From the NCBI RefSeq assembly GCF_000304315.1, contig NC_018485.1:2636501-2700500 (forward strand): a DNA stretch of 64,000 nucleotides, read 5' to 3'. A program made the position numbers and the translations under genes. Positions 1 to 64,000 of this stretch are shown here, in pieces. Source of the stretch: Methylocystis sp. SC2 (GTDB lineage Bacteria; Pseudomonadota; Alphaproteobacteria; Rhizobiales; Beijerinckiaceae). Each line of letters opens with the position of its first letter. Position 1 is the stretch's first letter. Under the pieces are notes generated by a model. It ran no database searches and had not been told where the DNA came from. It was given only the letters and a program-made list of their open reading frames with translations.

Positions 1-740
1 TCCCGCGCGATTGACGGAAGGCATTCAGGCCGTCCTGCGGCGTGATCATGATGCGTCGCATCGACCTCTTCCGAAGGCGAAGTCGCGGGCGGATGAACAG
101 GAATGTTCGCAGGGCGCGCCCGGATCGCGGCGGCGACAAGTTCGTCGAGCGCGGAAAAGGTGATGAAATAAGATTCATCGAAGGGGCCCACGCCGGTTCG
201 GCCCAATCGGCCCGTCACGACCAGCGAACGGCCACAAATCGTCAGGGCTTCGCCGGTCTTCAGCGCGACCCGCTCCCCAACAAGCAGGCCCCCCGTGGCC
301 GCTACGGGTTTCTCCCCCGCGGGCAGCCAGGATTCGACGGTGAAATCGGTCGCTTGATCATAGGCGATCAGATTGATCGCGCGCCCCTCGACGCTCGCGC
401 GGATGAGACGCTGCGCGGCGACCTTCGCCACGCCGGGAACGGCTCTGAGCTTGTCGCCCAGCGCAGCATCCAGATCGAGATCCGTCGGCTGTATCGTGAG
501 CAACGTGCTGGTGATGTTCACCAGGGCGCCACGCGGCACGACAAGGAGATCGGCGCCCATTCGTGAAAAGGTCGTCAAGATTCCTTCCCGCAACGACCAG
601 CCGGTGACGAAGCCGGAGAAGACGACCCCGACGGCGATCATCACCGCCAAGCCGAGCAGGAGACTGCGCAGCAGCCGACGGCCGACGTTCTGAGCGCCGA
701 GCCGCACCAGCAGGAAGCGCGCGCGATGGCGTTTCGTCAT
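1..740 (-). CDS. ABC transporter permease, FtsX/MacB type (C-terminus cut by window edge)
   Basis: Reading leftwards from an ATG at 740, the frame is open to the window edge (about 246 residues seen). The N-terminus is basic (MTKRHRARFLLVRLGAQN). One hydrophobic membrane segment follows at about residues 24-45, then a long extracytoplasmic region. This is the layout of MacB/FtsX-like permeases, which have one N-terminal helix, a large periplasmic domain and three more helices that would lie off the window. Near the edge there is a His-rich stretch (THHDHAAGRPEC), which may bind metal. Which substrate is moved, and the partner ATPase, cannot be seen. It lies downstream of the Tat-exported propeller gene on the same strand with about 130 bp between, so the two could be co-transcribed. 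Confidence 0.72.
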   Translation of the reverse strand, partial: MTKRHRARFLLVRLGAQNVGRRLLRSLLLGLAVMIAVGVVFSGFVTGWSLREGILTTFSRMGADLLVVPRGALVNITSTLLTIQPTDLDLDAALGDKLRAVPGVAKVAAQRLIRASVEGRAINLIAYDQATDFTVESWLPAGEKPVAATGGLLVGERVALKTGEALTICGRSLVVTGRLGRTGVGPFDESYFITFSALDELVAAAIRARPANIPVHPPATSPSEEVDATHHDHAAGRPECLPSIAR

Positions 741-871
741 AGCGGAACCGTTGTCTGCAGGTCGATGCGGCCTGGCGTATGAGGCGGGGCCGCTTCGTTG
801 AGTAGGCGCGATCGCTTGAGAGGCTCGTCGCCGGACGCAAGCGAGAGTCGTCTTCGCGGGTTCCGATCCTG

Positions 872-2524
872 TCAGACCGTGGTGCAGCGGCTGTGGATCA
901 ATTCTTCGTTGTTCCGCGGAACAATGACGCAGTCGTGGTGACCGCCAAAGTTCGGGATATAACCGACGGGCTCCAGCGTATCCTGCGTAAAGATGAAGGT
1001 TCCTCCTTCGAGCCGCTGGAATCCGCTGAAGATCGCGAGCACATATTTGCCGTCATAGGTGACATGCATGGTCTGCAGGTCAACGCCAACGTTCTCGAAG
1101 CGCTTGATCGTCGTCCAACTATTGGTGTCGACGACGACGATGGCGCTTTTCGCCGGCTTGCGATGCAGCTCGGAGACAAACATCTTTGAGCCGTCCATCG
1201 AATAGGTGATGTGGAACGGGCTCGGCGTCGAGCCGACCCAGTGCGAATCCTTGAACTGGGTGACTCGCTTCCAGTTGCGCGGATCGCGGTCCGAACAATC
1301 GAACACGCCCATGCTGTTTTGTCGGGTGTTGTTCGTCATCGTGAACCATTTGCCATGCGGCCCAAAACCGCATTCGTGTCCCGACGACACGACATTATCC
1401 AGCTTAATGTCCCAAATGCCGTCGGCGATTTTCTTGACCGGAATGCTTTCCTTGGTCGTGCCGTCCGGAGAAGAGATGCACGCAACCGGCTCCATCGTCG
1501 TGCGGTCGATGACGACGCCGACGGCGAACATGCGAAGCGTCACCAGCGAGAGCGGATGGATGGGATGGTGGACGCAATTATCGGCGCCGGTCAGCGTCTT
1601 CACCGAGTCGCCCGGAAGCTGTCCCGAATAGGCGAGATACTCGCCCATGGGCACCATCTCCCAATCGAGTTTGTTTCCCCTGACGCCGCGATAATCATAG
1701 AGCCCGGTGTCAGGCGCCTTTACGAGACGGGAAACGCGAACGGTCCCTCCCTTGAACCAATTGTCCTCGAGCACGCCGTCCGGCTCGTTTCCACGCCAGT
1801 CGAAACGGAAGGCGTCGATCACCGTCGTCTTCTGGTTTCCGGTCGCGCGATTGAAGAAGGCGACCACATCCTTTTGCCCGTCCGCGACCGTGAAGCCAGA
1901 CGCATCCGGGAAGATGACGGTGTGCACGCCAAGTCCGATCCCCGTGGTCTCGGCGACATTCTCGAGCAAATTCATCTGCTGCCCGTCGAAGCCGACGCGA
2001 TAGATCTGATTGCCCTGGCCCCACAAAGGATCGAGCATTCCATGTTCTCGGATCTGCGTGGGGATGCCATAAATCAGGACGTTCTGCGCACCCTGAGTCG
2101 AGTTTACGAACTCGAAGCCCTTGCGCGGGTCGGCCGAAGGGAAGGCCGCGAGATGATGGGCGATCGGGCAGCTGTCGCCATAATTCCAATATTCGATCCA
2201 GGCCATTGTCTTGCCGGTCGCAAGATCCTGCACCTGAGCACCCCCGCCGAGCTTCGTCGGGGTGAGCCAGACATAGTCGCCGAGCGTCGCAAGACGCGGC
2301 GCATTCGCCTCCGCCGCCGACGCTGAGTCTCCCATCAGCCGTGAGAACAGCCCTGTCGCGTTAGCGGATTTGCCGCCTAAGATGGTCCCGATGATTCCGG
2401 CCGTGGCGGCGCGCAGCACTTCTCGGCGTTCCACCCGGCCACGCTGATCGTGAGCCCGCGCAACCTGCGGCGCGGCGATCTCCGACGCCACTTTTTCCGA
2501 CGGGAAGTTTTGATCGGTAGTCAT
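872..2524 (-). CDS. Tat-exported, histidine-rich beta-propeller protein of unknown function
   Basis: The start at 2524 has a clear ribosome site (GGGAGAG) six bases upstream; a longer frame to 2617 lacks one. The 550-residue product begins with a hydrophilic stretch and then a twin-arginine signal (VERREVLRAATAG), so it is exported folded, usually with a cofactor. The rest has repeated YVTN/WD-like blades with many conserved-looking His and Cys positions: DNCVHHPIHPLS, SGHECGFGPHG, SPFHITYSMDG, QTMHVTYDG and GGHHDCVIVP near the C-terminus. His clusters on a propeller recall nitrous oxide reductase and the copper-dependent methanethiol oxidase/SBP56 fold. However, there is no C-terminal CuA domain and I cannot place it in either family. 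A metal-containing periplasmic propeller is inference. Confidence 0.8.
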   Translation of the reverse strand: MTTDQNFPSEKVASEIAAPQVARAHDQRGRVERREVLRAATAGIIGTILGGKSANATGLFSRLMGDSASAAEANAPRLATLGDYVWLTPTKLGGGAQVQDLATGKTMAWIEYWNYGDSCPIAHHLAAFPSADPRKGFEFVNSTQGAQNVLIYGIPTQIREHGMLDPLWGQGNQIYRVGFDGQQMNLLENVAETTGIGLGVHTVIFPDASGFTVADGQKDVVAFFNRATGNQKTTVIDAFRFDWRGNEPDGVLEDNWFKGGTVRVSRLVKAPDTGLYDYRGVRGNKLDWEMVPMGEYLAYSGQLPGDSVKTLTGADNCVHHPIHPLSLVTLRMFAVGVVIDRTTMEPVACISSPDGTTKESIPVKKIADGIWDIKLDNVVSSGHECGFGPHGKWFTMTNNTRQNSMGVFDCSDRDPRNWKRVTQFKDSHWVGSTPSPFHITYSMDGSKMFVSELHRKPAKSAIVVVDTNSWTTIKRFENVGVDLQTMHVTYDGKYVLAIFSGFQRLEGGTFIFTQDTLEPVGYIPNFGGHHDCVIVPRNNEELIHSRCTTV

Positions 2525-2678
2525 CGGTCTCTCCCTAAGCGCGCAGCGAGCTTGATCCCATCCATTGGATCGAGACGTCGAAAAGGTCTGCGATATAGTT
2601 CTTCGCCCGGCAAGCATTTTTGTCGATGCTCAAGATTCGCTTGAGCGAGGTGGTCGCGCTTCTGACGCGGCCAATGAG

Positions 2679-3842
2679 CTACGCCCCCGGACAATAATCC
2701 GATCTTTCGCCCGCGACCCAAGCGGCGGAAACCGAAATATCCGTCGGGTCGAACGCTATCATGTCGGCGCGATATCCCGGCGCGAGCCGCCCGAGCGAGC
2801 GTCCGAGCCCCAGAAACTCGGCGGGGTGGCGAGAGGCGCAGCGCAGCGCCTGCTCCAGAGGCAGGCCGAGAAGCCGCACGCAGTTGCGCACCGCGCTCGC
2901 CATCTCGATCGACGATCCTGCAAGCGCGCCCTCCTGCGTCCGGCAACTGCCGTCGCGCACAGTGATCGGCGCGCCAAGGAGATCGAACTCCGCCTTTATC
3001 CCGCCGACCGGCGGCATGGCGTCGCTCACCAGCATGGGGCGCCCGACGCCGCGCATCGCCAATCCTAGCATTGCGGGCGCGACGTGCTCGCCGTCGACGA
3101 TCATCCCGTAAAAGGCGTCGGGCGACTCGAGCGCCGCCGCGACAGGTCCGGGCTCGCGGGCGGAAAGCGGACGCATCGCGTTGAACAAATGCGTGAAGCC
3201 CGTCAGGCCTTGCGCCATCGCGGCGCGGGTTTGCGCATAAGTCGCCATCGAATGACCGAGCGAGACCTTCGCGCCCGCGGCGACAAGTTCGGCGATGAAG
3301 CCGTCGGGCGCCTCCTCTGGCGCGAGCGTCACGAGCAATACGCCCGCGCGAAACGCGCCGAGCATCTGGCGATGATGGGCTTGCGGGCGGCGGATAAACG
3401 CGCGCCGATGAACGCCCGGCTTTTCCGGCGACAGAAAAGGGCCCTCGAGATGGATCCCGAGAACGCCGGGCTCGCGCGGCATGATTGCGCTGACGGCGCC
3501 AAGCGCCGCCGCCATCGCCTCATCGCTGTCGGTGATGAGCGTCGGCAAAAGCGACGTCACGCCGAACTTGCGATGCGCCTGCGCCATCTTCGCCAGAGCG
3601 GCGGGCGTCGGATCGGCGTTGAAAAGGACGTCGCCGCCGCCGTTGACCTGAATGTCGATAAAGCCGGGCGCGAGCCATGCGCCTTGAGGGACGTCGTAAA
3701 CGTCAATCGAAGAGGGGACATCCGATCTCGGCGTCAGCGCCGCGATTTGCATATCTTCGATGACGACGGCGAAGTCGTCATGTTTTTCGTCGCCGTCGAA
3801 GACGACGTCCGCGGCCACCGCGCATCGAGAGCAGCCGTTCAT
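2679..3842 (-). CDS. nagA: N-acetylglucosamine-6-phosphate deacetylase
   Basis: Removes the acetyl group from GlcNAc-6-phosphate in amino-sugar and peptidoglycan recycling (cytoplasmic). The 387-residue product is of normal length for NagA. It shows the amidohydrolase features APGFIDIQVNGGG near residue 55, GIHLEGPFLSPEKPGVH (metal-binding Glu), the metal ligands in SLGHSMA and FTHLFNAM, and the catalytic Asp in LVSDAMPP. The start at 3842 is chosen because its ATG overlaps the stop of the upstream sugar isomerase gene (ATGA), giving translational coupling; a longer frame upstream is antisense-like. Together with the SIS-type deaminase it converts GlcNAc-6-P to fructose-6-P. Confidence 0.93.
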   Translation of the reverse strand: MNGCSRCAVAADVVFDGDEKHDDFAVVIEDMQIAALTPRSDVPSSIDVYDVPQGAWLAPGFIDIQVNGGGDVLFNADPTPAALAKMAQAHRKFGVTSLLPTLITDSDEAMAAALGAVSAIMPREPGVLGIHLEGPFLSPEKPGVHRRAFIRRPQAHHRQMLGAFRAGVLLVTLAPEEAPDGFIAELVAAGAKVSLGHSMATYAQTRAAMAQGLTGFTHLFNAMRPLSAREPGPVAAALESPDAFYGMIVDGEHVAPAMLGLAMRGVGRPMLVSDAMPPVGGIKAEFDLLGAPITVRDGSCRTQEGALAGSSIEMASAVRNCVRLLGLPLEQALRCASRHPAEFLGLGRSLGRLAPGYRADMIAFDPTDISVSAAWVAGERSDYCPGA

Positions 3843-4870
3843 CGCGTGCGCGTGATCTTGCGCAGGTGGCGCGGCCGGTCGGCGTTCTTTCCGCGCATCG
3901 CCGCCAGGCGGACGACCATGGCGTAGAAGCTCTGGATCAGACAGATCGCGTCGGTTTCGGGATGTTGGGGAGGCAATGCTGGAAGCCGGTCCGGAGTCCG
4001 CTCGTTCGAGGAGGTGATGAAGACCGCCGCTCCCTTTGCCCTGAGATCCGCGGCAAGCTGCGTCATGCCCGCGGCGGCGGCGTCGGTCGGCGCAAACATG
4101 AGCACGGGATAGTGAGGCGCCACCAGAGCGACCGGGCCGTGGAGGAATTCGGCCGACGAAAAGCATTCCGCATGCAGATCCGAGGTTTCCTTCAGTTTCA
4201 GGGCGGCCTCGCGCGCGATGGCGAGCGTCGGACCGCGTCCGATCGTGACGAGGCTTTCGGCGCCTGCGATCTTCTCCAGGACGCCGCTCCAGTCGAGGTC
4301 GCCGGCGGCGGCGAGGCGATCCGGCAATGACACCAGCGCGTTCGCGAGCGGCTCGTCCTCGGCCCAGAAGGCCACCAGTCGGGCAAGCGCCGCAACCGAT
4401 GCGACGAAGGTCTTGGTCGCAGGGATGCTGAGCTCGGGGCCCGCCGTCATCGGCAACACGAATTCGCAGGCCTGCGCCAGCCCGCTCGCCGGGTCATTGG
4501 TGATGCAGGCGGTCACCGCGCCGCAAGCGCGCGCCGCGGCGGCCTGTTCGATGATGTCGCTGCTTTCGCCCGACTGTGAAATCGCGAGAAAGAGCTGGTC
4601 AGTCAGGCGCAGAGGCCGATGATAGATGGTGGTGATGCTGGGCGCGGCGGGCGCCGTCACGACGCCGAGGTATCGCTCGATCAGATGCTTGCCGAAGGTC
4701 GCGGCATGCGCCGAACTGCCGCGCGCGCAGGTGACGACGACTTGAGGCGGCGTGCGGCGTAAGCGATCCGCGAGCATAGGGAGAACCTCGGCGAGCCCGT
4801 CACCCTGCCGTCGCACGGCCGCCGGAGCCTCTCGCATATCGGAAATCATCTGCGCGTCGAGGACGGTCAT
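3839..4870 (-). CDS. SIS-domain glucosamine-6-phosphate deaminase (NagB-II/AgaS type)
   Basis: A 343-residue protein with two SIS (sugar isomerase) domains and no glutaminase domain, unlike full-length GlmS. Motifs: TCARGSSAHAATFGKH and AISQSGESSDIIE in the first SIS domain, IGRGPTLAIAREAALKLKE and SSAEFLHGP in the second. The typical GlmS isomerase C-terminal sequence is modified, as in NagB-II enzymes, which deaminate glucosamine-6-phosphate to fructose-6-phosphate. It is coupled to nagA through a 4-base overlap. It is divergent from murQ, so one intergenic region (4871-5046) probably drives the recycling genes in both directions. Confidence 0.88.
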   Translation of the reverse strand: MTVLDAQMISDMREAPAAVRRQGDGLAEVLPMLADRLRRTPPQVVVTCARGSSAHAATFGKHLIERYLGVVTAPAAPSITTIYHRPLRLTDQLFLAISQSGESSDIIEQAAAARACGAVTACITNDPASGLAQACEFVLPMTAGPELSIPATKTFVASVAALARLVAFWAEDEPLANALVSLPDRLAAAGDLDWSGVLEKIAGAESLVTIGRGPTLAIAREAALKLKETSDLHAECFSSAEFLHGPVALVAPHYPVLMFAPTDAAAAGMTQLAADLRAKGAAVFITSSNERTPDRLPALPPQHPETDAICLIQSFYAMVVRLAAMRGKNADRPRHLRKITRTR

Positions 4871-5046
4871 TGGTTGAGGCTTCCGGTCAAACCCATCAGC
4901 ACAGAGATTGAGCCGGACGCGCGGGAAAGCAAGTTCCAGCGCAGCTCCCGCGTCGGCGCCGGCGTCATGAGCGGGCTGACAGGAAGCTTAGCTTGAACTC
5001 TTCCCAGCATTTGGCCATATGCGCCATATCAGCTGGAATTGCGCCG

Positions 5047-6003
5047 ATGTGCCCGACGGAGACCGAACGCCAAAGTCCGCGCTATGCCAAGATCGACGTC
5101 TGGGAGCCGGCCGAGATCCTGGATTCGATGATCGAGGGGCAATTTTCCGCCGTCGCCGCCGTTCGCGCCGCGCGACCGGCGATTGAGCGGGCGGCGCTGG
5201 CGATTGAGCGCCGGCTGCGCGGGCCTGGACGGCTCGTTTACGTCGGCGCGGGCACATCCGGTCGTTTGGCCGCCCAGGATGGGGCGGAGCTCATGCCGAC
5301 CTTCGGCTGGCCGCAAGATCGGCTTCTGCTCCTCATGGCGGGCGGACAAACCGCCCTGCTGCACGCCGTCGAAGGCGCCGAAGACCAGGACCACCAGGCG
5401 GTCGAACTCGTTCGGCGGCATGAGATCGGGGCGTCCGATGTGACCGTCGCGGTGGCCGCAAGCGGCACGACGCCATTTACGCTCGCCTGTTTGCGCGAGG
5501 CGAAAAACAGAGGCTCCTTGACGATCGGCGTCGCGAACAATCGCGGGACGCCGCTTCTCCAGGAGGCCGACCATGCGATTTTTCTCGAAACCGGCGCGGA
5601 GCCGATCGCCGGCTCGACGCGGATGAAGGCGGGTACCGCCCAGCGAATTACACTGATTCTGCTCTCGTCGCTCGTCATGATCCTGCTCGGGCGCGTCTAC
5701 GACGGCCTCATGGTGGATGTGCAGGCTTCGAACAAGAAACTGGTCCGACGGAGCGAAAAAATCCTGTCGCGGCTGACCGGCCGCGGCGACGAGGAGATCC
5801 ATGAAGCCTTGCAGCGCGCCGGCGGGAGCGTGAAGCTCGCCTTTCTCTTGCTGCAGGGCCACGGGCTCGCCAAGGCGGCGGCGGCGTTGGAAGAGGCAGA
5901 GGGCCATTTGCGTCGCGCCATGAGCTTGATGGTCGAGCGGCCAAAGGCGGCGGACCTTCGAGAGAGCCAGCCGTATATTCGTGAAGACGCGACGCACGAA
6001 TAG
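5047..6003 (+). CDS. murQ: N-acetylmuramic acid 6-phosphate etherase
   Basis: Cleaves the lactyl ether of MurNAc-6-phosphate to GlcNAc-6-phosphate and D-lactate, feeding NagA. The 318-residue product contains the MurQ signature VGAGTSGRLAAQDGAEL, AGGQTALLHAVEGAED (catalytic Glu), VAASGTTPF and GSTRMKAGTAQ. The ATG at 5047 places TERQSPRYAKID where the family usually begins. An in-frame TTG at 4993 preceded by AGGAAG would add 18 residues and cannot be excluded. It converges on nagZ with only three bases between the stop codons. Confidence 0.92.
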   Translation: MCPTETERQSPRYAKIDVWEPAEILDSMIEGQFSAVAAVRAARPAIERAALAIERRLRGPGRLVYVGAGTSGRLAAQDGAELMPTFGWPQDRLLLLMAGGQTALLHAVEGAEDQDHQAVELVRRHEIGASDVTVAVAASGTTPFTLACLREAKNRGSLTIGVANNRGTPLLQEADHAIFLETGAEPIAGSTRMKAGTAQRITLILLSSLVMILLGRVYDGLMVDVQASNKKLVRRSEKILSRLTGRGDEEIHEALQRAGGSVKLAFLLLQGHGLAKAAAALEEAEGHLRRAMSLMVERPKAADLRESQPYIREDATHE

Positions 6004-6006
6004 GGC

Positions 6007-7038
6007 TTAATCGCGCCGGTTTAGACTCTGCGCGCTCGCGCTGCACTCGGATTTCAGCTTCCGTATGCGTGTGATCGACGCCTCGGCGTGCGCCCGCATC
6101 GACGCATCCTGCGCGTAGGCCTGGAGCAGCCGACGGGCGAATTCCGCCGCCTGGTCCTGCTCGTCCTTCAAGTTGTTGCCGATGAGGATCAAATCCGCGC
6201 CGGCGTGAACCGCCTTGGCGCAGGCCTCGCCCGTCGACATCAGCTTTTGCACGCCCTGCATTTGCAAATCGTCGGTCAGGATGCAGGCGTCCGGCGCCCA
6301 GGCGCGCATTTTATCCACCGCGACGGCGGAGAGGCAGACGGGCGTGTCTCTCTCCCATTGATTCACGATGCCATGGCTGAACAGGACCATCGGCACGCGT
6401 AAGATCAGCTCCTTGAACACATTCACCTGCGCATCGGTCAGGCAATCGGAAAGATCCATGACATGGTCATGGGGGTTCACCTTCGCGCCGCCGGTTCCGG
6501 GGAAGTGCTTCAAACAGAGTTTCAAATTCACCGAAGCAGCGACTTCCGCCAGCGCCTCCGCGCATTCTTTGACAACCTTCGGATCGCTCGAATAGCTGCG
6601 CTGGACGGACCCCACATCCGGGCTGTCGGGGTTTATGTCGAGATCGACGACCGGCGACAGGTTCACATCGATGCCGATCTGTCGCATCTGCGCATAGGAG
6701 GGACGTAATACCTCCCGTCGTTCTGAGTCTGTCAGTCGACCGAACTGGCGAGCGCTGGGCAGCGCAATAAAGCCGCGCTCTTCCTTCAGCCGGCGGACCT
6801 TGCCGCCTTCTTGATCGATAAAAATCAGCGGACGCGAGGGGAGAGCGTGAAGTCCCTCGCAAAGCTCCTCGAGCTGAGCCGGGTCAAAGACGTTCCGTTC
6901 GAATTTTTTATCGGTACAGTCGTAATCGAAAAGAATGACTCCGCCCAAGCCGAAGCTACGGGCGAAATCCCGCAGCCAGCCAGGGATGAGCGGGTCGCGA
7001 AAACCCAAGATGAACAGTTCGCCGATCGGGAGGTCCAT
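6007..7038 (-). CDS. nagZ: beta-N-acetylhexosaminidase (GH3)
   Basis: Glycoside hydrolase family 3 enzyme, 343 residues without signal peptide, as expected for cytoplasmic NagZ that releases GlcNAc from anhydromuropeptides. Visible motifs: IDQEGGKVRRL, the substrate-binding KHFPGTGG at about residue 178, the NPHDHV loop carrying the His/Asp dyad typical of NagZ, and the catalytic nucleophile Asp in LTDDLQMQG. It lies tail to tail with murQ. With nagA and the SIS deaminase it completes a peptidoglycan-recycling block, although no AmpD, AnmK or permease gene is present here. Confidence 0.92.
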   Translation of the reverse strand: MDLPIGELFILGFRDPLIPGWLRDFARSFGLGGVILFDYDCTDKKFERNVFDPAQLEELCEGLHALPSRPLIFIDQEGGKVRRLKEERGFIALPSARQFGRLTDSERREVLRPSYAQMRQIGIDVNLSPVVDLDINPDSPDVGSVQRSYSSDPKVVKECAEALAEVAASVNLKLCLKHFPGTGGAKVNPHDHVMDLSDCLTDAQVNVFKELILRVPMVLFSHGIVNQWERDTPVCLSAVAVDKMRAWAPDACILTDDLQMQGVQKLMSTGEACAKAVHAGADLILIGNNLKDEQDQAAEFARRLLQAYAQDASMRAHAEASITRIRKLKSECSASAQSLNRRD

Positions 7039-7188
7039 GAGCGTAAGATGGTAAGGGCGAGAGGACTGTCAAAGCAGTCGCTCGACGCCATCCACCTCGA
7101 TGTTGCGCTGATCAGCTGATGTCAGACTCAACTACATGTCGGAGGCTCGTTAAGGCGGCGCATCGTCCTCAACTCTGTAGCCGCGATA

Positions 7189-8424
7189 TCAGAGTTTGCG
7201 CACAGCGCCGTCGGCTGTCTCGACCCTGATGTCGGCGAAACGGCATGCGCCGCGGCGGCGCTGGAACGGCGTGATCGCCAACAGCCAGACATGGCTGATC
7301 GCCTTGGCCGATCCGGCGATATGGGCGGCGTAGTCGGAAGCGACGTCCCGTTCCAGCTCCCGCCACGATCCGAGGCCCTTCGTGCCGGAAGCGACGATCA
7401 TATGGGTCTCGATGGCGTTCCAGCCGGCCAGCGGACAGCGGAAAACCTTGCCCTCGGGCAGCGCCGCGCTCCAGATATAGGTGAGGTCCTGCCCGTCGTC
7501 GAATTTCACGCCGATGGACAGATAATCGTGAACGGGCGCCTGATCTTCCGGTACGGCAGACGGCAGCTCGTCGATCTTCCAACGCCAGCCGAGTTTCGGA
7601 GCGGAGGCGAGTGGAAGAGTCAGCGGCCGCTCGATGATGGAAGCGGCTCCCGCGCTCTCGCAGACGATCTCGCCGTTCGCGTCCCAGACGAAGCTCTCCT
7701 CGCCGCCGCCGAGCAAAAAGAGATTGGACCAGCCTTCCGGCAGCCTGCGATTACGGCGCAGGCGCGCGAGCTCCGTCGCCATAAGAGCGCCGACGTCGCC
7801 ACTCGCGGCGGCAAGGCTCGCGAGAAGGCTCGCGAGGCCAGTGGCGGCGTCGCCGCGCCATAGAAGCGCAAGGCCGGTCATTCTCACGTCGTCCTTGCGA
7901 TAAACGTCCGCCGGAATCGTAAGTCGGCCGTCCGCGTCGGCGTACAGCGTCGCCAAGCGGGCCACCTCGACGGGACCGTCATGCGACGCGGTCATGGTGC
8001 TCGTGTCCGTGCCCGGACTAAAGATCGGCTGTCGATTCCGCACGCGCGCGTGGAAGGCGAGACCGGGACGAAACCACAGGTCATGTTGACGAGACAGCCA
8101 CCATCGTCCGGCGACGAGAAAAGTGATCTGCTGACCTTTCACGGCCTCAAGGCCGAGATCGATCCACGGCGGATCGGAGCCGTTTATCTCGAAGACGCGA
8201 TAGTCCGCGAGTTCGGGCGAATGCGCTCCGGCGAGAAGATCCTCGATCCCCTTCCTGAAATCCGCCGGCGCGGGAACGCCCTGCTCGGCGGCGAAGACGG
8301 CCTCGGACGCGAAGGGCGCGGCGACGCCGAGAGCCATCGCGCGCCGCAAGATGTCGCGCCGCGAAACGCCGCCCCACGCCGTTCCATTCGCAGCGCGAGA
8401 AGGATTGAGACAATAAACGCACAT
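7189..8424 (-). CDS. Tat-signal DUF3047 domain protein
   Basis: From the start at 8424 the 411-residue product begins MCVYCLNPS and has a twin-arginine signal (VSRRDILRRAMALGVAAPF). The C-terminal third matches the DUF3047 pattern: GWRWKIDELP, an acidic segment with YLSIGVKFDDG, SAALPEGKVFRCP, SWRELERDVASDYAAH and the closing GACRFADIRVE. The N-terminal half (a sugar-binding-like beta region, GRWWLSRQHDLWFRPG) is less typical and makes the protein longer than DUF3047 alone. Function is unknown; it should be periplasmic. It is divergent from the AraC regulator, which may control it. Confidence 0.75.
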   Translation of the reverse strand: MCVYCLNPSRAANGTAWGGVSRRDILRRAMALGVAAPFASEAVFAAEQGVPAPADFRKGIEDLLAGAHSPELADYRVFEINGSDPPWIDLGLEAVKGQQITFLVAGRWWLSRQHDLWFRPGLAFHARVRNRQPIFSPGTDTSTMTASHDGPVEVARLATLYADADGRLTIPADVYRKDDVRMTGLALLWRGDAATGLASLLASLAAASGDVGALMATELARLRRNRRLPEGWSNLFLLGGGEESFVWDANGEIVCESAGAASIIERPLTLPLASAPKLGWRWKIDELPSAVPEDQAPVHDYLSIGVKFDDGQDLTYIWSAALPEGKVFRCPLAGWNAIETHMIVASGTKGLGSWRELERDVASDYAAHIAGSAKAISHVWLLAITPFQRRRGACRFADIRVETADGAVRKL

Positions 8425-8566
8425 TGGCTTTCTTTCTGATCTTTCGCCGAAGCGGCGTGACTGGCGCGGGTTCATCAGCGGAAGGCGGAATGTTATGCTT
8501 CACGCCGAAGAACTGCATGCCAGGACATGCCGAAAACCGACGTTTGGTGGCGCGCGAGGGCAATCG

Positions 8567-9580
8567 ATGCGACGAACGGGATATACGCGCGCGAGCACGC
8601 TCGGACCGATCGCGGACGTCGTCGCCGCGAACGGCGGCTCGATCGAGCGGGTCTTTCGCCGCGCCGAGCTTCCCCTCGGTTTGCTGGAATCGCCGGACAC
8701 GCTTCTGCCTCTGCGCGACCATTTCCGGCTGCTCGCGATCTGCTCGCGCGAATTGCGGGACGAGGCTTTCGCAGCCCGGCTCGGCCGCCAGACGTCGATC
8801 GCGGGCTTAGGAGTCTATGGCAAGTGGGTCATCCAAGCGCCCACCTTGTTGGAAGCGATCCATCGCGCGGGAACAAGCCTGCCGCACATGATGCAGAGCG
8901 CGACGCGGCTCACCGTCCGACGAGACGGCGACGACGTGCACTGGTCATATGAGTTAGCCGACCCCGCTACGGATGGACGTCCGCAGAACGAGATTCTCGC
9001 GCTCTGGTACATGATCGTCATGATCCGCCATTTCGTCGGCGCGGGCTGGCTGCCAAATCGAATCGTAGTTGGGGGTCTGCCCGCCAACGCCCGGCGTCGC
9101 ATCGACGAGCAGATGGGCGTCGATACGGTAATCTGCGACAGACCCGGCGCGATCGTTTTCGATCAACGGCTGCTGATGGCCGTGAATCCGCATCTCGATG
9201 CGAATCGAGGTCTCAGCGCCGACGAACTCGATCGCATCTTCGACATTCCGGATCCGGATGACATGCCGGGCAATGTCGGCGCCTTGATCGATCTTGAGCT
9301 TCTCGACGGTCGCCCCGACCTTTCCCGAATTGTTCGTCGGGCGGGCTTATCGCAGCGAACGCTGCAGCGCCGGCTCGCCGAATCCGGGCTGAGCTTCTCC
9401 GATCTCTTGAAGAATAAACTGCAACGACGGGCGATGAGTCTGTTATGCCAATCCTGGTCGATCACCGAGATCGCCTTGATGCTCGGCTATCGTGACTCCG
9501 CGCATTTCAGCCGCGCCTTCGAGCGCTGGAGCGGAGTGGCCCCCAGTCGATGGCGGGATCTGGCGAAGCCTGGCGGATGA
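8567..9580 (+). CDS. AraC-family transcriptional regulator (arabinose-binding-like N-terminal domain)
   Basis: The start at 8567 follows a GAGGG site; longer frames have no ribosome site. The 337-residue product has an N-terminal region of the AraC_E/OruR kind (residues about 10-210). A C-terminal AraC DNA-binding domain carries both helix-turn-helices: LSQRTLQRRLAESGLSFSDLL and WSITEIALMLGYRDSAHFSRAF, ending GVAPSRWR. This class responds to small molecules. It is divergent from the DUF3047 gene with about 140 bp between. The ligand is unknown. Confidence 0.9.
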   Translation: MRRTGYTRASTLGPIADVVAANGGSIERVFRRAELPLGLLESPDTLLPLRDHFRLLAICSRELRDEAFAARLGRQTSIAGLGVYGKWVIQAPTLLEAIHRAGTSLPHMMQSATRLTVRRDGDDVHWSYELADPATDGRPQNEILALWYMIVMIRHFVGAGWLPNRIVVGGLPANARRRIDEQMGVDTVICDRPGAIVFDQRLLMAVNPHLDANRGLSADELDRIFDIPDPDDMPGNVGALIDLELLDGRPDLSRIVRRAGLSQRTLQRRLAESGLSFSDLLKNKLQRRAMSLLCQSWSITEIALMLGYRDSAHFSRAFERWSGVAPSRWRDLAKPGG

Positions 9581-9830
9581 GCGTTTAATTCCGCCGTCAT
9601 CATCTTCGCTGCGTTCGCAGCTCGCGCAAGAAAGCGTCGACCAGCGGCGAAGCCAGACGCCTGCGCGGTGAATTGAGCGGATATCGCCCGATTATGCGCG
9701 GATTCGAAATCTCGCGTCATGACTCAGCGCGCCATGACCATGTAAGGCGCGTCGGTTCTGCGTGCGTCAGAGGCCGCGATCAACGACGCGCGTGCAGCGG
9801 ACCAGCCGGCTCGACGATATGCGTCTCGCA
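9581..9830. other. intergenic remnant region
   Basis: No intact gene. It contains a methyltransferase 5' remnant (listed separately) and otherwise no recognisable coding sequence. Confidence 0.5.
9643..9720 (-). pseudogene. 5' remnant of a SAM methyltransferase gene
   Basis: The 26 residues read from an ATG at 9720 (MTRDFESAHNRAISAQFTAQ, then ASGFAA) match the first residues of the intact methyltransferase that starts at 16130 (MTRKIASAHDRAIVDQFTRQ, then APGFAT). After about residue 27 the similarity stops and the frame runs into unrelated sequence overlapping the AraC gene end. This is best read as the surviving start of a deleted paralogue. Confidence 0.7.
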
Positions 9831-10448
9831 TCAAGTTCGAGAGACGACGAGAACGCCTGTTCCGATCATGGCTGAACCCGCGGCTCGGTTCATCAGCTTG
9901 ATGCGCTGCGGCGAATGAAAGAACCCGCGCGCCCTGAAGCTTGCAAACGCGTATGCAAAACAGACGGTCAGATCAACGCATAGGATGATCAGGGCGACGA
10001 CGAGCGCGTCGACCATCGTGAGATGGCTCATATCGAGGAGCAGGGGAATCATTCCCGCATGGAAAAGCATCGCCTTTGGGTTGCCGAGTGAAATCATAAC
10101 TCCCATGGCCAAATTTCGAGCGAACCCAGCGCTGCTGCTATCGGGACCCTGCGGCTCATTGCTCGTCGAAGACAGCCACAGTTTCAATCCGAGCCAAACC
10201 AGATAGGCGGATCCCACGACCTTGATCGCCAGGAACATCCATCCCAGGGACTGGGCGACGAACGCCAATCCAAACAGCACAAACATCGCCAGGGGCGCAT
10301 CGCCGATCGCGACGCCCAGCGCCAATCCCGAGGCGGCCTTCCAGCCTTTGGTCATCGCGGTCGCGATAATCGAGACGATCGCAGGTCCGGGCGTTGCGGC
10401 CGCGAGCGTCAAGGCGCCGGCGTAAAGGATGAGCGAAGTCATTGTCAT
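9831..10448 (-). CDS. LysE/RhtB-family amino-acid exporter
   Basis: A 205-residue membrane protein with six predicted hydrophobic segments. It has the family hallmarks: an N-terminal TPGPA motif (TLAAATPGPAIVSI), a glycine-rich GLALGVAIGD in the second helix, and SLGNPKAMLFHAG in the middle. Members export amino acids or related metabolites; the substrate cannot be predicted. Its ATG overlaps the stop of the truncated methyltransferase frame upstream by four bases. Confidence 0.88.
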   Translation of the reverse strand: MTMTSLILYAGALTLAAATPGPAIVSIIATAMTKGWKAASGLALGVAIGDAPLAMFVLFGLAFVAQSLGWMFLAIKVVGSAYLVWLGLKLWLSSTSNEPQGPDSSSAGFARNLAMGVMISLGNPKAMLFHAGMIPLLLDMSHLTMVDALVVALIILCVDLTVCFAYAFASFRARGFFHSPQRIKLMNRAAGSAMIGTGVLVVSRT

Positions 10449-10789
10449 GGCATATTCACTTTCGATTCCCCTGTCGGCCCGCCCAGCCTCGTTGCGGATG
10501 CTGGATTCAGGTTGTTGCAGCGGCTCGGCCGCGCGGTCCCAGCGCGAGGCTGAGACATTATCTCGGAAACTGTCGAGACGATCCGCGCCTCGATCTCGAC
10601 GGCGCCGAACATGTAGATGGGATCGACAGATATGACGTGCGCGCCTAACGCCGTGGCTTCAGCGTTGAAGCTGGCGGGCCCATCTCCGCAACCCAGCGCC
10701 CGTCCTCGCAGATCTGCGTCGGACAGCGCGAACATTGCGCGATATTCCGCAAAGCTTCGTCCCCGCGGAACGAACTCGGACAAGTTCAT
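10445..10789 (-). pseudogene. truncated class I SAM methyltransferase-like gene
   Basis: The first 70 residues are a well-formed methyltransferase N-terminus: FVPRGRSFAEYRAMFALSD, then GRALGCGDGPASFNAEA (SAM-binding loop) and VISVDPIYMF. The usual protein is roughly twice this length. After about residue 80 the product turns into a low-complexity tail (QPRAGTARPSRCNNLNPAS) that does not look like the family, and it stops in an ATGA overlap with the LysE-type gene. The likely event is a deletion that fused the 5' half to the upstream sequence of the exporter. Confidence 0.65.
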
Positions 10790-11267
10790 GGCGCTCTCCA
10801 GTTACAGGAGCCGCCGCACCGCCGCTGGGATCGAGGAATTTTGGAGAGAGTAGGACCACGCCCGCGGAATCACGGCGGCGATGGTCGATCTTCATGAAAT
10901 GACGACGCGCCGCTCTTCAGAAAGAGCGCCACCAAAGAAATTGGCCGAGAGTCGCGATGATGATCATATGAAGCCAATGTCACGCCGAACGGTCGGCTGT
11001 CAATAGGCGCGTCGCCGACGCAAGCCGGCGGAGAGCTCTCAACCATTCCGCAACCGGCGCCGGCAAGGCGCGCCCGCTACGAGCAGCAGCCGACACGTCT
11101 GCGCGCGCCGCCGTCCCACGCCGTCGCGCCTCCCAGCGCCCGCAGGGAGAGCGGGAGCCTTTCCTTTGCCCGCGCGCCGTGCGACAAGCCGGCGGAGCCC
11201 CCGCGGTCGGCCGGCCCGCCGCAGGCCGTCCAGTTCGCCTTGCTCGTAGGGTCCGGGTCGCGCGCCC
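10790..11267. other. 478-bp gap upstream of prk
   Basis: No convincing gene. At about 10900-10925 there is a hairpin built on CGCTCTT/AAGAGCG. No cbbR-like regulator gene is present, although cbb operons often have one here. The prk promoter must lie in the GC-rich right half, but no clear -35/-10 pair is visible. Confidence 0.4.
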
Positions 11268-12139
11268 ATGTCGGTCAGACATCCGATCATCTCCATCACC
11301 GGCTCGTCCGGCGCCGGCACCAGTTCGGTCAAGGCGACGTTCGAACAGATTTTCCGCCGCGAGCGCATCGAGGTCGCCTATGTCGAGGGCGACAGCTTCC
11401 ATCGCTACGATCGGGAGGAGATGAAGGCCAAGCTCACCGAGGCGCATGCGGTGGGAAACCAGAATTTCAGCCATTTTGGTCCCCAAGCCAATCTGCTGCC
11501 CGAACTCGAGACGCTGTTTCGCGAATATGGCGAGACGGGCTCAGGCCGCTACCGCCATTACGCCCATGACGAAAACGAGGCGGCGCGGCTTGGCGTGCCG
11601 CCCGGGACGTTCACCGATTGGGAGGAACTGCCGGCCGATACCGACGTGCTGTTCTATGAAGGGCTGCACGGCGCGGTCGTCACCGATGACGTCAATGTCG
11701 CGCGCTACGCCGATCTCAAGATCGGCGTCGTTCCGGTGATCAATCTGGAGTGGACGCAGAAGCTGCATCGCGACCGGCATTCGCGCGGCTACACGACCGA
11801 GGCCGTCACCGAGACGATTCTACGGCGCATGCACGATTATGTGCATTATATCTGTCCCCAATTCTCGGAAACGGACATAAATTTCCAGCGCGCGCCGACG
11901 GTCGACACCTCGAATCCTTTCGTCGCCCGCTCGATTCCGACGCCCGACGAATCGATCGTCGTCATTCGCTTTCGCGATCCGCGAGGGGTGGACTTTCCCT
12001 ATCTTGTGGCGATGATCGCGGGAAGCTGGATGTCGCGCGCCAATTCCATCGTCATTCCAGGCAATAAGCTTGATCTCGCAATGCAGCTGATCCTTACTCC
12101 AAGGATCCTCGAACTGGTCAGACGCAGGAAAGGCGTGAC

Positions 12140-12143
<4 letters not shown>
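11268..12143 (+). CDS. prk: phosphoribulokinase
   Basis: Phosphorylates ribulose-5-phosphate to ribulose-1,5-bisphosphate. The 291-residue product is the length of bacterial class I PRK. It has the P-loop [14 protein letters not shown] at residue 12, the substrate-binding [22 protein letters not shown], and FYEGLHGAV with the Walker B-like acidic residue. The ATG at 11268 starts the protein exactly where the family does, but its ribosome site is weak. It overlaps the transketolase start, so the two are translationally coupled. No RuBisCO gene is in view. In methylotrophs without RuBisCO such as Methylobacterium, PRK makes RuBP as a signal for the serine-cycle regulator QscR; that role here would be inference. 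Confidence 0.93.
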
Positions 12144-14164
<2,021 letters not shown>

Positions 14165-14183
14165 GACGTAGCGGAGGCGACAA

Positions 14184-15266
14184 ATGGCTCTCATCACCCT
14201 GCGGCAATTGCTCGATCACGCCGCCGAGCACGACTACGGCGTTCCGGCGTTCAACATCAACAATATGGAGCAGGGCCTCGCGGTGATGGAGGCGGCCGCC
14301 TCGGTCGACGCGCCGGTCATCATCCAGGCGTCGCGCGGCGCCCGCAGCTACGCCAACGACATCATGCTCGCCAAGATGATCGAGGCGCTCGCCGCGATCT
14401 GGCCGGACATTCCGCTCGTCATGCATCTCGACCACGGCAACGCCGAAGCGACCTGCGCCACCGCCATCCGCTTCGGCTTCACCTCGGTGATGATGGACGG
14501 GTCGCTCAAGGCCGACGGCAAGACCCCCGCCGACTACGACTATAATGTGCGCGTCACCCGCAATGTGGTCGACATGGCGCATTGGGTCGGCGCTTCCGTC
14601 GAAGGCGAACTTGGCGTGCTGGGGTCGCTCGAAAGCGGCATGGGCGAGAAGGAAGACGGCCACGGCGCCGAGGGCAAGCTCTCGCACGACCAGCTTCTGA
14701 CCGATCCGGCGCAGGCCGAGGATTTCGTCGCCCGCACCAAGGTCGACGCGCTGGCGATCGCCATGGGCACCTCGCATGGCGCCTATAAATTCTCGCGCAA
14801 GCCCGACGGCGCCATTCTGGCGATGAAGGTCGTCGAGGAAATCCATCGACGCCTGCCGAGCACCCATCTCGTGATGCACGGCTCGTCGTCGGTGCCGCAG
14901 GAGCTGCAGGACGCCTTCAACGCCGCGGGCGGCCAGATGCCGCAGACCTGGGGCGTGCCGGTCGCCGAGATCCAGCGCGGCATCAAATATGGCGTGCGCA
15001 AGATCAACATCGACACCGACAATCGCATCGCCATGACGGCGGCGATCCGCGACGTCCTCGGCAAGAACAAGGGCGAGTTCGATCCGCGCAAATATCTGAA
15101 GCCGGCGATGGAGGCGATGCGCGCGGTCTGCAAGCAGCGCTATGAGGAATTCGGCACCGCGGGCCAGGCCTCGAAGATCAAGCCGATCCCGCTCTCCGAA
15201 ATGGCCAAGCGCTACGCCAGCGGCGCGCTCGATCCGCAATTCGCGAGCAAGAAGGCGGCGGAGTAG
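14184..15266 (+). CDS. fba: class II fructose-bisphosphate aldolase, Calvin subtype
   Basis: Zinc-dependent aldolase for fructose-1,6- and possibly sedoheptulose-1,7-bisphosphate; 360 residues as in CbbA/Fba of the Calvin type. Motifs: [27 protein letters not shown] (zinc His), [33 protein letters not shown] (zinc His), [12 protein letters not shown], and [20 protein letters not shown] site lies directly before the ATG. It is the last gene of the prk-tkt-fba unit. Confidence 0.95.
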
Positions 15267-15341
15267 CTTGCCTGCGCTCGGGGGCAGACCAAGGACGCAT
15301 CGCAGACGCCTCCTTGGCCAGCCCCGTCAGCGGCCGCAGGG

Positions 15342-16130
15342 TCAGGACGGCTTGACCGCCCTCAGCACGACCGATTGATAAGAGACGACGACGCCTTCGT
15401 CGCTGCGCCGCGCGCCCATGCCGAGCGCGTCGCCCTCGACGCTGCTCTCAATCAAGGCCAACAGCCCCGAGCGGTCGTCGCCTTCAGGGAAAGAGGCGTT
15501 GACGAGATCGGCGGCGAGATAGGGCACCTGGAACATCCGCGCCTCCGGTTCGCCAAGACCCGCGTCGACAAACAGCCGCCTCAGATAGGCGAGAGTCCGG
15601 AATTCCATGGTCGAAGGGTCTCGAAAGCGCTCCATGGCGTTGAAGGCGAGCGCTTTCGCCGGATCATCGGATGCAAAGCCGTCGCAGAGGACGATGCGGC
15701 CGCCCGCAGCCGTCAGCCGCGCCATCTCGGCGAAAGCCTTCGGCGGGTCCGTAAGATGATGAAAGGCGAAGCGGCAGGCGACCGCCGCGAATGCGCCGTC
15801 GTCGAAAGGCGCAGCGTAAATGCTGCCCTCGATCCATTCGACATTTGAAAGATCGCGGCTTGCGGCGCGTTGGCGCGCCTGATCGAGCATCGCCGGCGTC
15901 GAGTCGAGGCCGACCACATGGGCGGCGCGTTCGGCCAGGGCGCAGGCGACGGAGCCGGGGCCGCACGCAAGGTCGATGGCGGCGCCGTCGCGATTGAGCG
16001 CCGCGGCGTCGACGACCAGTTTGATCACATCGTCGGCGTGCAGTTCCGGCTTGGTCGCGAAGCCGGGCGCTTGTCTGGTGAATTGGTCGACGATCGCGCG
16101 ATCATGCGCGGAAGCGATTTTGCGGGTCAT
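15342..16130 (-). CDS. class I SAM-dependent methyltransferase
   Basis: 262 residues with the Methyltransf_11/25 fold: AIDLACGPGSVACALAERA (motif I), VVGLDSTPAMLDQAR (acidic end of beta 2), AFAAVACRFAFHHLTDPPKA (motif II/post II) and GGRIVLCDGF. The N-terminal SAHDRAIVDQFTRQA is that of UbiE/MenG-like small-molecule methyltransferases. Substrate unknown. It faces the fba gene tail to tail with 75 bp between. A remnant of a close paralogue lies at 9643-9720. Confidence 0.85.
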   Translation of the reverse strand: MTRKIASAHDRAIVDQFTRQAPGFATKPELHADDVIKLVVDAAALNRDGAAIDLACGPGSVACALAERAAHVVGLDSTPAMLDQARQRAASRDLSNVEWIEGSIYAAPFDDGAFAAVACRFAFHHLTDPPKAFAEMARLTAAGGRIVLCDGFASDDPAKALAFNAMERFRDPSTMEFRTLAYLRRLFVDAGLGEPEARMFQVPYLAADLVNASFPEGDDRSGLLALIESSVEGDALGMGARRSDEGVVVSYQSVVLRAVKPS

Positions 16131-16373
16131 GGAATTGGCTCCGAAGGGAAGGGCAAACGACGATCACCGACCTTCCGTAGAAGGCCGGTCAGCTAAGTCG
16201 GAGGACTTTGCACAGCGGAGCCATGTCGCTGCACATCTCAAACCAACCCTGAACAGTCAACTGAAAATTCGGCAGCCCAACGAAATTATGGAACTTCGCA
16301 TTCGACGGCGATTTTTCCGAGTCGGCGGAGATTGAAATCAGTCCGATCCGACTGTCGGCCCTGCAAACTGCTT

Positions 16374-17054
16374 TCAGCAACGCTCCGAAATCAGCAGCAG
16401 CGAGGCGGGCGTCTGCGCCGACGGCGCTCTGGGCTCCATGATTTTCTTCAACGCCCAATTTGGCGCAAGCGCATCGATCCACGAGGCGAGCGTTCGAGCG
16501 TAGTACGGCATGGGCGCCCAGCCTGGCTCGCCAAATCCCTCGAAGCGCTCGATGCGCCATCCGTCCTCATAGGGCGTCAGCGCGAGCGGATGAAGCGTTT
16601 GAATGAGAAGTCTGGCTTCGGCGTCGGCGATCGTCGCGAGCGCGCCGAGCAGCGCCTCCGCCCTATCGTCAAGCAGCGAAAAATTGCAGATGATCGTATC
16701 GAAATCTTTTCCGACCGTCGCAGGCGTTTCGGCAAGCTCCGCGTAGCTCAGAACGAGGTAATTCGCCCCTCCCGCTTCGCGGGCGCGCGCGACGAGTTCG
16801 CTTGAAGCGTCGACGCCGACGACCTCAACGCAGTCTCGGCGCAATTCCCGGCAAAGCCACCCCTCGCCGCAACCGACGTCCAGCAGCTTTCCGATCCGAC
16901 CGGCGCGCGCCGCCGAGAGGATCGCCGCGTCGGTCGCCTCGCGGCGGCTGGGGATCTTTTGATCGCGCACCGCCTCCGTCCATCGCTCGGCGTTTTCGGA
17001 CCAGCTGGCGACCTGCGCCTCGCTCGGATCGGTCATTGGAGCGCTCGATTGCAT
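16374..17054 (-). CDS. class I SAM-dependent methyltransferase
   Basis: 226 residues. Motif I is KLLDVGCGEGWLCRELRR, followed by VVGVDASSELVARAREAG, FDTIICNFSLLDD and a C-terminal GFGEPGWAPMPYYARTLASW typical of small-molecule methyltransferases. The ATG at 17054 is preceded by AGGCGAG at good spacing; a second ATG at 17036 (MTDPSEAQ) is also possible. The much longer open frame up to 17504 has no support. The 243 bp between this gene and the neighbouring methyltransferase hold nothing recognisable. Confidence 0.85.
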   Translation of the reverse strand: MQSSAPMTDPSEAQVASWSENAERWTEAVRDQKIPSRREATDAAILSAARAGRIGKLLDVGCGEGWLCRELRRDCVEVVGVDASSELVARAREAGGANYLVLSYAELAETPATVGKDFDTIICNFSLLDDRAEALLGALATIADAEARLLIQTLHPLALTPYEDGWRIERFEGFGEPGWAPMPYYARTLASWIDALAPNWALKKIMEPRAPSAQTPASLLLISERC

Positions 17055-17233
17055 CTCGCCTGTGACTTGGTCGCTCGAACCATTGAGTCTCCATGCTCCG
17101 TCGCCAGCGCTAATTTTGCTTTGGCGGCCGCTGCCCGCCCGCATCTGACCGCCCTTGCCGGCCGGAAGCCGATCGAATCTTGAATACCCCCATCCCGGGG
17201 CTAATATGCCATGGAACCGCCAGGAGGCGCCCC

Positions 17234-17416
17234 ATGTCGGCAGATGACATCGTCCAGGCCAGGATAGACCCAGAGACCAAACGGCGCGCCGCCGCTCCGC
17301 CTTTCGAAGCCCGCGCGCCCAACGCCGAAAGCGTCGAAGTGATGAACGAATTGGCCGAGAGGAAAGGCGAGCGTTTCGATACCGGCGAATCCCTGTTCGA
17401 AGACCTTGGCCTCTGA
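17234..17416 (+). pseudogene. RelB/DinJ-type antitoxin with internal deletion
   Basis: From an ATG preceded by AGGAGG, the 60-residue product begins ADDIVQARIDPETKRRAA and ends APNAESVEVMNELAERKG plus a FDTGESLFEDLGL tail. Both ends are typical of RelB/DinJ antitoxins. The middle of the ribbon-helix-helix domain (the segment that normally reads AMGLTVSDAIR and following, roughly 25 residues) is absent, so DNA binding is probably lost. It is directly followed by the tail of a toxin gene. Confidence 0.7.
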
Positions 17417-17498
17417 CTGGCTCTTGCGCTATCGCATCGAAGGCGATGAATTGAAGCTTGCCGGCGCCGGAACGCACGCCGATCTCTTCGACGAGTAG
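17415..17498 (+). pseudogene. 3' remnant of a YafQ/RelE-type toxin gene
   Basis: Starting inside the antitoxin stop region, the frame reads [20 protein letters not shown] and HADLFDE and then stops. This is the usual C-terminus of YafQ/RelE-family mRNA interferases. The rest of the toxin (about 65 residues) is missing, and there is no start codon. With the antitoxin deletion this marks a decayed toxin-antitoxin pair. Confidence 0.75.
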
Positions 17499-17509
17499 GA
17501 CCAAACGAC

Positions 17510-18193
17510 TTGCCGCCTGACATTCTCATCGCCCCCTCGATTCTCTCGGCCGACTTCGCGCGGCTGGGCGAGGAGACGCGCGCGATGGCCGAGGCCGGCG
17601 CCGACTGGGTGCATCTCGATGTGATGGACGGGCATTTCGTGCCCAACATCACCTTTGGGCCAGGCGTCGTCGCGGCGCTGCGGCCGATGACGACCCTGAC
17701 GCTCGACGTGCATCTGATGATTTCGCCGGTCGACCCCTATATCGCCGCTTTCGCAGAAAGCGGCGCCGACGTCATCACCGTCCATGCCGAAAACGGCCCG
17801 CATCTCCACCGCTCGCTGCAGGCGATCCGCGCGCTCGGCAAAAAAGCCGGCGTGTCGCTCAATCCGGCGACGCATGAGAGCGCGCTGCAATATGTGCTCG
17901 ACGATATCGATCTGATCCTGGTGATGAGCGTCAATCCGGGTTTCGGCGGCCAGAGCTTCATCCCATCGCAGCTCGGCAAGATTCGCGCGATCCGCGAGAT
18001 GATCGGACGGCGCGCGATCCATCTTGAGGTCGACGGCGGCGTGACGCCGCTGACCGCGCCGCAGATCGTCGAAGCCGGCGCCGACATTCTGGTCGCGGGC
18101 TCGGCCGCCTTCCGCGGCGGCCAGCTCTGCTACGCCGACAATATCGCGGCGCTGCGGCGGGCGGCGGCGAGCGCCGGCGCGATCGCCGTGTGA
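17510..18193 (+). CDS. rpe: ribulose-phosphate 3-epimerase
   Basis: Interconverts ribulose-5-P and xylulose-5-P, linking the transketolase reaction to PRK. 227 residues. It carries the RPE motifs [63 protein letters not shown] and LEVDGGV, with the catalytic Asp pair and metal-binding His residues all present. The start appears to be TTG at 17510, with AGGA nine bases upstream. It lies about 2.2 kb from the prk-tkt-fba unit on the same strand, separated by two oppositely oriented methyltransferases and the decayed toxin-antitoxin pair. Confidence 0.92.
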
Positions 18194-18260
18194 GCGGCTT
18201 CGCCGCGCCGCCCGGCAGTTGATTGTCGCGGCGGGGCGCGCTATCGCCTCACCTGCGCAT

Positions 18261-18335
18261 TGGGGCGTCGCCAAGTGGTAAGGCAGCGGATTTTGATTCC
18301 GCCATACGGAGGTTCGAATCCTCCCGCCCCAGCCA
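18261..18335 (+). tRNA. tRNA-Gln (anticodon TTG)
   Basis: Folds as a complete cloverleaf. The acceptor stem TGGGGCG pairs with CGCCCCA. The anticodon arm GCGGA-TTTTGAT-TCCGC carries TTG, the T-arm contains GGTTCGAATCC, the discriminator base is G (usual for tRNA-Gln) and CCA is encoded. Remnants of a recombinase and of an insertion sequence lie just downstream, consistent with use as an integration site. Confidence 0.95.
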
Positions 18336-18518
18336 AAAAAATCAATAACTAAGTGGTGGCTCTATTTCGAACCGGATGCCCTGGCTACCATCAGGCTACC
18401 GCTTCGGTCCATTTGGAGCGGCGATCGCTTCTCAGGGCGGGGCTTGGCTCTGATTCGCGGGATGTGCCGAGGATGCGCGGTCGGCGAACTTGGACGGAAG
18501 CAACGAGCTAGGCAACCT

Positions 18519-18632
18519 AGAGCGAATCCTTTTCGATCACATGGAATCATGTGATCGGGAAGCGCTCAAAATCAAAACGTTGGAGCAGGTTCTCATCGAA
18601 AAAGTCTGTCAACTTTTTCGGAACCTGCTCTA
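18519..18632 (+). repeat. two-module palindromic intergenic repeat, copy 1
   Basis: Module B (starting gagcgaatcc, centred on the palindrome CACATGGAATCATGTG, ending gggaagcgctc) is followed by an AAAATCAAAACGTTG linker. Module A follows: a hairpin whose arms are GAGCAGGTTC and GAACCTGCTC with inner AAAAAGT/ACTTTTT. The same unit occurs at five other places in this window. It lies between tRNA-Gln and a recombinase remnant. Confidence 0.9.
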
Positions 18633-18646
18633 GTCTCATTCCTAAC

Positions 18647-18787
18647 CTGCAATGCTCTTTGAGCGCGAGCCAGCGCATTCCGTACCGTCATGGGATGCCA
18701 CCTGCCGCCGCGCGCGGTCGGAGCGCCTCGGGCATTCAGGGCGTCGGCAATCTGGCGGATTAGAGTCGCCGATATCGCGGAACGCAT
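18647..18787 (-). pseudogene. remnant of a serine recombinase/resolvase gene
   Basis: The frame reads IRQIADALNARGAPTARGG, then RWHPMTVRNALARAQ. This is the characteristic segment of the recombinase domain of serine recombinases that precedes DNA binding (IAxxLNxRGIPTxRGGxW). There is no catalytic N-terminal domain and no start with a ribosome site. Repeat copy 1 cuts off the downstream side. Confidence 0.7.
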
Positions 18788-18925
18788 CGTGGCCAGCCGT
18801 CAATGCCCCCACACAAAGGCCGGACATATGACTGCACCGTCCCGCGGAGTTCACTTCTCACGAAGCGCCTCGCCAATCCGGCCGTTCCACATATGAGTCA
18901 GAGCCAAATAGTCGATTCTTGGAAT

Positions 18926-20737
18926 ATGAAAAAATCACGTCTCCTGATCGTCACCGACGACGCCAATGTCGGGGGCACCTACCGTGTGTCGGAGCAGCTT
19001 GTATCGGGACTGACCAGATTTTTCGATGTGCAGTTCGCTTGCGCATTCAACTCGAAGAACGCGGCATCGCGCATCGCTATCGCAACCGCTGGCGTTCGGA
19101 TGCATGATTACAAAGTCTCTGAAGGAAATTTGGAGAGGTCGACATTTGCATTTTCTGAAGCGGAAGAGCTTCTCGAAAATGCCGATCCGGAAATGTTGCT
19201 TTTGATCGAAGCTGCGGAGATCTGGTCGCTCCTGGCTCTTAAAGAGGCGGCCAAGCGCCGGGCGATCCCTTACGTGACCGCAATCAATCTCTTGTCCGCC
19301 GATTGTTTGGAGCGCTTTACGCAGTTGCGCGAGCAGGCGATCGAAGCGATGCAAGGGGCTCATGCGATCATCTTCGTTTCGAATGCGAGCAAGCTCAGGT
19401 TCGAAGCGTTGTTTCCTCAGATAGGCGGCCACCGATATGCGATCGCCAATAGTTGCCCAGACCAGTTTTTTCTCCGGGCTGGAGACGAAGTTAGACGGGC
19501 GGTACGGAAAGCGCTGGCGATCGGAGACCACGAACTCGTCTTTTCGACGGCCGCACGGGTCGAACCGCGCAAGGGGCAAATTCTATGTCTTGAGGCTCTC
19601 GAGCGAATCCGAAAGAGCGGCGGCATTTCCGGGATCCGTCTTCTTCTGGCCGGAGGCGGTGGGACAGGTCATGTTCGCGAACTTCAAAAGGCTATCGAGA
19701 CAAAGGCGTTGTCCGACCATGTTATCTTTCTGGGACCTCGCGACGATATCCCAAAATTGCTAGAAGCCAGCGACGTCTTTGTTTTGACCTCCCGCGCCGA
19801 AGGCATGCCGTTGTCGATCATTGAGGCCATGGCGAAAGGCTGTCCGGTGATCGCGACGGATGTCGACGGCATCCCCGAGCAGATCGACCAGTCGTCGGGA
19901 ATTTTGGTTCCATCGCCTTCTTGGTCAGAAGCAGCTTGCGTCGCCGCTATCGCGGACGCGATGACGTTCATGCAGCGAAATTTGGAAGCCCGTCTCGGCA
20001 TGGGAAAATGCGCCAGGGAGCGTGCTATGCGCTTGTTTGGCGAGGATCGTATGATACGCGAATATGCGGACGTTCTTTTTACAGCGGCGCCGTCCGGACA
20101 AGACTTGGAACGCGAGCGCAAGGGCTCTTGGCACAGACGCTTCTCAGGACCGGAAAAGGCCTCTGCAATCTCGTCGATCTCCGATGTGCTGAGTGATTTT
20201 AGACAAACCCTAACCTCGATGGTGAATGGGAAGCCCGGTCGTCTCGCGGGCGCGGAACAATATGCGCGCTGGGAGTTGAAGAAGGGGGCCGTCATCGACT
20301 TTTCCGACCCAGTTCAATGTTGGAGCCATGCCCGGAGCGGATGGCATCAAACCGAGCCGGACGGAGTCTGGAGCGACGGCACGGTTTCCGTGATCAAATT
20401 AAAAATGCGACGAAGAACGAAAAATTTGAGGATAACGTTTGATTTGACGCCGTTTGTTCCGCCAGGACACCGTCAAAAGACGGATGTCGTAATCAACGGC
20501 CGAGAAGTCGCCTCTTGGGATTTCGATGTCCACGCCCGAGCGCTCCGCACGGTAGATGTTTCGATGAGGCGAGAGGGAAGGCTAGCCGAGATCCAGCTAA
20601 TTCACCGAGCGCCGACGTCGCCGCAAGCAGTCGGCTTCGGAGATGACTCTAGAGAAATAGCTGTCTTTCTTCATGAGATCAGACTCGAATTGGACACGCA
20701 CTGGATCAGCCGTGTTCTGGGCAGATTCCTACGCTGA
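18926..20737 (+). CDS. glycosyltransferase family 4 protein with extra C-terminal domain
   Basis: The start at 18926 (MKKSRLLIVTDD) has TGGA just upstream; ATG at 18893 is an alternative. Residues 1-390 are a GT-B glycosyltransferase: N-terminal DDANVGGTYRVSEQLVSGL, then the GT4 core FSTAARVEPRKGQ, LLLAGGGG, ASDVFVLTSRAEGMPLSIIE and GIPEQID. Residues about 450-600 form an extra beta-rich segment of no known family (WSHARSGWHQTEPDGVWSDG, ITFDLTPFVPPGH), perhaps carbohydrate-binding. Codon use is visibly AT-richer than in the neighbours. The gene sits beside tRNA-Gln and mobile-element remnants, so it was probably acquired by transfer. The likely role is in surface polysaccharide. Confidence 0.85.
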   Translation: MKKSRLLIVTDDANVGGTYRVSEQLVSGLTRFFDVQFACAFNSKNAASRIAIATAGVRMHDYKVSEGNLERSTFAFSEAEELLENADPEMLLLIEAAEIWSLLALKEAAKRRAIPYVTAINLLSADCLERFTQLREQAIEAMQGAHAIIFVSNASKLRFEALFPQIGGHRYAIANSCPDQFFLRAGDEVRRAVRKALAIGDHELVFSTAARVEPRKGQILCLEALERIRKSGGISGIRLLLAGGGGTGHVRELQKAIETKALSDHVIFLGPRDDIPKLLEASDVFVLTSRAEGMPLSIIEAMAKGCPVIATDVDGIPEQIDQSSGILVPSPSWSEAACVAAIADAMTFMQRNLEARLGMGKCARERAMRLFGEDRMIREYADVLFTAAPSGQDLERERKGSWHRRFSGPEKASAISSISDVLSDFRQTLTSMVNGKPGRLAGAEQYARWELKKGAVIDFSDPVQCWSHARSGWHQTEPDGVWSDGTVSVIKLKMRRRTKNLRITFDLTPFVPPGHRQKTDVVINGREVASWDFDVHARALRTVDVSMRREGRLAEIQLIHRAPTSPQAVGFGDDSREIAVFLHEIRLELDTHWISRVLGRFLR

Positions 20738-20751
20738 GCGAGGGCGACATG

Positions 20752-20913
20752 TCGTCTCGACAACCTCGGTAGCCACAAGGGCAAACCCTACGCGACGCCG
20801 TTCGGGCCGCCGGAGCCAAGCGCTTCTTCCTGTCGCCCCGCAGCCCGGACTCAAATCCCATCGGGCCGGTTTTCGCAAAACTCAAACACTTGATGCGAAA
20901 AGCCGCTCGTTAG
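20752..20913 (+). pseudogene. IS630-family transposase fragment, frameshifted
   Basis: One frame gives DNLGSHKGK. After a frameshift the next gives TLRDAVRAAGAKRFFLSPRS, then PDSNPIGPVFAKLKHLMRKA. These are the successive blocks around the second and third acidic residues of IS630 transposases (DNLxxHK..., FLPxYSPDLNPIE). The last catalytic Glu position reads Gly here, so it would be inactive. No terminal repeats were found. Confidence 0.75.
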
Positions 20914-21167
20914 ACGCGCCATGGAGACGCGCCGACGTCCGGATGGACAACCTATAGAAACCTCACAGCTAGAGCGTTTTGCAATTATGTTGACTCGGAA
21001 GAGAAAGGCGAAGCGCGCTGGGGCGGAACAAGGTCGCGCAGCTGACGTCGTCATTGGCGGCGCCCGCTGGCCAGCGGGTTGATATTGCACTAACATTTCA
21101 ACCCGGCCGTCCCTGGGAAAGACCGATCTATGATAACTATCAAGAGATTACGGCGGACAAGGCTGCA
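20914..21167. other. intergenic stretch after the IS630 remnant
   Basis: No recognisable gene. Mixed composition; it includes an in-frame TTG extension (from 21054) of the PAS protein, which I judge non-coding. Confidence 0.4.
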
Positions 21168-22016
21168 ATGACGCAGCTGGGGCGGAAAGCGAATTTGAGA
21201 CTTAAGGCCGCCCATGACGAACGGGCGCGACGCAATGAACTTGCGCTGCGCCTGGCGCTGCGCGCGGTTCCCATGATCAGCTTTGAGTGGGACATCGTGC
21301 GGGACATCGTGCGGCGGTTTGATCCCTTTGACTCCGACACATCCTCGAGCGCAGGCATGTTCAGCCGTTTTGCCGCGGTGCGGGATGCTGTCCATCCGGA
21401 CGATCGAGCGCGATTTTGCGCAGATATCGAAGCAGCGCTGCTCGGCGAGACTGAACGGTTCGAGACCGAAATCCGAATCCTTGGTCCGGATGGAATGACA
21501 ACATGGTACCGCGAACGAGGGGTCGTCGAGCGAGACCAGCGAGGGCGTCCGCTTCGCATGATCGGGGTCGCACATGATGTCACCGCGCAACGCGGTAGGC
21601 CCTCATTGCAAGCGGCGTCCGCCCGCACGGCCGCGAACGCAAGCCCGTCGCTCAGGGCTCTCGTGATCGATGACAATCGTGACGCCGCTGACGCGCTTGC
21701 GCTGCTGCTTGGAACGTTCGGGGTCCGTGTCCGGCTTGCTTACAGCGGCGCGGGCGGCCTCGCCGCGCTGAATGAATTTAAGCCGCCGCTGGTGTTTCTG
21801 GACACTGGCATGCCGTATCTGGACGTCGTCGATCTGATCCGTCGCACCGAAGGCGATAGAATCTCTCTCGTCGCCCTCAGCGCTTCGCGCGCCGAGCGCA
21901 CGGTTCAGCTCGTTAAGGATGTCGGCTTCGACGGTCTATTGACCAAGCCGGTCCGATTTGAAGCGCTCCTCGATCTGCTGGAGGAGTTGTCTTGCCTTGA
22001 ACCAAAGCGGGGCTAA
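21168..22016 (+). CDS. PAS domain plus response-regulator receiver protein
   Basis: From the ATG at 21168 (AAGG upstream) the 282-residue product has an N-terminal coiled segment. A PAS_3-like domain follows at about 20-150 (ISFEWDIV, FSRFAAVRDAVHPDDRARF, GPDGMTTWYRERGVVERD, MIGVAHDVTAQ). A CheY-like receiver lies at about 175-280 (LRALVIDDNRDAADAL, phospho-acceptor Asp in LVFLDTGMP, then LVALSAS and LLTKPVRFEALL). There is no kinase or output domain, so it may act as a sensor-coupled phosphate acceptor. No partner kinase lies nearby. Confidence 0.8.
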   Translation: MTQLGRKANLRLKAAHDERARRNELALRLALRAVPMISFEWDIVRDIVRRFDPFDSDTSSSAGMFSRFAAVRDAVHPDDRARFCADIEAALLGETERFETEIRILGPDGMTTWYRERGVVERDQRGRPLRMIGVAHDVTAQRGRPSLQAASARTAANASPSLRALVIDDNRDAADALALLLGTFGVRVRLAYSGAGGLAALNEFKPPLVFLDTGMPYLDVVDLIRRTEGDRISLVALSASRAERTVQLVKDVGFDGLLTKPVRFEALLDLLEELSCLEPKRG

Positions 22017-22032
22017 GGCGCGACGGCGGACC

Positions 22033-22146
22033 TGAGCGCTGGTCGATCGCATGGAATCATGTGATCGATCAGGAATCGCCCAAAATCAAAACGTTGGAGC
22101 AGGTTCTCGTCGAAAAAGTCTGTCAACTTTTTGGGAGCCTGCTCGA
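22033..22146 (+). repeat. two-module palindromic intergenic repeat, copy 2
   Basis: Same order as copy 1: module B with ATGGAATCAT at its centre (one arm is changed: cgatcgcatgg), the linker AAAATCAAAACGTTGGAGC, then module A ending CTTTTTGGGAGCCTGCTC. It lies 17 bp after the stop of the PAS-receiver gene and could terminate it. Confidence 0.88.
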
Positions 22147-22307
22147 GAGATCAGCGGCACTGCCGGCGTTCCCCCAAGCCCTGGCCCGATCAGACGTCTG
22201 CAAAGTGATCGGTCCCGCCGAGCCCGCGAAGCCGAGCCGCCGGGCGAATTGGTTAACGGCGCGGATTTGGCTATATTGGCGCAAGCAGCCGAGGACGGGG
22301 ATCGCCG

Positions 22308-23057
22308 ATGCCTTCCAAATTCCGTCATATCCTGATCATATTCGCCTCAGCGGCGGCGGGAGCGGGTCTTGCCGGATGCGCCAGCACGCAGACGCGCCCG
22401 ACACTGAGCGCCTCCGCGGTTGCGCCGACGCCTCGCAGTGATCCTGCCGCGCCGGCGGGAAGCATCGACGCAGTCCCCGTCCAGGAGGGCAACCTCTATG
22501 GCGAAATGAAAGACGCCGGCTTCATCGTTCCAGCGGTCAGACCGGGCCAGGTCGATTCAGCATTCCATCGCAAGAACGTCGCCTACTCGACCAGAGAAGC
22601 TCCAGGCACAATCGTGGTCGATCCCGCCGGGCACTATCTCTACTACGTCGAGGCGGGCGGCCGGGCGACCCGCTATGGCATCGGCGTCGGACGCGACGGG
22701 TTCGCCTGGTCAGGGGAAGCGACGATCAAGAGTAAGCAGGAATGGCCTGACTGGTATCCGCCGAAAGAAATGATCGAACGCAGGCCCGACCTTAAAAAGC
22801 AGCTGGTCGAGCTGCAGAGCGGTCTTGGCATGCATGGCGGTCCCGGCAATCCGCTAGGGGCCCGCGCGATGTATCTCTGGCAGGGGGACCGAGATACGCT
22901 CTTTCGCATTCACGGGACGAATGAGCCATGGACAATCGGGAAGAGCCAATCGTCTGGCTGCATCCGGATGATCAATCAGGACGCGATGGATCTCTACCAA
23001 AAAGCGACCCCTGGAACCCGAGTCGTCGTTCTTCCCGCCAAAGTGGCGCGCCGGTGA
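22308..23057 (+). CDS. L,D-transpeptidase lipoprotein (YkuD domain)
   Basis: 249 residues. The signal peptide ends in a lipobox (AGAGLAGCASTQT), so it should be a lipoprotein. After a Pro/Ala-rich linker, the YkuD domain runs from about residue 95 (IVVDPAGHYLYYVEAGG) and contains GVGRDGFAWSGEATI, MHGGPGNPLGARAMYLW, and the catalytic box IHGTNEPWTIGKSQSSGCIR with the nucleophile Cys and conserved His/Arg. It makes 3-3 peptidoglycan cross-links or attaches proteins to peptidoglycan. Confidence 0.92.
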   Translation: MPSKFRHILIIFASAAAGAGLAGCASTQTRPTLSASAVAPTPRSDPAAPAGSIDAVPVQEGNLYGEMKDAGFIVPAVRPGQVDSAFHRKNVAYSTREAPGTIVVDPAGHYLYYVEAGGRATRYGIGVGRDGFAWSGEATIKSKQEWPDWYPPKEMIERRPDLKKQLVELQSGLGMHGGPGNPLGARAMYLWQGDRDTLFRIHGTNEPWTIGKSQSSGCIRMINQDAMDLYQKATPGTRVVVLPAKVARR

Positions 23058-23135
23058 GCCTCTCCGGCTAAGGCCCCGCCAGCCGGCCGAATGCGGATGG
23101 GGTTTCGGCGGCGCCCCTGATGATCTCGCGCGTTA

Positions 23136-23239
23136 GAGAGCAGGTTCCGAAAAAGTCGACGGGCCTTTTCGCTGAGAACCCGCCGCACCATTTTGATTTC
23201 CTTATCGATCACATGATTCCATGTGATTGGGACGCGCTC
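23136..23239 (-). repeat. two-module palindromic intergenic repeat, copy 3 (reverse orientation)
   Basis: Module A (gagagcaggttccgaaaaag ... gagaacccgc) precedes module B (ccttatcgatcacatgattc ... gggacgcgctca). This copy has diverged more in the module A right arm. Its right 31 bases overlap the 3' end of the flavin oxidoreductase gene and encode that protein's last ten residues. Confidence 0.85.
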
Positions 23240-24285
23240 ATGGCCGGATAATCCGTGTAGCCCACCGGACCCTTCGTATAGAAGGTCGCCGGTTGGGGTT
23301 CATTCAACGCCGCATGCCGGCGAAGACGCTCGGGCAGGTCGGGGTTGGCGATGTAGAGCTTGCCAAACGCCACCGCGTCGGCGTCGCCCGCGACGATCGC
23401 CGCTTCGGCTGTTTCTGCGGTATAGCCCTCATTGACGATATAGGGGCCGCCGAATTGCTCCTTGAGAACGCGCCCGAGCGCGTCGGGCCCCGCATGTTCG
23501 CGGGCGCAGATGAAGGCGACGCCCCGCTTGCCCAGTTCACGCGCGACATATCCGAAGGTCGCCTTCGGGTCGGAATCGCCCATCGAGTGGGAATCGCCGC
23601 GCGGCGCCAGATGCATGCCGACGCGGCCGGGTCCCCAGACGGCGATAGCGGCGTCCGTCGCTTCAAGCATGAGGCGCGCGCGGTTTTCGACCGAACCGCC
23701 ATAGCGGTCCGTTCGCCTGTTCGCGCTGTCCTGGAGGAACTGGTCGAGCAGATAGCCGTTGGCGCCGTGCAACTCCACGCCGTCGAAGCCGGCCGACTTG
23801 GCGTTTTCCGCAGCGCGCCGATAGGCCTCGACGATTTCCGCAATCTCGGGAAGCGTCAGCGCGCGGGGAATCGGATAGGGCTGGTAGGGACGCAACAGGC
23901 TCACATGTCCGGCCGGCGCGATCGCGCTTGGCGCCACAGGAGATGCGCCGTCGAGATAGATCGGATGCGACACCCGGCCGACATGCCAGAGCTGCAGCAT
24001 GATCCGGCCGCCAGAATCGTGGACCGCCTCCGTGATCCGTCTCCATCCTTCGATCTGCGCGTCCGACCAAATCCCCGGGGTGTCGGGATAGCCGACGCCC
24101 ATCGGCGTGACGGATGTTGCTTCAGTGAGGATGAGGCCGGCGGAGGCGCGCTGCACATAATAGTCCTTCATGAGCGCGTTGGGAACGCGCCCTTCGCTGG
24201 CGCGGCAGCGGGTGAGCGGCGCCATGATGATGCGGTTCGGCAATTCGATCTCGCCGAGACGCACGGGCGGAAACAAGATCGACAT
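23209..24285 (-). CDS. NADH:flavin oxidoreductase, old yellow enzyme family
   Basis: FMN-dependent alkene reductase of the NemA type, 358 residues, TIM barrel. Motifs: NRIIMAPLTRCRA, ILTEATSVTPMGVGYPDTPG, LQLWHVGRVSHP, FDGVELHGANGYLLDQFLQD (catalytic His/Asn pair), NRRTDRYGGSVENRARL, and the phosphate-binding GDADAVAFGKLYIANPDLP. Members usually end just after GYTDYPAL. Here the protein continues SASQSHGIM, which is translated from repeat copy 3. The tail is probably harmless. Confidence 0.92.
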   Translation of the reverse strand: MSILFPPVRLGEIELPNRIIMAPLTRCRASEGRVPNALMKDYYVQRASAGLILTEATSVTPMGVGYPDTPGIWSDAQIEGWRRITEAVHDSGGRIMLQLWHVGRVSHPIYLDGASPVAPSAIAPAGHVSLLRPYQPYPIPRALTLPEIAEIVEAYRRAAENAKSAGFDGVELHGANGYLLDQFLQDSANRRTDRYGGSVENRARLMLEATDAAIAVWGPGRVGMHLAPRGDSHSMGDSDPKATFGYVARELGKRGVAFICAREHAGPDALGRVLKEQFGGPYIVNEGYTAETAEAAIVAGDADAVAFGKLYIANPDLPERLRRHAALNEPQPATFYTKGPVGYTDYPAMSASQSHGIM

Positions 24286-24496
24286 TCGGATGCTCTGCCT
24301 AGGGGAGGACGTAATTTGATCGGAAGGGGTTCACTTGCTCGGCGCCGCACGCCGATCTTTACAAATGTCAAACATCGACCCAGCCTTAAGTTTTGAACCG
24401 TTGAGACGCGCCTGAAGGTTTCTACGGGATTTTACGATGCTGACAATGCCCCGCGAGGTGTTTGATCTGGCGAACACCGAGAGACTGGAGTGAAAG

Positions 24497-25258
24497 ATGA
24501 GCAAGACCCTTCTCAGCGACTGGACTCTCGCCGCATTCAAACAAAGGGAGGAAGAGCGTCGTAGAGAAGAAAATCGTCGTGGAAGAGCGCAGGGCGATGC
24601 GGCTCGGCTCGCCCCCGCCGAGGCGCCGCCGCGTGACAATGAGACGCTGCGCAGCGAGTGGACGATCGTTGCTCTGCAAAAACGATTTGCCGCTTTGGAG
24701 CAAAGACTCGCCGCCATGGAACAAAGAGAAGAAGAACGCCGGCGATCTGAACGCGTCGAGGCCGCGGCGCGCGCCCGGCGAGAGGAAGAGCAGCAACAGA
24801 TCGTTGTAGGCGCCGCGAACGACGTCGCTCCGGATCAGAGTCCTGCGCACTGGCGCGAGATCGATCAACCGCAATTTGTCCAAGAGGCGTTTGAACCGCA
24901 AGAGGAGGGAACGATCTTGCACGCCCAGGAGCAGGTTTTCGAGCAAAATGCTCCGGAGGTTGTAAGAGACGCTCAAGGATACGACAGTCATGCCGACGTC
25001 CGTTCGGCGCGCGGTCGCGGGACCGTTCAGACGATCGTGTACGGGTTCGTGTCTCTCGTCATCACCGCTTTGATCGCCGCGGCGATAGGTTTTGGGATCG
25101 CCATCTTCACGGCGCCGATCGAGAAAGCGACGCAGTTCCATAGCTTCGTCAATCGCACGCTCGACGGTTTGCACGACAAATATCGAGCCGAGCGGCGGAC
25201 GCCTCCCACGACTCCACCCGATCAGGGACGTTCGTCATCCCCCGGTGGATCTCGCTGA
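24497..25258 (+). CDS. coiled-coil membrane protein of unknown function
   Basis: 253 residues, start well supported by position but no known family recognised. Residues 1-110 are highly charged and predicted coiled coil (KQREEERRREENRRGR, LEQRLAAMEQREEERRR). They contain a twice-repeated motif LLSDWTLAAFKQR / LRSEWTIVALQKR. A single hydrophobic segment at about 180-205 (IVYGFVSLVITALIAAAIGF) precedes a short basic/Pro-rich tail. Probably inner-membrane with a cytoplasmic coiled coil. The downstream 57 bp lead into repeat copy 4. Confidence 0.65.
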   Translation: MSKTLLSDWTLAAFKQREEERRREENRRGRAQGDAARLAPAEAPPRDNETLRSEWTIVALQKRFAALEQRLAAMEQREEERRRSERVEAAARARREEEQQQIVVGAANDVAPDQSPAHWREIDQPQFVQEAFEPQEEGTILHAQEQVFEQNAPEVVRDAQGYDSHADVRSARGRGTVQTIVYGFVSLVITALIAAAIGFGIAIFTAPIEKATQFHSFVNRTLDGLHDKYRAERRTPPTTPPDQGRSSSPGGSR

Positions 25259-25314
25259 GACGGGCAAGAAAGAAGATAAACGAGGATTGCGTCGGCATAC
25301 CAAGCGCGCGCCGT

Positions 25315-25431
25315 CTTGGAGCAGGTTCCGAAAAAGTTGACAGACTTTTTTCGATGAGAACCTGCTCCAACGTTTCGATTTTGAGCGATTCCTCATCGAT
25401 CACATGATTCCATGTGATCGGGAAGCGCCTC
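25315..25431 (-). repeat. two-module palindromic intergenic repeat, copy 4 (reverse orientation)
   Basis: Module A (ttggagcaggttccgaaaaa ... gagaacctgctcc) then linker, then module B around cacatgattccatgtg, ending gggaagcgcct. It ends at the stop codon of the DUF302 gene and lies between two convergent genes. Confidence 0.9.
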
Positions 25432-25925
25432 TAAGCGGCCGCCTGGAGCAATGCAGCTTCAAGCGCGGCGTCGAGATATCGGCCGACCTCAGTTACGCGT
25501 TCATCGTCGAACTGCCCGAAGAGCGATGAGGGCTGGTCATATTCAAAGACCGACCTCCCATCTTCATCTTCAAACAGCACGACGCGTAGCGGCGCATAGA
25601 GAGCAGCGGCAAGACGGTGACGCGTCATTTTGGATGCGGTTAAGGGATTGCCAATCTCGTATTGAATCGCATTGCGGCGTCCTCCGGCGATTTGCAATAA
25701 CGCGCCATGGTCCCGGACAAGGAAAATCGATAGCTTGGGCCCGGCGTCTCCGTACGCTTTGGCCGCTTGCTCGTCGCCCTTGTTTAATTGTTCGACGATT
25801 TGCGCATCGAGCTTTGGCAGCGCAGCTTCGAATTTTTCACGAACCTGCGCAAACGTCTTTGCCGAGCGAATCTTGATGTGCCTGATGGCGACTGTTTTTG
25901 ACGTGATCTGTGCTTTCGTCATCAT
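25431..25925 (-). CDS. DUF302 domain protein
   Basis: 164 residues after an AGGAGATAG ribosome site. The second half has the DUF302 pattern ALLQIAGGRRNAIQYEIGNP, LTASKMTRHRLAAALYAPLR, VFEYDQPSSLFGQF and DERVTEVGRYLDAALEAAL. No signal peptide. DUF302 proteins are often stress-associated, but the function is unknown. Its stop codon abuts repeat copy 4. Confidence 0.85.
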   Translation of the reverse strand: MMTKAQITSKTVAIRHIKIRSAKTFAQVREKFEAALPKLDAQIVEQLNKGDEQAAKAYGDAGPKLSIFLVRDHGALLQIAGGRRNAIQYEIGNPLTASKMTRHRLAAALYAPLRVVLFEDEDGRSVFEYDQPSSLFGQFDDERVTEVGRYLDAALEAALLQAAA

Positions 25926-26050
25926 GCTATCTCCTGTTCGTGGCGTTGCAGTTGAAATGCGAACATCATCGAACGCTGAGGCTGAAACGGCCCGGTCCGC
26001 AGGTTAGTCCGGAAAGATGCGTGCGGGATTCGCCCAGTCAAACGGAGCCA

Positions 26051-26176
26051 ATGCCTAAGACCTATGACGGCATCGTCATCGGAGCCGGAAAGGAACGGCC
26101 TCGCCTGCGCCGGCTATCTCGCCAGAGCAGGGCTTTCGGCGCCGCAGTCCCGACTGGGCTTGTCGGGGGCGGCTAG
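26051..26176 (+). pseudogene. 5' remnant of an FAD-dependent oxidoreductase gene
   Basis: The frame opens MPKTYDGIVIGAG, the dinucleotide-binding GxGxxG start of phytoene-desaturase-like/NAD(P)-FAD oxidoreductases. It then loses frame; the continuation NGLACAGYLARAGLS is found in the next frame. A stop follows within 126 bp. The rest of the gene is absent; the next gene is a DUF3617 protein on the other strand. Confidence 0.7.
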
Positions 26177-26592
26177 TTCGTGCAGCGTTCGGACAGAAAT
26201 TTCGCGTCGATCGTGAAGCCCGAGCGATGGGAACGCGCCGTCGTTTTCGACTGCGCGCGATACCAGCTCTGGAAATCGCCGGTGAACAGCAGACTCGTGA
26301 CGTCACGCGCGTCCTTCGGGCCGCATTCGATGGTGACGATGATCTGATCATTCGCGTGCGCGACAGAAGGCTTCGCGCAGCTTTCGTCCTGGGCGCCGAT
26401 GATGCTGTCGCCGTCTTCGATACAGACGTCATTGGTTTGCAGCCCGATCTCCGGCGAGATCGTCGAAATGCGCCACAGGCCCGGCCGGCGCTTTGGCAAT
26501 TCCGCGTCGCTCGCCACGGCGGGCGGACGCGCGCCCGCCAAAAACAAGAGAGCGACGACGAGACCGGGGAAAACAATTTGCGCGCGTTGCAT
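26173..26592 (-). CDS. DUF3617 domain protein, periplasmic
   Basis: 139 residues from the second of two adjacent ATGs (26592; AAGGA at correct distance; the first is 26598). There is a signal peptide (VFPGLVVALLFLAGARPPAVA). The mature part has the DUF3617 features LPKRRPGLWRISTIS, VCIEDGD, four Cys residues likely in disulfides, and ARSHRSGFTIDAKFLSERC. Function unknown. Confidence 0.82.
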   Translation of the reverse strand: MQRAQIVFPGLVVALLFLAGARPPAVASDAELPKRRPGLWRISTISPEIGLQTNDVCIEDGDSIIGAQDESCAKPSVAHANDQIIVTIECGPKDARDVTSLLFTGDFQSWYRAQSKTTARSHRSGFTIDAKFLSERCTN

Positions 26593-26748
26593 CTCCATTC
26601 CTTATCGTGAAAGCGCATGGCGATCTACGTCCTGCCGGCGCCGAGGCCATGCCTGCCGCTATTTCCCTGCGTGTCCAGGAGATTGTCCTGTTGCGTCTTT
26701 GCGCCGCCCTACATAGCTTTGCAGAGCCATATGCCGGGGATTCGCGTG

Positions 26749-27402
26749 ATGAGGTCGCCCAATCAGAAGTGGATCGGTCGCGACCTTTTCATCGCCGCGA
26801 GCGCGCTTCTTTCCATCGCGGCGCCGCTGTGGGCCTCAGCTGCGGAGAGTAGTCGGGCAGAGATCGAACAAAAGCTCGCCGAAGCGCATGGTGAGCCGAT
26901 CGATCTTTCAAATCTCGATCTCTCAGGCGTCGATCTGTCCGGCCTCAACCTGCATGGCGCAGACTTCTTCTCCACCAAGCTCGCGGGCGCGAAGCTGGCG
27001 AAGGCCGATCTGTCGGCGACGAATTTCACGCGCGCCGATTTGCAGAACGCCGACTTCTCGGGCGCGCGGATGAACGCCGCGACGCTCTATGCCGCGCTTC
27101 TCGACGGCGCGACATTTGCCGACGCCGACCTCTCCAATGCGCGCATCATTGGCGGCGGGAAGGGCGTGAACTTCCGCAATGCGAAGCTGATCGACGCGGA
27201 TCTCGGCGCCGATCCCGCCAATCAGGGCATGGCGCCCGTGCGCGCCGAACTCCCGGACGCCAATTTCGACGGGGCGGACCTTACGCGCGCCAATCTCACG
27301 CATGCGGTTCTCACTGGCGCCAATTTCACCGCGGCGATCGTCTCCGGCGCACGCTTCGACTATGCGGTCCTCGATGGCTCGAATCTTTCTCTCGGGCGCT
27401 GA
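26749..27402 (+). CDS. secreted pentapeptide-repeat protein
   Basis: The start at 26749 (MRSPNQKW) gives a clean signal peptide (DLFIAASALLSIAAPLWASA). From about residue 50 the product is made of A(D/N)LXX pentapeptides in two runs (DLSNLDLSGVDLSGLNLHGA to GATFADADLSNARI, then NFDGADLTRANLTHAVLTGA to the end), separated by a spacer with GGGKGVNFRNAKLIDADL. The fold would be a right-handed beta-helix. It stands 111 bp upstream of the dihaem cytochrome gene on the same strand. Confidence 0.85.
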   Translation: MRSPNQKWIGRDLFIAASALLSIAAPLWASAAESSRAEIEQKLAEAHGEPIDLSNLDLSGVDLSGLNLHGADFFSTKLAGAKLAKADLSATNFTRADLQNADFSGARMNAATLYAALLDGATFADADLSNARIIGGGKGVNFRNAKLIDADLGADPANQGMAPVRAELPDANFDGADLTRANLTHAVLTGANFTAAIVSGARFDYAVLDGSNLSLGR

Positions 27403-27513
27403 GGCTTGCGGCGTCCTTGCCGAAATGTCCCGCCCAGTGCGGGAATATTTCCGTGAGACGCACAGAGAAGCTTGCATTAACCGCCCCGTATCCGCCAACA
27501 GCGCGTCTGCATC

Positions 27514-28386
27514 ATGAGCGCCAAAGATTCGCCATTGCGTCCGGCGGCGCCAATCGCTCTGCTCGCCTTCTGCCTGATCGGTCCTGCGGCCGATGCAGGC
27601 GAAATCGAACGCGGCCGCTACCTCGTCGACGCGCTGGCCGCCTGCGACAACTGCCATACGCCGCGCGGCGCGGCGGGCTACGATTTCTCCAATCGCTTTA
27701 GCGGCGGCGCGCAGACATTTTCCGACAAATCCTATGTCGTGCGCGGCTCCAACATCTCGCCGGATAAGGACACCCGAGTCGGGGCGTGGACCGACGCAGA
27801 ATTGTGCGCCGCCATTATCGACGGCGTCGGCCGGAAGGGTCGCCTTGCGCCCGTCATGCCGTCGGACTCCTATAAGCCGCTGACGTCAAGCGATCTCGAC
27901 GCGATCATCGCCTTTCTGCGCTCGGCGACGCCGATCCGCGCGCCGCTTCAGGCGCCGCAGCAGCGCAGCGGCGAATGGGCGCCCCACCCGATGCCCGGAG
28001 CGGCGGCGCCCTTCGATGAAGCGTCTCTTGCCGACAAAAACACGCGCGGCCTCTATGTCGCGTCGCTTGCCCGCTGCCTGTCTTGCCACAGCGAGGAAAT
28101 CGACGGCGCGCCCGATTATCAAGATCGTCTCGGCGCGGGCGGGAAAACCTTCCGCAACGCCGCCGGCGTCGTCGTCGCCTCCAACATCACGTCGCATCCG
28201 GCAAAGGGCGTCGGCGCTTGGTCCGACGACGAGTTGAAGCGCGCGATCACACAAGGCGTGGCGCGTGACGGCGCGCCGCTGAGGCCGCCGATGTCGACGC
28301 TCTCCAAGGCGCATTTTTCGAAAATGTCGCCCGATGATCTCGATGCGCTCGTCGCCTGGATACGGACGATTCCGCCAAAAGAATGA
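27514..28386 (+). CDS. dihaem cytochrome c, periplasmic
   Basis: 290 residues with a signal peptide (IALLAFCLIGPAADAG) and two cytochrome c domains, each with one haem site: CDNCH near residue 47 and CLSCH near residue 190. Spacing and motifs (ERGRYLVDALAACDNCHTPR, NISPDKDTRVGAWTDAEL, LDAIIAFLRS) resemble the cytochrome subunits of alcohol/aldehyde or gluconate dehydrogenases, though these usually have three haems. It may accept electrons from a periplasmic dehydrogenase. It converges on the protease gene, with only one base between the stop codons. Confidence 0.88.
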   Translation: MSAKDSPLRPAAPIALLAFCLIGPAADAGEIERGRYLVDALAACDNCHTPRGAAGYDFSNRFSGGAQTFSDKSYVVRGSNISPDKDTRVGAWTDAELCAAIIDGVGRKGRLAPVMPSDSYKPLTSSDLDAIIAFLRSATPIRAPLQAPQQRSGEWAPHPMPGAAAPFDEASLADKNTRGLYVASLARCLSCHSEEIDGAPDYQDRLGAGGKTFRNAAGVVVASNITSHPAKGVGAWSDDELKRAITQGVARDGAPLRPPMSTLSKAHFSKMSPDDLDALVAWIRTIPPKE

Positions 28387-28387
28387 G

Positions 28388-29257
28388 CTAACGCGGCTTC
28401 GACGCGGCGTCACGGATCGCCTCGGCGAGTTCGCCTTCGAAAAGCATCGCCGAACCGAAATGCGTTTCGATATCGAAAGGCCGCTTCTGATTCATGTCGA
28501 GCGAAGCGCTGTGCATGGCGATCAGACGGCCGTCTTCGGTGAACAGGCCGGAACCCGAGCCGCCATAGCCGTCATTGCAGTCGTGACGCACGCGACGAGT
28601 GTGGCCTTCTGTGGGTTCGTCGACGCGATAAACATCGCATGACTCAGTGGTGGCCATGAGGCGGGAATTGGAATGTCCGGCCGGCGAGACCATCACGACC
28701 TTGAAGCGTGCGCCCGTGGCGATATCGCTCGCTTCGGGCGCGGGCTGCGGTTTGACGTCTTGGGGCGTCGGCTGCAGCAGGCGCAGCAAGGCCCAGTCGT
28801 CGGTGATGTGCAGGGCCTTCGATTCGACGGATGCGCCGATGCGCAGGCTGTCCTCATTGAAATAGTAATCGCCGCCCGCGATCCTGAAGAAACAGTTCGT
28901 CACCGGATGCGTCGGGGCGAGACGCCGGTCGACGAAATTATGCGCGTTCATCACGACGAGGTCATGCGACCCGATGAGCCAAGCCGCCGCCGCACGCTCC
29001 AGCGTTCCGAAATCAGAGTAGCACATGAGCACGCCGGCGCCGGCAAAGCGACTGGCGTCAGCGTCGGTCATCGCCTGGCGCTTGTCGTCGCTGTAAAGCG
29101 CGGCAGGGCCTGTCTGCGCGCCGATGCGCGCCAGCGTCGCGCAGAGCAGCATGAGCATGATCAGGATGGTAGGAAGTGCGAACGAGCGCAGGTCCGCCGG
29201 AGCGAACAGGCGATGGCGGCGCGCAGGCGAATACATTGGCTCAAGAGATTTCGGCAT
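28388..29257 (-). CDS. trypsin-like serine protease, membrane-anchored or secreted
   Basis: 289 residues from ATG 29257; the true start is uncertain because no good ribosome site is visible and earlier in-frame starts exist. A hydrophobic segment near the N-terminus (FALPTILIMLMLLCATLARI) anchors or exports it. The chymotrypsin-fold triad is visible as His in VVMNAHNFVD, Asp in ITDDWALLRL and Ser in DGYGGSGSGLF. A periplasmic protease of unknown target. Confidence 0.8.
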   Translation of the reverse strand: MPKSLEPMYSPARRHRLFAPADLRSFALPTILIMLMLLCATLARIGAQTGPAALYSDDKRQAMTDADASRFAGAGVLMCYSDFGTLERAAAAWLIGSHDLVVMNAHNFVDRRLAPTHPVTNCFFRIAGGDYYFNEDSLRIGASVESKALHITDDWALLRLLQPTPQDVKPQPAPEASDIATGARFKVVMVSPAGHSNSRLMATTESCDVYRVDEPTEGHTRRVRHDCNDGYGGSGSGLFTEDGRLIAMHSASLDMNQKRPFDIETHFGSAMLFEGELAEAIRDAASKPR

Positions 29258-29583
29258 TCGACGCTTCTGCTGAGGAGGGGATGATCGCCCTTCAACAAAA
29301 TCTGTGTGCGATTTTGCGTCAAGCGCCACGGCGCCGGGACATATTGGTAACAGATATACCAACATTTCCCGAGACACATTACCGATAAATCGTGAAGACT
29401 CGGCCTTGCGCTTAAACTTATATGCCGGCGGATCGTCTCTCGAATTTGCGCGCGAACGCGCAGCGAGAATAAGCGACCGTCAATGAACCATGGCGGCTTG
29501 CATTTTGCCGTCTATTTGCGGGGCGACGTCGCCATCGAAGACGCCGTGAAGGCGTCCGGGCGAGGTTGCAGGAGGACTCGTCG

Positions 29584-31458
29584 ATGAGGAAATTGCTGAA
29601 TTCCGTGTCCCTGTTGTCCGTGCTGATCGCGGCGCCGATCGTGACGATGTCCGCTGCGACTGCCGAGGATAAGCTCGAAGCTCTGACGAAGAGCGAAGAC
29701 AACTGGGCCATGCAGGGCAAGAACTACAGCTCCAACCACTACAGCACGCTGACCCAGGTCAACGCTGATAACGTCAAGAACCTAAAGGTCGCCTGGTCGT
29801 TTTCGACCGGTCTGCTCAGCGGTCACGAAGGTTCGCCGATCGTCGTCGACGGCAAAATGTATGTTCACACGTCTTTCCCCAATAATACTTTCGCGCTCAG
29901 CCTCGACGATCCGACTCGCATTCTCTGGCAGCATAAGCCCAAGCAGAACGCCGCGGCGCGCGCCGTCGCCTGTTGCGACATCGTCAACCGTGGTCTCGCC
30001 TATTGGCCTGGCGACGGCAAGGCGCCCGCGCTGATCGTGAAGACGCTGCTCGACGGCCATGTCGTCGCGCTGAACGCCAACACTGGCGAGGAATACTGGA
30101 AGATCGAAAACTCCGACTTCAAGGTCGGCTCCACGCTCACCGTCGCGCCGCACATCTATAAGGACATTGTGCTCATCGGCAGCTCGGGCGCGGAACTGGG
30201 CGTGCGCGGCTACATGACCGCCTATGACGTGCGCACCGGCGAGCAGAAGTGGCGCGCCTATGCGACCGGTCCGGATTCGGATGTGCTGATCGGCGACGAC
30301 TTCAACAAGGCCAATCCGCACTATGGCCAGAAGGGCCTCGGCACAGCGACCTGGGAAGGCGACGCCTGGAAGATCGGCGGCGGCACCAATTGGGGCTGGT
30401 TCGCTTATGATTCGGGCACCAATCTCGTCTACTACGGCAGCGGCAATCCGGCGCCGTGGAACGAGACCATGCGTCCCGGCGACAACAAATGGACGATGAC
30501 CATTTGGGGCCGCGACCTCAACACCGGCGAGGCGAAGTTCGGCTATCAGAAGACGCCGCATGATGAATGGGACTACGCCGGCATCAACTTCATGATGCTC
30601 AGCGAGCAGAAGGACAAGGACGGCAAGCTGCGCAAGCTGCTGACCCATCCCGACCGTAACGGCATCGTCTACACGCTGGACCGCACCGACGGCACGCTGG
30701 TCTCCGCCGACAAGATCGATGACACGGTCAATGTCTTCAAGAAGGTCGATCTGAAGAGCGGTCTGCCGGTGCGCGATCCGGAATATGGCACGCGGATGGA
30801 TCATCTCGCGAAGGACATCTGCCCCTCGGCGATGGGCTATCACAACCAGGGCCTCGACTCCTATGATCCCAACAAGGAGCTGTTCTTCCTCGGCGTGAAC
30901 CACATCTGCATGGACTGGGAGCCCTTCATGCTTCCCTATCGCGCGGGTCAGTTCTTCGTCGGCGCGACGCTCAATATGTTCCCGGGGCCGAAGGGCGACC
31001 GTCAGAAGGGTGAAGGCCTCGGCCAGATCAAGGCCTACAACGCCATCACCGGCAAGTTCAAATGGGAGAAGATGGAGCGCTTCGCTGTTTGGGGCGGCAC
31101 CGCCGCCACCGCCGGCAATGTCGTCTTCTACGGAACGCTCGACGGCTTCATCAAGGCCCGTCACAGCGACACCGGCGAACTGCTGTGGAAGTTCAAGCTG
31201 CCGTCCGGCGTCATCGGACATCCGATCGTCTACCAGCACAAGGGCGTCGAATATCTCGCCATCATGTATGGCGTCGGCGGTTGGCCGGGCGTCGGCCTCG
31301 TGTTCGACCTCCAGGATCCTACGGCCGGTCTCGGCGCGGTCGGCGCCTTCAAGCAACTCGCCAACTACACGCAGATGGGCGGCGGCGTGATGGTGTTCTC
31401 GCTCGACGGCAAAGGCCCCTACGACGATCTGAGCGTGGGCGAATACAAGGCGAACTAA
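29584..31458 (+). CDS. mxaF: methanol dehydrogenase large subunit (calcium type)
   Basis: PQQ- and Ca-dependent oxidation of methanol to formaldehyde in the periplasm. AGGAGG lies eight bases before the ATG at 29584. 624 residues: signal peptide to about 27, then an eight-bladed propeller. Visible are the vicinal disulfide pair ([13 protein letters not shown]), the Trp docking repeats, and the metal site [14 protein letters not shown]. The residue two after the catalytic Asp is Ala, as in Ca-MxaF, not the Asp that marks lanthanide XoxF. It is the first gene of mxaFJGIRSACKLD. A strong stem-loop follows the stop codon. Confidence 0.97.
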
Positions 31459-31504
31459 TCGCCGTTCGTTCCATCGATCGCATCCGCCTAAGGCGGTTAC
31501 GAGA

Positions 31505-31542
31505 CGCCTGTTCGGACGCGCCCCCATGCGTTCGAGCAGGCG
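31505..31542 (+). promoter_or_regulatory. strong stem-loop between mxaF and mxaJ
   Basis: A 15-base left arm (31505-31519) pairs with 31528-31542 in full (two G-U pairs), leaving an 8-base loop. No T-run follows, so it is not a classical terminator. Its place behind the most heavily needed gene suggests protection of the mxaF message from 3' decay, or partial termination. Confidence 0.75.
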
Positions 31543-31568
31543 ATCGAAATGATCACGGAAAGAAAGTC

Positions 31569-32474
31569 ATGTCGCGATTCACTCGCTTTCCCGTCGGCGC
31601 ATGCTGTGCGGTCTTCGTCGCTCTTGCGGCGATGAGCGCAGAAGGCGCTTCGCTCGGCGTTTCCGGCGACGCCGTCTCGAACGCCGCGACCTCTTCGACG
31701 GCATGGCCGTCCGATCCCAGTACGCTTCGCATCTGCGCGGCCAAGAACCAGCCGCCGCTCTCGATGGAAGACGGCTCGGGACTTGAGAACAAGATCGGCG
31801 TTGCGCTCGCCGACGCCATGAAGCGTAAGGCCCAATTCGTCTGGTCGCAGCAGCCGGCGATCTATCTCGTGCGCGATTCTCTCGACAAGAAGCTCTGCGA
31901 CGTCGTCATCGGGCTCGATACCGGCGATCCGCGCGTCGCGACGTCGAAACCCTACTATCGCACCGGCTATGTCTTCGTCAGTCGCGCTGATCGCGACCTC
32001 GACATCAAATCCTGGTCCGATCCACGCCTGAAGAAGCTTGGTCACATCGCCGTGGCTTTCGGCTCTCCGGGCGAAACGCTGCTCAAGGACATGGGCCAGT
32101 ATGAAGATAACATGGCCTATCTCTATTCGCTGGTGAATTTCAAATCCGCGCGCAATCAATACACGCAGATCGATCCCGCCCGCATGGTCGGGGAGGTGAT
32201 CAGCGGCGCCGCCGATGTCGCGGTCGGCTTCGCGCCCGACGTCGCGCGTTACGTCAAGGCGTCGTCGGCGCCGCTGCGGATGACGCTGATTGAAGACGAT
32301 GCGGCGAAGAGCAATGGCGAAAAAGTGCCGCAGCGCTTCGATCAATCGGTCGCGGTGCGGCGCGACGACAAGGCCTTGCTGGCTGAAATCGATCAGGCGC
32401 TCGTCGCCGCTCGGCCAAAGATCGAAGACATTCTCAAAGCGGAAGGCGTTCCACTTCTTCCCGTCACCCAGTGA
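31569..32474 (+). CDS. mxaJ: MxaJ, periplasmic methanol-oxidation protein
   Basis: 301 residues from ATG 31569 (GGAAAG upstream). Signal peptide, then a solute-binding-protein-like fold: [20 protein letters not shown], the [20 protein letters not shown] region, RTGYVFVSR and the [17 protein letters not shown] segment. MxaJ is needed for methanol dehydrogenase assembly or stability. The order F-J-G-I confirms the assignment. Confidence 0.93.
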
Positions 32475-32508
32475 TGCGCCGCGCGCAAACGAAAACAGGA
32501 CGAAATAC

Positions 32509-33090
32509 GTGTCGAATAAAAAAAGAAGCGTTTCCCTGTCCCTCATTGGCGCTGCGGCCTCTCTGGTTGCTCTCGGCGCCATCGCGCAGACCGCAGGGAT
32601 CACATTCCGCAACACGATCACGGGCGAGGTGTTGAACTTCAATGACGCGCTGCCTGAGGGAAGAGACACCGCGGGCGTCAAGGAATTCATGGCGTCGGGC
32701 AAGAATCCCTATAATGAGGACGCGAGCTGCCTGAAATTGGGCGAACAGCTCTTTCTTTCCGCCTGCTCCGGCTGTCACGGCCACCTCGCCGAAGGAAAGA
32801 TCGGCCCCGGCCTCAACGACGCCTATTGGACCTATCCGCAGAACGAAACCGACGAAGGGCTGTTCTCGACGATCTATGGCGGCGGCCAGGCGTCGATGGG
32901 GCCGCAGTACCAGAACCTCACGCTCGACGAGATGCTGAAGGTCATGGCCTGGATCCGACATCTCTTCAAGGAAGCGCCGGAGAAGGCGAGCTGGCTCACT
33001 GCCGAGCAGCAGAAGACCTTCAAGCCTTACGCCGGCCATGAGTCGCTGCCGGACAACCCGACTGGCAAATGTCAGGAAAAGGCGAAGTAA
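32509..33090 (+). CDS. mxaG: cytochrome cL, electron acceptor of methanol dehydrogenase
   Basis: Starts at GTG 32509 after an AGGA site; 193 residues. There is a signal peptide, then the MxaG-type N-terminus [15 protein letters not shown]. The single haem site is CSGCH in [20 protein letters not shown], followed by [20 protein letters not shown] and a Met in QASMGP as likely axial ligand. It takes electrons from PQQ in MxaF. Confidence 0.94.
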
Positions 33091-33124
33091 GTCCCACGCC
33101 GCCGTCGCCGGAGGCGCAAACACC

Positions 33125-33138
33125 GAGGCGCAAGCCTC
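33125..33138 (+). promoter_or_regulatory. GNRA-loop hairpin before mxaI
   Basis: GAGGC-GCAA-GCCTC: a five-pair stem closed by a GCAA (GNRA) tetraloop. It ends nine bases before the AGGAGG site of mxaI and may expose that site or mark a processed 5' end. Confidence 0.45.
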
Positions 33139-33158
33139 GCAAAAAGGAGGAAGCAGGG

Positions 33159-33449
33159 ATGCGTAAGATGCATTTCGCCGCGGCGCTCACCGTCGGCATT
33201 CTATTCAGCGCCGGAAGCGCGCTCGCCTATGACGGCACCAAGTGCAAGGCGCCCGGAAATTGCTGGGAGCCCAAGCCAGGCTTCCCGGACAAGGTCGAGG
33301 GGTCGAAATACGATCCCAAACACGACCCGAAGGAAATCGCCAAACAGCAGGCGTCAATTCAGGGCATGGAAGAACGCAACAAGAAGCGGGTCGAGAACTT
33401 CAAGAAGACCGGCAAGTGGGAATATGACGTGAGTAAGATTGCTCAATGA
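33159..33449 (+). CDS. mxaI: methanol dehydrogenase small subunit
   Basis: 96 residues with signal peptide; AGGAGG upstream. The mature protein (about 73 residues) starts YDGTKCKAPGNCWEPK with the two Cys that form its disulfide. It is Lys-rich and ends in a long helix (KEIAKQQASIQGMEERNKKR). It wraps around MxaF in the alpha2-beta2 enzyme. A terminator-like stem-loop follows. Confidence 0.96.
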   Translation: MRKMHFAAALTVGILFSAGSALAYDGTKCKAPGNCWEPKPGFPDKVEGSKYDPKHDPKEIAKQQASIQGMEERNKKRVENFKKTGKWEYDVSKIAQ

Positions 33450-33479
33450 GTTTCATCGCGACAAAAGCGCGATGATCTA

Positions 33480-33552
33480 GCGGCCACGATCTGGTGCCGG
33501 CGTATTCGACAACAGCGCATCGGTCCCATTCCCGAGATCGTGGCCGCCTTTT
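33480..33552 (+). terminator. stem-loop with T-run between mxaI and mxaR
   Basis: GCGGCCACGATCT at 33480-33492 pairs perfectly over 13 bases with AGATCGTGGCCGC at 33535-33547 and is followed by CTTTTTAT. The loop is long (42 bases). It separates the abundant structural genes FJGI from the maturation genes RSACKLD and probably gives partial termination. Confidence 0.8.
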
Positions 33553-33578
33553 TATGTTTGGCGCGCTAAGGTCAGGCC

Positions 33579-34610
33579 TTGAACGAAACTCTGCACGTCG
33601 ACCAGAAGCTCTCCGATTGGCGCGTGCGCGCCCTTGAGTTTGAACAGGAAATTCAAAAGGCGGTCATCGGGCAAGCGCGCGTCGTCAGGCTTGTGACGAT
33701 CTGCATTTTCGCGCGCGGCCATGTGCTGATCGAGGGCGACGTCGGCGTCGGCAAGACGACGCTGCTGCGTTCCGTGTCGCGCGCGCTCGGCGGCGATTTC
33801 GCTCGCGTCGAGGGCACGGTCGACATGATGCCGAGCGACATTCTTTATCATACCTATCTGGGAGAAGACGGTCGCCCGCGCGTCGACCCTTCCGAGCTTC
33901 TGCGCCTGGCGGAAACGCTGCCGGTCTTCTTCTTCAATGAGATCAACCGCGCGCGCCCGCAGGTTCATTCGCTGTTGCTGAGGCTGATGGCCGAGCGCAG
34001 CGTGTCGGCGTTCAATCGCGTGCATCACTTCCCCTATCTCAATGTGTTCGCTGATCGGAACATGGTGGAGCGGGAAGAAACCTTCGAACTGCCGGCGGCC
34101 GCTCGCGACAGATTTTTTATGGAAATTCTCATGGCCGCGCCGGACGATGAGGACGCGCGCCGCAGGCTGGTTTTCGATCCGGCGTTCCACGATACGGAAA
34201 CGCTTCTCGAGAGGGTGAGCCCCGGAACGCTGGACTATCGCGAGACGCCCGCCATCGCGCGCGCGATCCAGACACATGTGAGATCGAGCGAGGCGCTCGA
34301 ACGCTATGTGCTGAACCTCTGGCGGGCTCTTGTCGATCCAAGTTCGGCCGGCGTGTCGCTGCCGGACGTCGACCTCGACAGTCTCGTCAAGGGCGGCGCG
34401 AGTCCGCGCGGACTGGCGGCGCTTGTGCGCGCCGCGCGGGTGCGCGCCTGGCTCGAAGGGCGCGATTATCTCATTCCGGAAGACGTGCGCGATGTCTTCA
34501 TCGAAGTCATGGCGCATCGCATCTTTGTCGACCCGATCCATGCTCTGCGCGGCGACGATATCGTCAAGCGGCTGTGCCGCGCGGCTTTCGACGCGACGCC
34601 CGTTCCATGA
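33579..34610 (+). CDS. mxaR: MoxR-type AAA+ ATPase of methanol dehydrogenase maturation
   Basis: Starts at TTG 33579; 343 residues. Walker A is EGDVGVGKTT. The Walker B region reads VFFFNEINRARPQ, with Asn where most MoxR proteins have Asp. Sensor and arginine-finger regions are present (FADRNMVEREETFELPAAARDRF). With MxaS, A, C, K and L it forms the system thought to insert calcium or activate the enzyme. It is coupled to mxaS by an ATGA overlap. Confidence 0.92.
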   Translation: MNETLHVDQKLSDWRVRALEFEQEIQKAVIGQARVVRLVTICIFARGHVLIEGDVGVGKTTLLRSVSRALGGDFARVEGTVDMMPSDILYHTYLGEDGRPRVDPSELLRLAETLPVFFFNEINRARPQVHSLLLRLMAERSVSAFNRVHHFPYLNVFADRNMVEREETFELPAAARDRFFMEILMAAPDDEDARRRLVFDPAFHDTETLLERVSPGTLDYRETPAIARAIQTHVRSSEALERYVLNLWRALVDPSSAGVSLPDVDLDSLVKGGASPRGLAALVRAARVRAWLEGRDYLIPEDVRDVFIEVMAHRIFVDPIHALRGDDIVKRLCRAAFDATPVP

Positions 34611-35452
34611 ATAGGATCGTCGATATCCTATTTCGACCGCGCGGACGCTTCGCCGCCAACCACGTCGGCGCCCATACGTCGAGCGAGGTCGGCGGCTTTG
34701 GAGTCTTCCGCGATCAGGCGGATTTTATGCGCTATCCGGACGCTCGCCGCATCGACCTTCGCGCGACGCTGCGCGATCCGTTCGGCGCAACCGTCGTGCG
34801 CCGCTTCGAGCAAAGGGCGGCGATCGACGTTTACGCGCTTGTGGACCTTTCCGCCTCGATGGGGTTCGCTGGAGCCGTCAACCGATTTCAGGTCGCCGTC
34901 GATCTTTGCGGCGCGCTGGCGTATTCGGCGACGCGCAACGGCGATCGCTTTGGCGCGTTCGCTTTCAGGGAGTCGCTGATCGGTCGCGCGACGCTGCCGG
35001 CGACCCGTTCGAGAAGGGCGGCGCTCGCCGCCGTCGAAAGGATCGGCGTGGAAACGCCCAGCGGATCGAGCGCCAAAGGCGTGCTCGACGCCGCGGCGGC
35101 GCTCGGCGCCACGCGCAAGCTCGTGCTTCTCATTTCCGATTTTCGCTGGCCCGCGCATTTGATCGAGCAGGCGTTCGATGCGCTTTCACTGCATGATGTC
35201 GCGCCGCTCGTTCTGATCGACTCTTTAGAAGCCGCGCCGCCGAAATGGGGCGTGCTGGAGCTTTGCGACAGCGAGAGCGGCCGCCGGCGGATCCTGGTGA
35301 TGAGGCCCGCGCTCCAACGGCGCTGGGTCGAAGCGGAGCAGTTCCGTCGGCGAAGTCTCGCCCGCGCGTCTGCAAGACGCAGCCGCGCGCCGATTTTTAT
35401 TCAGGACGGTTTCGACGCCAGCGATCTCAGCCTGCGGCTGACGGCGGCGTGA
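34607..35452 (+). CDS. mxaS: MxaS, DUF58 protein
   Basis: 281 residues beginning MNRIVDILF, ATG overlapping the mxaR stop. DUF58 features: FRDQADFMRYPDARRIDLRA, RFEQRAAIDVYALVDLSASM (a VWA-like metal site DLSAS) and LVLLISDFRW. DUF58 proteins partner MoxR ATPases. Required for active Ca-methanol dehydrogenase in methylotrophs. Confidence 0.9.
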   Translation: MNRIVDILFRPRGRFAANHVGAHTSSEVGGFGVFRDQADFMRYPDARRIDLRATLRDPFGATVVRRFEQRAAIDVYALVDLSASMGFAGAVNRFQVAVDLCGALAYSATRNGDRFGAFAFRESLIGRATLPATRSRRAALAAVERIGVETPSGSSAKGVLDAAAALGATRKLVLLISDFRWPAHLIEQAFDALSLHDVAPLVLIDSLEAAPPKWGVLELCDSESGRRRILVMRPALQRRWVEAEQFRRRSLARASARRSRAPIFIQDGFDASDLSLRLTAA

Positions 35453-35460
35453 GGCCTGCG

Positions 35461-36357
35461 ATGCGCATCGCATGGGTCGCCCTCATGCTAGCCGCGACGC
35501 TTCCTGTATGTGCGCAGGAAACGACGGTGCGCATTCATTCGGCGCGCCCGTTCGGCTATTTCGTGGGCGATCTCATCCATGCGCGCATCGACGTCGCGGC
35601 GCCCGCGGACGCCGTGCTGTCGCGCGCCTCCTTGCCCAGTCCCGGTCCGCTCACCGGTTCGCTCGATCTAAGGGACGTCAAACTTAGCGAGACGTCTGAA
35701 AACCGCGCGCGCCTGTGGCGTCTCGATCTCACATATCAGAATTTCTATGTCGCGCTCGATGCGCGCGAGATCGAGATTCCTGGTTTCGAACTCTCTCTTT
35801 CGACGGCGACGGGCGCGCAGACGGTGGCCGTTCCCGCATGGCGGATTGGCGTTTCTCCTTTGCGCGAGATTGCGCCGCAGAAGCAAGAACAGGCGTCGGA
35901 TTATCTGCGTCCCGACGGTTCGCCGGCGTTCGTTGACGAAGCCACGCCGCTCAATCTGGCGTTCGCCGCCGCCGCCGCCGCCCTGCTGGCGCTCGCTTTT
36001 GTCGCGCGGGATCGCGCCTGGCCGCCCTTCCAGCGACGGAAGGCGCGAATCTTCTCAGCGCTTGCGCGTCAGATCTCGACGCGGCGCGGCGCCGAGGACG
36101 GCAATTTAGCCGCGACGATTCAATTGGTGCATCGCGCGCTCGATCAGGCCAATGGCGCAATTCTGCTGTCAGGCGACGTTCCGGAGTTCCTCCGCAAACA
36201 TCCGGAATTCAAGCCGCTGCGCGTCGACTTCGAGCGATTTTTCGAAACCTCGAGGCGGCGTTTTTTCGGGGGCGAAAGCTCGATGGACGACGAGTTCGCC
36301 GCCGAGCAGCTCGCGCAATTTGTCAGCAGGCTCGCCAGGCGGGAGCGCTCAGGATGA
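35461..36357 (+). CDS. mxaA: MxaA, membrane-anchored protein of calcium insertion
   Basis: 298 residues from ATG 35461, eight bases after the mxaS stop. Signal peptide (VALMLAATLPVCAQ), periplasmic beta-rich domain to about 165, then one membrane helix (LNLAFAAAAAALLALAFVA) and a cytoplasmic part with QLVHRALDQANG. This layout is that of MxaA. It overlaps mxaC by an ATGA. Confidence 0.9.
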   Translation: MRIAWVALMLAATLPVCAQETTVRIHSARPFGYFVGDLIHARIDVAAPADAVLSRASLPSPGPLTGSLDLRDVKLSETSENRARLWRLDLTYQNFYVALDAREIEIPGFELSLSTATGAQTVAVPAWRIGVSPLREIAPQKQEQASDYLRPDGSPAFVDEATPLNLAFAAAAAALLALAFVARDRAWPPFQRRKARIFSALARQISTRRGAEDGNLAATIQLVHRALDQANGAILLSGDVPEFLRKHPEFKPLRVDFERFFETSRRRFFGGESSMDDEFAAEQLAQFVSRLARRERSG

Positions 36358-37355
36358 GCGCCGTCGGCTTCGATCACCTCGAGGCGCTGCTCCTAGCGCC
36401 TCTGGCGCTGCTTCCACTGCTGCGGTCGGTCCTGCGCGGCGCGACGATACCCTCGCTCCTCGCGGCGCCCGCCGACAGTCTTTCCGCCGTCGTCCGCAGC
36501 GTCATGAAGCTTGGGGGCGTCGTTGCGATTGGCGCGAGCCTATTCGGCGCGGCGGGCCCCTTTGTCGCGGGCGCGGAAGTCGAGCGCTTTTCCGAGGGCG
36601 CGCAGATCGTCATGCTGATCGACCGCAGCGGCAGCATGAACGAGACCTTTGCGGGGCGAACGCCGTCTGGGGGCGAAGAGTCGAAAGCGGCGGCGGCGAA
36701 GCGCATTCTCAAGCGCTTTGTCGAAGCGCGCCGTCACGATCTCGTGGGCGTCGCGGCGTTTTCGACGGCGCCGATGCTGGTGACGCCGATTTCGGACCAC
36801 ATCGGCGCCACCGAAGCCGCCATCGACGCGATCGACCGCCCGGGCCTCGACTATACGAATATTGCGCGCGGGCTCGCCATGGCGCTCTCGATGTTCAAGA
36901 CCAGCGAGGCTGATCTGTCGCGCGCGGTCCTGCTGATATCCGACGGCGCCGGCGTCATCGATCCAAAGCTGCGCGACGATCTGAAGGCGGAATTCCGCAA
37001 GACGAACGTCAGCCTTTACTGGCTGTTCCTACGCACCCAAGGCAGCCGGGGCATCTCCGATCAGCCGGCCGGCGAGGATGAGTCGCCACAGGCCGCGCCG
37101 GAACGCCATCTCGATCTCTTCTTCAAGTCGCTCGGCGTTCCCTACCGGGCCTTCGAGGCTGAAGGCGTCGAGGCGACGGAGGAGGCCTTAAAGCAGATCG
37201 ACAGGCTCGAACGTCATCCCGTTCGATATGTCGAGATATTGCCGCGCACGGATCTGAGCGCGTGGGGCTTCGGGCTGGCGCTCGCCGCGACGCTGCTTCT
37301 CCTCGCCGCAAAGCTCGCCGAGGTCAGGCTGAGCGTCGGGGACAATGCGCGATGA
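36354..37355 (+). CDS. mxaC: MxaC, von Willebrand A protein
   Basis: 333 residues, membrane helices at both ends. The VWA domain has a complete MIDAS: VMLIDRSGSMNE, a Thr in the LDYTNIARGLAMAL segment, and LLISDGAGVID. It acts with MxaR/S/A/K/L. Overlaps mxaA and mxaK by four bases each. Confidence 0.92.
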   Translation: MSAVGFDHLEALLLAPLALLPLLRSVLRGATIPSLLAAPADSLSAVVRSVMKLGGVVAIGASLFGAAGPFVAGAEVERFSEGAQIVMLIDRSGSMNETFAGRTPSGGEESKAAAAKRILKRFVEARRHDLVGVAAFSTAPMLVTPISDHIGATEAAIDAIDRPGLDYTNIARGLAMALSMFKTSEADLSRAVLLISDGAGVIDPKLRDDLKAEFRKTNVSLYWLFLRTQGSRGISDQPAGEDESPQAAPERHLDLFFKSLGVPYRAFEAEGVEATEEALKQIDRLERHPVRYVEILPRTDLSAWGFGLALAATLLLLAAKLAEVRLSVGDNAR

Positions 37356-37960
37356 GCGCCTTCGAGACGAGGATCGCGATCCTGCGCAACAAGGCGCGCG
37401 CGCTTTGGCGAGAAGCAAAATCGTCGCTTCTGGCGGCGCTTTTTTTCGCGCTTATCGTCACGACGGCCGCATTGTTCGCCGAATGGCGCGGCGCCGTCGA
37501 CGCCAACGATACGATCGAGGCGTTGCGCGAAGGCCGTGACGTCGCCGTCGACGCGAATGGCAGGCCGGAAGCGATTCTCGCGCGCGTCGCCTTTCTTGCG
37601 GCGCGAAGCGAAGTCGATCGCGCCCGAGCCTTGGTGGAGGCGCTCGACCGTAGCGGGAGCGTCGAGGCGCGCGCGCGGGGTCATTATCTCTTGGCGAACG
37701 CGCTGCTGCGCAAGGCGTTCGATCACATCGAACGCTCGCAACTCGAAGCGGCCAACCCATTCGTCAATCTCGCCAAGCGGGAATATCGACGTGCGCTGCA
37801 GCTCGCGCCCGACTATTGGGACGCGAAATTCAATCTCGACGTCGCGGCGCGGCTTGTCCGGGATTTTCCGGATTTCGAGCGAAAGAGCGGCGACGAATTG
37901 AGCGCCGATCCAAAAAAACTCTGGACCGATATTCCCGGCAAACCGAAGGGATTGCCGTGA
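37352..37960 (+). CDS. mxaK: MxaK, membrane-anchored TPR-like protein
   Basis: 202 residues; N-terminal membrane helix (SSLLAALFFALIVTTAALFA) followed by a helical repeat region with RGHYLLANALLRKAFDHI and LAKREYRRALQLAPDYWDAK (TPR-like). Position between mxaC and mxaL identifies it. Ends in TGATG overlap with mxaL. Confidence 0.9.
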   Translation: MSAFETRIAILRNKARALWREAKSSLLAALFFALIVTTAALFAEWRGAVDANDTIEALREGRDVAVDANGRPEAILARVAFLAARSEVDRARALVEALDRSGSVEARARGHYLLANALLRKAFDHIERSQLEAANPFVNLAKREYRRALQLAPDYWDAKFNLDVAARLVRDFPDFERKSGDELSADPKKLWTDIPGKPKGLP

Positions 37961-38964
37961 TGCGCCCGGATGTGCGCGATCCCCGCGTCACTCTTCTCGC
38001 GCTGGCGACGCTGTCGCTCGCCGCCACGTTTTTCGCGCCAAAGATTATGCTTCGGCGGCCGTCATTCGATTTTCTCGCCATCGTCGACATCACCGGCAGC
38101 ATGAACGTTCGCGATTACGCTGTCTCCGGCCGGCCGGTCAGCCGTCTCGACGCCGTGAAAGCCGCGCTTCGCGCCATGCTCGCGGAAATGCCCTGTCCAT
38201 CGCATGTCGCTCTTGGCGTCTTTACCGAACGCAGGCCATTCCTGCTGTTCGAACCGATCGACGTCTGCGCAGATTTCACGCCTGTGCAAGCTTCGATCGA
38301 GGCGCTCGACTGGCGCATGGCCTGGGAAGGCGACAGCCGAATTTCGGCGGGCTTTTTTCGCGCGATCGATATGGCGAGGGAATTGAAAAGCGACCTGCTG
38401 TTTTTCAGCGATGGCCAGGAGGCGCCGCCGCTTCCAGCGCGCGGCGCGCCGACGTTCGAAGGGCGTGCGGGCGAGGTGCGCGGCCTTGTCGTTGGCGTCG
38501 GCGGCTACGAGCTTTCGCCCATCCCGAAATTTGACGACAGGGGCCGAGAGATTGGATTCCACGGCGTCGACGACGTTCCGCACGAGAGCCGCTTCGGCTT
38601 GCCGCCTGAAGGCGCGGAGCGGCGCGAGGGCTACAACGCCCGCAACGCCCCCTTCGGCGCGGCGGCGGCGGTCGGCGTTGAGCATCTGTCTTCCGTAAAG
38701 GAGGAGTATCTTCGCTCGCTCGCCGAAAAGACCGGGCTTGCCTACGCCCATCTCGAAGACGGCGCGCGACTGTGGAAGGACTATGCCGCGGTCGCCTCCG
38801 TCCGGCCGCGCGAAGCGGCGCTCGACCTGCGGCCGTTCTTTGGGGCCGCCGCGGCAATTCTCACGTTCATGGCCGCCGCCGCAACTTTTTTCGCGCAGGC
38901 GTTCATTCAGATGCGCCGCGCGGCGCCGTTCTACCGCTTTCCCCAACCAAGGAGATCCAAATGA
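37960..38964 (+). CDS. mxaL: MxaL, von Willebrand A protein
   Basis: 334 residues. N-terminal helix, then a second VWA domain of the operon: FLAIVDITGSMNVRDYA (MIDAS; Thr in place of the first Ser of the usual DxSxS), LLFFSDGQEAPP, and a C-terminal membrane helix (FFGAAAAILTFMAAAATFF). It pairs with MxaC. Overlaps mxaD by ATGA. Confidence 0.92.
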   Translation: MRPDVRDPRVTLLALATLSLAATFFAPKIMLRRPSFDFLAIVDITGSMNVRDYAVSGRPVSRLDAVKAALRAMLAEMPCPSHVALGVFTERRPFLLFEPIDVCADFTPVQASIEALDWRMAWEGDSRISAGFFRAIDMARELKSDLLFFSDGQEAPPLPARGAPTFEGRAGEVRGLVVGVGGYELSPIPKFDDRGREIGFHGVDDVPHESRFGLPPEGAERREGYNARNAPFGAAAAVGVEHLSSVKEEYLRSLAEKTGLAYAHLEDGARLWKDYAAVASVRPREAALDLRPFFGAAAAILTFMAAAATFFAQAFIQMRRAAPFYRFPQPRRSK

Positions 38965-39485
38965 GGAAGCTGCTGGGGCTCTTCGCCCTTCTGATTTGCG
39001 CGCCTGCGCTCGCGCACGGTCCGACGCCGATAAAGGTCGACGAGTCGATCGTCATCGCCGCCGATCCCAAGGCCGTATGGGCTGTGGCCGGTAAATTCGA
39101 CGGGCTCGCGAACTGGCATCCTGACGTTCAGAGCGTGACGGCCAAGGGCGGAGACGCCGCCGGCGCGGAGCGCGAAATCACCCTCAAGAAGGGCGGCGTT
39201 CTGAAGGAAGGGCTCGATGAATATGACGCTTCGGCGTTCAAACTGTCCTGGCGCATGTCAGATCCAAATCTCGATGCGCTGCCTGTGAGTTCCTACACCG
39301 TCACCTTCACGATCGAACCTGCGGCGGCGGGAGGGAGCATGGTGAAATGGTATGGCCGTCTCTATCGCGGCGACACAAGCAACGAGCCGCCGGAAAACCT
39401 CAATGATGACGCCGCGCGCGCGGCGATGGCGAGCTACTTGCGCGACGGTCTCCAGGGCCTGAAGAAGAAAGTGGAAGGGAAGTAG
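38961..39485 (+). CDS. mxaD: MxaD, periplasmic SRPBCC protein
   Basis: 174 residues; AGGAGAT before the ATG. Signal peptide (LLGLFALLICAPALAHG), then an SRPBCC fold: IVIAADPKAVWAVAGKFDGL, NWHPDVQSVTAKGG, and C-terminal helix AAMASYLRDGLQGLKKKVEG. MxaD aids electron transfer between the dehydrogenase and cytochrome cL. Confidence 0.9.
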   Translation: MRKLLGLFALLICAPALAHGPTPIKVDESIVIAADPKAVWAVAGKFDGLANWHPDVQSVTAKGGDAAGAEREITLKKGGVLKEGLDEYDASAFKLSWRMSDPNLDALPVSSYTVTFTIEPAAAGGSMVKWYGRLYRGDTSNEPPENLNDDAARAAMASYLRDGLQGLKKKVEGK

Positions 39486-39492
39486 CTCTGCG

Positions 39493-39999
39493 ATGCGCTT
39501 GCGCGAAGCGATCATTCTTGCGGGCGTCTGCGCGCTCTTCGCCTCATGCGGCGAAGAGCGGCGCGCCGCCGAGCCGGATGAGCTGATCGAGTCCGAGGCC
39601 CGTAAGGGCGCCGACGTCTGGTTGCGCGCCACCGATCGCATTGAACCTGCGCTCTGGCTGGCGCAACGCGAAGCCGGCGGCGCCGTCGGCGTGCGCGAAC
39701 CTGCGGTCGAGCGCATACGCGCGGCGCTGCTCTCGGCGCAGCCGCATTTTCTCGAGTCCGACCGCATGCTCGCCAATCGCACCGCTCAGGTCGAGCAGAT
39801 GCTCGCGGCCGACGGCCATGCCGAGGATTATGCGCAGCTGATCGCCTCGCTCGTGGAGGTCGCCGTGACCGCCGGCCAAAAGCAAACCTATGGCGAGGTC
39901 TGCCAGCATTATTACAATCTGCGCCACAGCGGGGTTGAACGGCAGGATGCGCTGAGGATGCTCGCCGCCCGCTACCGAACGCAGAAGCAATTCAGATAG
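39493..39999 (+). CDS. lipoprotein at the end of the mxa operon
   Basis: 168 residues, eight bases behind mxaD. The signal ends in a lipobox (GVCALFASCGEE). The mature part is helical (ERIRAALLSAQPHFLESDRM, AQLIASLVEVAVTAGQKQ, CQHYYNLRHSGVERQDALRM). I do not recognise a family. It occupies the place of mxaE/mxaH in Methylobacterium, but homology is not established. Repeat copy 5 begins eight bases after the stop. Confidence 0.75.
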   Translation: MRLREAIILAGVCALFASCGEERRAAEPDELIESEARKGADVWLRATDRIEPALWLAQREAGGAVGVREPAVERIRAALLSAQPHFLESDRMLANRTAQVEQMLAADGHAEDYAQLIASLVEVAVTAGQKQTYGEVCQHYYNLRHSGVERQDALRMLAARYRTQKQFR

Positions 40000-40007
40000 C
40001 GGCGCCT

Positions 40008-40121
40008 GGAGCGCTTATCGATCACATGGAATCATGTAATCTATAAGCAATCGCCCAAAATCAGAACGTTGGAGCAGGTTCTCATCGAAAAAGTCTGTCA
40101 ATTTTTTCGGAACCCGCTCAG
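40008..40121 (+). repeat. two-module palindromic intergenic repeat, copy 5
   Basis: Module B around CACATGGAATCATGTAAT, linker AAAATCAGAACGTTGGAGC, module A ending TTTTTTCGGAACCCGCTCA. It fills the space between the convergent mxa lipoprotein and response-regulator genes. Its last bases supply the TGA stop of the regulator, so it may terminate both. Confidence 0.9.
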
Positions 40122-40750
40122 ACAAGTTTCATCGCAACCTTGTTTTCGACGGCGATGCGCAGAAGATCCGCTTTCGAACGCGCGCCGAGCTTGCGCTTCA
40201 GCAGAATGCAATTGTTCGCGACGGTCTTGTAGGAGACCTTAAGAATATGCGCGATCTCGGTCATATCCTTGCCGTCGGCGAGATTGCGCAGGATCTCGAT
40301 TTCCCGGCCGTTCAGCGCGTCGAGGGGGTTGCTCGCGCGGCTCTGGTCGGCGAATGCGAGCTTGAGCGCGAGAGTGTTTGACAGGTAGCGCTCGCCCGCC
40401 GCAACGGCGCGGATCGCCTTGATGAAGACGCGCGGGTCCTCGTTCTTCGCGACATAGCCGCGCGCCCCGCCCTCGATCGCCCGCGCCGCGAACACCGGAT
40501 CGTCGTTCATGGTGAAAACGATGATTTGGGCGTTCGCGTCCCGCTTCAAGATGCGGCGCAGCAGTTCGAAGCCGGAGACGCCGGGTAGATTAATGTCGAG
40601 CACCACGACGTCGGGCGCTGCGGACGCGTACGAGTCAAGCGCCTCGTTGGCGTCATGCGCCTCGAGCACTTCGATGTCTTTTTGTCCCGAAAGCATGCCG
40701 CGGCAGCCCTCGATCACCATGGGGTGGTCGTCGACGATGAGAATGCGCAT
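40118..40750 (-). CDS. moxX: LuxR/NarL-type response regulator, MoxX/MxaB-like
   Basis: 210 residues: receiver (ILIVDDHPMV, phospho-acceptor Asp in DVVVLDINLPGVSG, IIVFTMNDDP, Lys in YVAKNEDPR) plus LuxR helix-turn-helix (NGREIEILRNLADGKDMTEI, SYKTVANNCILLKRKLG). It is divergent from the adjacent sensor kinase and next to the mxa operon, so it is the likely activator of methanol-oxidation genes, as MoxX is in Paracoccus. The gene symbol rests on context. Confidence 0.88.
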   Translation of the reverse strand: MRILIVDDHPMVIEGCRGMLSGQKDIEVLEAHDANEALDSYASAAPDVVVLDINLPGVSGFELLRRILKRDANAQIIVFTMNDDPVFAARAIEGGARGYVAKNEDPRVFIKAIRAVAAGERYLSNTLALKLAFADQSRASNPLDALNGREIEILRNLADGKDMTEIAHILKVSYKTVANNCILLKRKLGARSKADLLRIAVENKVAMKLV

Positions 40751-40856
40751 CCATATTCGCTTGTTTGAGAGCCTGATCCTATGTTGTGAAAACCGCTAGT
40801 CTTGTCAATCGACTGTAAATGGACGTCAACGGTCAAGCATGGAGATGAGGGCGTTG

Positions 40857-42248
40857 ATGATGCGCGGGGTTTCGCTTAAAGCCAGACTGGGCGGATTAAT
40901 CGGCGTCGTGCTCATCGCCACCTTGCTGATCAATCTTGCAATCCAGCTGCTTCACGCCGGCCCCCGCGTGCGCGCGGAAGCGGGAAGCAATCTCAGATTG
41001 ATGCGGGAATTTGTCTTAGCAACGATTGCAAATCTTCCCGAAAACGAAGATCCGCTCCCCGCATTGCGGCGTCTCTACGGGTCGCTGGGGAGCCTTCGCC
41101 ATGCCGATGTCGAGATCCTCGCCGCCAACGAGACCGCGCCGCGCGATTGGCTGGAGAAGATCCGCCATTCTGGCCAGGACGTGCCGGAATGGTTTGTGAA
41201 GCTCGTCGGCGCCTCGCCGCGCGTCCTGACGATTCCGGTGACGGTCGGCGGGCGCGCCTACAGCAATATTGTGGTGATCTCGAATCCCTTCGACGAGCTC
41301 GAAGAGATCTGGTCCGACATGCTATGGCTTGCGGCGATCAGCCTCGCCGTCACGATCATCTTTCTGACGCTCGTGCTCCTGTTCCTGCGCCACTCGCTTG
41401 CGCCTTTCGATGCGCTGAAGTCCGGCCTGGCGCAATTGGAGGCGGGCAAGAGCGGCGTGCGCCTGTCGGTCAGCGGCGCGACGGAATTCCGATCGATCGC
41501 CGCCGCGCTGAATTCGCTCGGTGCGACGCTGGATCGCGTCAAGCAGGAGAATCGCGAACTCGTCGACAGGCTCTTTCAGGTGCAGGAAGGCGAGCGCAAG
41601 GATATCGCGCGCGATCTGCATGACGAAGCCGGTCCTTGTCTGTTTTCGATCCGCGCGACGTCCGCGGCGCTACAGGAGCTTCTCTCGCAACCTGCTCCTG
41701 ACATGAGCCGACTGAGACAGATGAGCGTGACGATCGACAAGGCGAGCGAGTCGCTTCAATCGCTGTTCAGAGGCCTGCTCGGCCGGCTGCGGCCAAAAGG
41801 CCTCGAGGAACTTGGTCTGGAACCGGCGCTGAAGGCGCTCTTCGCCTCATGGGCGCTTACCCATCCTGAGGTCGATCTGCGGCTCGTCGCGCGCCACGAT
41901 CTCTCGTCCCTCGACGAGGAGACGGCGCTGGCGGCCTATCGTGTGGTGCAGGAGGGCGTAACCAATATTTTCCGCCACGCGGGCGCGGATAAGGGCGAGG
42001 TCACTTTGGAATTCGGCTTGGACGCGTCGGCGGACTCCTCCGGGTTCGACGCCGAAGCGCCGCCGCAATTGAAAATCACGATCGAGGACAATGGCGTCGG
42101 CATTTCGGAGCGCTTTGCTCCAGGCATGGGTCTGCTGGGCATGAACGAGCGCGTGCGCGCGCTGGGCGGCGCGCAGCGAATGGAAAGGCGGGAGTCCGGC
42201 GGCACGCGGATTACGGTGTCGCTTCCGCTGAGGGACGACGGCGAGTGA
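40857..42248 (+). CDS. moxY: MoxY-like sensor histidine kinase
   Basis: 463 residues from ATG 40857 (AGGG five bases upstream); ATG 40839 would add six residues but has no ribosome site. Two membrane helices (LGGLIGVVLIATLLINLAIQ; MLWLAAISLAVTIIFLTLV) flank a periplasmic LapD/MoxY_N-type domain. HAMP follows, then a NarL-type dimerisation box with phospho-His (GERKDIARDLHDEAGP). The catalytic domain has VVQEGVTNIFRHAGA (N box) and IEDNGVGISERFAPGMGLLG. Divergent from moxX, 106 bp between. The signal could be methanol, formaldehyde or redox state. Confidence 0.9.
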   Translation: MMRGVSLKARLGGLIGVVLIATLLINLAIQLLHAGPRVRAEAGSNLRLMREFVLATIANLPENEDPLPALRRLYGSLGSLRHADVEILAANETAPRDWLEKIRHSGQDVPEWFVKLVGASPRVLTIPVTVGGRAYSNIVVISNPFDELEEIWSDMLWLAAISLAVTIIFLTLVLLFLRHSLAPFDALKSGLAQLEAGKSGVRLSVSGATEFRSIAAALNSLGATLDRVKQENRELVDRLFQVQEGERKDIARDLHDEAGPCLFSIRATSAALQELLSQPAPDMSRLRQMSVTIDKASESLQSLFRGLLGRLRPKGLEELGLEPALKALFASWALTHPEVDLRLVARHDLSSLDEETALAAYRVVQEGVTNIFRHAGADKGEVTLEFGLDASADSSGFDAEAPPQLKITIEDNGVGISERFAPGMGLLGMNERVRALGGAQRMERRESGGTRITVSLPLRDDGE

Positions 42249-42405
42249 TTGAGAGAAGGCGCATCGGCGCGGGACGCTCGCACCGAACGGGAAAGTTTGG
42301 AAGCGTGGAAGGCGAAATTTTGAAGGTGTAACGATACGCGCCCTTCATTATTCTCTACCGGAGCCGTCATGTCAGGCGGACTAAGTAAATTGGAGGAGCA
42401 ACGCC

Positions 42406-42483
42406 ATGGCCTGGTCGCAACCGATCATCGTCGAAATCTGCGTCGGTATGGAAATCACCAGCTACGAATCGGCTGAGATCTGA
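42406..42483 (+). CDS. pqqA: PQQ precursor peptide
   Basis: 25 codons behind a strong GGAGGAG site, too short for most gene finders. The peptide runs MAWSQPIIVEICVGMEITSY then ESAEI. It has the cross-linked Glu16-xxx-Tyr20 pair (EITSY) from which PQQ is made, and the VGMEITSYESAEI end known from methylotroph PqqA. No pqqB, C, D or E follows; the next gene is usg. It supplies cofactor precursor for the methanol dehydrogenase encoded just upstream. Confidence 0.93.
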   Translation: MAWSQPIIVEICVGMEITSYESAEI

Positions 42484-42560
42484 TCAGCCTGTCGCGGCGG
42501 TCTGGATCGCGCGCGCCTAACCTGAAGCAACAGGCCGCGCGGGTCTACCGAGCAAACTGA

Positions 42561-42589
42561 GCTGGCGCCGTCGCTTGCGACGGCGCAGC
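42561..42589 (+). terminator. stem-loop downstream of pqqA
   Basis: GCGCCGTCGC-TT-GCGACGGCGC forms a perfect 10-pair stem with a 2-base loop (physically some pairs open), extended by GCT/AGC past one bulged G. It lies 78 bases after pqqA without a T-run. It probably protects or terminates the short pqqA message. Confidence 0.65.
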
Positions 42590-42790
42590 CGTATGCCGCT
42601 GCGATGCGAGCTGCGGCGTTGCGGAACGCAGAGGTGCTCTGACCTGCGCGGGCAGTGAGCCCTGCATTTTTGGCACTCACCCGCGGGTGCTGATAGCATA
42701 TTGTTTTTTCAGGCCTTTGCCTTTCCTGGCGCTTGCTCTCCGCGGATTTGCTCCTAATCTGAAAGGAATCAGATCGTCAAGGAGCAGGCC

Positions 42791-43060
42791 ATGGCCTCCA
42801 GCGGCTTCCGTTTGCAGCTTCAAGGCTACGGCCTGACGACGGCGCATATTCTCTATCGTCTGCCGGACTATCCGAAGATCATCCAATCCTACGTCTGGCA
42901 GGAATATGATCTTCATCCCGAGTTTCCAGAGCTGCGCAAATTTCTCGATTTCTGGATGCGCAGCCTCGATGGCCCGCTGCATTCCGTCACCGTCGCGCAT
43001 TCGAACCTCATCAAACCGGCTGAGTTAAAGCTCCTCGACAAGGAGTTCAACGTGCATTGA
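42791..43060 (+). CDS. usg: Usg family protein
   Basis: 89 residues matching alphaproteobacterial Usg: LQLQGYGLTTAHILYRLPDY, QSYVWQEYDLHPEFPELRKF, LDFWMRSLDGPLHSVTVAHS, LIKPAEL. Usg is a small cytoplasmic protein often found near tryptophan or other genes; function unknown. A GGAG sequence lies 8 bases before the ATG. Confidence 0.92.
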   Translation: MASSGFRLQLQGYGLTTAHILYRLPDYPKIIQSYVWQEYDLHPEFPELRKFLDFWMRSLDGPLHSVTVAHSNLIKPAELKLLDKEFNVH

Positions 43061-43134
43061 AAAACTAATATGGCCGGCGTCTTGCGCAACGAGCTTGGTC
43101 GAGACAAAATCGAGCGGGTTGGAGCGAGGGCGCC

Positions 43135-43590
43135 GTGAGGGACGAGAGCGATACGAAATCGTGGATAGGAGTCTGGGAAGCGGCCGCGCTGATCCTTATC
43201 GTGGCGACGTCTTTCCTTCTTGCAAGGCACTATCGGGAAAGCCTTAACGTCGATGAGCCGCTGGAGCCTCTTTCGGTGGCTTTGGAACGCGAGGCCGCAG
43301 AGGTGAACGCGACGCTTCCGGAAATGGTCAGCGAGGGCGTTCGTCTCGACAAGGCGACGGCGGGCCCCGGCAACGCCTTTAATTACAGCTATACGATCGT
43401 TGACGATGAAGCGGCGAGAACTCTGATCGGCAACGCCAAGAAGCTCGCCGAATTGAAGACCCAGCTGCAGGAGCGCGTGTGTCTGACGATGCCGAATCAC
43501 CGCTCGAGCGGCGCCATCATCAGATATTCGCTGAAGGACAATAAGGGCGAGATGATCGCCGACGTCCCAATTGATGCGGGCGACTGCTGA
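43135..43590 (+). CDS. single-pass membrane protein of unknown function
   Basis: 151 residues from GTG 43135. One membrane helix near the N-terminus (VWEAAALILIVATSFLLA), then a periplasmic domain with two Cys (RVCLTMPNHRSSGAI, IDAGDC). LPEMVSEGVRLDKATAGPGN and FNYSYTIVD are like small secreted domains seen in other proteobacteria. No function assigned. Confidence 0.7.
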   Translation: MRDESDTKSWIGVWEAAALILIVATSFLLARHYRESLNVDEPLEPLSVALEREAAEVNATLPEMVSEGVRLDKATAGPGNAFNYSYTIVDDEAARTLIGNAKKLAELKTQLQERVCLTMPNHRSSGAIIRYSLKDNKGEMIADVPIDAGDC

Positions 43591-43816
43591 ACGGGCGAGG
43601 CGCGCCGGCTTTGAGCGCGACCGCGCCGGTCCACCCCCGCCACGGGAGCCTGATCCGGGGATCTGCGTCGTCTCAAGCCATGCGGGCGTCGTTCGCGCCC
43701 GCCGCGCTCGGCCTTGAGCGCATCTCTACGGCCGGCGCGCAACCAATATACGGGTCGGCGGCGCCATGATTGTCGCCTTTCCGTCAAATCGCCGAGGCCC
43801 TGGCGGCGCCGAGGCG
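43591..43816. other. intergenic stretch without recognisable gene
   Basis: GC-rich, no start/stop arrangement or family match on either strand. Confidence 0.4.
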
Positions 43817-43925
43817 CTTAGAGCAGGCTCCGAAAAAGTTGATAGACTTTTTCGATGAGAACCTGCTCCAACATTTTGCGATTCCTTATCGATCACTTGT
43901 TTCCATGTGATCGGGAAGCGCTCAG
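43817..43925 (-). repeat. two-module palindromic intergenic repeat, copy 6 (reverse orientation)
   Basis: Module A (cttagagcaggctccgaaaa ... gagaacctgctcc), linker aacattttgcg, module B (attccttatcgatcacttgt ... gggaagcgctcag). The B palindrome is imperfect here (CACTTGTTTCCATGTG). Its terminal bases form the TGA stop of nifA. Confidence 0.9.
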
Positions 43926-45730
43926 AACTTCTTTACTTCGACGCCATGCTTTTGCAGCGCGTAGCCGATCTGACGAGGGGTGAGTCCAAGCAGCCGCGCC
44001 GCCTTCGCCTTGACCCAGCCCGCCCGCTCCATGGCGTCGATCAAACGTTCGCGATCGGAGGGCGCGTCGCGCTCCACGGCGGCGCAGTTTTCGGCGCCGG
44101 GACAGGTCTCGGGCGAAGTGTCGGCTTGGGGGCGCTCACTCGTCGTCATCGGCGGCGGCGGCGGCGCAGGCGCAGGCTGGCGGTCGCGCGGCGGCGCCAG
44201 CGTCGGCAAGATTGCGACGGGCGCATGAGGCGCTGAACGCTCCAGCGAGCCGCTCCAAAGCACCGAAGAGAGACAGCCGTCGTTGCGACAGGAGAAGTCC
44301 TTGTCGGTGATGACATTCCCTTGCGCCAAAGTCGCCGTCCGAAACACGCAGTTTTCCAGCTCTCGGATGTTGCCGGGAAAGGCGCAGGCGGTGAGCACAT
44401 GCAGGGCCGACTCGGAAAAGCTCAGCCGTCCGCCTTGCTCCGCATTGAAGCGACGCAGAAATTCATTGGCGAGAGGTTCGAGATCGCCCTTGCGGTCGCG
44501 CAGCGGCGGGACGAAGATGGGCACGACGCTGATGCGATAGTACAAATCGGCGCGAAATTCATTGCGCTTGACCGCCTCTTCGAGATTTTTGTTCGTCGCG
44601 CACACGAGTCGAACGTCGACCTTCTGCGTGCGCGTGCCGCCCACCCGTTCGAATTCGCCTTCCTGTAAAACGCGCAGCAGCTTTGCCTGAAACGCCGGCG
44701 TGATTTCGCCGATCTCGTCGAGAAACAAGGTGCCGCCGTCAGCCAGTTCGAAACGGCCTTTGCGCATGTTCACCGCGCCGGTGAATGCGCCGCGTTCATG
44801 GCCGAAGAGTTCCGACTCCAGCACGCTCTCGGGGAGCGCCGCGCAATTCAGCTTGATGAAGGGTTTTGAGCGGCGCGGCGAGAGATTGTGGATCGCCGCG
44901 GCGAACAGCTCCTTGCCGGTGCCCGATTCGCCGCGCAGCAGGACGGTGGACTTGGCCTTGGCGACGACGCGAATCTTATCGATCACCGCGCGCAGCGCCG
45001 GGCTGTTGCCGACGACGCCGTTGATGCCGCTGATCTTGGCTTCAATCTGCGGAAGGCGGTCGCCTTTTTCGAGCCAGGCCTTTTCCTGCATCAAACGTTC
45101 ACGGTCGCGTGCGATGAGCTTGTGCAGTCGAAGGGTCTGGCCGACGAGATTGGCGATCATCGTCAGGAAGCGCACGTCATGGTCGAACAGCGTCACCGAA
45201 CGATCGTCGTAGACGCGGTCCACCGTCAGCGTGCCGACAACGGCGTCGCCCTCCTTGATAGGGACGCCGATCAGTGAGAAGGGCCGGCCGTCGGTCGGTC
45301 CCCATTCGGAAAAGTCGGAGCCTTGGAAGAGCGGCGAGGCTGCGACGTTCTCGACGACGAGCGGCATTTTCGTCGCGACGATCTGCCCCACGGCGCGTTC
45401 GGGCAGCCGGTCAAAGAAACGCTTGGCGGAATCTTCGCTCCAGCCCGATCCGACCACAACCTCGGGCCCGCCCGCCGCGTCAAGCAGCGCGACCAAGCCA
45501 TGGCGCATATCAAGAAAACTCGAAAGCAGCGCCAGCACGCCCGCAAGCGTGGTTTCCAGACGGTTTGGCGACGCCAGGAGCTTCGATATTTCGTAGATGC
45601 CGACGAGAGCGGTGTCTCTCACATCGAATTCGCGCGCCTTCGGCGCGCACGCGCCGCCTGCCAGCTGCAAACCCATACCTTTTAGCCTCACGGCATGCGT
45701 GGGTGTTTTCGACAGTTTTGACGCAAACAT
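43922..45730 (-). CDS. nifA: NifA, nitrogenase sigma-54 activator
   Basis: 602 residues from ATG 45730 (start uncertain; a longer frame exists). Domains: GAF (about 45-185), AAA+ with Walker A LLRGESGTGKEL, the sigma-54 contact loop ESELFGHERGAFTGA and Walker B GGTLFLDEIGE, then a Pro-rich linker and a Fis-type helix-turn-helix (AGWVKAKAARLLGLTPRQIG). Between AAA+ and linker is a perfect C-X11-C-X19-C-X4-C. This redox/iron motif makes rhizobial-class NifA directly oxygen sensitive, without NifL. It should activate nif promoters elsewhere in the genome. Confidence 0.95.
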   Translation of the reverse strand: MFASKLSKTPTHAVRLKGMGLQLAGGACAPKAREFDVRDTALVGIYEISKLLASPNRLETTLAGVLALLSSFLDMRHGLVALLDAAGGPEVVVGSGWSEDSAKRFFDRLPERAVGQIVATKMPLVVENVAASPLFQGSDFSEWGPTDGRPFSLIGVPIKEGDAVVGTLTVDRVYDDRSVTLFDHDVRFLTMIANLVGQTLRLHKLIARDRERLMQEKAWLEKGDRLPQIEAKISGINGVVGNSPALRAVIDKIRVVAKAKSTVLLRGESGTGKELFAAAIHNLSPRRSKPFIKLNCAALPESVLESELFGHERGAFTGAVNMRKGRFELADGGTLFLDEIGEITPAFQAKLLRVLQEGEFERVGGTRTQKVDVRLVCATNKNLEEAVKRNEFRADLYYRISVVPIFVPPLRDRKGDLEPLANEFLRRFNAEQGGRLSFSESALHVLTACAFPGNIRELENCVFRTATLAQGNVITDKDFSCRNDGCLSSVLWSGSLERSAPHAPVAILPTLAPPRDRQPAPAPPPPPMTTSERPQADTSPETCPGAENCAAVERDAPSDRERLIDAMERAGWVKAKAARLLGLTPRQIGYALQKHGVEVKKF

Positions 45731-46379
45731 CGTGCCATGCCGCCCGCATTCCCTTAGCTTCGTGAAAACAACGGCCTGCGACGGCCTGGAAATCAGCGTC
45801 GGCGCGCATGCTTGATCAACTCTTGCGCCTTCTGCCGTCTCCTCCGGCGCCGCCGCCCGATTGATCGGCGACCGGCTCATCGAAGCCGTGCTCTCGCCGC
45901 AACCGACATTGACGCCGCTGGACGCCGGCGGAGAGATTTGCGATGCGCGACGCGCCGCGCGCATCGCAACAAACCGGTCGCGGAATTGCAGGGTTTCAGC
46001 GCGTTATGCGGCATTTCGCCGCCATGGCGCGGTTTTGTCTTTCCAGCGCGCTCCGACGAACGCAGCGGCGCGATGCGTCGAGCGCAATCATTGATGAATT
46101 GGGCGCGAAGGGCCGGACATGCGGCCGCTGTTCTACGAGGATTGTTGCTTGGGAGCGCCGCTGCCTAGATTTACAACAGACTGAATAGTTATTGGTCGCT
46201 TATTGCGGCGGGCGTTTGGTATGCCCCGCGCATCGCCGATGATATAGACGCGATCGTGCAGTCCCATTTCATCGAAGGAACCGGCTCGTGCGGCTGATTA
46301 TTGTGCCGCAGCCGTAACGACGTCGGTCGCCGCCGAGGGGAAGCCATAGCGAAAACCACTTTTCTTAGGAGCCGACGGC
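45731..46379. other. intergenic region upstream of nifA and the molbindin gene
   Basis: About 650 bp without an intact gene. On the minus strand near 46195-46270 the frame reads MGLHDRVYIIGDARGIPNAR, possibly the tail of a flavoprotein reductase, but this is too short to call. No TGT-N10-ACA NifA site or -24/-12 promoter was recognised. Confidence 0.4.
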
Positions 46380-46586
46380 ATGAAGATTTCCGCGCGTAAC
46401 TGCCTTCCCGGGACGGTCAAGCACATCCAGAAGGGGGCGACAACGGCGCATGTGACGATTGACGTCAACGGGTTGACGGTCACAGCTTCAATCACCAACG
46501 AATCCGTCGAGGAGCTTGGACTCCGCGAAGGGTCCAAGGTCAAAGCGGTCATCAAGTCGTCGGATGTGATGATCGCGGTCGACTGA
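46380..46586 (+). CDS. molbindin (single TOBE/Mop domain molybdate-binding protein)
   Basis: 68 residues, one Mop domain: MKISARNCLPGTVKHIQKGA, TTAHVTIDVNG, ITNESVEELGLREGSKV, KAVIKSSDVMIAV. Such proteins form rings that store molybdate in the cytoplasm. AGGAG lies six bases before the ATG. Its place next to nifA fits molybdenum supply to nitrogenase. Confidence 0.92.
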   Translation: MKISARNCLPGTVKHIQKGATTAHVTIDVNGLTVTASITNESVEELGLREGSKVKAVIKSSDVMIAVD

Positions 46587-46609
46587 CGCTCGTGGGCGGC
46601 CGATGGACG

Positions 46610-47035
46610 CTATTGCGCCGGAACGCGCGACGGCTTTCCATCGGCGTCGACGAAGGGAAACAGCCCCGACTGGAAACATTGCGTCATGTGGGCGGCTTTG
46701 GCGATCGCCTGCGCGGCCTGCGTCTTCGGCAGCGCTTCATTGGCGCTTTCGCTGAAGAGTTCGAGCCAGCGCGTAAAATGCTGAGGCTCGATCGGCAAAT
46801 TGATATGCGCGGCGAAAGGCTGGCCCTGATAGCGCTCCGTGCCGAGCAAGGTCCTGGACCAGAAATTCGCGACGATCCCCATATGCTGGTCGAGACCGTC
46901 GATCGTCGCGAAGATCGGAGCCAACAGCGGATCTTCGGCGCCCTTCGCGTAGAACCGACGCACGCAATCGTCGATCGCGACCTCTAACCTCTCGCGTTCG
47001 GCGGCGTCCTCTATCGGCGGAATGGCGGGCTCCAT
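46610..47035 (-). CDS. group III truncated haemoglobin
   Basis: 141 residues with AGGGAGG before the ATG. Features: CVRRFYAKGAEDPLLAPIF, FWSRTLLGTERYQGQPFAAH and HINLPIEPQHFTRWLELF (proximal His), then MTQCFQSGLFPF. This is the group III pattern. It may bind oxygen or NO and could protect nitrogen fixation, which is inference from the neighbours. Confidence 0.9.
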   Translation of the reverse strand: MEPAIPPIEDAAERERLEVAIDDCVRRFYAKGAEDPLLAPIFATIDGLDQHMGIVANFWSRTLLGTERYQGQPFAAHINLPIEPQHFTRWLELFSESANEALPKTQAAQAIAKAAHMTQCFQSGLFPFVDADGKPSRVPAQ

Positions 47036-47079
47036 GGGGACCTCCCTGCAATAAAACTCGCGTGGCGGCGATTCCGGCG

Positions 47080-47517
47080 CTAACGCATGTTCAGAACGGC
47101 GCGCGGGATTGCGACGGCCTTCTTTCTGGCGCTCAGCAGCGATTCGACCGCGTCGCGCAGCCGTTCAATGTGCAGCGGCTTCGCCAGAAAGCCGTGCGCG
47201 CCCTCAGCGACGCATTCTTGGCCGAATCCGCTCGAAATTTGATCGACGATGACGATGATTTTGGTTTCGGGAACGCGCGCCAGAAACTCCTGAATGAGAT
47301 CCAAGCCATTGACGCGGATGACGCCTTCGGCAAGCATCAGGAGGTCCGGCCGTATTTGCTCCGCTTTTGCGAGCGTTTCGGTCGCGCTCGCAAGTTCATG
47401 CGCCTCATACTCGTCGTGGAGCATGAACTCGATCGCCGCGCGAAAGGCTTCATTGTCGTCCACGACAAAAACGCGCTTGCGTTCGATGACTTTCGCCATC
47501 TTTACGCCGATCTGCAT
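47080..47517 (-). CDS. receiver-domain protein lacking the phospho-acceptor aspartate
   Basis: 145 residues from ATG 47517 (GAGG upstream). The fold is a CheY receiver: RKRVFVVDDNEAFRAAIEFM, IIVIVDQISSGF, and the Lys in HGFLAKPLHIERLRDAVE. The strand that should carry the acceptor reads DLLMLAEGVIRVNG; Asp is missing. It probably works by binding rather than phosphorylation. No output domain. Confidence 0.82.
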   Translation of the reverse strand: MQIGVKMAKVIERKRVFVVDDNEAFRAAIEFMLHDEYEAHELASATETLAKAEQIRPDLLMLAEGVIRVNGLDLIQEFLARVPETKIIVIVDQISSGFGQECVAEGAHGFLAKPLHIERLRDAVESLLSARKKAVAIPRAVLNMR

Positions 47518-47625
47518 GGCAGCCTCGCGCGGTGATTGACTCACGATGATGAAAGCAAGTCGCATGCCGCGCATGGAGCGCTGCGAAGCGGCGCGACCGC
47601 TATGGCGTGTCGACCGGATCGCCAT

Positions 47626-47997
47626 CGTCGCACAGCTGTTTGCAGCAATGGCCGCATAGATTTGGCGGGCTTACGCCGACGGCCAGATCAGTCAAACGAG
47701 GCGCCCTCCCGCCGCGCCTCACGGCGCGATCCTCTGCGCCATTCGACGCCATGCACACAATATCTCTCTGAAAGTAGCGCCAGATAGTTTGGAATTAAAA
47801 CGTTTCCAAACTAGACGTGTGGCAGAAAGACAACAATCATCAAAAAAAATGTTGTATGTGTCTGAAACTATACAGATTACAATACTTCCATTCAACGTTT
47901 TGATCAGTTGACCCCGCCCGGCGCCAAATTTAGCTTTGATCAACTTCTTCGCACGAGGCGAAAGTAGACAACGCATAACTCTCCCTGGCGGTTCCCG
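47626..47997. promoter_or_regulatory. AT-rich control region of the iron-uptake operon
   Basis: 372 bp without a gene. The segment 47755-47900 is strikingly AT-rich for this genome and contains an inverted repeat (listed separately), an ACAACA/TGTTGT pair around 47842, and two TTGATCA copies near 47897 and 47937. This is what a regulated promoter region would look like. Confidence 0.5.
47785..47813. promoter_or_regulatory. perfect inverted repeat, candidate operator
   Basis: TAGTTTGGAA (47785-47794) and TTCCAAACTA (47804-47813) are exact 10-base arms with a 9-base spacer. It lies about 190 bp before the TonB receptor start. An iron regulator (Irr, Fur or RirA) is the obvious candidate, but the sequence does not match a known box. 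Confidence 0.55.
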
Positions 47998-50514
47998 ATG
48001 AGCGACGTAAAATCTCCGATTTCCCTACGCATGCTGACACAGTCGCTTCCGCGGACTCGTGCAGGAGATCTGACGTCGGTAAAGGCGTTGAGCGTTGCTG
48101 CGGCGCTTGCGTCGAGCGTCAGCGCTTCGGCTCTGGCGCAGTCCGCTTCGACGACGTTGCCGCCCGTTAAAGTCGATGCGCCGCACGAGAAGCCGCGCGC
48201 CGCGGCGCCGGCGAAACCCAAGCCCATCGCCGTCGCTCAGCCGCATCCGGCGCATCATCCGGCCGCCAACCAGGCCTCGGGACAGCGGCGCGGGGCGCCG
48301 GGCGCTTCGAGCGCCGGCGGCCAGGGCGCGGGGAGCGGGGGCCTTCCGATCTTCGCTACGGCGCCCAACGCCAATCCTTACGCCGATCCGGTTGCGCCCT
48401 ATAAGGTCGACCGCCTGTCGTCGCCGAAATTCACCGAGCCGGTGCTCAACACGCCGCGCACCATCACGGTGCTGACCAAGGAAGTGCTCGACGACAAGAA
48501 CGCCTTCACGCTGCGTGAAATCGGCCGCAGCACGGCGGGCGTGACGCTGGGAACGGGCGAAGGCGGCAACGCTTTTGGCGACCGCTTCTTCATTCGCGGC
48601 TTCGACGTTCGCAACGACATCTTCGTCGACGGCGTGCGCGATCCCGGCGTCAGCATTCGCGAGAACTTCTATACCGAGCAGGTCGAAATTCTGCGCGGGC
48701 CGGGGTCCACGTTCGCCGGTCGCGGCACTGCGGGCGGCGCGATCAACATCGTCACCAAACAGGCGACCGACCGCGACTTCGTCGAACTCAAAACCATCGG
48801 CGGCTTTTCCGACCACATGAAGCGGGTGACGGCTGACGTCAACAAGGTGATCAGCCCGATCCTCGCGGTGCGCGTCAACGCGCTTTATCACGACTCGAAT
48901 GTCGCCGGCCGCAGCTTCGTCACCGACTATCGCGACGGCGTCGCCGGCTCAGTGGTGTTCAAGCCGCTCGACGACCTGACGCTGACCGCTCAATACACGC
49001 ATGTCTATCAGAATGGCTTGCCGGACTTCGGCGTGCCGTACAACCGGATCTGGAACAGGCCGTTCCCCGAAGGCGTCATTCCTCGCTCCAACTGGTATGG
49101 CTTCCTCGACCGCGATTTCCAAGTTGCGCTGCAGAATTTCGGCACCTTCACCGCCCACTATCGCTACAATGACAATCTCGTATTCGACAATCGTTTCCGG
49201 CAGAGCCGCTCCGTCCTGGATTATATCGGATCGCTGACCGGGAGCGCGGATCTGTTCGCCTCGACGGTGAGAATCGGCGCGCAAAGCCGCTACCAGGTGG
49301 TGAATACGCTCGACAACCAGACGGAGGCGACGCTTAAAGTCGAAACCGGCCCGGTCAAACACGCGCTGGTCGCCGGCGTCGAATTCGCGCGCGAAGGCGT
49401 CACGCGCACCAATTATCAGGGACTCGCCTCCGAGTTGAATGGGATTCCCACCGGCAACACGGTGACCTGCAATCTCTATCTTCCGTGCACCTATCTGCCG
49501 TTCCTGAACACCCCCTACCGCAACACCAATCCGACGCGGATCGCGGTCGATACGAAATCGGGCTATCTGATCGAAACCGCGAACTATCAGGACGTCGTGA
49601 TCGTGAACGGCGGCGCGCGATTTGACGATTACAACATCACGAGCCGCACTGAGACCCTTTCGACATTCGCCAAGAACCATTCAGGTCTCTTCAATTGGAA
49701 CGCCGGCGTCGTCTTCAAGCCGCTGCCGAACGTCAGCGCCTACGCCGCCTACGCCACCTCGGCGACGCCCGTCGGAGCCGAGCTTGACGGCGGCGCGGCG
49801 AATTACGGCGGCTTGAACACGGCGTCGCAAATCTTCGCTCCTCAACTCAACAAGGCGGCGGAGGTCGGTCTGAAGTGGGAGCTGTTCGACAGGCATCTGC
49901 TCGCGACAGCCGCCTTCTTCAAGACGGATGTGAGCGGCGCGAGAGAAGTGAACTCCGGCGTCACCACCGGCAACGCGTCCTATTACGTCCAGGGCGTCGA
50001 TCTTGAGGTTGCGGGCAACGTCACCGACAAATGGATGGTGCTTGGCGGCATCGTGTTGATGGACTCGCGGGTGACCAGCTCCTACGCGCGAACGAATATC
50101 GGTCTTCAACTCGCCAATATCGCGCATGAGTCCTTCAGCCTGCTGTCGAAATACAAATTCGGCGACTTGATCGGCCTTGCTCCGAACGCGCTCGAATTCG
50201 GCGGCCAGGCGATCTATCGTTCCAGGATCTATGGCGGCAACAATATTGTCGCCAATGGCGGCACATCGTTCAACGCGTTTGGCTTGCCGACTCCGACCGC
50301 CACGAATCTCTTGAACGTTCCGACGATCCTGCCTTCGTACTGGCGCTTCGATATTTTTGCGGAGGCGAAGATTGGCCAGAACATCACGATGAAGTTCTCG
50401 GTCAACAATCTCTTCGACCGCACGATCTACGACGCCTTCTATCAGACGGCGACGCCCTTCGCGCAGATGTCGCCCGGCCGCTCGGTCTATCTCGAAACCA
50501 GCATCTTGTTCTAA
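47998..50514 (+). CDS. TonB-dependent siderophore receptor
   Basis: 838 residues. The N-terminus contains a signal-like segment ending ASALAQ and a TonB-box-like [12 protein letters not shown] long Pro/Ala/His-rich linker follows. The plug domain has [40 protein letters not shown] and [20 protein letters not shown]. The 22-strand barrel ends in the terminal Phe ([10 protein letters not shown]). It resembles catecholate receptors of the Fiu class. It is followed by PKHD dioxygenases, exbB, exbD and tonB in one direction. Confidence 0.92.
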
Positions 50515-50527
50515 GGGAGCGCCTCGC

Positions 50528-51211
50528 ATGCTTGCTCACATACAGGGCGCGCTCGATCGGAAGGAGGTTAACGCTCTTCGCGAGGCGATGGCGCAGGCGG
50601 CGTGGGAGGACGGCGCCTCCACCGCCGGAGCCAACGCCGGCGAGGCGAAGCGCAATGAGCAGCTCCCGCCCGACTCTGAGATCTCGCGCGCGCTCGGCAA
50701 GCGGCTGCTCTCGTCGCTCCTCGCCAATGCAGCTTTCGTTTCGACGGCTGTTCCGCTGCGCATCTATCCGCCATTGTTCAACCGTTATGGCGTCGGCGAC
50801 CACTTCGATCCGCACGTCGACAACGCGATACGCGGCGACGCCATGACCGGCGCGCGTATCCGCGTCGACCTCGCCGCGACTGTGCTTCTTTCTGATCCCG
50901 ACGAATATGAGGGCGGCGAACTGATTGTTGAGGACATCTACGGATCAAGGCGGTTCAAGCCGCCGGCGGGCGATCTCATTCTTTATTCGGCCGGCAGTCT
51001 GCATATGGTGACGCCTGTCGCCAGCGGCCTACGTCTCGCCTCATTTCTGTGGCTGCAAAGCATGATCCGCGCCGACGAGGCGCGCAGCCTCGTTTGCGAT
51101 CTCGACGAATCGATACAGGAGCTCGCGCCGCGGGTGGGCGCAGACGATCCGGATTTGCGCAAGCTGGTGACCGTCTACCACAATCTCATCCGCTACTGGG
51201 GGGAAGCATAG
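50528..51211 (+). CDS. PKHD-type Fe(II)/2-oxoglutarate dioxygenase (PiuC/YbiX family)
   Basis: 227 residues, AGGGAG before the ATG. Iron ligands His and Asp lie in [11 protein letters not shown], the distal His in [11 protein letters not shown] and the oxoglutarate Arg in RLASFLW; also [12 protein letters not shown] and LPAGDL-like [13 protein letters not shown]. PiuC genes accompany TonB siderophore receptors. The substrate may be the siderophore. A homologous second copy follows. Confidence 0.92.
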
Positions 51212-51216
51212 CGCTG

Positions 51217-51900
51217 ATGCTTATTTGCATACCCGAAGTTCTCTCCAAGCAGCAGGTGGCGTTCTTTCGCGCGGCCATGGACAGAGCGGCGTGGGAGGAT
51301 GGGCGCGCGACCGCAGGTTCGCAGTCCTCTCTGGTGAAGAACAATCTTCAACTGCCGCAGGCCAGCGAAGCCGCGCGCGAACTCGGCGAACATGTGCTCG
51401 AGGCGCTTGCGCGGTCGCCGATGTTCGTCTCCGCGGCGCTGCCGCACAAGATCTTTCCGCCGCTCTTCAATCGCTATGGCGTTGGGCACGATTTCGGATT
51501 GCACGTCGATAATGCGATCCGCGGCATTCCCGGAACGCCGATTCGCATTCGCACGGACCTTTCATGCACGCTGTTCCTCTCGGAGGCGGAGGAGTATGAC
51601 GGCGGCGAGCTTGTGATTGAAGATCGGGTCGGCCAGCAGGAAGTGAAACTTCCCGCAGGCGATCTCGTGCTTTATCCTTCGACGAGCCTTCATCTTGTCA
51701 AAGGCGTCACGCGTGGTGAGCGAATCGCCTCGTTTTTTTGGATGCAGAGCATGATTCGCGACAATGTGGCGCGCGCTTTGCTCTTCGACCTCGATCAGGC
51801 CATCCAATCCCTGACGACTCGGCTGGGCGCCGGCGATCCTGCCTGCGTCAAATTGTCGGGCGTTTATCACAATCTGATCCGAACATGGGCTGAAGCATGA
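51217..51900 (+). CDS. second PKHD-type Fe(II)/2-oxoglutarate dioxygenase
   Basis: 227 residues, same architecture and length as the preceding gene but clearly diverged: [13 protein letters not shown] carries His and Asp, [11 protein letters not shown] the distal His, RIASFFW the Arg. All iron ligands are present, so both copies could be active. The start five bases after the first copy and the shared length indicate tandem duplication. Its stop overlaps the exbB start. Confidence 0.9.
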
Positions 51901-52709
51901 AACGTCCTTTGCAGTTTCTCGTGATCTCAATCATTGCGCTTCTCGCTGCGCAGAGCGTCGCAGCCGCGCCAGGGTCGCCAGCGCTCGACGCAGCGATTGC
52001 GGCCACCAAGCCTCATGATCTTTCCGTGTGGACGATGTTCGTCAACGCCGACATCGTCGTGAAGTTCGTGATGGTCGGCCTGTTGCTGGCGTCCGTCGCG
52101 ACATGGACGATCCTCATCGCCAAAACGATTGAACTGAAACGGGCGCGCGAGCGCGTGATGACGGCGATAGGTCGCCTCTCGGAAGCGCGCGGCCTCTCCG
52201 AGGCGCGGCTGGCGCTTGGCGGCGGCGATCGTTTGACGCAGGCGCTGCTTGGCGAGGCGACGCGGGAGATGAAGCTTTCGTCCGATATCGTTGCCGCGCC
52301 CGGCGTGAAGGAGCGCATTGCAGCCTGCTTCGCGGAAATCGAACGCGCCGAAGCGCTTTCGATCAAACGGGGCACCGGACTGCTCGCCTCCGTCGGATCG
52401 ACGGGGCCCTTCATCGGACTGTTCGGCACCGTCTGGGGCATCATGAACAGCTTCATCGGCATTTCCAAAGCGCAGACCACCAATCTGGCCGTCGTCGCGC
52501 CCGGCATCGCCGAAGCGTTGCTCGCAACGGCGATCGGCCTCTTCGCCGCCATCCCGGCTGTGCTCATCTACAATCATCTTGCGCGCCAGGCGTCGGCCTA
52601 TCTCGAGCTCGTTTCTAATCTCTCCGGCGAATTGCTTCGCATCGTCTCGCGCGATCTCGACCGCGCCGGACATGCCGCCGCCACAAACAAGATTCACGCG
52701 GCGGAGTAG
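51897..52709 (+). CDS. exbB: ExbB, energy-transducing inner-membrane protein
   Basis: 270 residues with a signal-like N-terminal helix plus three membrane helices in the MotA/ExbB/TolQ fold. Motifs: [52 protein letters not shown] and [20 protein letters not shown]. It couples proton flow to TonB. ATGA overlap with the dioxygenase gene. Confidence 0.94.
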
Positions 52710-52712
52710 ATC

Positions 52713-53138
52713 ATGGCCGTCCATCTCAAAAGCGATCTTCAGGAAACGCACGAAATCAACGTCACACCGTTCATCGACGTGATGCTCGTGCTGCTCATCA
52801 TCTTCATGGTGGCGGCTCCTCTCGCCACCGTCGATCTGCCGGTCGATCTCCCGGCTTCCAACGCCGCGCCGCATGAAAAGCCTGACAAGCCGATTTACGT
52901 GACGATCCAGGGCGACCTCGCGCTGGCCCTGGGCGAGACGCCCGTCAAGCGCAACGATCTCGTTTCGGCGCTCGACGGGCTCCTGGGCGACAAGTCGAAA
53001 CGCATCTATTTGCGGGCCGACTCCAGCGTGCCCTATGGCGAAATGATGGCGATCCTGGAGCGTCTGCGCGCCGGCGGCTATTTGCGCGTCGCGCTCGTCG
53101 CGCTCGACGCCGGCGGCAAGGAGCAGGCGCCGCAATGA
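52713..53138 (+). CDS. exbD: ExbD, energy-transducing protein
   Basis: 141 residues; start three bases after exbB. One membrane helix containing the functional Asp (INVTPFIDVMLVLLIIFMVA), then the periplasmic domain with IYLRADSSVPYGEMMAIL. Partner of ExbB and TonB. Confidence 0.94.
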   Translation: MAVHLKSDLQETHEINVTPFIDVMLVLLIIFMVAAPLATVDLPVDLPASNAAPHEKPDKPIYVTIQGDLALALGETPVKRNDLVSALDGLLGDKSKRIYLRADSSVPYGEMMAILERLRAGGYLRVALVALDAGGKEQAPQ

Positions 53139-53926
53139 GCGCCGCCGCCGCTCTTCAGAAGCCGCAATCGAACGGCAAGCTCTGGGGCGCCGCAGTCGCC
53201 CTCGCCCTGTTTCTGCACGTGGGCGGCGCCGTCGCGGCGCTAATAACCTTACAGGGCGATCTCGACGAGAGCGCCTCCGGCGCGCCGGCGATCGAATTGT
53301 CTCTCGAGCCCGCCGCGCCGCGCGACGCCGAGGCCGCGGATCTGCCGCCGGGCCCCGTCTCGGACGAAGCGGCCGCCGCTGCGCCTTCCGTCGCCGCCTC
53401 GGAGGCGAAAGAGACGAATGAAGAGCGGATCACCCACGCCGAGTCCGAAGACGCCGAGCTCACGCACAACGTCCGCCCAGATAAGCCGATCGAGGAGGAG
53501 AAGACGCATCAGGCGCAGCCGGTCGTCTCGGCCGAGTCCGCCGCTTCGGAAGCGACCGCGCCGCCCAAGTCTGAGGCCGAACGACAATCCGACAGGCCGG
53601 TCGCGCCTGTTCAGGGGGCAGACGCCGTGGCCAACGCCGTGAAGCTCACGTGGCAAAAGGCCTTGCTCTCGCATCTCAACCGACACAAGCGCTATCCGGG
53701 CGCGGCCGGTCGCCGATCCGCTGAGGCGAGCGTTTCCTTCACGCTCGACAGGCGCGGCCATGTCGTCAGCTACAGCATCAAACGTTCTGCGGGACATCCG
53801 CTCTTCGACGACGCTGCGCTGGCGATGATGAAGCGGGCCGACCCGGTCCCGCCGCCGCCGCCGGTAATCGCGGACGAGGGGCTGACCTTCGAAGTGCCCG
53901 TGCAATTTCGCGTCGGCAAAAGATAG
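53135..53926 (+). CDS. tonB: TonB, periplasmic energy transducer
   Basis: 263 residues: N-terminal helix (LWGAAVALALFLHVGGAVAA), a long acidic/Ala-rich spacer, and the C-terminal TonB domain (WQKALLSHLNRHKRYPGAAG, ASVSFTLDRRGHVVSYSIKR, PLFDDAALAMMKRADPVPPP, FEVPVQFRV). ATGA overlap with exbD; last gene of the iron-uptake operon. No clear terminator follows. Confidence 0.93.
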   Translation: MSAAAALQKPQSNGKLWGAAVALALFLHVGGAVAALITLQGDLDESASGAPAIELSLEPAAPRDAEAADLPPGPVSDEAAAAAPSVAASEAKETNEERITHAESEDAELTHNVRPDKPIEEEKTHQAQPVVSAESAASEATAPPKSEAERQSDRPVAPVQGADAVANAVKLTWQKALLSHLNRHKRYPGAAGRRSAEASVSFTLDRRGHVVSYSIKRSAGHPLFDDAALAMMKRADPVPPPPPVIADEGLTFEVPVQFRVGKR

Positions 53927-54134
53927 TGATGCGGCGGTCGAATGTTGTTCGATCGCCGCACGATTTCCGACCCGGCTAGGACGAACTCAGCTGCGACTGA
54001 AGCATGTGGAGATTAGTTTGGAGTTCTCCACAACCCTTCTTCGCGGCTAAGCTTTTCTATTCGTTAAAAAATTTGGAGCATTGTCGGAACAGATTTTCGA
54101 ATCGGCGCTTCATTCCCCGTGTGGAGAGCTGCTC

Positions 54135-54341
54135 ATGCCGCCACATGACAACCGAGCGAGATTGACAGAGACGACAATGCGAGGAAATCGATACACACGC
54201 GATGCGGTTGATGTGGAGCCGAGCGTGAGGCGGCTCGGCGAGCAGCTTAGACGCCAATTTTCCGATATTGCCTCGGAGCCGCTGCCGGACGACATGCTCG
54301 CGCTTTTGGAAGAGCTTAGTCAGGCGAACGCCGTCGAGTAA
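54135..54341 (+). CDS. NepR-like anti-sigma factor, copy 1
   Basis: 68 residues from ATG 54135 with GGAGAG seven bases upstream. The C-terminal half has the NepR pattern: SVRRLGEQLRRQFSDIASEP, then LPDDMLALLEELSQ. NepR binds the ECF sigma factor EcfG until phospho-PhyR titrates it. Neither partner gene is here. A near-consensus EcfG site (GGAAC-N16-GCTT, 54086-54110) lies upstream. Confidence 0.75.
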   Translation: MPPHDNRARLTETTMRGNRYTRDAVDVEPSVRRLGEQLRRQFSDIASEPLPDDMLALLEELSQANAVE

Positions 54342-54363
54342 GCGACAGGCGGCGAGGCCAATC

Positions 54364-54555
54364 TCACTGCGTCTTGTTCGGGCGATTCGCGACGTCCAAT
54401 TTGACGAGGAGATCTTTCAGGCCCTGGGGCGCCGGCTTCATGATCAAATCGAGATATAAAAGCGAGAAGCGCTTTCCAAGCGCCTCGCTCATCGAGCGTC
54501 GCAGCAGTGCTCTCTTGCCCCTTCTATGCTCGAATTTTGGAGGCGCGGCGGTCAT
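54364..54555 (-). CDS. NepR-like anti-sigma factor, copy 2
   Basis: 63 residues from ATG 54555. It contains SEALGKRFSLLYLDLIMKPA, PQGLKDLLVKLD, again the helix-turn pattern of NepR, with PAP replacing PVP. It lies tail to tail with copy 1, 22 bp apart. Its ATG overlaps the stop of the small upstream gene, so it is translated from that message. Confidence 0.6.
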   Translation of the reverse strand: MTAAPPKFEHRRGKRALLRRSMSEALGKRFSLLYLDLIMKPAPQGLKDLLVKLDVANRPNKTQ

Positions 54556-54737
54556 ATCGAGCGCGCCTCCTGCTTGAACAACGACCGCCACGCGGAGCGT
54601 GCGCCGCGCATGTCTTTGCCCGCGGACGCACGTTCGGCGGACCGATCCGTATAGCGGAATGCGCCGCCGCTTCGTGTGGGCGATCTGCCGCGTTTCGATC
54701 GATATTCGACGGTGAATGGGCGAACGGCTTTCTTCAT
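54552..54737 (-). CDS. small basic protein, first gene of a NepR-like operon
   Basis: 61 residues (MKKAVRPFTVEYRSKRGRSP, then TRSGGAFRYTDRSAERASAG...). Not a family I recognise. It is very basic and may bind nucleic acid. Support comes from the ATGA overlap with the NepR-like copy 2 and from a good EcfG-type promoter 35 bp upstream. The ribosome site is weak. Confidence 0.55.
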   Translation of the reverse strand: MKKAVRPFTVEYRSKRGRSPTRSGGAFRYTDRSAERASAGKDMRGARSAWRSLFKQEARSI

Positions 54738-54771
54738 TGATAGATCTTCGTCTTGAGGGGCTCCCTTATAA

Positions 54772-54797
54772 AACCTCGGCGTCACGTCAGATGTTCC
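54772..54797 (-). promoter_or_regulatory. EcfG-type promoter
   Basis: On the minus strand GGAAC (54797-54793) is followed after 17 bases by GGTT (54775-54772). The general-stress sigma EcfG consensus is GGAAC-N16/17-CGTT or close. The -10 lies about 35 bp before the small basic gene and NepR-like copy 2. Confidence 0.65.
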
Positions 54798-54850
54798 AGC
54801 CTTCGAACGCTGACGCAAAATGCCGGACACAACTCTCGCGTCGCATTTGC

Positions 54851-54886
54851 AAATAAAAACGCCGGCGAGGTCGTCTCGCCGGCGTT
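54851..54886 (-). terminator. rho-independent terminator of csbD
   Basis: AACGCCGGCGAG and CTCGCCGGCGTT form a 12-pair stem with a 5-base loop, followed on the minus strand by GTTTTTATTT. It lies 20 bp after the csbD stop. Confidence 0.9.
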
Positions 54887-54905
54887 CTGCAATGATGCGC
54901 TGGAG

Positions 54906-55103
54906 CTAGTGGCGCGACATCCAGCTGTCGACCTGTTCCTTCGCCTTGTCCTTGGCGACGCCGTAGCGCTCCTGGATCATGCCTTCGAGCTGCTCGCGGT
55001 TCCCGTTGATGCGCGCAATGTCATCATCGGTGAGCTTGCCCCACTGCTCCTTCACGTTTCCGGTGAACTTCTTCCAATTGCCTTCGATCGTGTCCCAGTT
55101 CAT
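54906..55103 (-). CDS. csbD: CsbD family stress protein
   Basis: 65 residues, AGGAGG before the ATG. Complete CsbD pattern: MNWDTIEGNWKKFTGNVKEQ, WGKLTDDDIARINGNREQLE, GMIQERYGVAKDKAKEQVDS. Members are abundant under general stress; the exact job is unknown. An EcfG-type promoter and a strong terminator enclose it as a single-gene unit. Confidence 0.95.
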   Translation of the reverse strand: MNWDTIEGNWKKFTGNVKEQWGKLTDDDIARINGNREQLEGMIQERYGVAKDKAKEQVDSWMSRH

Positions 55104-55185
55104 GAATTCCTCCTTGACAGGAGGCGGCCGCAGTCGCGGCGACGCCTTGGAAAGCCGAGCCCGGGCCTAGCTTTCACGAGCATTA

Positions 55186-55210
55186 AACCTTTCGCCGGCC
55201 AAGTTGTTCC
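55186..55210 (-). promoter_or_regulatory. EcfG-type promoter of csbD
   Basis: On the minus strand GGAAC (55210-55206), 16 bases, then GGTT (55189-55186). This fits the alphaproteobacterial general-stress promoter. The distance to the csbD ATG is 82 bp. Confidence 0.75.
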
Positions 55211-55486
55211 CCATCGACTTGCGCCTTCGCTCCGAAATCGCAGTCTAGCCTCTGTCTGAAGCGATCGCTTCTAGCTCGCCAAGCTTGAGAATTCCTGATG
55301 TGTTTCCGCACTATATTAAAAAGCGCCGCGCGAGCGCTCGCAACGAAACTGGGATTTGATGTCAAATGACGCCCCAAATCACGAGAGAACTGCAAAGTTC
55401 ATTTCGCAAAAAGCGGCAGCTGTCGGATGTCGATTGCAGTTGGAGGCTGGGCCTCGCCCACGCTGTCGTTCGATGATGACGATCCA
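55211..55486. other. intergenic stretch between csbD and the J-domain gene
   Basis: No recognisable gene or strong structure. Confidence 0.4.
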
Positions 55487-55951
55487 TTAGGGGAATTGCT
55501 TCATCAGCGCGTCGCGCGCCTCGACGATACGACGGTACTGTTCGTCGCTGCCGCCGGCGTCCGGATGCGCGGTCTTGGCCAATTGTCGAAAGGCGGCGTT
55601 GATCTCGGACGGATTGAGCCGGCCTTCCAACGGCAGCCGTAAGACTTCGCGATGTTCATGGTCATCGTCGATATCAGTCCGCAACAATAGCGTGCGGCGC
55701 TTTTCTCGCGCCGCGAGACGCAGAGTGAGCTGATCTTCCCGCCAACGCTCGCGCGACATAACGAGACATTCGCCAAAGGCGATTCGGCCGAGCGTTTCGA
55801 GTTCGTCAAGGTCGAAGGGCCCCACGACGCCATAGGGCGGCGCCAGAGACGCCTTCCTGCCGTGCTCGTCATGTTGAATATCGCCGATCGTCGCCATATC
55901 CAATATTCCCATCGAGCCGTTCCAGACGACCCATTCCTCTTTGTCCGTCAT
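55487..55951 (-). CDS. J-domain protein (DnaJ-like C-terminus)
   Basis: 154 residues. The first 100 are of no recognised family (VVGPFDLDELETLGRIAFGE, SRERWREDQLTLRL). The C-terminal 50 are a J domain: NPSEINAAFRQLAKTAHPDA with the HPD motif, then GGSDEQYRRIVEARDALM. It should stimulate an Hsp70 (DnaK). ATGs at 55912 and 55897 are alternative starts. Confidence 0.82.
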   Translation of the reverse strand: MTDKEEWVVWNGSMGILDMATIGDIQHDEHGRKASLAPPYGVVGPFDLDELETLGRIAFGECLVMSRERWREDQLTLRLAAREKRRTLLLRTDIDDDHEHREVLRLPLEGRLNPSEINAAFRQLAKTAHPDAGGSDEQYRRIVEARDALMKQFP

Positions 55952-56176
55952 ACGCAGCGCTCATGGATGGACTGACCCCGCGCTTCGCCTTTTGTCCAAA
56001 AGCGTTCACAAGAGCTGGGCCATGAGGCATGCAGGTTCGAAGCCAAAGGCGCGGGCTACGCGCGAACCCGAGCCGCGGGATCGTGCTTCAATTGAGACAA
56101 TCGCATGATGTTGGATTCCGCGCCCCGCGCCTTGGCGTGAGCCTTGCTTGTCACCCGCTAAGGGGAGCAAGACTCG

Positions 56177-56647
56177 GTGCTTGACGCTAGACAGACACGC
56201 AGCCTCACGACGGAGAAGGACCTCGAACATCCGATCGAGGCCGTTTGGCGGGCGATGACCGATTCCGAATGGCTCGCCGTTTGGTTCTTTCCAAATGACG
56301 TTGAGCCGGTGGTCGGTCACAAGTTCACGATCTGGAGCCGGCCCATCGAGCGCTGGGACGGCGAGTTCAAATGCCAGGTGCTCGCGGTGGAGCCCGGCCG
56401 TATGTTGCGTTTCCGCTGGTCGGGCGGCGATGACGAGCTGAAGGGTTTTGGCCGATATATCGACACGACAGTCACCTGGACGATCTCGCAGCTGCCGAAT
56501 GGCGGCACGCATTTTGTTTTCGTCCAGGAGGGAATCGACGCCGCCGCCACGGCGGACGCGGTCTATGACGTCATGCTCAAAGGCTCGCAGAGCGTGTTGA
56601 ACTCTCTTGCTAAAAGACTCCCTGACCTCATCGAGCACGGCGCCTGA
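56177..56647 (+). CDS. SRPBCC/AHSA1 domain protein
   Basis: 156 residues from GTG 56177 with AGGGGAG upstream. AHSA1-type features: LEHPIEAVWRAMTDSEWLAV, WFFPNDVEPVVGHKFTIW, DGEFKCQVLAVEPGRMLRFR, TVTWTISQLPNGGTHFVF. A hydrophobic-cavity fold with unknown ligand. It stands 57 bp upstream of the ArgD-like gene on the same strand. Confidence 0.88.
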   Translation: MLDARQTRSLTTEKDLEHPIEAVWRAMTDSEWLAVWFFPNDVEPVVGHKFTIWSRPIERWDGEFKCQVLAVEPGRMLRFRWSGGDDELKGFGRYIDTTVTWTISQLPNGGTHFVFVQEGIDAAATADAVYDVMLKGSQSVLNSLAKRLPDLIEHGA

Positions 56648-56704
56648 ATCGCCGCGCTTCTCCGAGCTCATCTGAGCGGCGACCAATGGCGAGCTCAGAG
56701 CAAC

Positions 56705-57808
56705 ATGTCAGTCACATTTACAGAGTCGACGCGCGAGCCTAACCGACACATCCAACCCGCCGTCGGCGATACAGTCGACGCCGGCGCGCCGCTCGACTTT
56801 TCCGGCGCATCGCTCTTCTTTCCGGAGAATTCTACAGGATCAACGCCGCGCATGGATGCGCCAATGGATTCGCCGCAATCGGCGCCGGAAGCCGCCGCGC
56901 CTTCCGACGCTTTATGCGCGAAGATTTCGCCCGTTTCTTTTGGCGACCGCGTATTATTGTTTCCCACCGAGCCCGACGCCTGGCGTTCCGCCGTCGCAAT
57001 GGTTCGGCGTTACCATGCCCTCGTCGGTCGTCCCAAGCGCCGCCGGTTCATCATCTGCGTCGGGCCCGCCGATGGAACGGCGAGCCTTCCGCCTGGCCTT
57101 GAGGGCGATGACGAGATCGTCATTCTCCGAACGGACGATCACGCCGCAGTGCAGGCGGAAGTCGACGTGAGGACCGCGGGAATTTTGATCGCTCCGGTTC
57201 GAACGCGCGCCGGTTTTGAGGTCGTCCCAGGAAGCGTGCTCGCCCGGCTGCGCGAGACCGCAGACGAATATGGGCTCATGCTCGGGTTCGACGAGACCAT
57301 TTGCGGCCTTGGCCGCTCGGGCATGCTTTGGGCGCACGAATGGACAGGCGTCACCCCGGACCTGATGGTCGCCAGTCATGCGCCTGCAGACGCCCCGCCG
57401 CTGGCCGCGCTCGTCGTCACGCAAAGACTGGCGCGAGGGGCGCTCGGCGGCTCGGCGCTGGTTCAGGCGGCCGCGCTTCTGGCCGGTCATGCCCTTTTCG
57501 ACGCTCTGTCGACGCCAGGCTTTCAGGAACGCGTGCAGAACCGAAGCTGGTATCTCGAAGACCAACTGTCCGCGTTGTTTTATCGACGTCGTGCAGCCTT
57601 TACGGCGCTGGATGGCCTTGGCCTGATGCAGGCGCTAACGCTTGCGGGAGACGCGGAGCCCCTGTGCGCGAAGCTGGCCGAACACGGGCTCCTCACGCGC
57701 GCGATGGGGCCGGTCCTTGGTCTATTCCCTCCGCTCACAGTTGCGGAAAGCGACGTCGATGCGGCGATATCCGTCATTGATATGGTTTGCGCGCGGGAGG
57801 AACGATGA
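56705..57808 (+). CDS. ArgD-like class III aminotransferase homologue lacking the PLP lysine
   Basis: 367 residues, shorter than the family's usual 390-430. Clear homology to acetylornithine aminotransferases: DAWRSAVAMVRRYHALVGRP, GILIAPVRTRAGFEVVPGSV, YGLMLGFDETICGLGRSGML (PLP Asp in place), WAHEWTGVTPDLMVAS. The next residues read HAPADAPPLAALVV where active enzymes have K-GxGGG-PLGA; the Schiff-base Lys is His. The GSEA loop (here TEPDAW) and the Thr of the partner-subunit phosphate loop are also lost. The N-terminal 70 residues are unrelated. Probably a pseudoenzyme. It is coupled by ATGA overlap to the next frame. Confidence 0.82.
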   Translation: MSVTFTESTREPNRHIQPAVGDTVDAGAPLDFSGASLFFPENSTGSTPRMDAPMDSPQSAPEAAAPSDALCAKISPVSFGDRVLLFPTEPDAWRSAVAMVRRYHALVGRPKRRRFIICVGPADGTASLPPGLEGDDEIVILRTDDHAAVQAEVDVRTAGILIAPVRTRAGFEVVPGSVLARLRETADEYGLMLGFDETICGLGRSGMLWAHEWTGVTPDLMVASHAPADAPPLAALVVTQRLARGALGGSALVQAAALLAGHALFDALSTPGFQERVQNRSWYLEDQLSALFYRRRAAFTALDGLGLMQALTLAGDAEPLCAKLAEHGLLTRAMGPVLGLFPPLTVAESDVDAAISVIDMVCAREER

Positions 57809-57945
57809 GCGCGCGAGTCGTTTGCCTCCGCCTCACTGTCGTGGACGCGCCGTCCAATCCGGCCGGAACGGCGTCGGCGGCTCTCGGCGCGACCTCAACG
57901 AAGCGCGCGCGCATCCCTCAAATCGTGGACCATTCAACATTATGA
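57805..57945 (+). CDS. possible 46-residue coupled open frame
   Basis: Starts in an ATGA overlap with the ArgD-like gene and stops in another ATGA overlap with the cupin gene, a geometry rarely kept by chance. The sequence (MSARVVCLRLTVVDAPSNPA...) matches nothing I know. It may be a real small protein or only a ribosome bridge. Confidence 0.4.
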   Translation: MSARVVCLRLTVVDAPSNPAGTASAALGATSTKRARIPQIVDHSTL

Positions 57946-58592
57946 CCGAGATAAATGCGGCTGATCCGAATTCGCGAGTCGTCAAGCGAGATCCTGTTCC
58001 CCCCGCTCTGCGGCGATTCATCTGGGACATTCAGTCCATGGTCGAACTCGCCGAAAGCGAGCGGGAGGTGTTGCTGATCGGCCGCGATCTCATGGCCCGG
58101 CTGTTTACGACGGACGATTGGCTGCCAACGGTCTTCGCCGTCCCAAATCCCGCCGGAGGCGAGCAATTCCAGATTTATCGCGACGTGCTGGATCGCTTTT
58201 CGCTCGTGAGCACAATTTTGTCAGGCGGCGCCTGCGTGACCATCTTTCAGCCTTCGGTTTGGGAGATTGCCGGCGTGTTGCGCGGCGCGGTCAACCGCCA
58301 GCAACCCGAGGCTTCTTCGACGAAGAGCGCTCAGGCCGGCGTGTCCCGTCTGTTGCATGCGCCCGCCGTGGAAGCCCGCGCGTCCGGGAGCGGGGAGGTC
58401 GTGGAGCTTTGCAACGCGCTGCATGATCGGACATCCATCGTCATTCATGTTTATGGCGGCGACATCGGAGCGATCACTCGCCGAACCGGCGCGTCACGCG
58501 AAAGTATGGACGCGCAGCCATTGGGCTACGCCAATGCGGAAAACGCTCCTCCTTACGATATCTTTTCAATTCAGAATGAGCTCCGGGATTGA
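57942..58592 (+). CDS. thiol-dioxygenase (CDO/3MDO-type) cupin homologue lacking iron ligands
   Basis: 216 residues. Related to the cysteine dioxygenase/3-mercaptopropionate dioxygenase cupins: LIGRDLMARLFTTDDWLP, QFQIYRDVLDRFSLVSTIL, SVWEIAGVLRGAVN and the C-terminal IVIHVYGGDIGAITRR with the third His. The first cupin motif, which in active enzymes reads P(V/I)HDHxVWG, is TIFQPSVWE here, so two of the three iron-binding His are gone. Like its neighbour it looks like a pseudoenzyme kept for another role. Confidence 0.75.
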   Translation: MTEINAADPNSRVVKRDPVPPALRRFIWDIQSMVELAESEREVLLIGRDLMARLFTTDDWLPTVFAVPNPAGGEQFQIYRDVLDRFSLVSTILSGGACVTIFQPSVWEIAGVLRGAVNRQQPEASSTKSAQAGVSRLLHAPAVEARASGSGEVVELCNALHDRTSIVIHVYGGDIGAITRRTGASRESMDAQPLGYANAENAPPYDIFSIQNELRD

Positions 58593-58624
58593 AGAGAATG
58601 ATCCAAAGGAGAAAGCGACAATTC

Positions 58625-58879
58625 CTATGAGGGATCGAAATATTCGATCTTTTGACCTGGGTCTCTGTTCGGGCAGGGAATTTCCTTGAACAGAACTTCG
58701 GCGAAGGCTTTGAGGCCCGTATTCGTGCGCAGAGACAGGCGATTGGGGTCGGAGGTCCAGCTTTGATAAGTGACGATCCCACGGGTGATGCTGATCACCG
58801 TGTATTTTTCCGAGTTGATTTCGCCGCCCTTCGTTCGATAGCACTTCCCGGGCAGAACGCTTTCTTCCTTCATTGGCAT
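58625..58879 (-). CDS. small conserved-looking protein of unknown function
   Basis: 84 residues; GAGGTGAG six bases before the ATG at 58879 is a strong ribosome site. The sequence suggests a small beta-barrel (VLPGKCYRTKGGEINSEKYT, VISITRGIVTYQSW, AEVLFKEIPC). No family named. It is followed by the pseudoenzyme cluster tail to tail and preceded by the ferredoxin gene on the same strand. Confidence 0.65.
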   Translation of the reverse strand: MPMKEESVLPGKCYRTKGGEINSEKYTVISITRGIVTYQSWTSDPNRLSLRTNTGLKAFAEVLFKEIPCPNRDPGQKIEYFDPS

Positions 58880-58998
58880 GGATGCTCACCTCGCATCTTG
58901 GCGCCGCGTGCACGGTGGGTGAGCAAGTTCCAGACCATATAGAATTTCCCGGGAGCGTTCGTTGCGGCGCCGTTGACGTTCGAACCCATGCGGGAGGA

Positions 58999-59328
58999 TT
59001 AGAAGCCGGTCGCATCCTCGGGCGCGATGCGGATTTCCATTCCGTCCAAAATGTCATCGAACCTGATTTGACAGGCGAGACGCGAATTGAATTTGCGGTG
59101 GCTGGCTGTCGCAAGCATCCGGCTTTCTCCGGGTCCGGAGCTGGCCATTTCAATCCCTTGAGGCAAGGTGAGATAGACATGGCAGGTCGCGCAGGCGCAA
59201 CTGCCGCCGCATTGCGCGACCAGCTCTTCGACGCCGGCGCGCCGAATCAGTTTCATCAGCGAGACGCCATTCTTGCCGGCGATGTCCTGTCTGGCGCCGT
59301 CACGGGTTTCAAGAGTGAACTTTGCCAT
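58999..59328 (-). CDS. 2Fe-2S ferredoxin, adrenodoxin/FdxB type
   Basis: 109 residues from ATG 59328 (GGAG upstream). Cluster ligands: C in VAQCGGSCACATCHVYL (three Cys with C-x5-C-x2-C spacing) and the fourth in RLACQIRFDD. It begins MAKFTLETRDGARQDIAGKN. Carries electrons for Fe-S assembly, hydroxylases or possibly nitrogenase; the partner is unknown. Confidence 0.92.
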   Translation of the reverse strand: MAKFTLETRDGARQDIAGKNGVSLMKLIRRAGVEELVAQCGGSCACATCHVYLTLPQGIEMASSGPGESRMLATASHRKFNSRLACQIRFDDILDGMEIRIAPEDATGF

Positions 59329-59387
59329 CTTTCTCCATCCGCCCGACGGCGTTAGCGATGTTTTCCTTGGCGCAGCGCGGCAGCGCG

Positions 59388-60074
59388 TCACGATCCCAAA
59401 TTCAGTGACGCGAAATCAGGGCAAACCGTATGGCGACTGTCTGCAGGACCCTCTCGCGCGATGAGCGTCGTCGCAAGGCCCGCCGACTGCGCGGCGTCCA
59501 ATTCCTCCCCATCGCCCGACAGCGCCAGCACCGTCTCCGAAGGCAAATCGAGACGCTCACAGATCGCGCGGTAGGAGGCGGGTTCGATTTTCTGACCGAT
59601 GGACGTGTCGAAGAAATCCTCGAACAGGCGTGTGAGGTCGCCCCAGGCGCCGTGGCCCAGCATGAGTTGCTGCGCCAATCTCGAATTGGACGAGTAAACA
59701 AACAGGCGACGGCCCGACGCAGCCCATGATCCCAGCGATTCCGCAACGTCGGGATAAAGCTCGCTCTTGATCGCACCCGCTGCATAACTCTCTCGCCAGA
59801 TCAGGCCCTGTATCGTCTTCAGCGGGGTCGCCTTGCGGTTCTGCTTCATCCAGCGCAGCAACAGCGCTTCGGCTTCCTCGAGCTTCAAGTCGAATCCGCC
59901 GAGGAGACGCCCCGTTTCCTCCAAGGCGTCTTCCACATCCGGGTCCGAGGCATGTTCCGCGATAAAGGCGCCGAGCCGCGCCTGCGCGAGCGGCATGAGA
60001 GTCCCGGTCACGAAAGCCATCGGAACGGCGGCGCCTTCGAGCTCGATCAAAATGGCGCGCACCGGTTCATTCAT
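59388..60074 (-). CDS. MtnC-like HAD phosphatase homologue with altered catalytic motif
   Basis: 228 residues, length and order of enolase-phosphatase E1 (MtnC) of methionine salvage: MPLAQARLGAFIAEHASDPD, IQGLIWRESYAAGAIKSELY, LFVYSSNSRLAQQLMLGHGA, WGDLTRLFEDFFDTSIGQKI, LDAAQSAGLATTLIAREG. Motif I, usually TDIEGT with the nucleophile Asp, reads IELEGA here. The last acidic loop (SDxxEELDAA) reads SGDGEELDAA. Phosphatase activity is therefore doubtful. It lies 59 bp upstream of the ferredoxin gene on the same strand. Confidence 0.78.
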   Translation of the reverse strand: MNEPVRAILIELEGAAVPMAFVTGTLMPLAQARLGAFIAEHASDPDVEDALEETGRLLGGFDLKLEEAEALLLRWMKQNRKATPLKTIQGLIWRESYAAGAIKSELYPDVAESLGSWAASGRRLFVYSSNSRLAQQLMLGHGAWGDLTRLFEDFFDTSIGQKIEPASYRAICERLDLPSETVLALSGDGEELDAAQSAGLATTLIAREGPADSRHTVCPDFASLNLGS

Positions 60075-60239
60075 CGCAGGTCCGTATGGTGTAGACTTGT
60101 CGCAACCGCGCCACGGATCGCCGACGCTTCAGCTGTTCCCAAAGTTGCGCTCTGGCAAGCATCTTATGTGCCGCATTCTCGCTCGCCAGGCTCTAATGCG
60201 ATGGTGTCGCGCCGCGCGCCACTGTTCGGAGGCCCCACG

Positions 60240-60866
60240 ATGGCTCCAATCTCGGAAGATTTGAAAGCGGTCACGGGCGGCACGCTGCGACACTATAATC
60301 AACGCGCCGAGGCGTTCTGGGAGGGAACGCGCAGCCACGACGTCTCGCAAAATATCGCGGCGATGCTCAGCCACATTCGCGGCGAGCCTCCTTTCACCTT
60401 GCTCGATTTCGGTTGCGGGCCAGGACGCGATTTGAAGGCGCTCGCGGCGCTTGGCCATGTCGCGATCGGGCTTGATGGAGCGCCGCGCTTCGTCGAAATG
60501 GCGCGCATTCACAGCGGATGCGAGGTCTGGCTGCAGGATTTTCTCGCGCTCGATCTTCCTGAACGCCACTTTGACGGTGTCTTCGCCAATGCGTCGCTGT
60601 TTCACGTGCCCCGCAGCGAATTGCCGCGCGTCCTGCGCGCGCTCCACGCCGCTTTGAAGCCGGGGGGCGTCCTGTTCAGCTCCATTCCGCATGGCGCGGA
60701 TCAGGAAGGATGGAGCAATGAACGCTATGGCGTGTTTCATGCGCCCGAAAGCTGGCGCGCGTTCGGGTCGATGGCGGGCTTCGTCGAGGTCGAGCGCTAT
60801 TACCGGCCCAGCGGCGCGCCGCCGGGCGAACAGCCATGGCTGGCGAGCGTATGGCGACGCGAATAG
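60240..60866 (+). CDS. class I SAM-dependent methyltransferase
   Basis: 208 residues from ATG 60240, with GGAGG eight bases upstream. Motifs: YNQRAEAFWEGTRSHDVSQN, TLLDFGCGPGRDLKALAALG, IGLDGAPRFVEMAR, FDGVFANASLFHVPRSELPR, LKPGGVLFSSIPHG. It resembles small-molecule (tellurite/thiol-type) methyltransferases. It converges on the DUF255 gene. Confidence 0.88.
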   Translation: MAPISEDLKAVTGGTLRHYNQRAEAFWEGTRSHDVSQNIAAMLSHIRGEPPFTLLDFGCGPGRDLKALAALGHVAIGLDGAPRFVEMARIHSGCEVWLQDFLALDLPERHFDGVFANASLFHVPRSELPRVLRALHAALKPGGVLFSSIPHGADQEGWSNERYGVFHAPESWRAFGSMAGFVEVERYYRPSGAPPGEQPWLASVWRRE

Positions 60867-60886
60867 GCGGCGCCGCGAGAACCGCG

Positions 60887-62914
60887 TCACGTCTCGCGCA
60901 GAGCCGCCGCAAGCGCGTCGGGCTCGATGATCGGCAATGAGCAGACCATTCCGCGACAAACATAGGCCGTGGCGCGCGCGCCGAGCATGGTTTTGCCGAA
61001 AGCCGGATGCGCGCGAGGCAGCGTGGCCGCGGGCGCGATGACGTTCAAGACCCGACCGGGCTGACTGACGCCGTAGATCACGCGCTTCAGCGCCGCCGTA
61101 TCCGCCGCGTCGTTTTCGCCAATCACGACGATCTGCAAGGCCTCTCGCAGCATTTCCATGCCGTTCAACAAAGACGAAAAACCAAGAATGCGCTCGCGAA
61201 TTGTCCCGGCAAAATCCTGCGCGATCGCCTCGGCGCGTTCCCGGTAGACGCTCTCGCCCGTCAAATAATAAAGCTGCGCCAGCGCCTGCAGCATCATGCC
61301 ATTGCCGGAGGGAAGCGCGGAATCCTCGGCGATTTTCACGCGCGCGATCAGCGTATCAGCGTCGTCGGCGGCATAGAAATAGCCGCCGGTTCGATCGCGG
61401 TAATGATGCTCCACATGCTCGACCCAGCGTCGCGCGCATTCGAGATAAGACGGCGCGCCGGCGGCTTCGTAGAGCGCCAGCGCGGCGCGGCACATCGCGC
61501 CGTAGTCGTCGAGGACGGCCATATGACGGGCGCGCGCGCATCGCCAGGAATGCAGCAGACGACCTTCGTCCGTCGTCATCGCGCTTTTGACGAAATCGAA
61601 GGCCGCGATGGCGATATCGAGCCAGTCCTCACGCTCAAACACGCACGCCGCCTTTGCGATGGCGGCGATCGTCAATCCATTCCAGTCCGCCAGAACCTTA
61701 TCGTCGCATCCGGGCCTCACGCGGCGCGCGCGCGCCAAGAACAGGGCGGCGCGGTCTCGCGCCAGCGCCGCCTCGGTCTCCTCGTCCAGCAGCTCGATTG
61801 ATCCGAGGCGATTGAGAACGGATTTGCCGTGCTCCCAATTGCCTTCGCGGCTGACGCCATAGGCGCGTTCAAAGAATGGCGCGCGCGCGCCGAGCGCTTC
61901 TCGTATCTCGGTTTGGCTCCACGCGTAGAACTTGCCTTCTTCGCCCTCGCTGTCGGCGTCGAGACTGCTGGCGAACCCGCCGCCGGGCGCGCGCATCTCG
62001 CGCGTCATCCACTCGATCGTCTCTGTCACGCGCAGGCGATACAGTTCACGCCGTTCGTCTTGCCAGACCTCTGTCAGCAGTTCGATCAGCTGCGCGTTGT
62101 CGTAGAGCATTTTTTCAAAATGCGGCACGAGCCATCGATTGTCGGTCGAGTAGCGCGCGAAGCCGCCGCCCAAATGGTCGTAAACGCCGCCTTGCGAGAT
62201 ATGATCGAGCGTCAAAACGACGGCTTGCCGTAACGAGTCGCGGCCCGTTCGCTTCCAGGCCCTCCAGAGAAAGTCGAGGCTGGTCGTCTGCGGGAATTTT
62301 GGCGCCGCCCCGAAGCCCCCGTCGACGCGGTCGAGCCGTTGCGCCAACTGCGCGCAAATGCTCTCGACGAGGTGGGGAGAGACCGGCTCTCCGGGAGTCG
62401 TTTCTGAGAGGCTGGCCAGTCCCGCGCTGAGCTCGGCGACATTATGTTCGATGGCGTTGGCGCGCGCGCGCCACAGCTCCGCGATGGTTTTTAGAAGCTC
62501 GGCGAAGCCGGGTCTCCCGCCCTGCGCAAAGGGCGGAAAATATGTGCCGCCCCAGAAGGGCTGGCCCTCCGGCGTCAGAAACATCGTCAAAGGCCAGCCG
62601 CCGCGCTGACCCATCATCATCAAAGCCTGTTGATACAGATAGTCGACGTCCGGCCGCTCTTCGCGATCCACCTTCACATTGATGAAAGATTCATTCATCA
62701 ACGCCGCGATTTCGGGGTTCTCGAACGATTCATGCGCCATCACATGGCACCAATGACAGGCGGCGTAGCCGGACGAGAGCAATATCGGTTTGCCCGTCTG
62801 CTTGGCGAGCGCGAGCGTTTCCGCGCTCCACGCCTGCCAGTGCACCGGGTTGTGCTGGTGCTGCAGTAAATAGGGGCTGGTCTCTTGACCGAGCCGATTG
62901 GTCTCGATGGTCAT
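60887..62914 (-). CDS. DUF255 thioredoxin-like / glycan-toroid protein (YyaL type)
   Basis: 675 residues. The N-terminal thioredoxin fold has the hallmark [20 protein letters not shown] and [19 protein letters not shown], then [20 protein letters not shown]. The rest is an alpha/alpha toroid ([64 protein letters not shown]). Homologues are bacterial YyaL and eukaryotic SPATA20. Function not established. Confidence 0.93.
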
Positions 62915-63117
62915 GGAGCGGTCCTCCGCGCCTCGATGACATATGGCTGCCGGACGTCAAGCGCCATTCGCCGCCGGCGGATCTCGTCGATGCGCCGCGG
63001 GCCAGGGATTTCGCCGGGCGCAAAACGCTGAACGGCTGGGAAGAGGCGTATCGGGGGAGGGAGAGTCGCGCGCGGCGCCTGGTTCCGCCTGATTGGCTCA
63101 GGGGCGCCGCGCGTCGA

Positions 63118-63420
63118 TCAATGTGGGGCGACTTCGTTGCTGGGGAGCACGTCGCGGATACGCTTGCCTTCCACCCAGACGAAAGCGCCGTCGGCGTCGG
63201 CGCAGGCGATGTCCTGTTCGGCGATCAGCTTGTCGCAGAGCATGATGCAAATGGCGTCGATCGGCGCGTCTCTGTCGTTTTCTTCGGTCATGCGGTCGAT
63301 GGAGATTTCACCCATCTCCTCGTCGTCGACCAAATGGATGATAAACACTTCCTCATGGCCCGGAGAGCCGTGCGCGTTCACCCGGAAGGTTTCCCCCTTG
63401 TAGCGGAATTCGCGTATCAT
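63118..63420 (-). CDS. small acidic protein of unknown function
   Basis: 100 residues (MIREFRYKGETFRVNAHGSP, then EEVFIIHLVDDEEMGEISID). Composition and a steady frame support a gene; family not recognised. The 203 bp on its left (62915-63117) hold no recognised gene, although one plus-strand frame stays open. Confidence 0.6.
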   Translation of the reverse strand: MIREFRYKGETFRVNAHGSPGHEEVFIIHLVDDEEMGEISIDRMTEENDRDAPIDAICIMLCDKLIAEQDIACADADGAFVWVEGKRIRDVLPSNEVAPH

Positions 63421-63768
63421 TCCTGGCCCTTTTTTTCATTTGCTTGATGTGTCCGCGATTGCGCGCCTTGGCTTTTCGGGCGGCCCCCGCGTGCCCGGCG
63501 CGCACGCAAACTGCGTGCCATTTGTGCGTCGTTGACCTTCGTTTTGCGCGAAGAGTCGCGGAAATTGCTTTTGAATGAGGCAAGAGGCGTTGAGAAGCAT
63601 AGAAAAGCGCCACGCCCATCCCGCCGAAGACGTCCCTCTAATAAGCGTGAACGGCGTGGCCGGCGCGGCGCGATTTCGCCGGACGGTCTTCTCGCTTGTG
63701 ATCGACCGCGGCCGGCGCGAAAGCGATGTCGCTCATTATGTGGCTCAGCGATTGCTTTGAGCCGGCCA
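63421..63768. other. intergenic region before the right-edge gene
   Basis: A plus-strand open frame (63575-63760) ends eight bases before the TPR gene and contains LISVNGV, reminiscent of peptidyl-prolyl isomerase N-termini, but the rest does not fit. Not called as a gene. Confidence 0.35.
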
Positions 63769-64000
63769 TGAACACTCCGCGCGCCGATGCTGACGTCGTG
63801 AACTTTGGCGAACTCGACCCAAAGACCAACGAACTCCTGCAGCAGGGCGTCGTCGCCTATCGGACCGACCGAGAAAAGGCCGACAGTCTCTTCAAGCAGG
63901 CGCTGGCGCTGACGCCGCAGGAACTCGCGCCCTATTACTGCCTGTACAAAATTCACACCTACATGGGCAGTCTCGACTACGCCGCCGACGTCGCGGCGCA
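63769..64000 (+). CDS. TPR-containing protein, 5' part (cut by window edge)
   Basis: 77 residues are visible from ATG 63769: FGELDPKTNELLQQGVVAYR, ADSLFKQALALTPQELAPYY, CLYKIHTYMGSLDYAADVA. A tetratricopeptide-like helix pair is clear. Similar small TPR proteins occur in nif clusters, so this may be the edge of a nitrogen-fixation region, which is inference. Confidence 0.7.

Follow-up and report, generated by a model that had tools for sequence, protein, structure and literature searches.

A metal-less relative of thiol dioxygenases that co-occurs with a lysine-less aminotransferase relative in Methylocystis and related bacteria

The cupin protein encoded at 57942..58592 (plus strand, 216 aa) of the DNA analysed here, 64,000 nucleotides from Methylocystis sp. 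SC2 that are called the window below, reads as a metal-less, 3MDO-like pseudo-dioxygenase. Judged by its residues, it is the descendant of a thiol dioxygenase and not one in mechanism. That the protein is dead as an enzyme, is under selection and co-occurs with a second disabled enzyme, an aminotransferase relative (AT), is well supported by comparisons across genomes. For the pair as a whole, the best explanation is that they are pseudoenzymes controlled by the nitrogen regime which would act by binding protein; we give this about an even chance of being right.

A cupin without its iron site

An earlier note on this DNA, made from the letters of the window, had described a protein on the framework of 3MDO and CDO that lacks the HxH iron ligands. 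This turns out to hold well beyond the window. Single-sequence scans with Pfam and NCBIfam returned no CDO or cupin match for the family proteins, which is why profile and fold comparisons were used. These find a cupin fold and sequence homology to thiol dioxygenases of the 3MDO/CDO type, with an identity of about 30% to the structures of 3MDO and bacterial cysteine dioxygenase type I (PDB 6xb9, 4tlf, 3uss, 4qma).

The iron ligands of the A. vinelandii MDO are His90, His92 and His142, and a Ser-His-Tyr (SHY) triad is a feature of the 3MDO-type enzyme (both as given in part of PMC10966181). The iron columns were set by alignment with three genuine 3MDOs of other genomes. The sequences compared were the window protein, the best 120 of 299 database matches and 10 loci, 131 in all. 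Not one of these has a histidine at any of the three iron columns, so the loss is a family trait. The first column holds 12 residue types, the second is mostly Pro (85) and the third mostly Val or Leu (76). The note had allowed for metal binding by other residues that restores activity; with no replacement histidine at the three ligand columns, this looks improbable.

What the family shares with 3MDO and cysteine dioxygenase type I is the fold, the Trp following the metal motif and the Arg of 'ERF' (both retained in 131/131), and most often the His (117/131) and Tyr (125/131) of the triad. Unlike these enzymes, it lacks all three iron histidines and has mostly lost the triad Ser, which is left in 35/131; the His has become Gln in 12. 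The window protein is typical, keeping His and Tyr with a Val for the Ser, so that its triad is incomplete. In addition, Gln stands at the place of the Asp of HDH in 111/131, and Glu108 is conserved at 0.96. Many relatives are labelled '3-mercaptopropionate dioxygenase' or 'cysteine dioxygenase family protein' in databases; as statements of function, these labels are probably wrong. The window's own genome yielded no second family member, and a live paralogue is not evident there since the sole other match has an E-value of 0.11.

The pattern of conservation has also changed. It was measured as the mean share of the commonest residue, in 56 pseudo sequences below 80% identity and in real 3MDOs; since only 7 of the latter were compared, their figures are rough. 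The N-terminal helices (20-62) score 0.86 in the pseudo sequences against 0.57 in the real ones, and the C-terminal tail (196-216, of the APPYDIFSIQTEIRD type) 0.76 against 0.61. For the barrel (63-195) this is 0.57 against 0.69, and for the metal strand (98-115) 0.68 against 0.87. The seven came from nine candidates, of which L135 is truncated and L038, with HDHTLW and thus both histidines, was left out. Conservation has in other words left the metal pocket for the helices and the tail, the inverse of real 3MDO. From this trace, which is the one expected when catalysis changes to protein binding, we infer that the protein may now be a binding one.

Selection was estimated within the Methylocystis clade, using a Nei-Gojobori script. 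The dN/dS is 0.30 for the cupin gene (6 genomes) and 0.33 for the AT gene (7 genomes), with six neighbours at 0.04-0.30. The cupin value is 0.300 without the frame-shifted copy of one MAG (L012), and 0.389 with it. By these ratios the cupin and AT genes are constrained but fast-evolving. Two more damaged copies were seen: the cupin gene of M. rosea (L006) carries an early stop codon close to its 3' end and a Tyr-to-Cys change, and the AT of one genome (G575, L150) has an in-frame TAG.

The neighbouring gene and the distribution of the pair

The AT gene, at 56705..57808 (plus strand), encodes a class-III, ArgD-like pseudo-aminotransferase (PF00202) with a His at the PLP-lysine column. Its nearest NCBIfam models are those of acetylornithine transaminase, below cut-off. 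The structure model has a mean pLDDT of 85.7 and the class-III aminotransferase fold, matching 4jev with an E-value of 6.8e-27. The earlier note had called this neighbour lysine-less, and rightly so: the PLP Schiff-base lysine is absent in 102/102 AT sequences (57 have His), and present in 20/20 ordinary homologues. At what we take to be the PLP ring site, an Asp-Glu pair is retained in 101/102, and at the presumed phosphate site the residues are mostly substituted. Set beside ArgD (class III; PDB 4jev, 4adb), the AT is alike in fold and in the Asp-Glu pair, but has no PLP lysine, has mostly replaced phosphate-site residues and has a shortened N-terminal part. Another homologue in the window's genome, 35% identical and of ordinary length, is presumably the true ArgD.

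The presumed operon starts with an AHSA1-domain protein (56177..56647, plus strand; Pfam PF08327, E 4.3e-16). The AT and cupin genes had been described as linked by ATGA overlaps. Such overlaps exist, but they run through a third reading frame, a poorly conserved 46-codon ORF (57805..57945, plus strand) that overlaps both neighbours in one clade; AT and cupin themselves are 133 nt apart and are not directly coupled. The frame of this ORF is kept in 6/7 clade genomes (a call made by eye from the spacer sequence for L006 and L007) and broken in L005. Its length ranges from 23 to about 50 codons, and its dN/dS is 0.70 (5 aligned sequences, the broken one included). A peptide gene was rejected on account of this variable length, broken frame and dN/dS. 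By eye, no obvious ribosome-binding site lies 5' of the cupin gene, so the ORF may aid translational coupling. It is probably a spacer for such coupling, and not a protein.

Convergent with the cupin gene is a conserved 84-aa protein (58625..58879, minus strand), which is under very strong constraint (dN/dS 0.036) and belongs to no Pfam family. Two Xanthobacter loci (L022, L023) have 56-61% identical homologues, each followed on the same strand by an esterase-like gene and the cupin gene. When gene neighbourhoods were searched for a third partner, no neighbour common to all genera came up. The gene preceding the cupin is esterase-like in Xanthobacter, and GlpC-like in Methylosinus and Methylocapsa. 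Further upstream in the window, 47998-53926 (plus strand) holds a Fiu-like TonB-dependent siderophore receptor and two adjacent genes for PKHD-type Fe(II) dioxygenases, and continues with exbB- and exbD-like ORFs (by reading translations) and tonB. A NepR-like anti-sigma factor follows at 54081-54341 (plus strand).

Adjacency of AT and cupin was seen only in one Methylocystis clade (the window, L003-L007 and L012). By coordinates, the genes are adjacent in 9/10 Methylocystis genomes that have both, the exception being M. heyeri (G089). Outside that clade the two are unlinked, and in Methylosinus C49 the AT sits on a plasmid, pMSC49a.

Despite this, they are found together. The earlier note had proposed looking for co-occurring pairs across genomes, and co-conservation is indeed what whole-genome searches return. 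The 149 genomes of the family sample contain 6 with both genes, none with AT only, 3 with cupin only and 140 with neither. For Methylosinus (10 genomes) these numbers are 8, 0, 1 and 1, and for Xanthobacter (14 genomes) 12, 0, 0 and 2, where the AT of G584 is a partial match. The link is looser in Methylocystis (39 genomes), at 10, 2, 9 and 18. Across these three genera, 30/32 genomes with AT have the cupin, and 10/40 cupin genomes have no AT; pooled, this gives a Fisher P of 2.4e-7 with kinship ignored. The two AT-only genomes, both Methylocystis, are fragmented assemblies, one of which has an in-frame stop. The 21 named cupin genomes have a pseudo-AT in 15 cases. The other six are Rhodoblastus L019, Methylocapsa L016 and the Methylocystis-type L008, L009, L010 and L013.

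Real or unclassified 3MDO matches were excluded from these counts by score. The uncounted matches, with E-values of about 1e-28 to 1e-39, are those of G558, G567, G580 and G589, and second matches in G547, G582, G587, G592 and G594; HxH was seen in the two that were read (G558 and G580). An order-wide search scored 7 candidates per genome, and no evidence of absence is drawn from it. Its three other matches (L036-L038) carry the HxH pair.

The AT of M. heyeri groups with Methylosinus in the AT tree (support 95/96), and is 83% identical to that of Ce-a6, while the cupins of these two are 56% identical. The M. heyeri cupin is 52-57% identical to those of both Methylocystis and Methylosinus; it is placed with the Methylocystis clade, on a long branch and with lower support (91/91). 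As the AT groups with Methylosinus and the cupin does not, this suggests that the AT was transferred into a genome that already carried the cupin.

Putative promoters and nitrogen context

A sigma-54-type -24/-12 site, TGGCGTGAGCCTTGCT (56133..56148, plus strand; GG-N10-GC), lies 28 bp upstream of the AHSA1 gene that opens the presumed operon, and scores 18/20. The scoring was devised after sites had been seen by eye. It uses the author's own weights, and a consensus that we take to be that of sigma-54. The whole window has six score-18 sites on both strands, with about six expected by chance, so a lone site proves nothing. The case for the window therefore has to come from position and conservation: a score-18 site is present at the matching place in 7/7 clade genomes (the window, L003-L007 and L012), where the background rate is 0.013 per 260 bp.

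In six genomes where the two genes are unlinked, sites of at least 18/20 precede both. By gene, such a site is found upstream of AT in 6/6 Methylosinus and M. heyeri loci, and upstream of the cupin in 7/7 loci of Methylosinus, M. heyeri and L009. Little aligns between the Methylosinus AT promoters apart from the GG-N10-GC element itself. Three of three Rhodoblastus-like loci (L019, L107 and L108; the grouping is our own) also have a site of at least 18. Scores are lower in Methylocystis group B, with 17.5 in 3/4 loci and 15.5 in the fourth, and in Methylocapsa (16). The Xanthobacter upstream regions are mostly weak, below 18 in 11/12 (at least 18 for AT in 1/6, for cupin in 0/6); further 5', ahead of either the esterase-like gene or the 84-aa ORF, four loci score 16.5-17.5 and two score 19. 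A conserved GG-N10-GC element close upstream, and with it a putative promoter, is thus found in the Methylocystis clade, Methylosinus, M. heyeri and the three Rhodoblastus-like loci, and is weak in most Xanthobacter and in Methylocapsa.

As a control, the other genes of 13 AT or cupin loci were scored. A site of at least 18/20 precedes 2/125 of these, and 13/13 of the AT or cupin genes, in loci already known to have one; since the scoring followed the sighting of the sites, this comparison is not blind. It left out Xanthobacter, Methylocystis group B, Methylocapsa, L009 and L015.

The first promoter patterns that were tried (NifA, FNR, Fur, Zur and an over-strict sigma-54) gave nothing above chance. 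One potential site upstream of the 84-aa ORF (58937, score 16) has no counterpart in the six relatives with the pattern used. Pattern scoring also finds a sigma-54-type site, TGGCACGCAGTTTGCG (63505..63520, minus strand), before a 100-aa ORF (63118-63420) at the edge of the nif island.

The sites before the AT and cupin genes are a new observation of this analysis. They are of the same kind as the RpoN motif YGGCR-N6-TTGC, which part of a transcription-start study of Methylosinus sporium 5 places before nif and nitrate genes, in an organism where ammonium represses nif (PMC12403871). Taken together, sigma-54 control of the cupin and AT genes is likely.

The surroundings in Methylocystis point to nitrogen as well. 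The locus sits between two nifA genes about 18 kb apart. One encodes a NifA-family sigma-54 activator in the window (43922..45964, minus strand; TIGR01817 at 725 bits, cut-off 529), and the other is about 6 kb beyond the cupin (L170:5942-7783). A sigma-54-type site (45737, minus strand) falls inside the listed ORF of the window's nifA, near its start, so the true start is probably downstream of the listed one. Past the second nifA comes a nif island that includes nifB, nifHDK, nifEN and fixABCX, where nifA and nifB were called by NCBIfam, nifH by TIGR01287 and the rest by reading translations. Over its large extent (L170-L172; G000:C1 2695000-2754700), the island contains two equal-scoring nifH copies about 28 kb apart. 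In Methylocystis group B (L008, L010, L013, L109, L173), the cupin lies amid homologues of nif-island genes and beside suf genes, with fixABCX members in view in L008, L109 and L173. Two groups of Methylocystis loci thus have nif-island genes next to or around the cupin.

Elsewhere the context differs. The stretches around unlinked AT and cupin genes from Methylosinus, M. heyeri, G123 (a cupin genome) and Xanthobacter hold no nif-specific genes. Apart from weak matches, they hold suf genes plus a NifS-like one near the AT of Xanthobacter, and a Rieske-type gene near the cupin of X. agilis. The AT of X. agilis (L113) adjoins cysG, nirB and a nitrate transporter. Presence of nifH is weakly associated with the cupin (14/19 against 8/20). 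This is a weak test; at least two contigs (G564, G581) end about where nifH would be. Duplicate nifH copies may break draft assemblies, which makes an absence of nifH unreliable.

Membership of the NifA regulon is not borne out. The canonical NifA enhancer TGT-N10-ACA is present at 8/17 sites in the nif island, and within 350 bp upstream of 0/25 AT- or cupin-linked sites, where 0.9 would be expected by chance. A relaxed NifA pattern finds 4/25 of the latter against 2.7 expected, and a dyad search for an alternative enhancer turned up nothing convincing.

What the pair may be doing

The preferred reading goes as follows. The cupin protein would descend from 3MDO but, as a pseudoenzyme, neither bind catalytic iron nor oxidise thiols. 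It would be made from a sigma-54 promoter, most likely under nitrogen limitation, and co-produced with the AT, a presumed pseudoenzyme from an acetylornithine-type aminotransferase that could not bind PLP through a Schiff base. The cupin fold would then serve as a rigid body, with the N-terminal helix pair and the C-terminal tail as the surface at which a protein partner docks. The foremost candidate for this partner, or for a fellow subunit of one complex, is the AT-like protein, and such a complex might regulate or scaffold metabolism of the nitrogen regime. Protein binding is a proposal, made probable by the lost iron residues, the co-inheritance with a second disabled enzyme and the apparent nitrogen-type switch.

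There are precedents. LCB1 of serine palmitoyltransferase is a lysine-less pseudoenzyme subunit, and such subunits regulate or scaffold active enzymes. The cupin and AT proteins resemble them in having lost catalytic residues from a fold that is still under selection. They differ in that two different dead folds co-occur, with no active partner identified. Among the matches listed in a literature search (titles and starts of abstracts), neither metal-less thiol dioxygenases nor dead aminotransferases, nor the two as a pair, are described.

The first rival, close to an idea in the earlier note, is a ligand sensor, in which the empty cupin pocket, the PLP-less AT pocket or both would bind amino acids or thiols but not turn them over, and would signal the nitrogen or sulfur status. 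The retained triad His and Tyr, the invariant 'ERF' Arg and the Asp-Glu pair of the AT ring site speak for it. Compared with real 3MDO, however, conservation is lower in the metal strand and the barrel, the triad Ser is mostly gone, the His is Gln in 12 sequences, and the phosphate site of the AT has mostly been replaced. We consider a sensor unlikely, if the best of the rivals.

It could also be that there is no system, and that both are old accessory genes of this alphaproteobacterial group which co-occur through shared ancestry and a nitrogen-regulated neighbourhood. Gene contexts that vary between genera, the many cupin-only genomes and a Fisher test blind to kinship all fit this. Yet the AT is mostly unlinked and apparently mobile, given the C49 plasmid and M. 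heyeri, and still nearly always accompanied by the cupin; the sigma-54-like sites before both unlinked genes in six genomes also speak against hitch-hiking. This reading is rather improbable. The suggestion in the earlier note of a system built from two retired enzymes survives in part: the family-wide losses, the unlinked co-occurrence and these paired sites favour it, whereas the cupin genomes without AT (10/40 and 6/21) and the two with AT only do not.

Cupin folds are catalytically versatile, and a new reaction by way of other residues, another metal or a cofactor would fit the near-site residues that the family has in common (the Gln for the Asp of HDH, and Glu108). Against different chemistry stand the missing substitute histidines, the 12 residue types at the first ligand column and the departure of conservation from the pocket, which together make it quite implausible. 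Decay of both genes towards loss in Methylocystis, hinted at by dN/dS values at or above the upper end of the neighbours and by the stops in the M. rosea cupin and the G575 AT, is very improbable given intact copies in several genera and a dN/dS of about 0.3.

Returning to the pair as protein-binding pseudoenzymes, a bolder version may be stated, which is speculative and on balance doubtful. Here the two would form a heteromeric cupin-AT complex, a two-part regulator made entirely of dead enzymes. Induced by sigma-54 under nitrogen limitation, it would bind and steer an active enzyme that belongs to the nitrogen regime, for example the genuine ArgD, or Fe-S or nitrogenase supply. One half of it would be mobile on plasmids, and would persist almost only where the other half lives.

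In any case, two unrelated enzyme folds that have both lost catalysis and are kept together, usually unlinked and with an apparently similar promoter type, make an unusual case. If the preferred reading is true, an unannotated family would gain a testable role in nitrogen handling by methane-oxidising and related Alphaproteobacteria.
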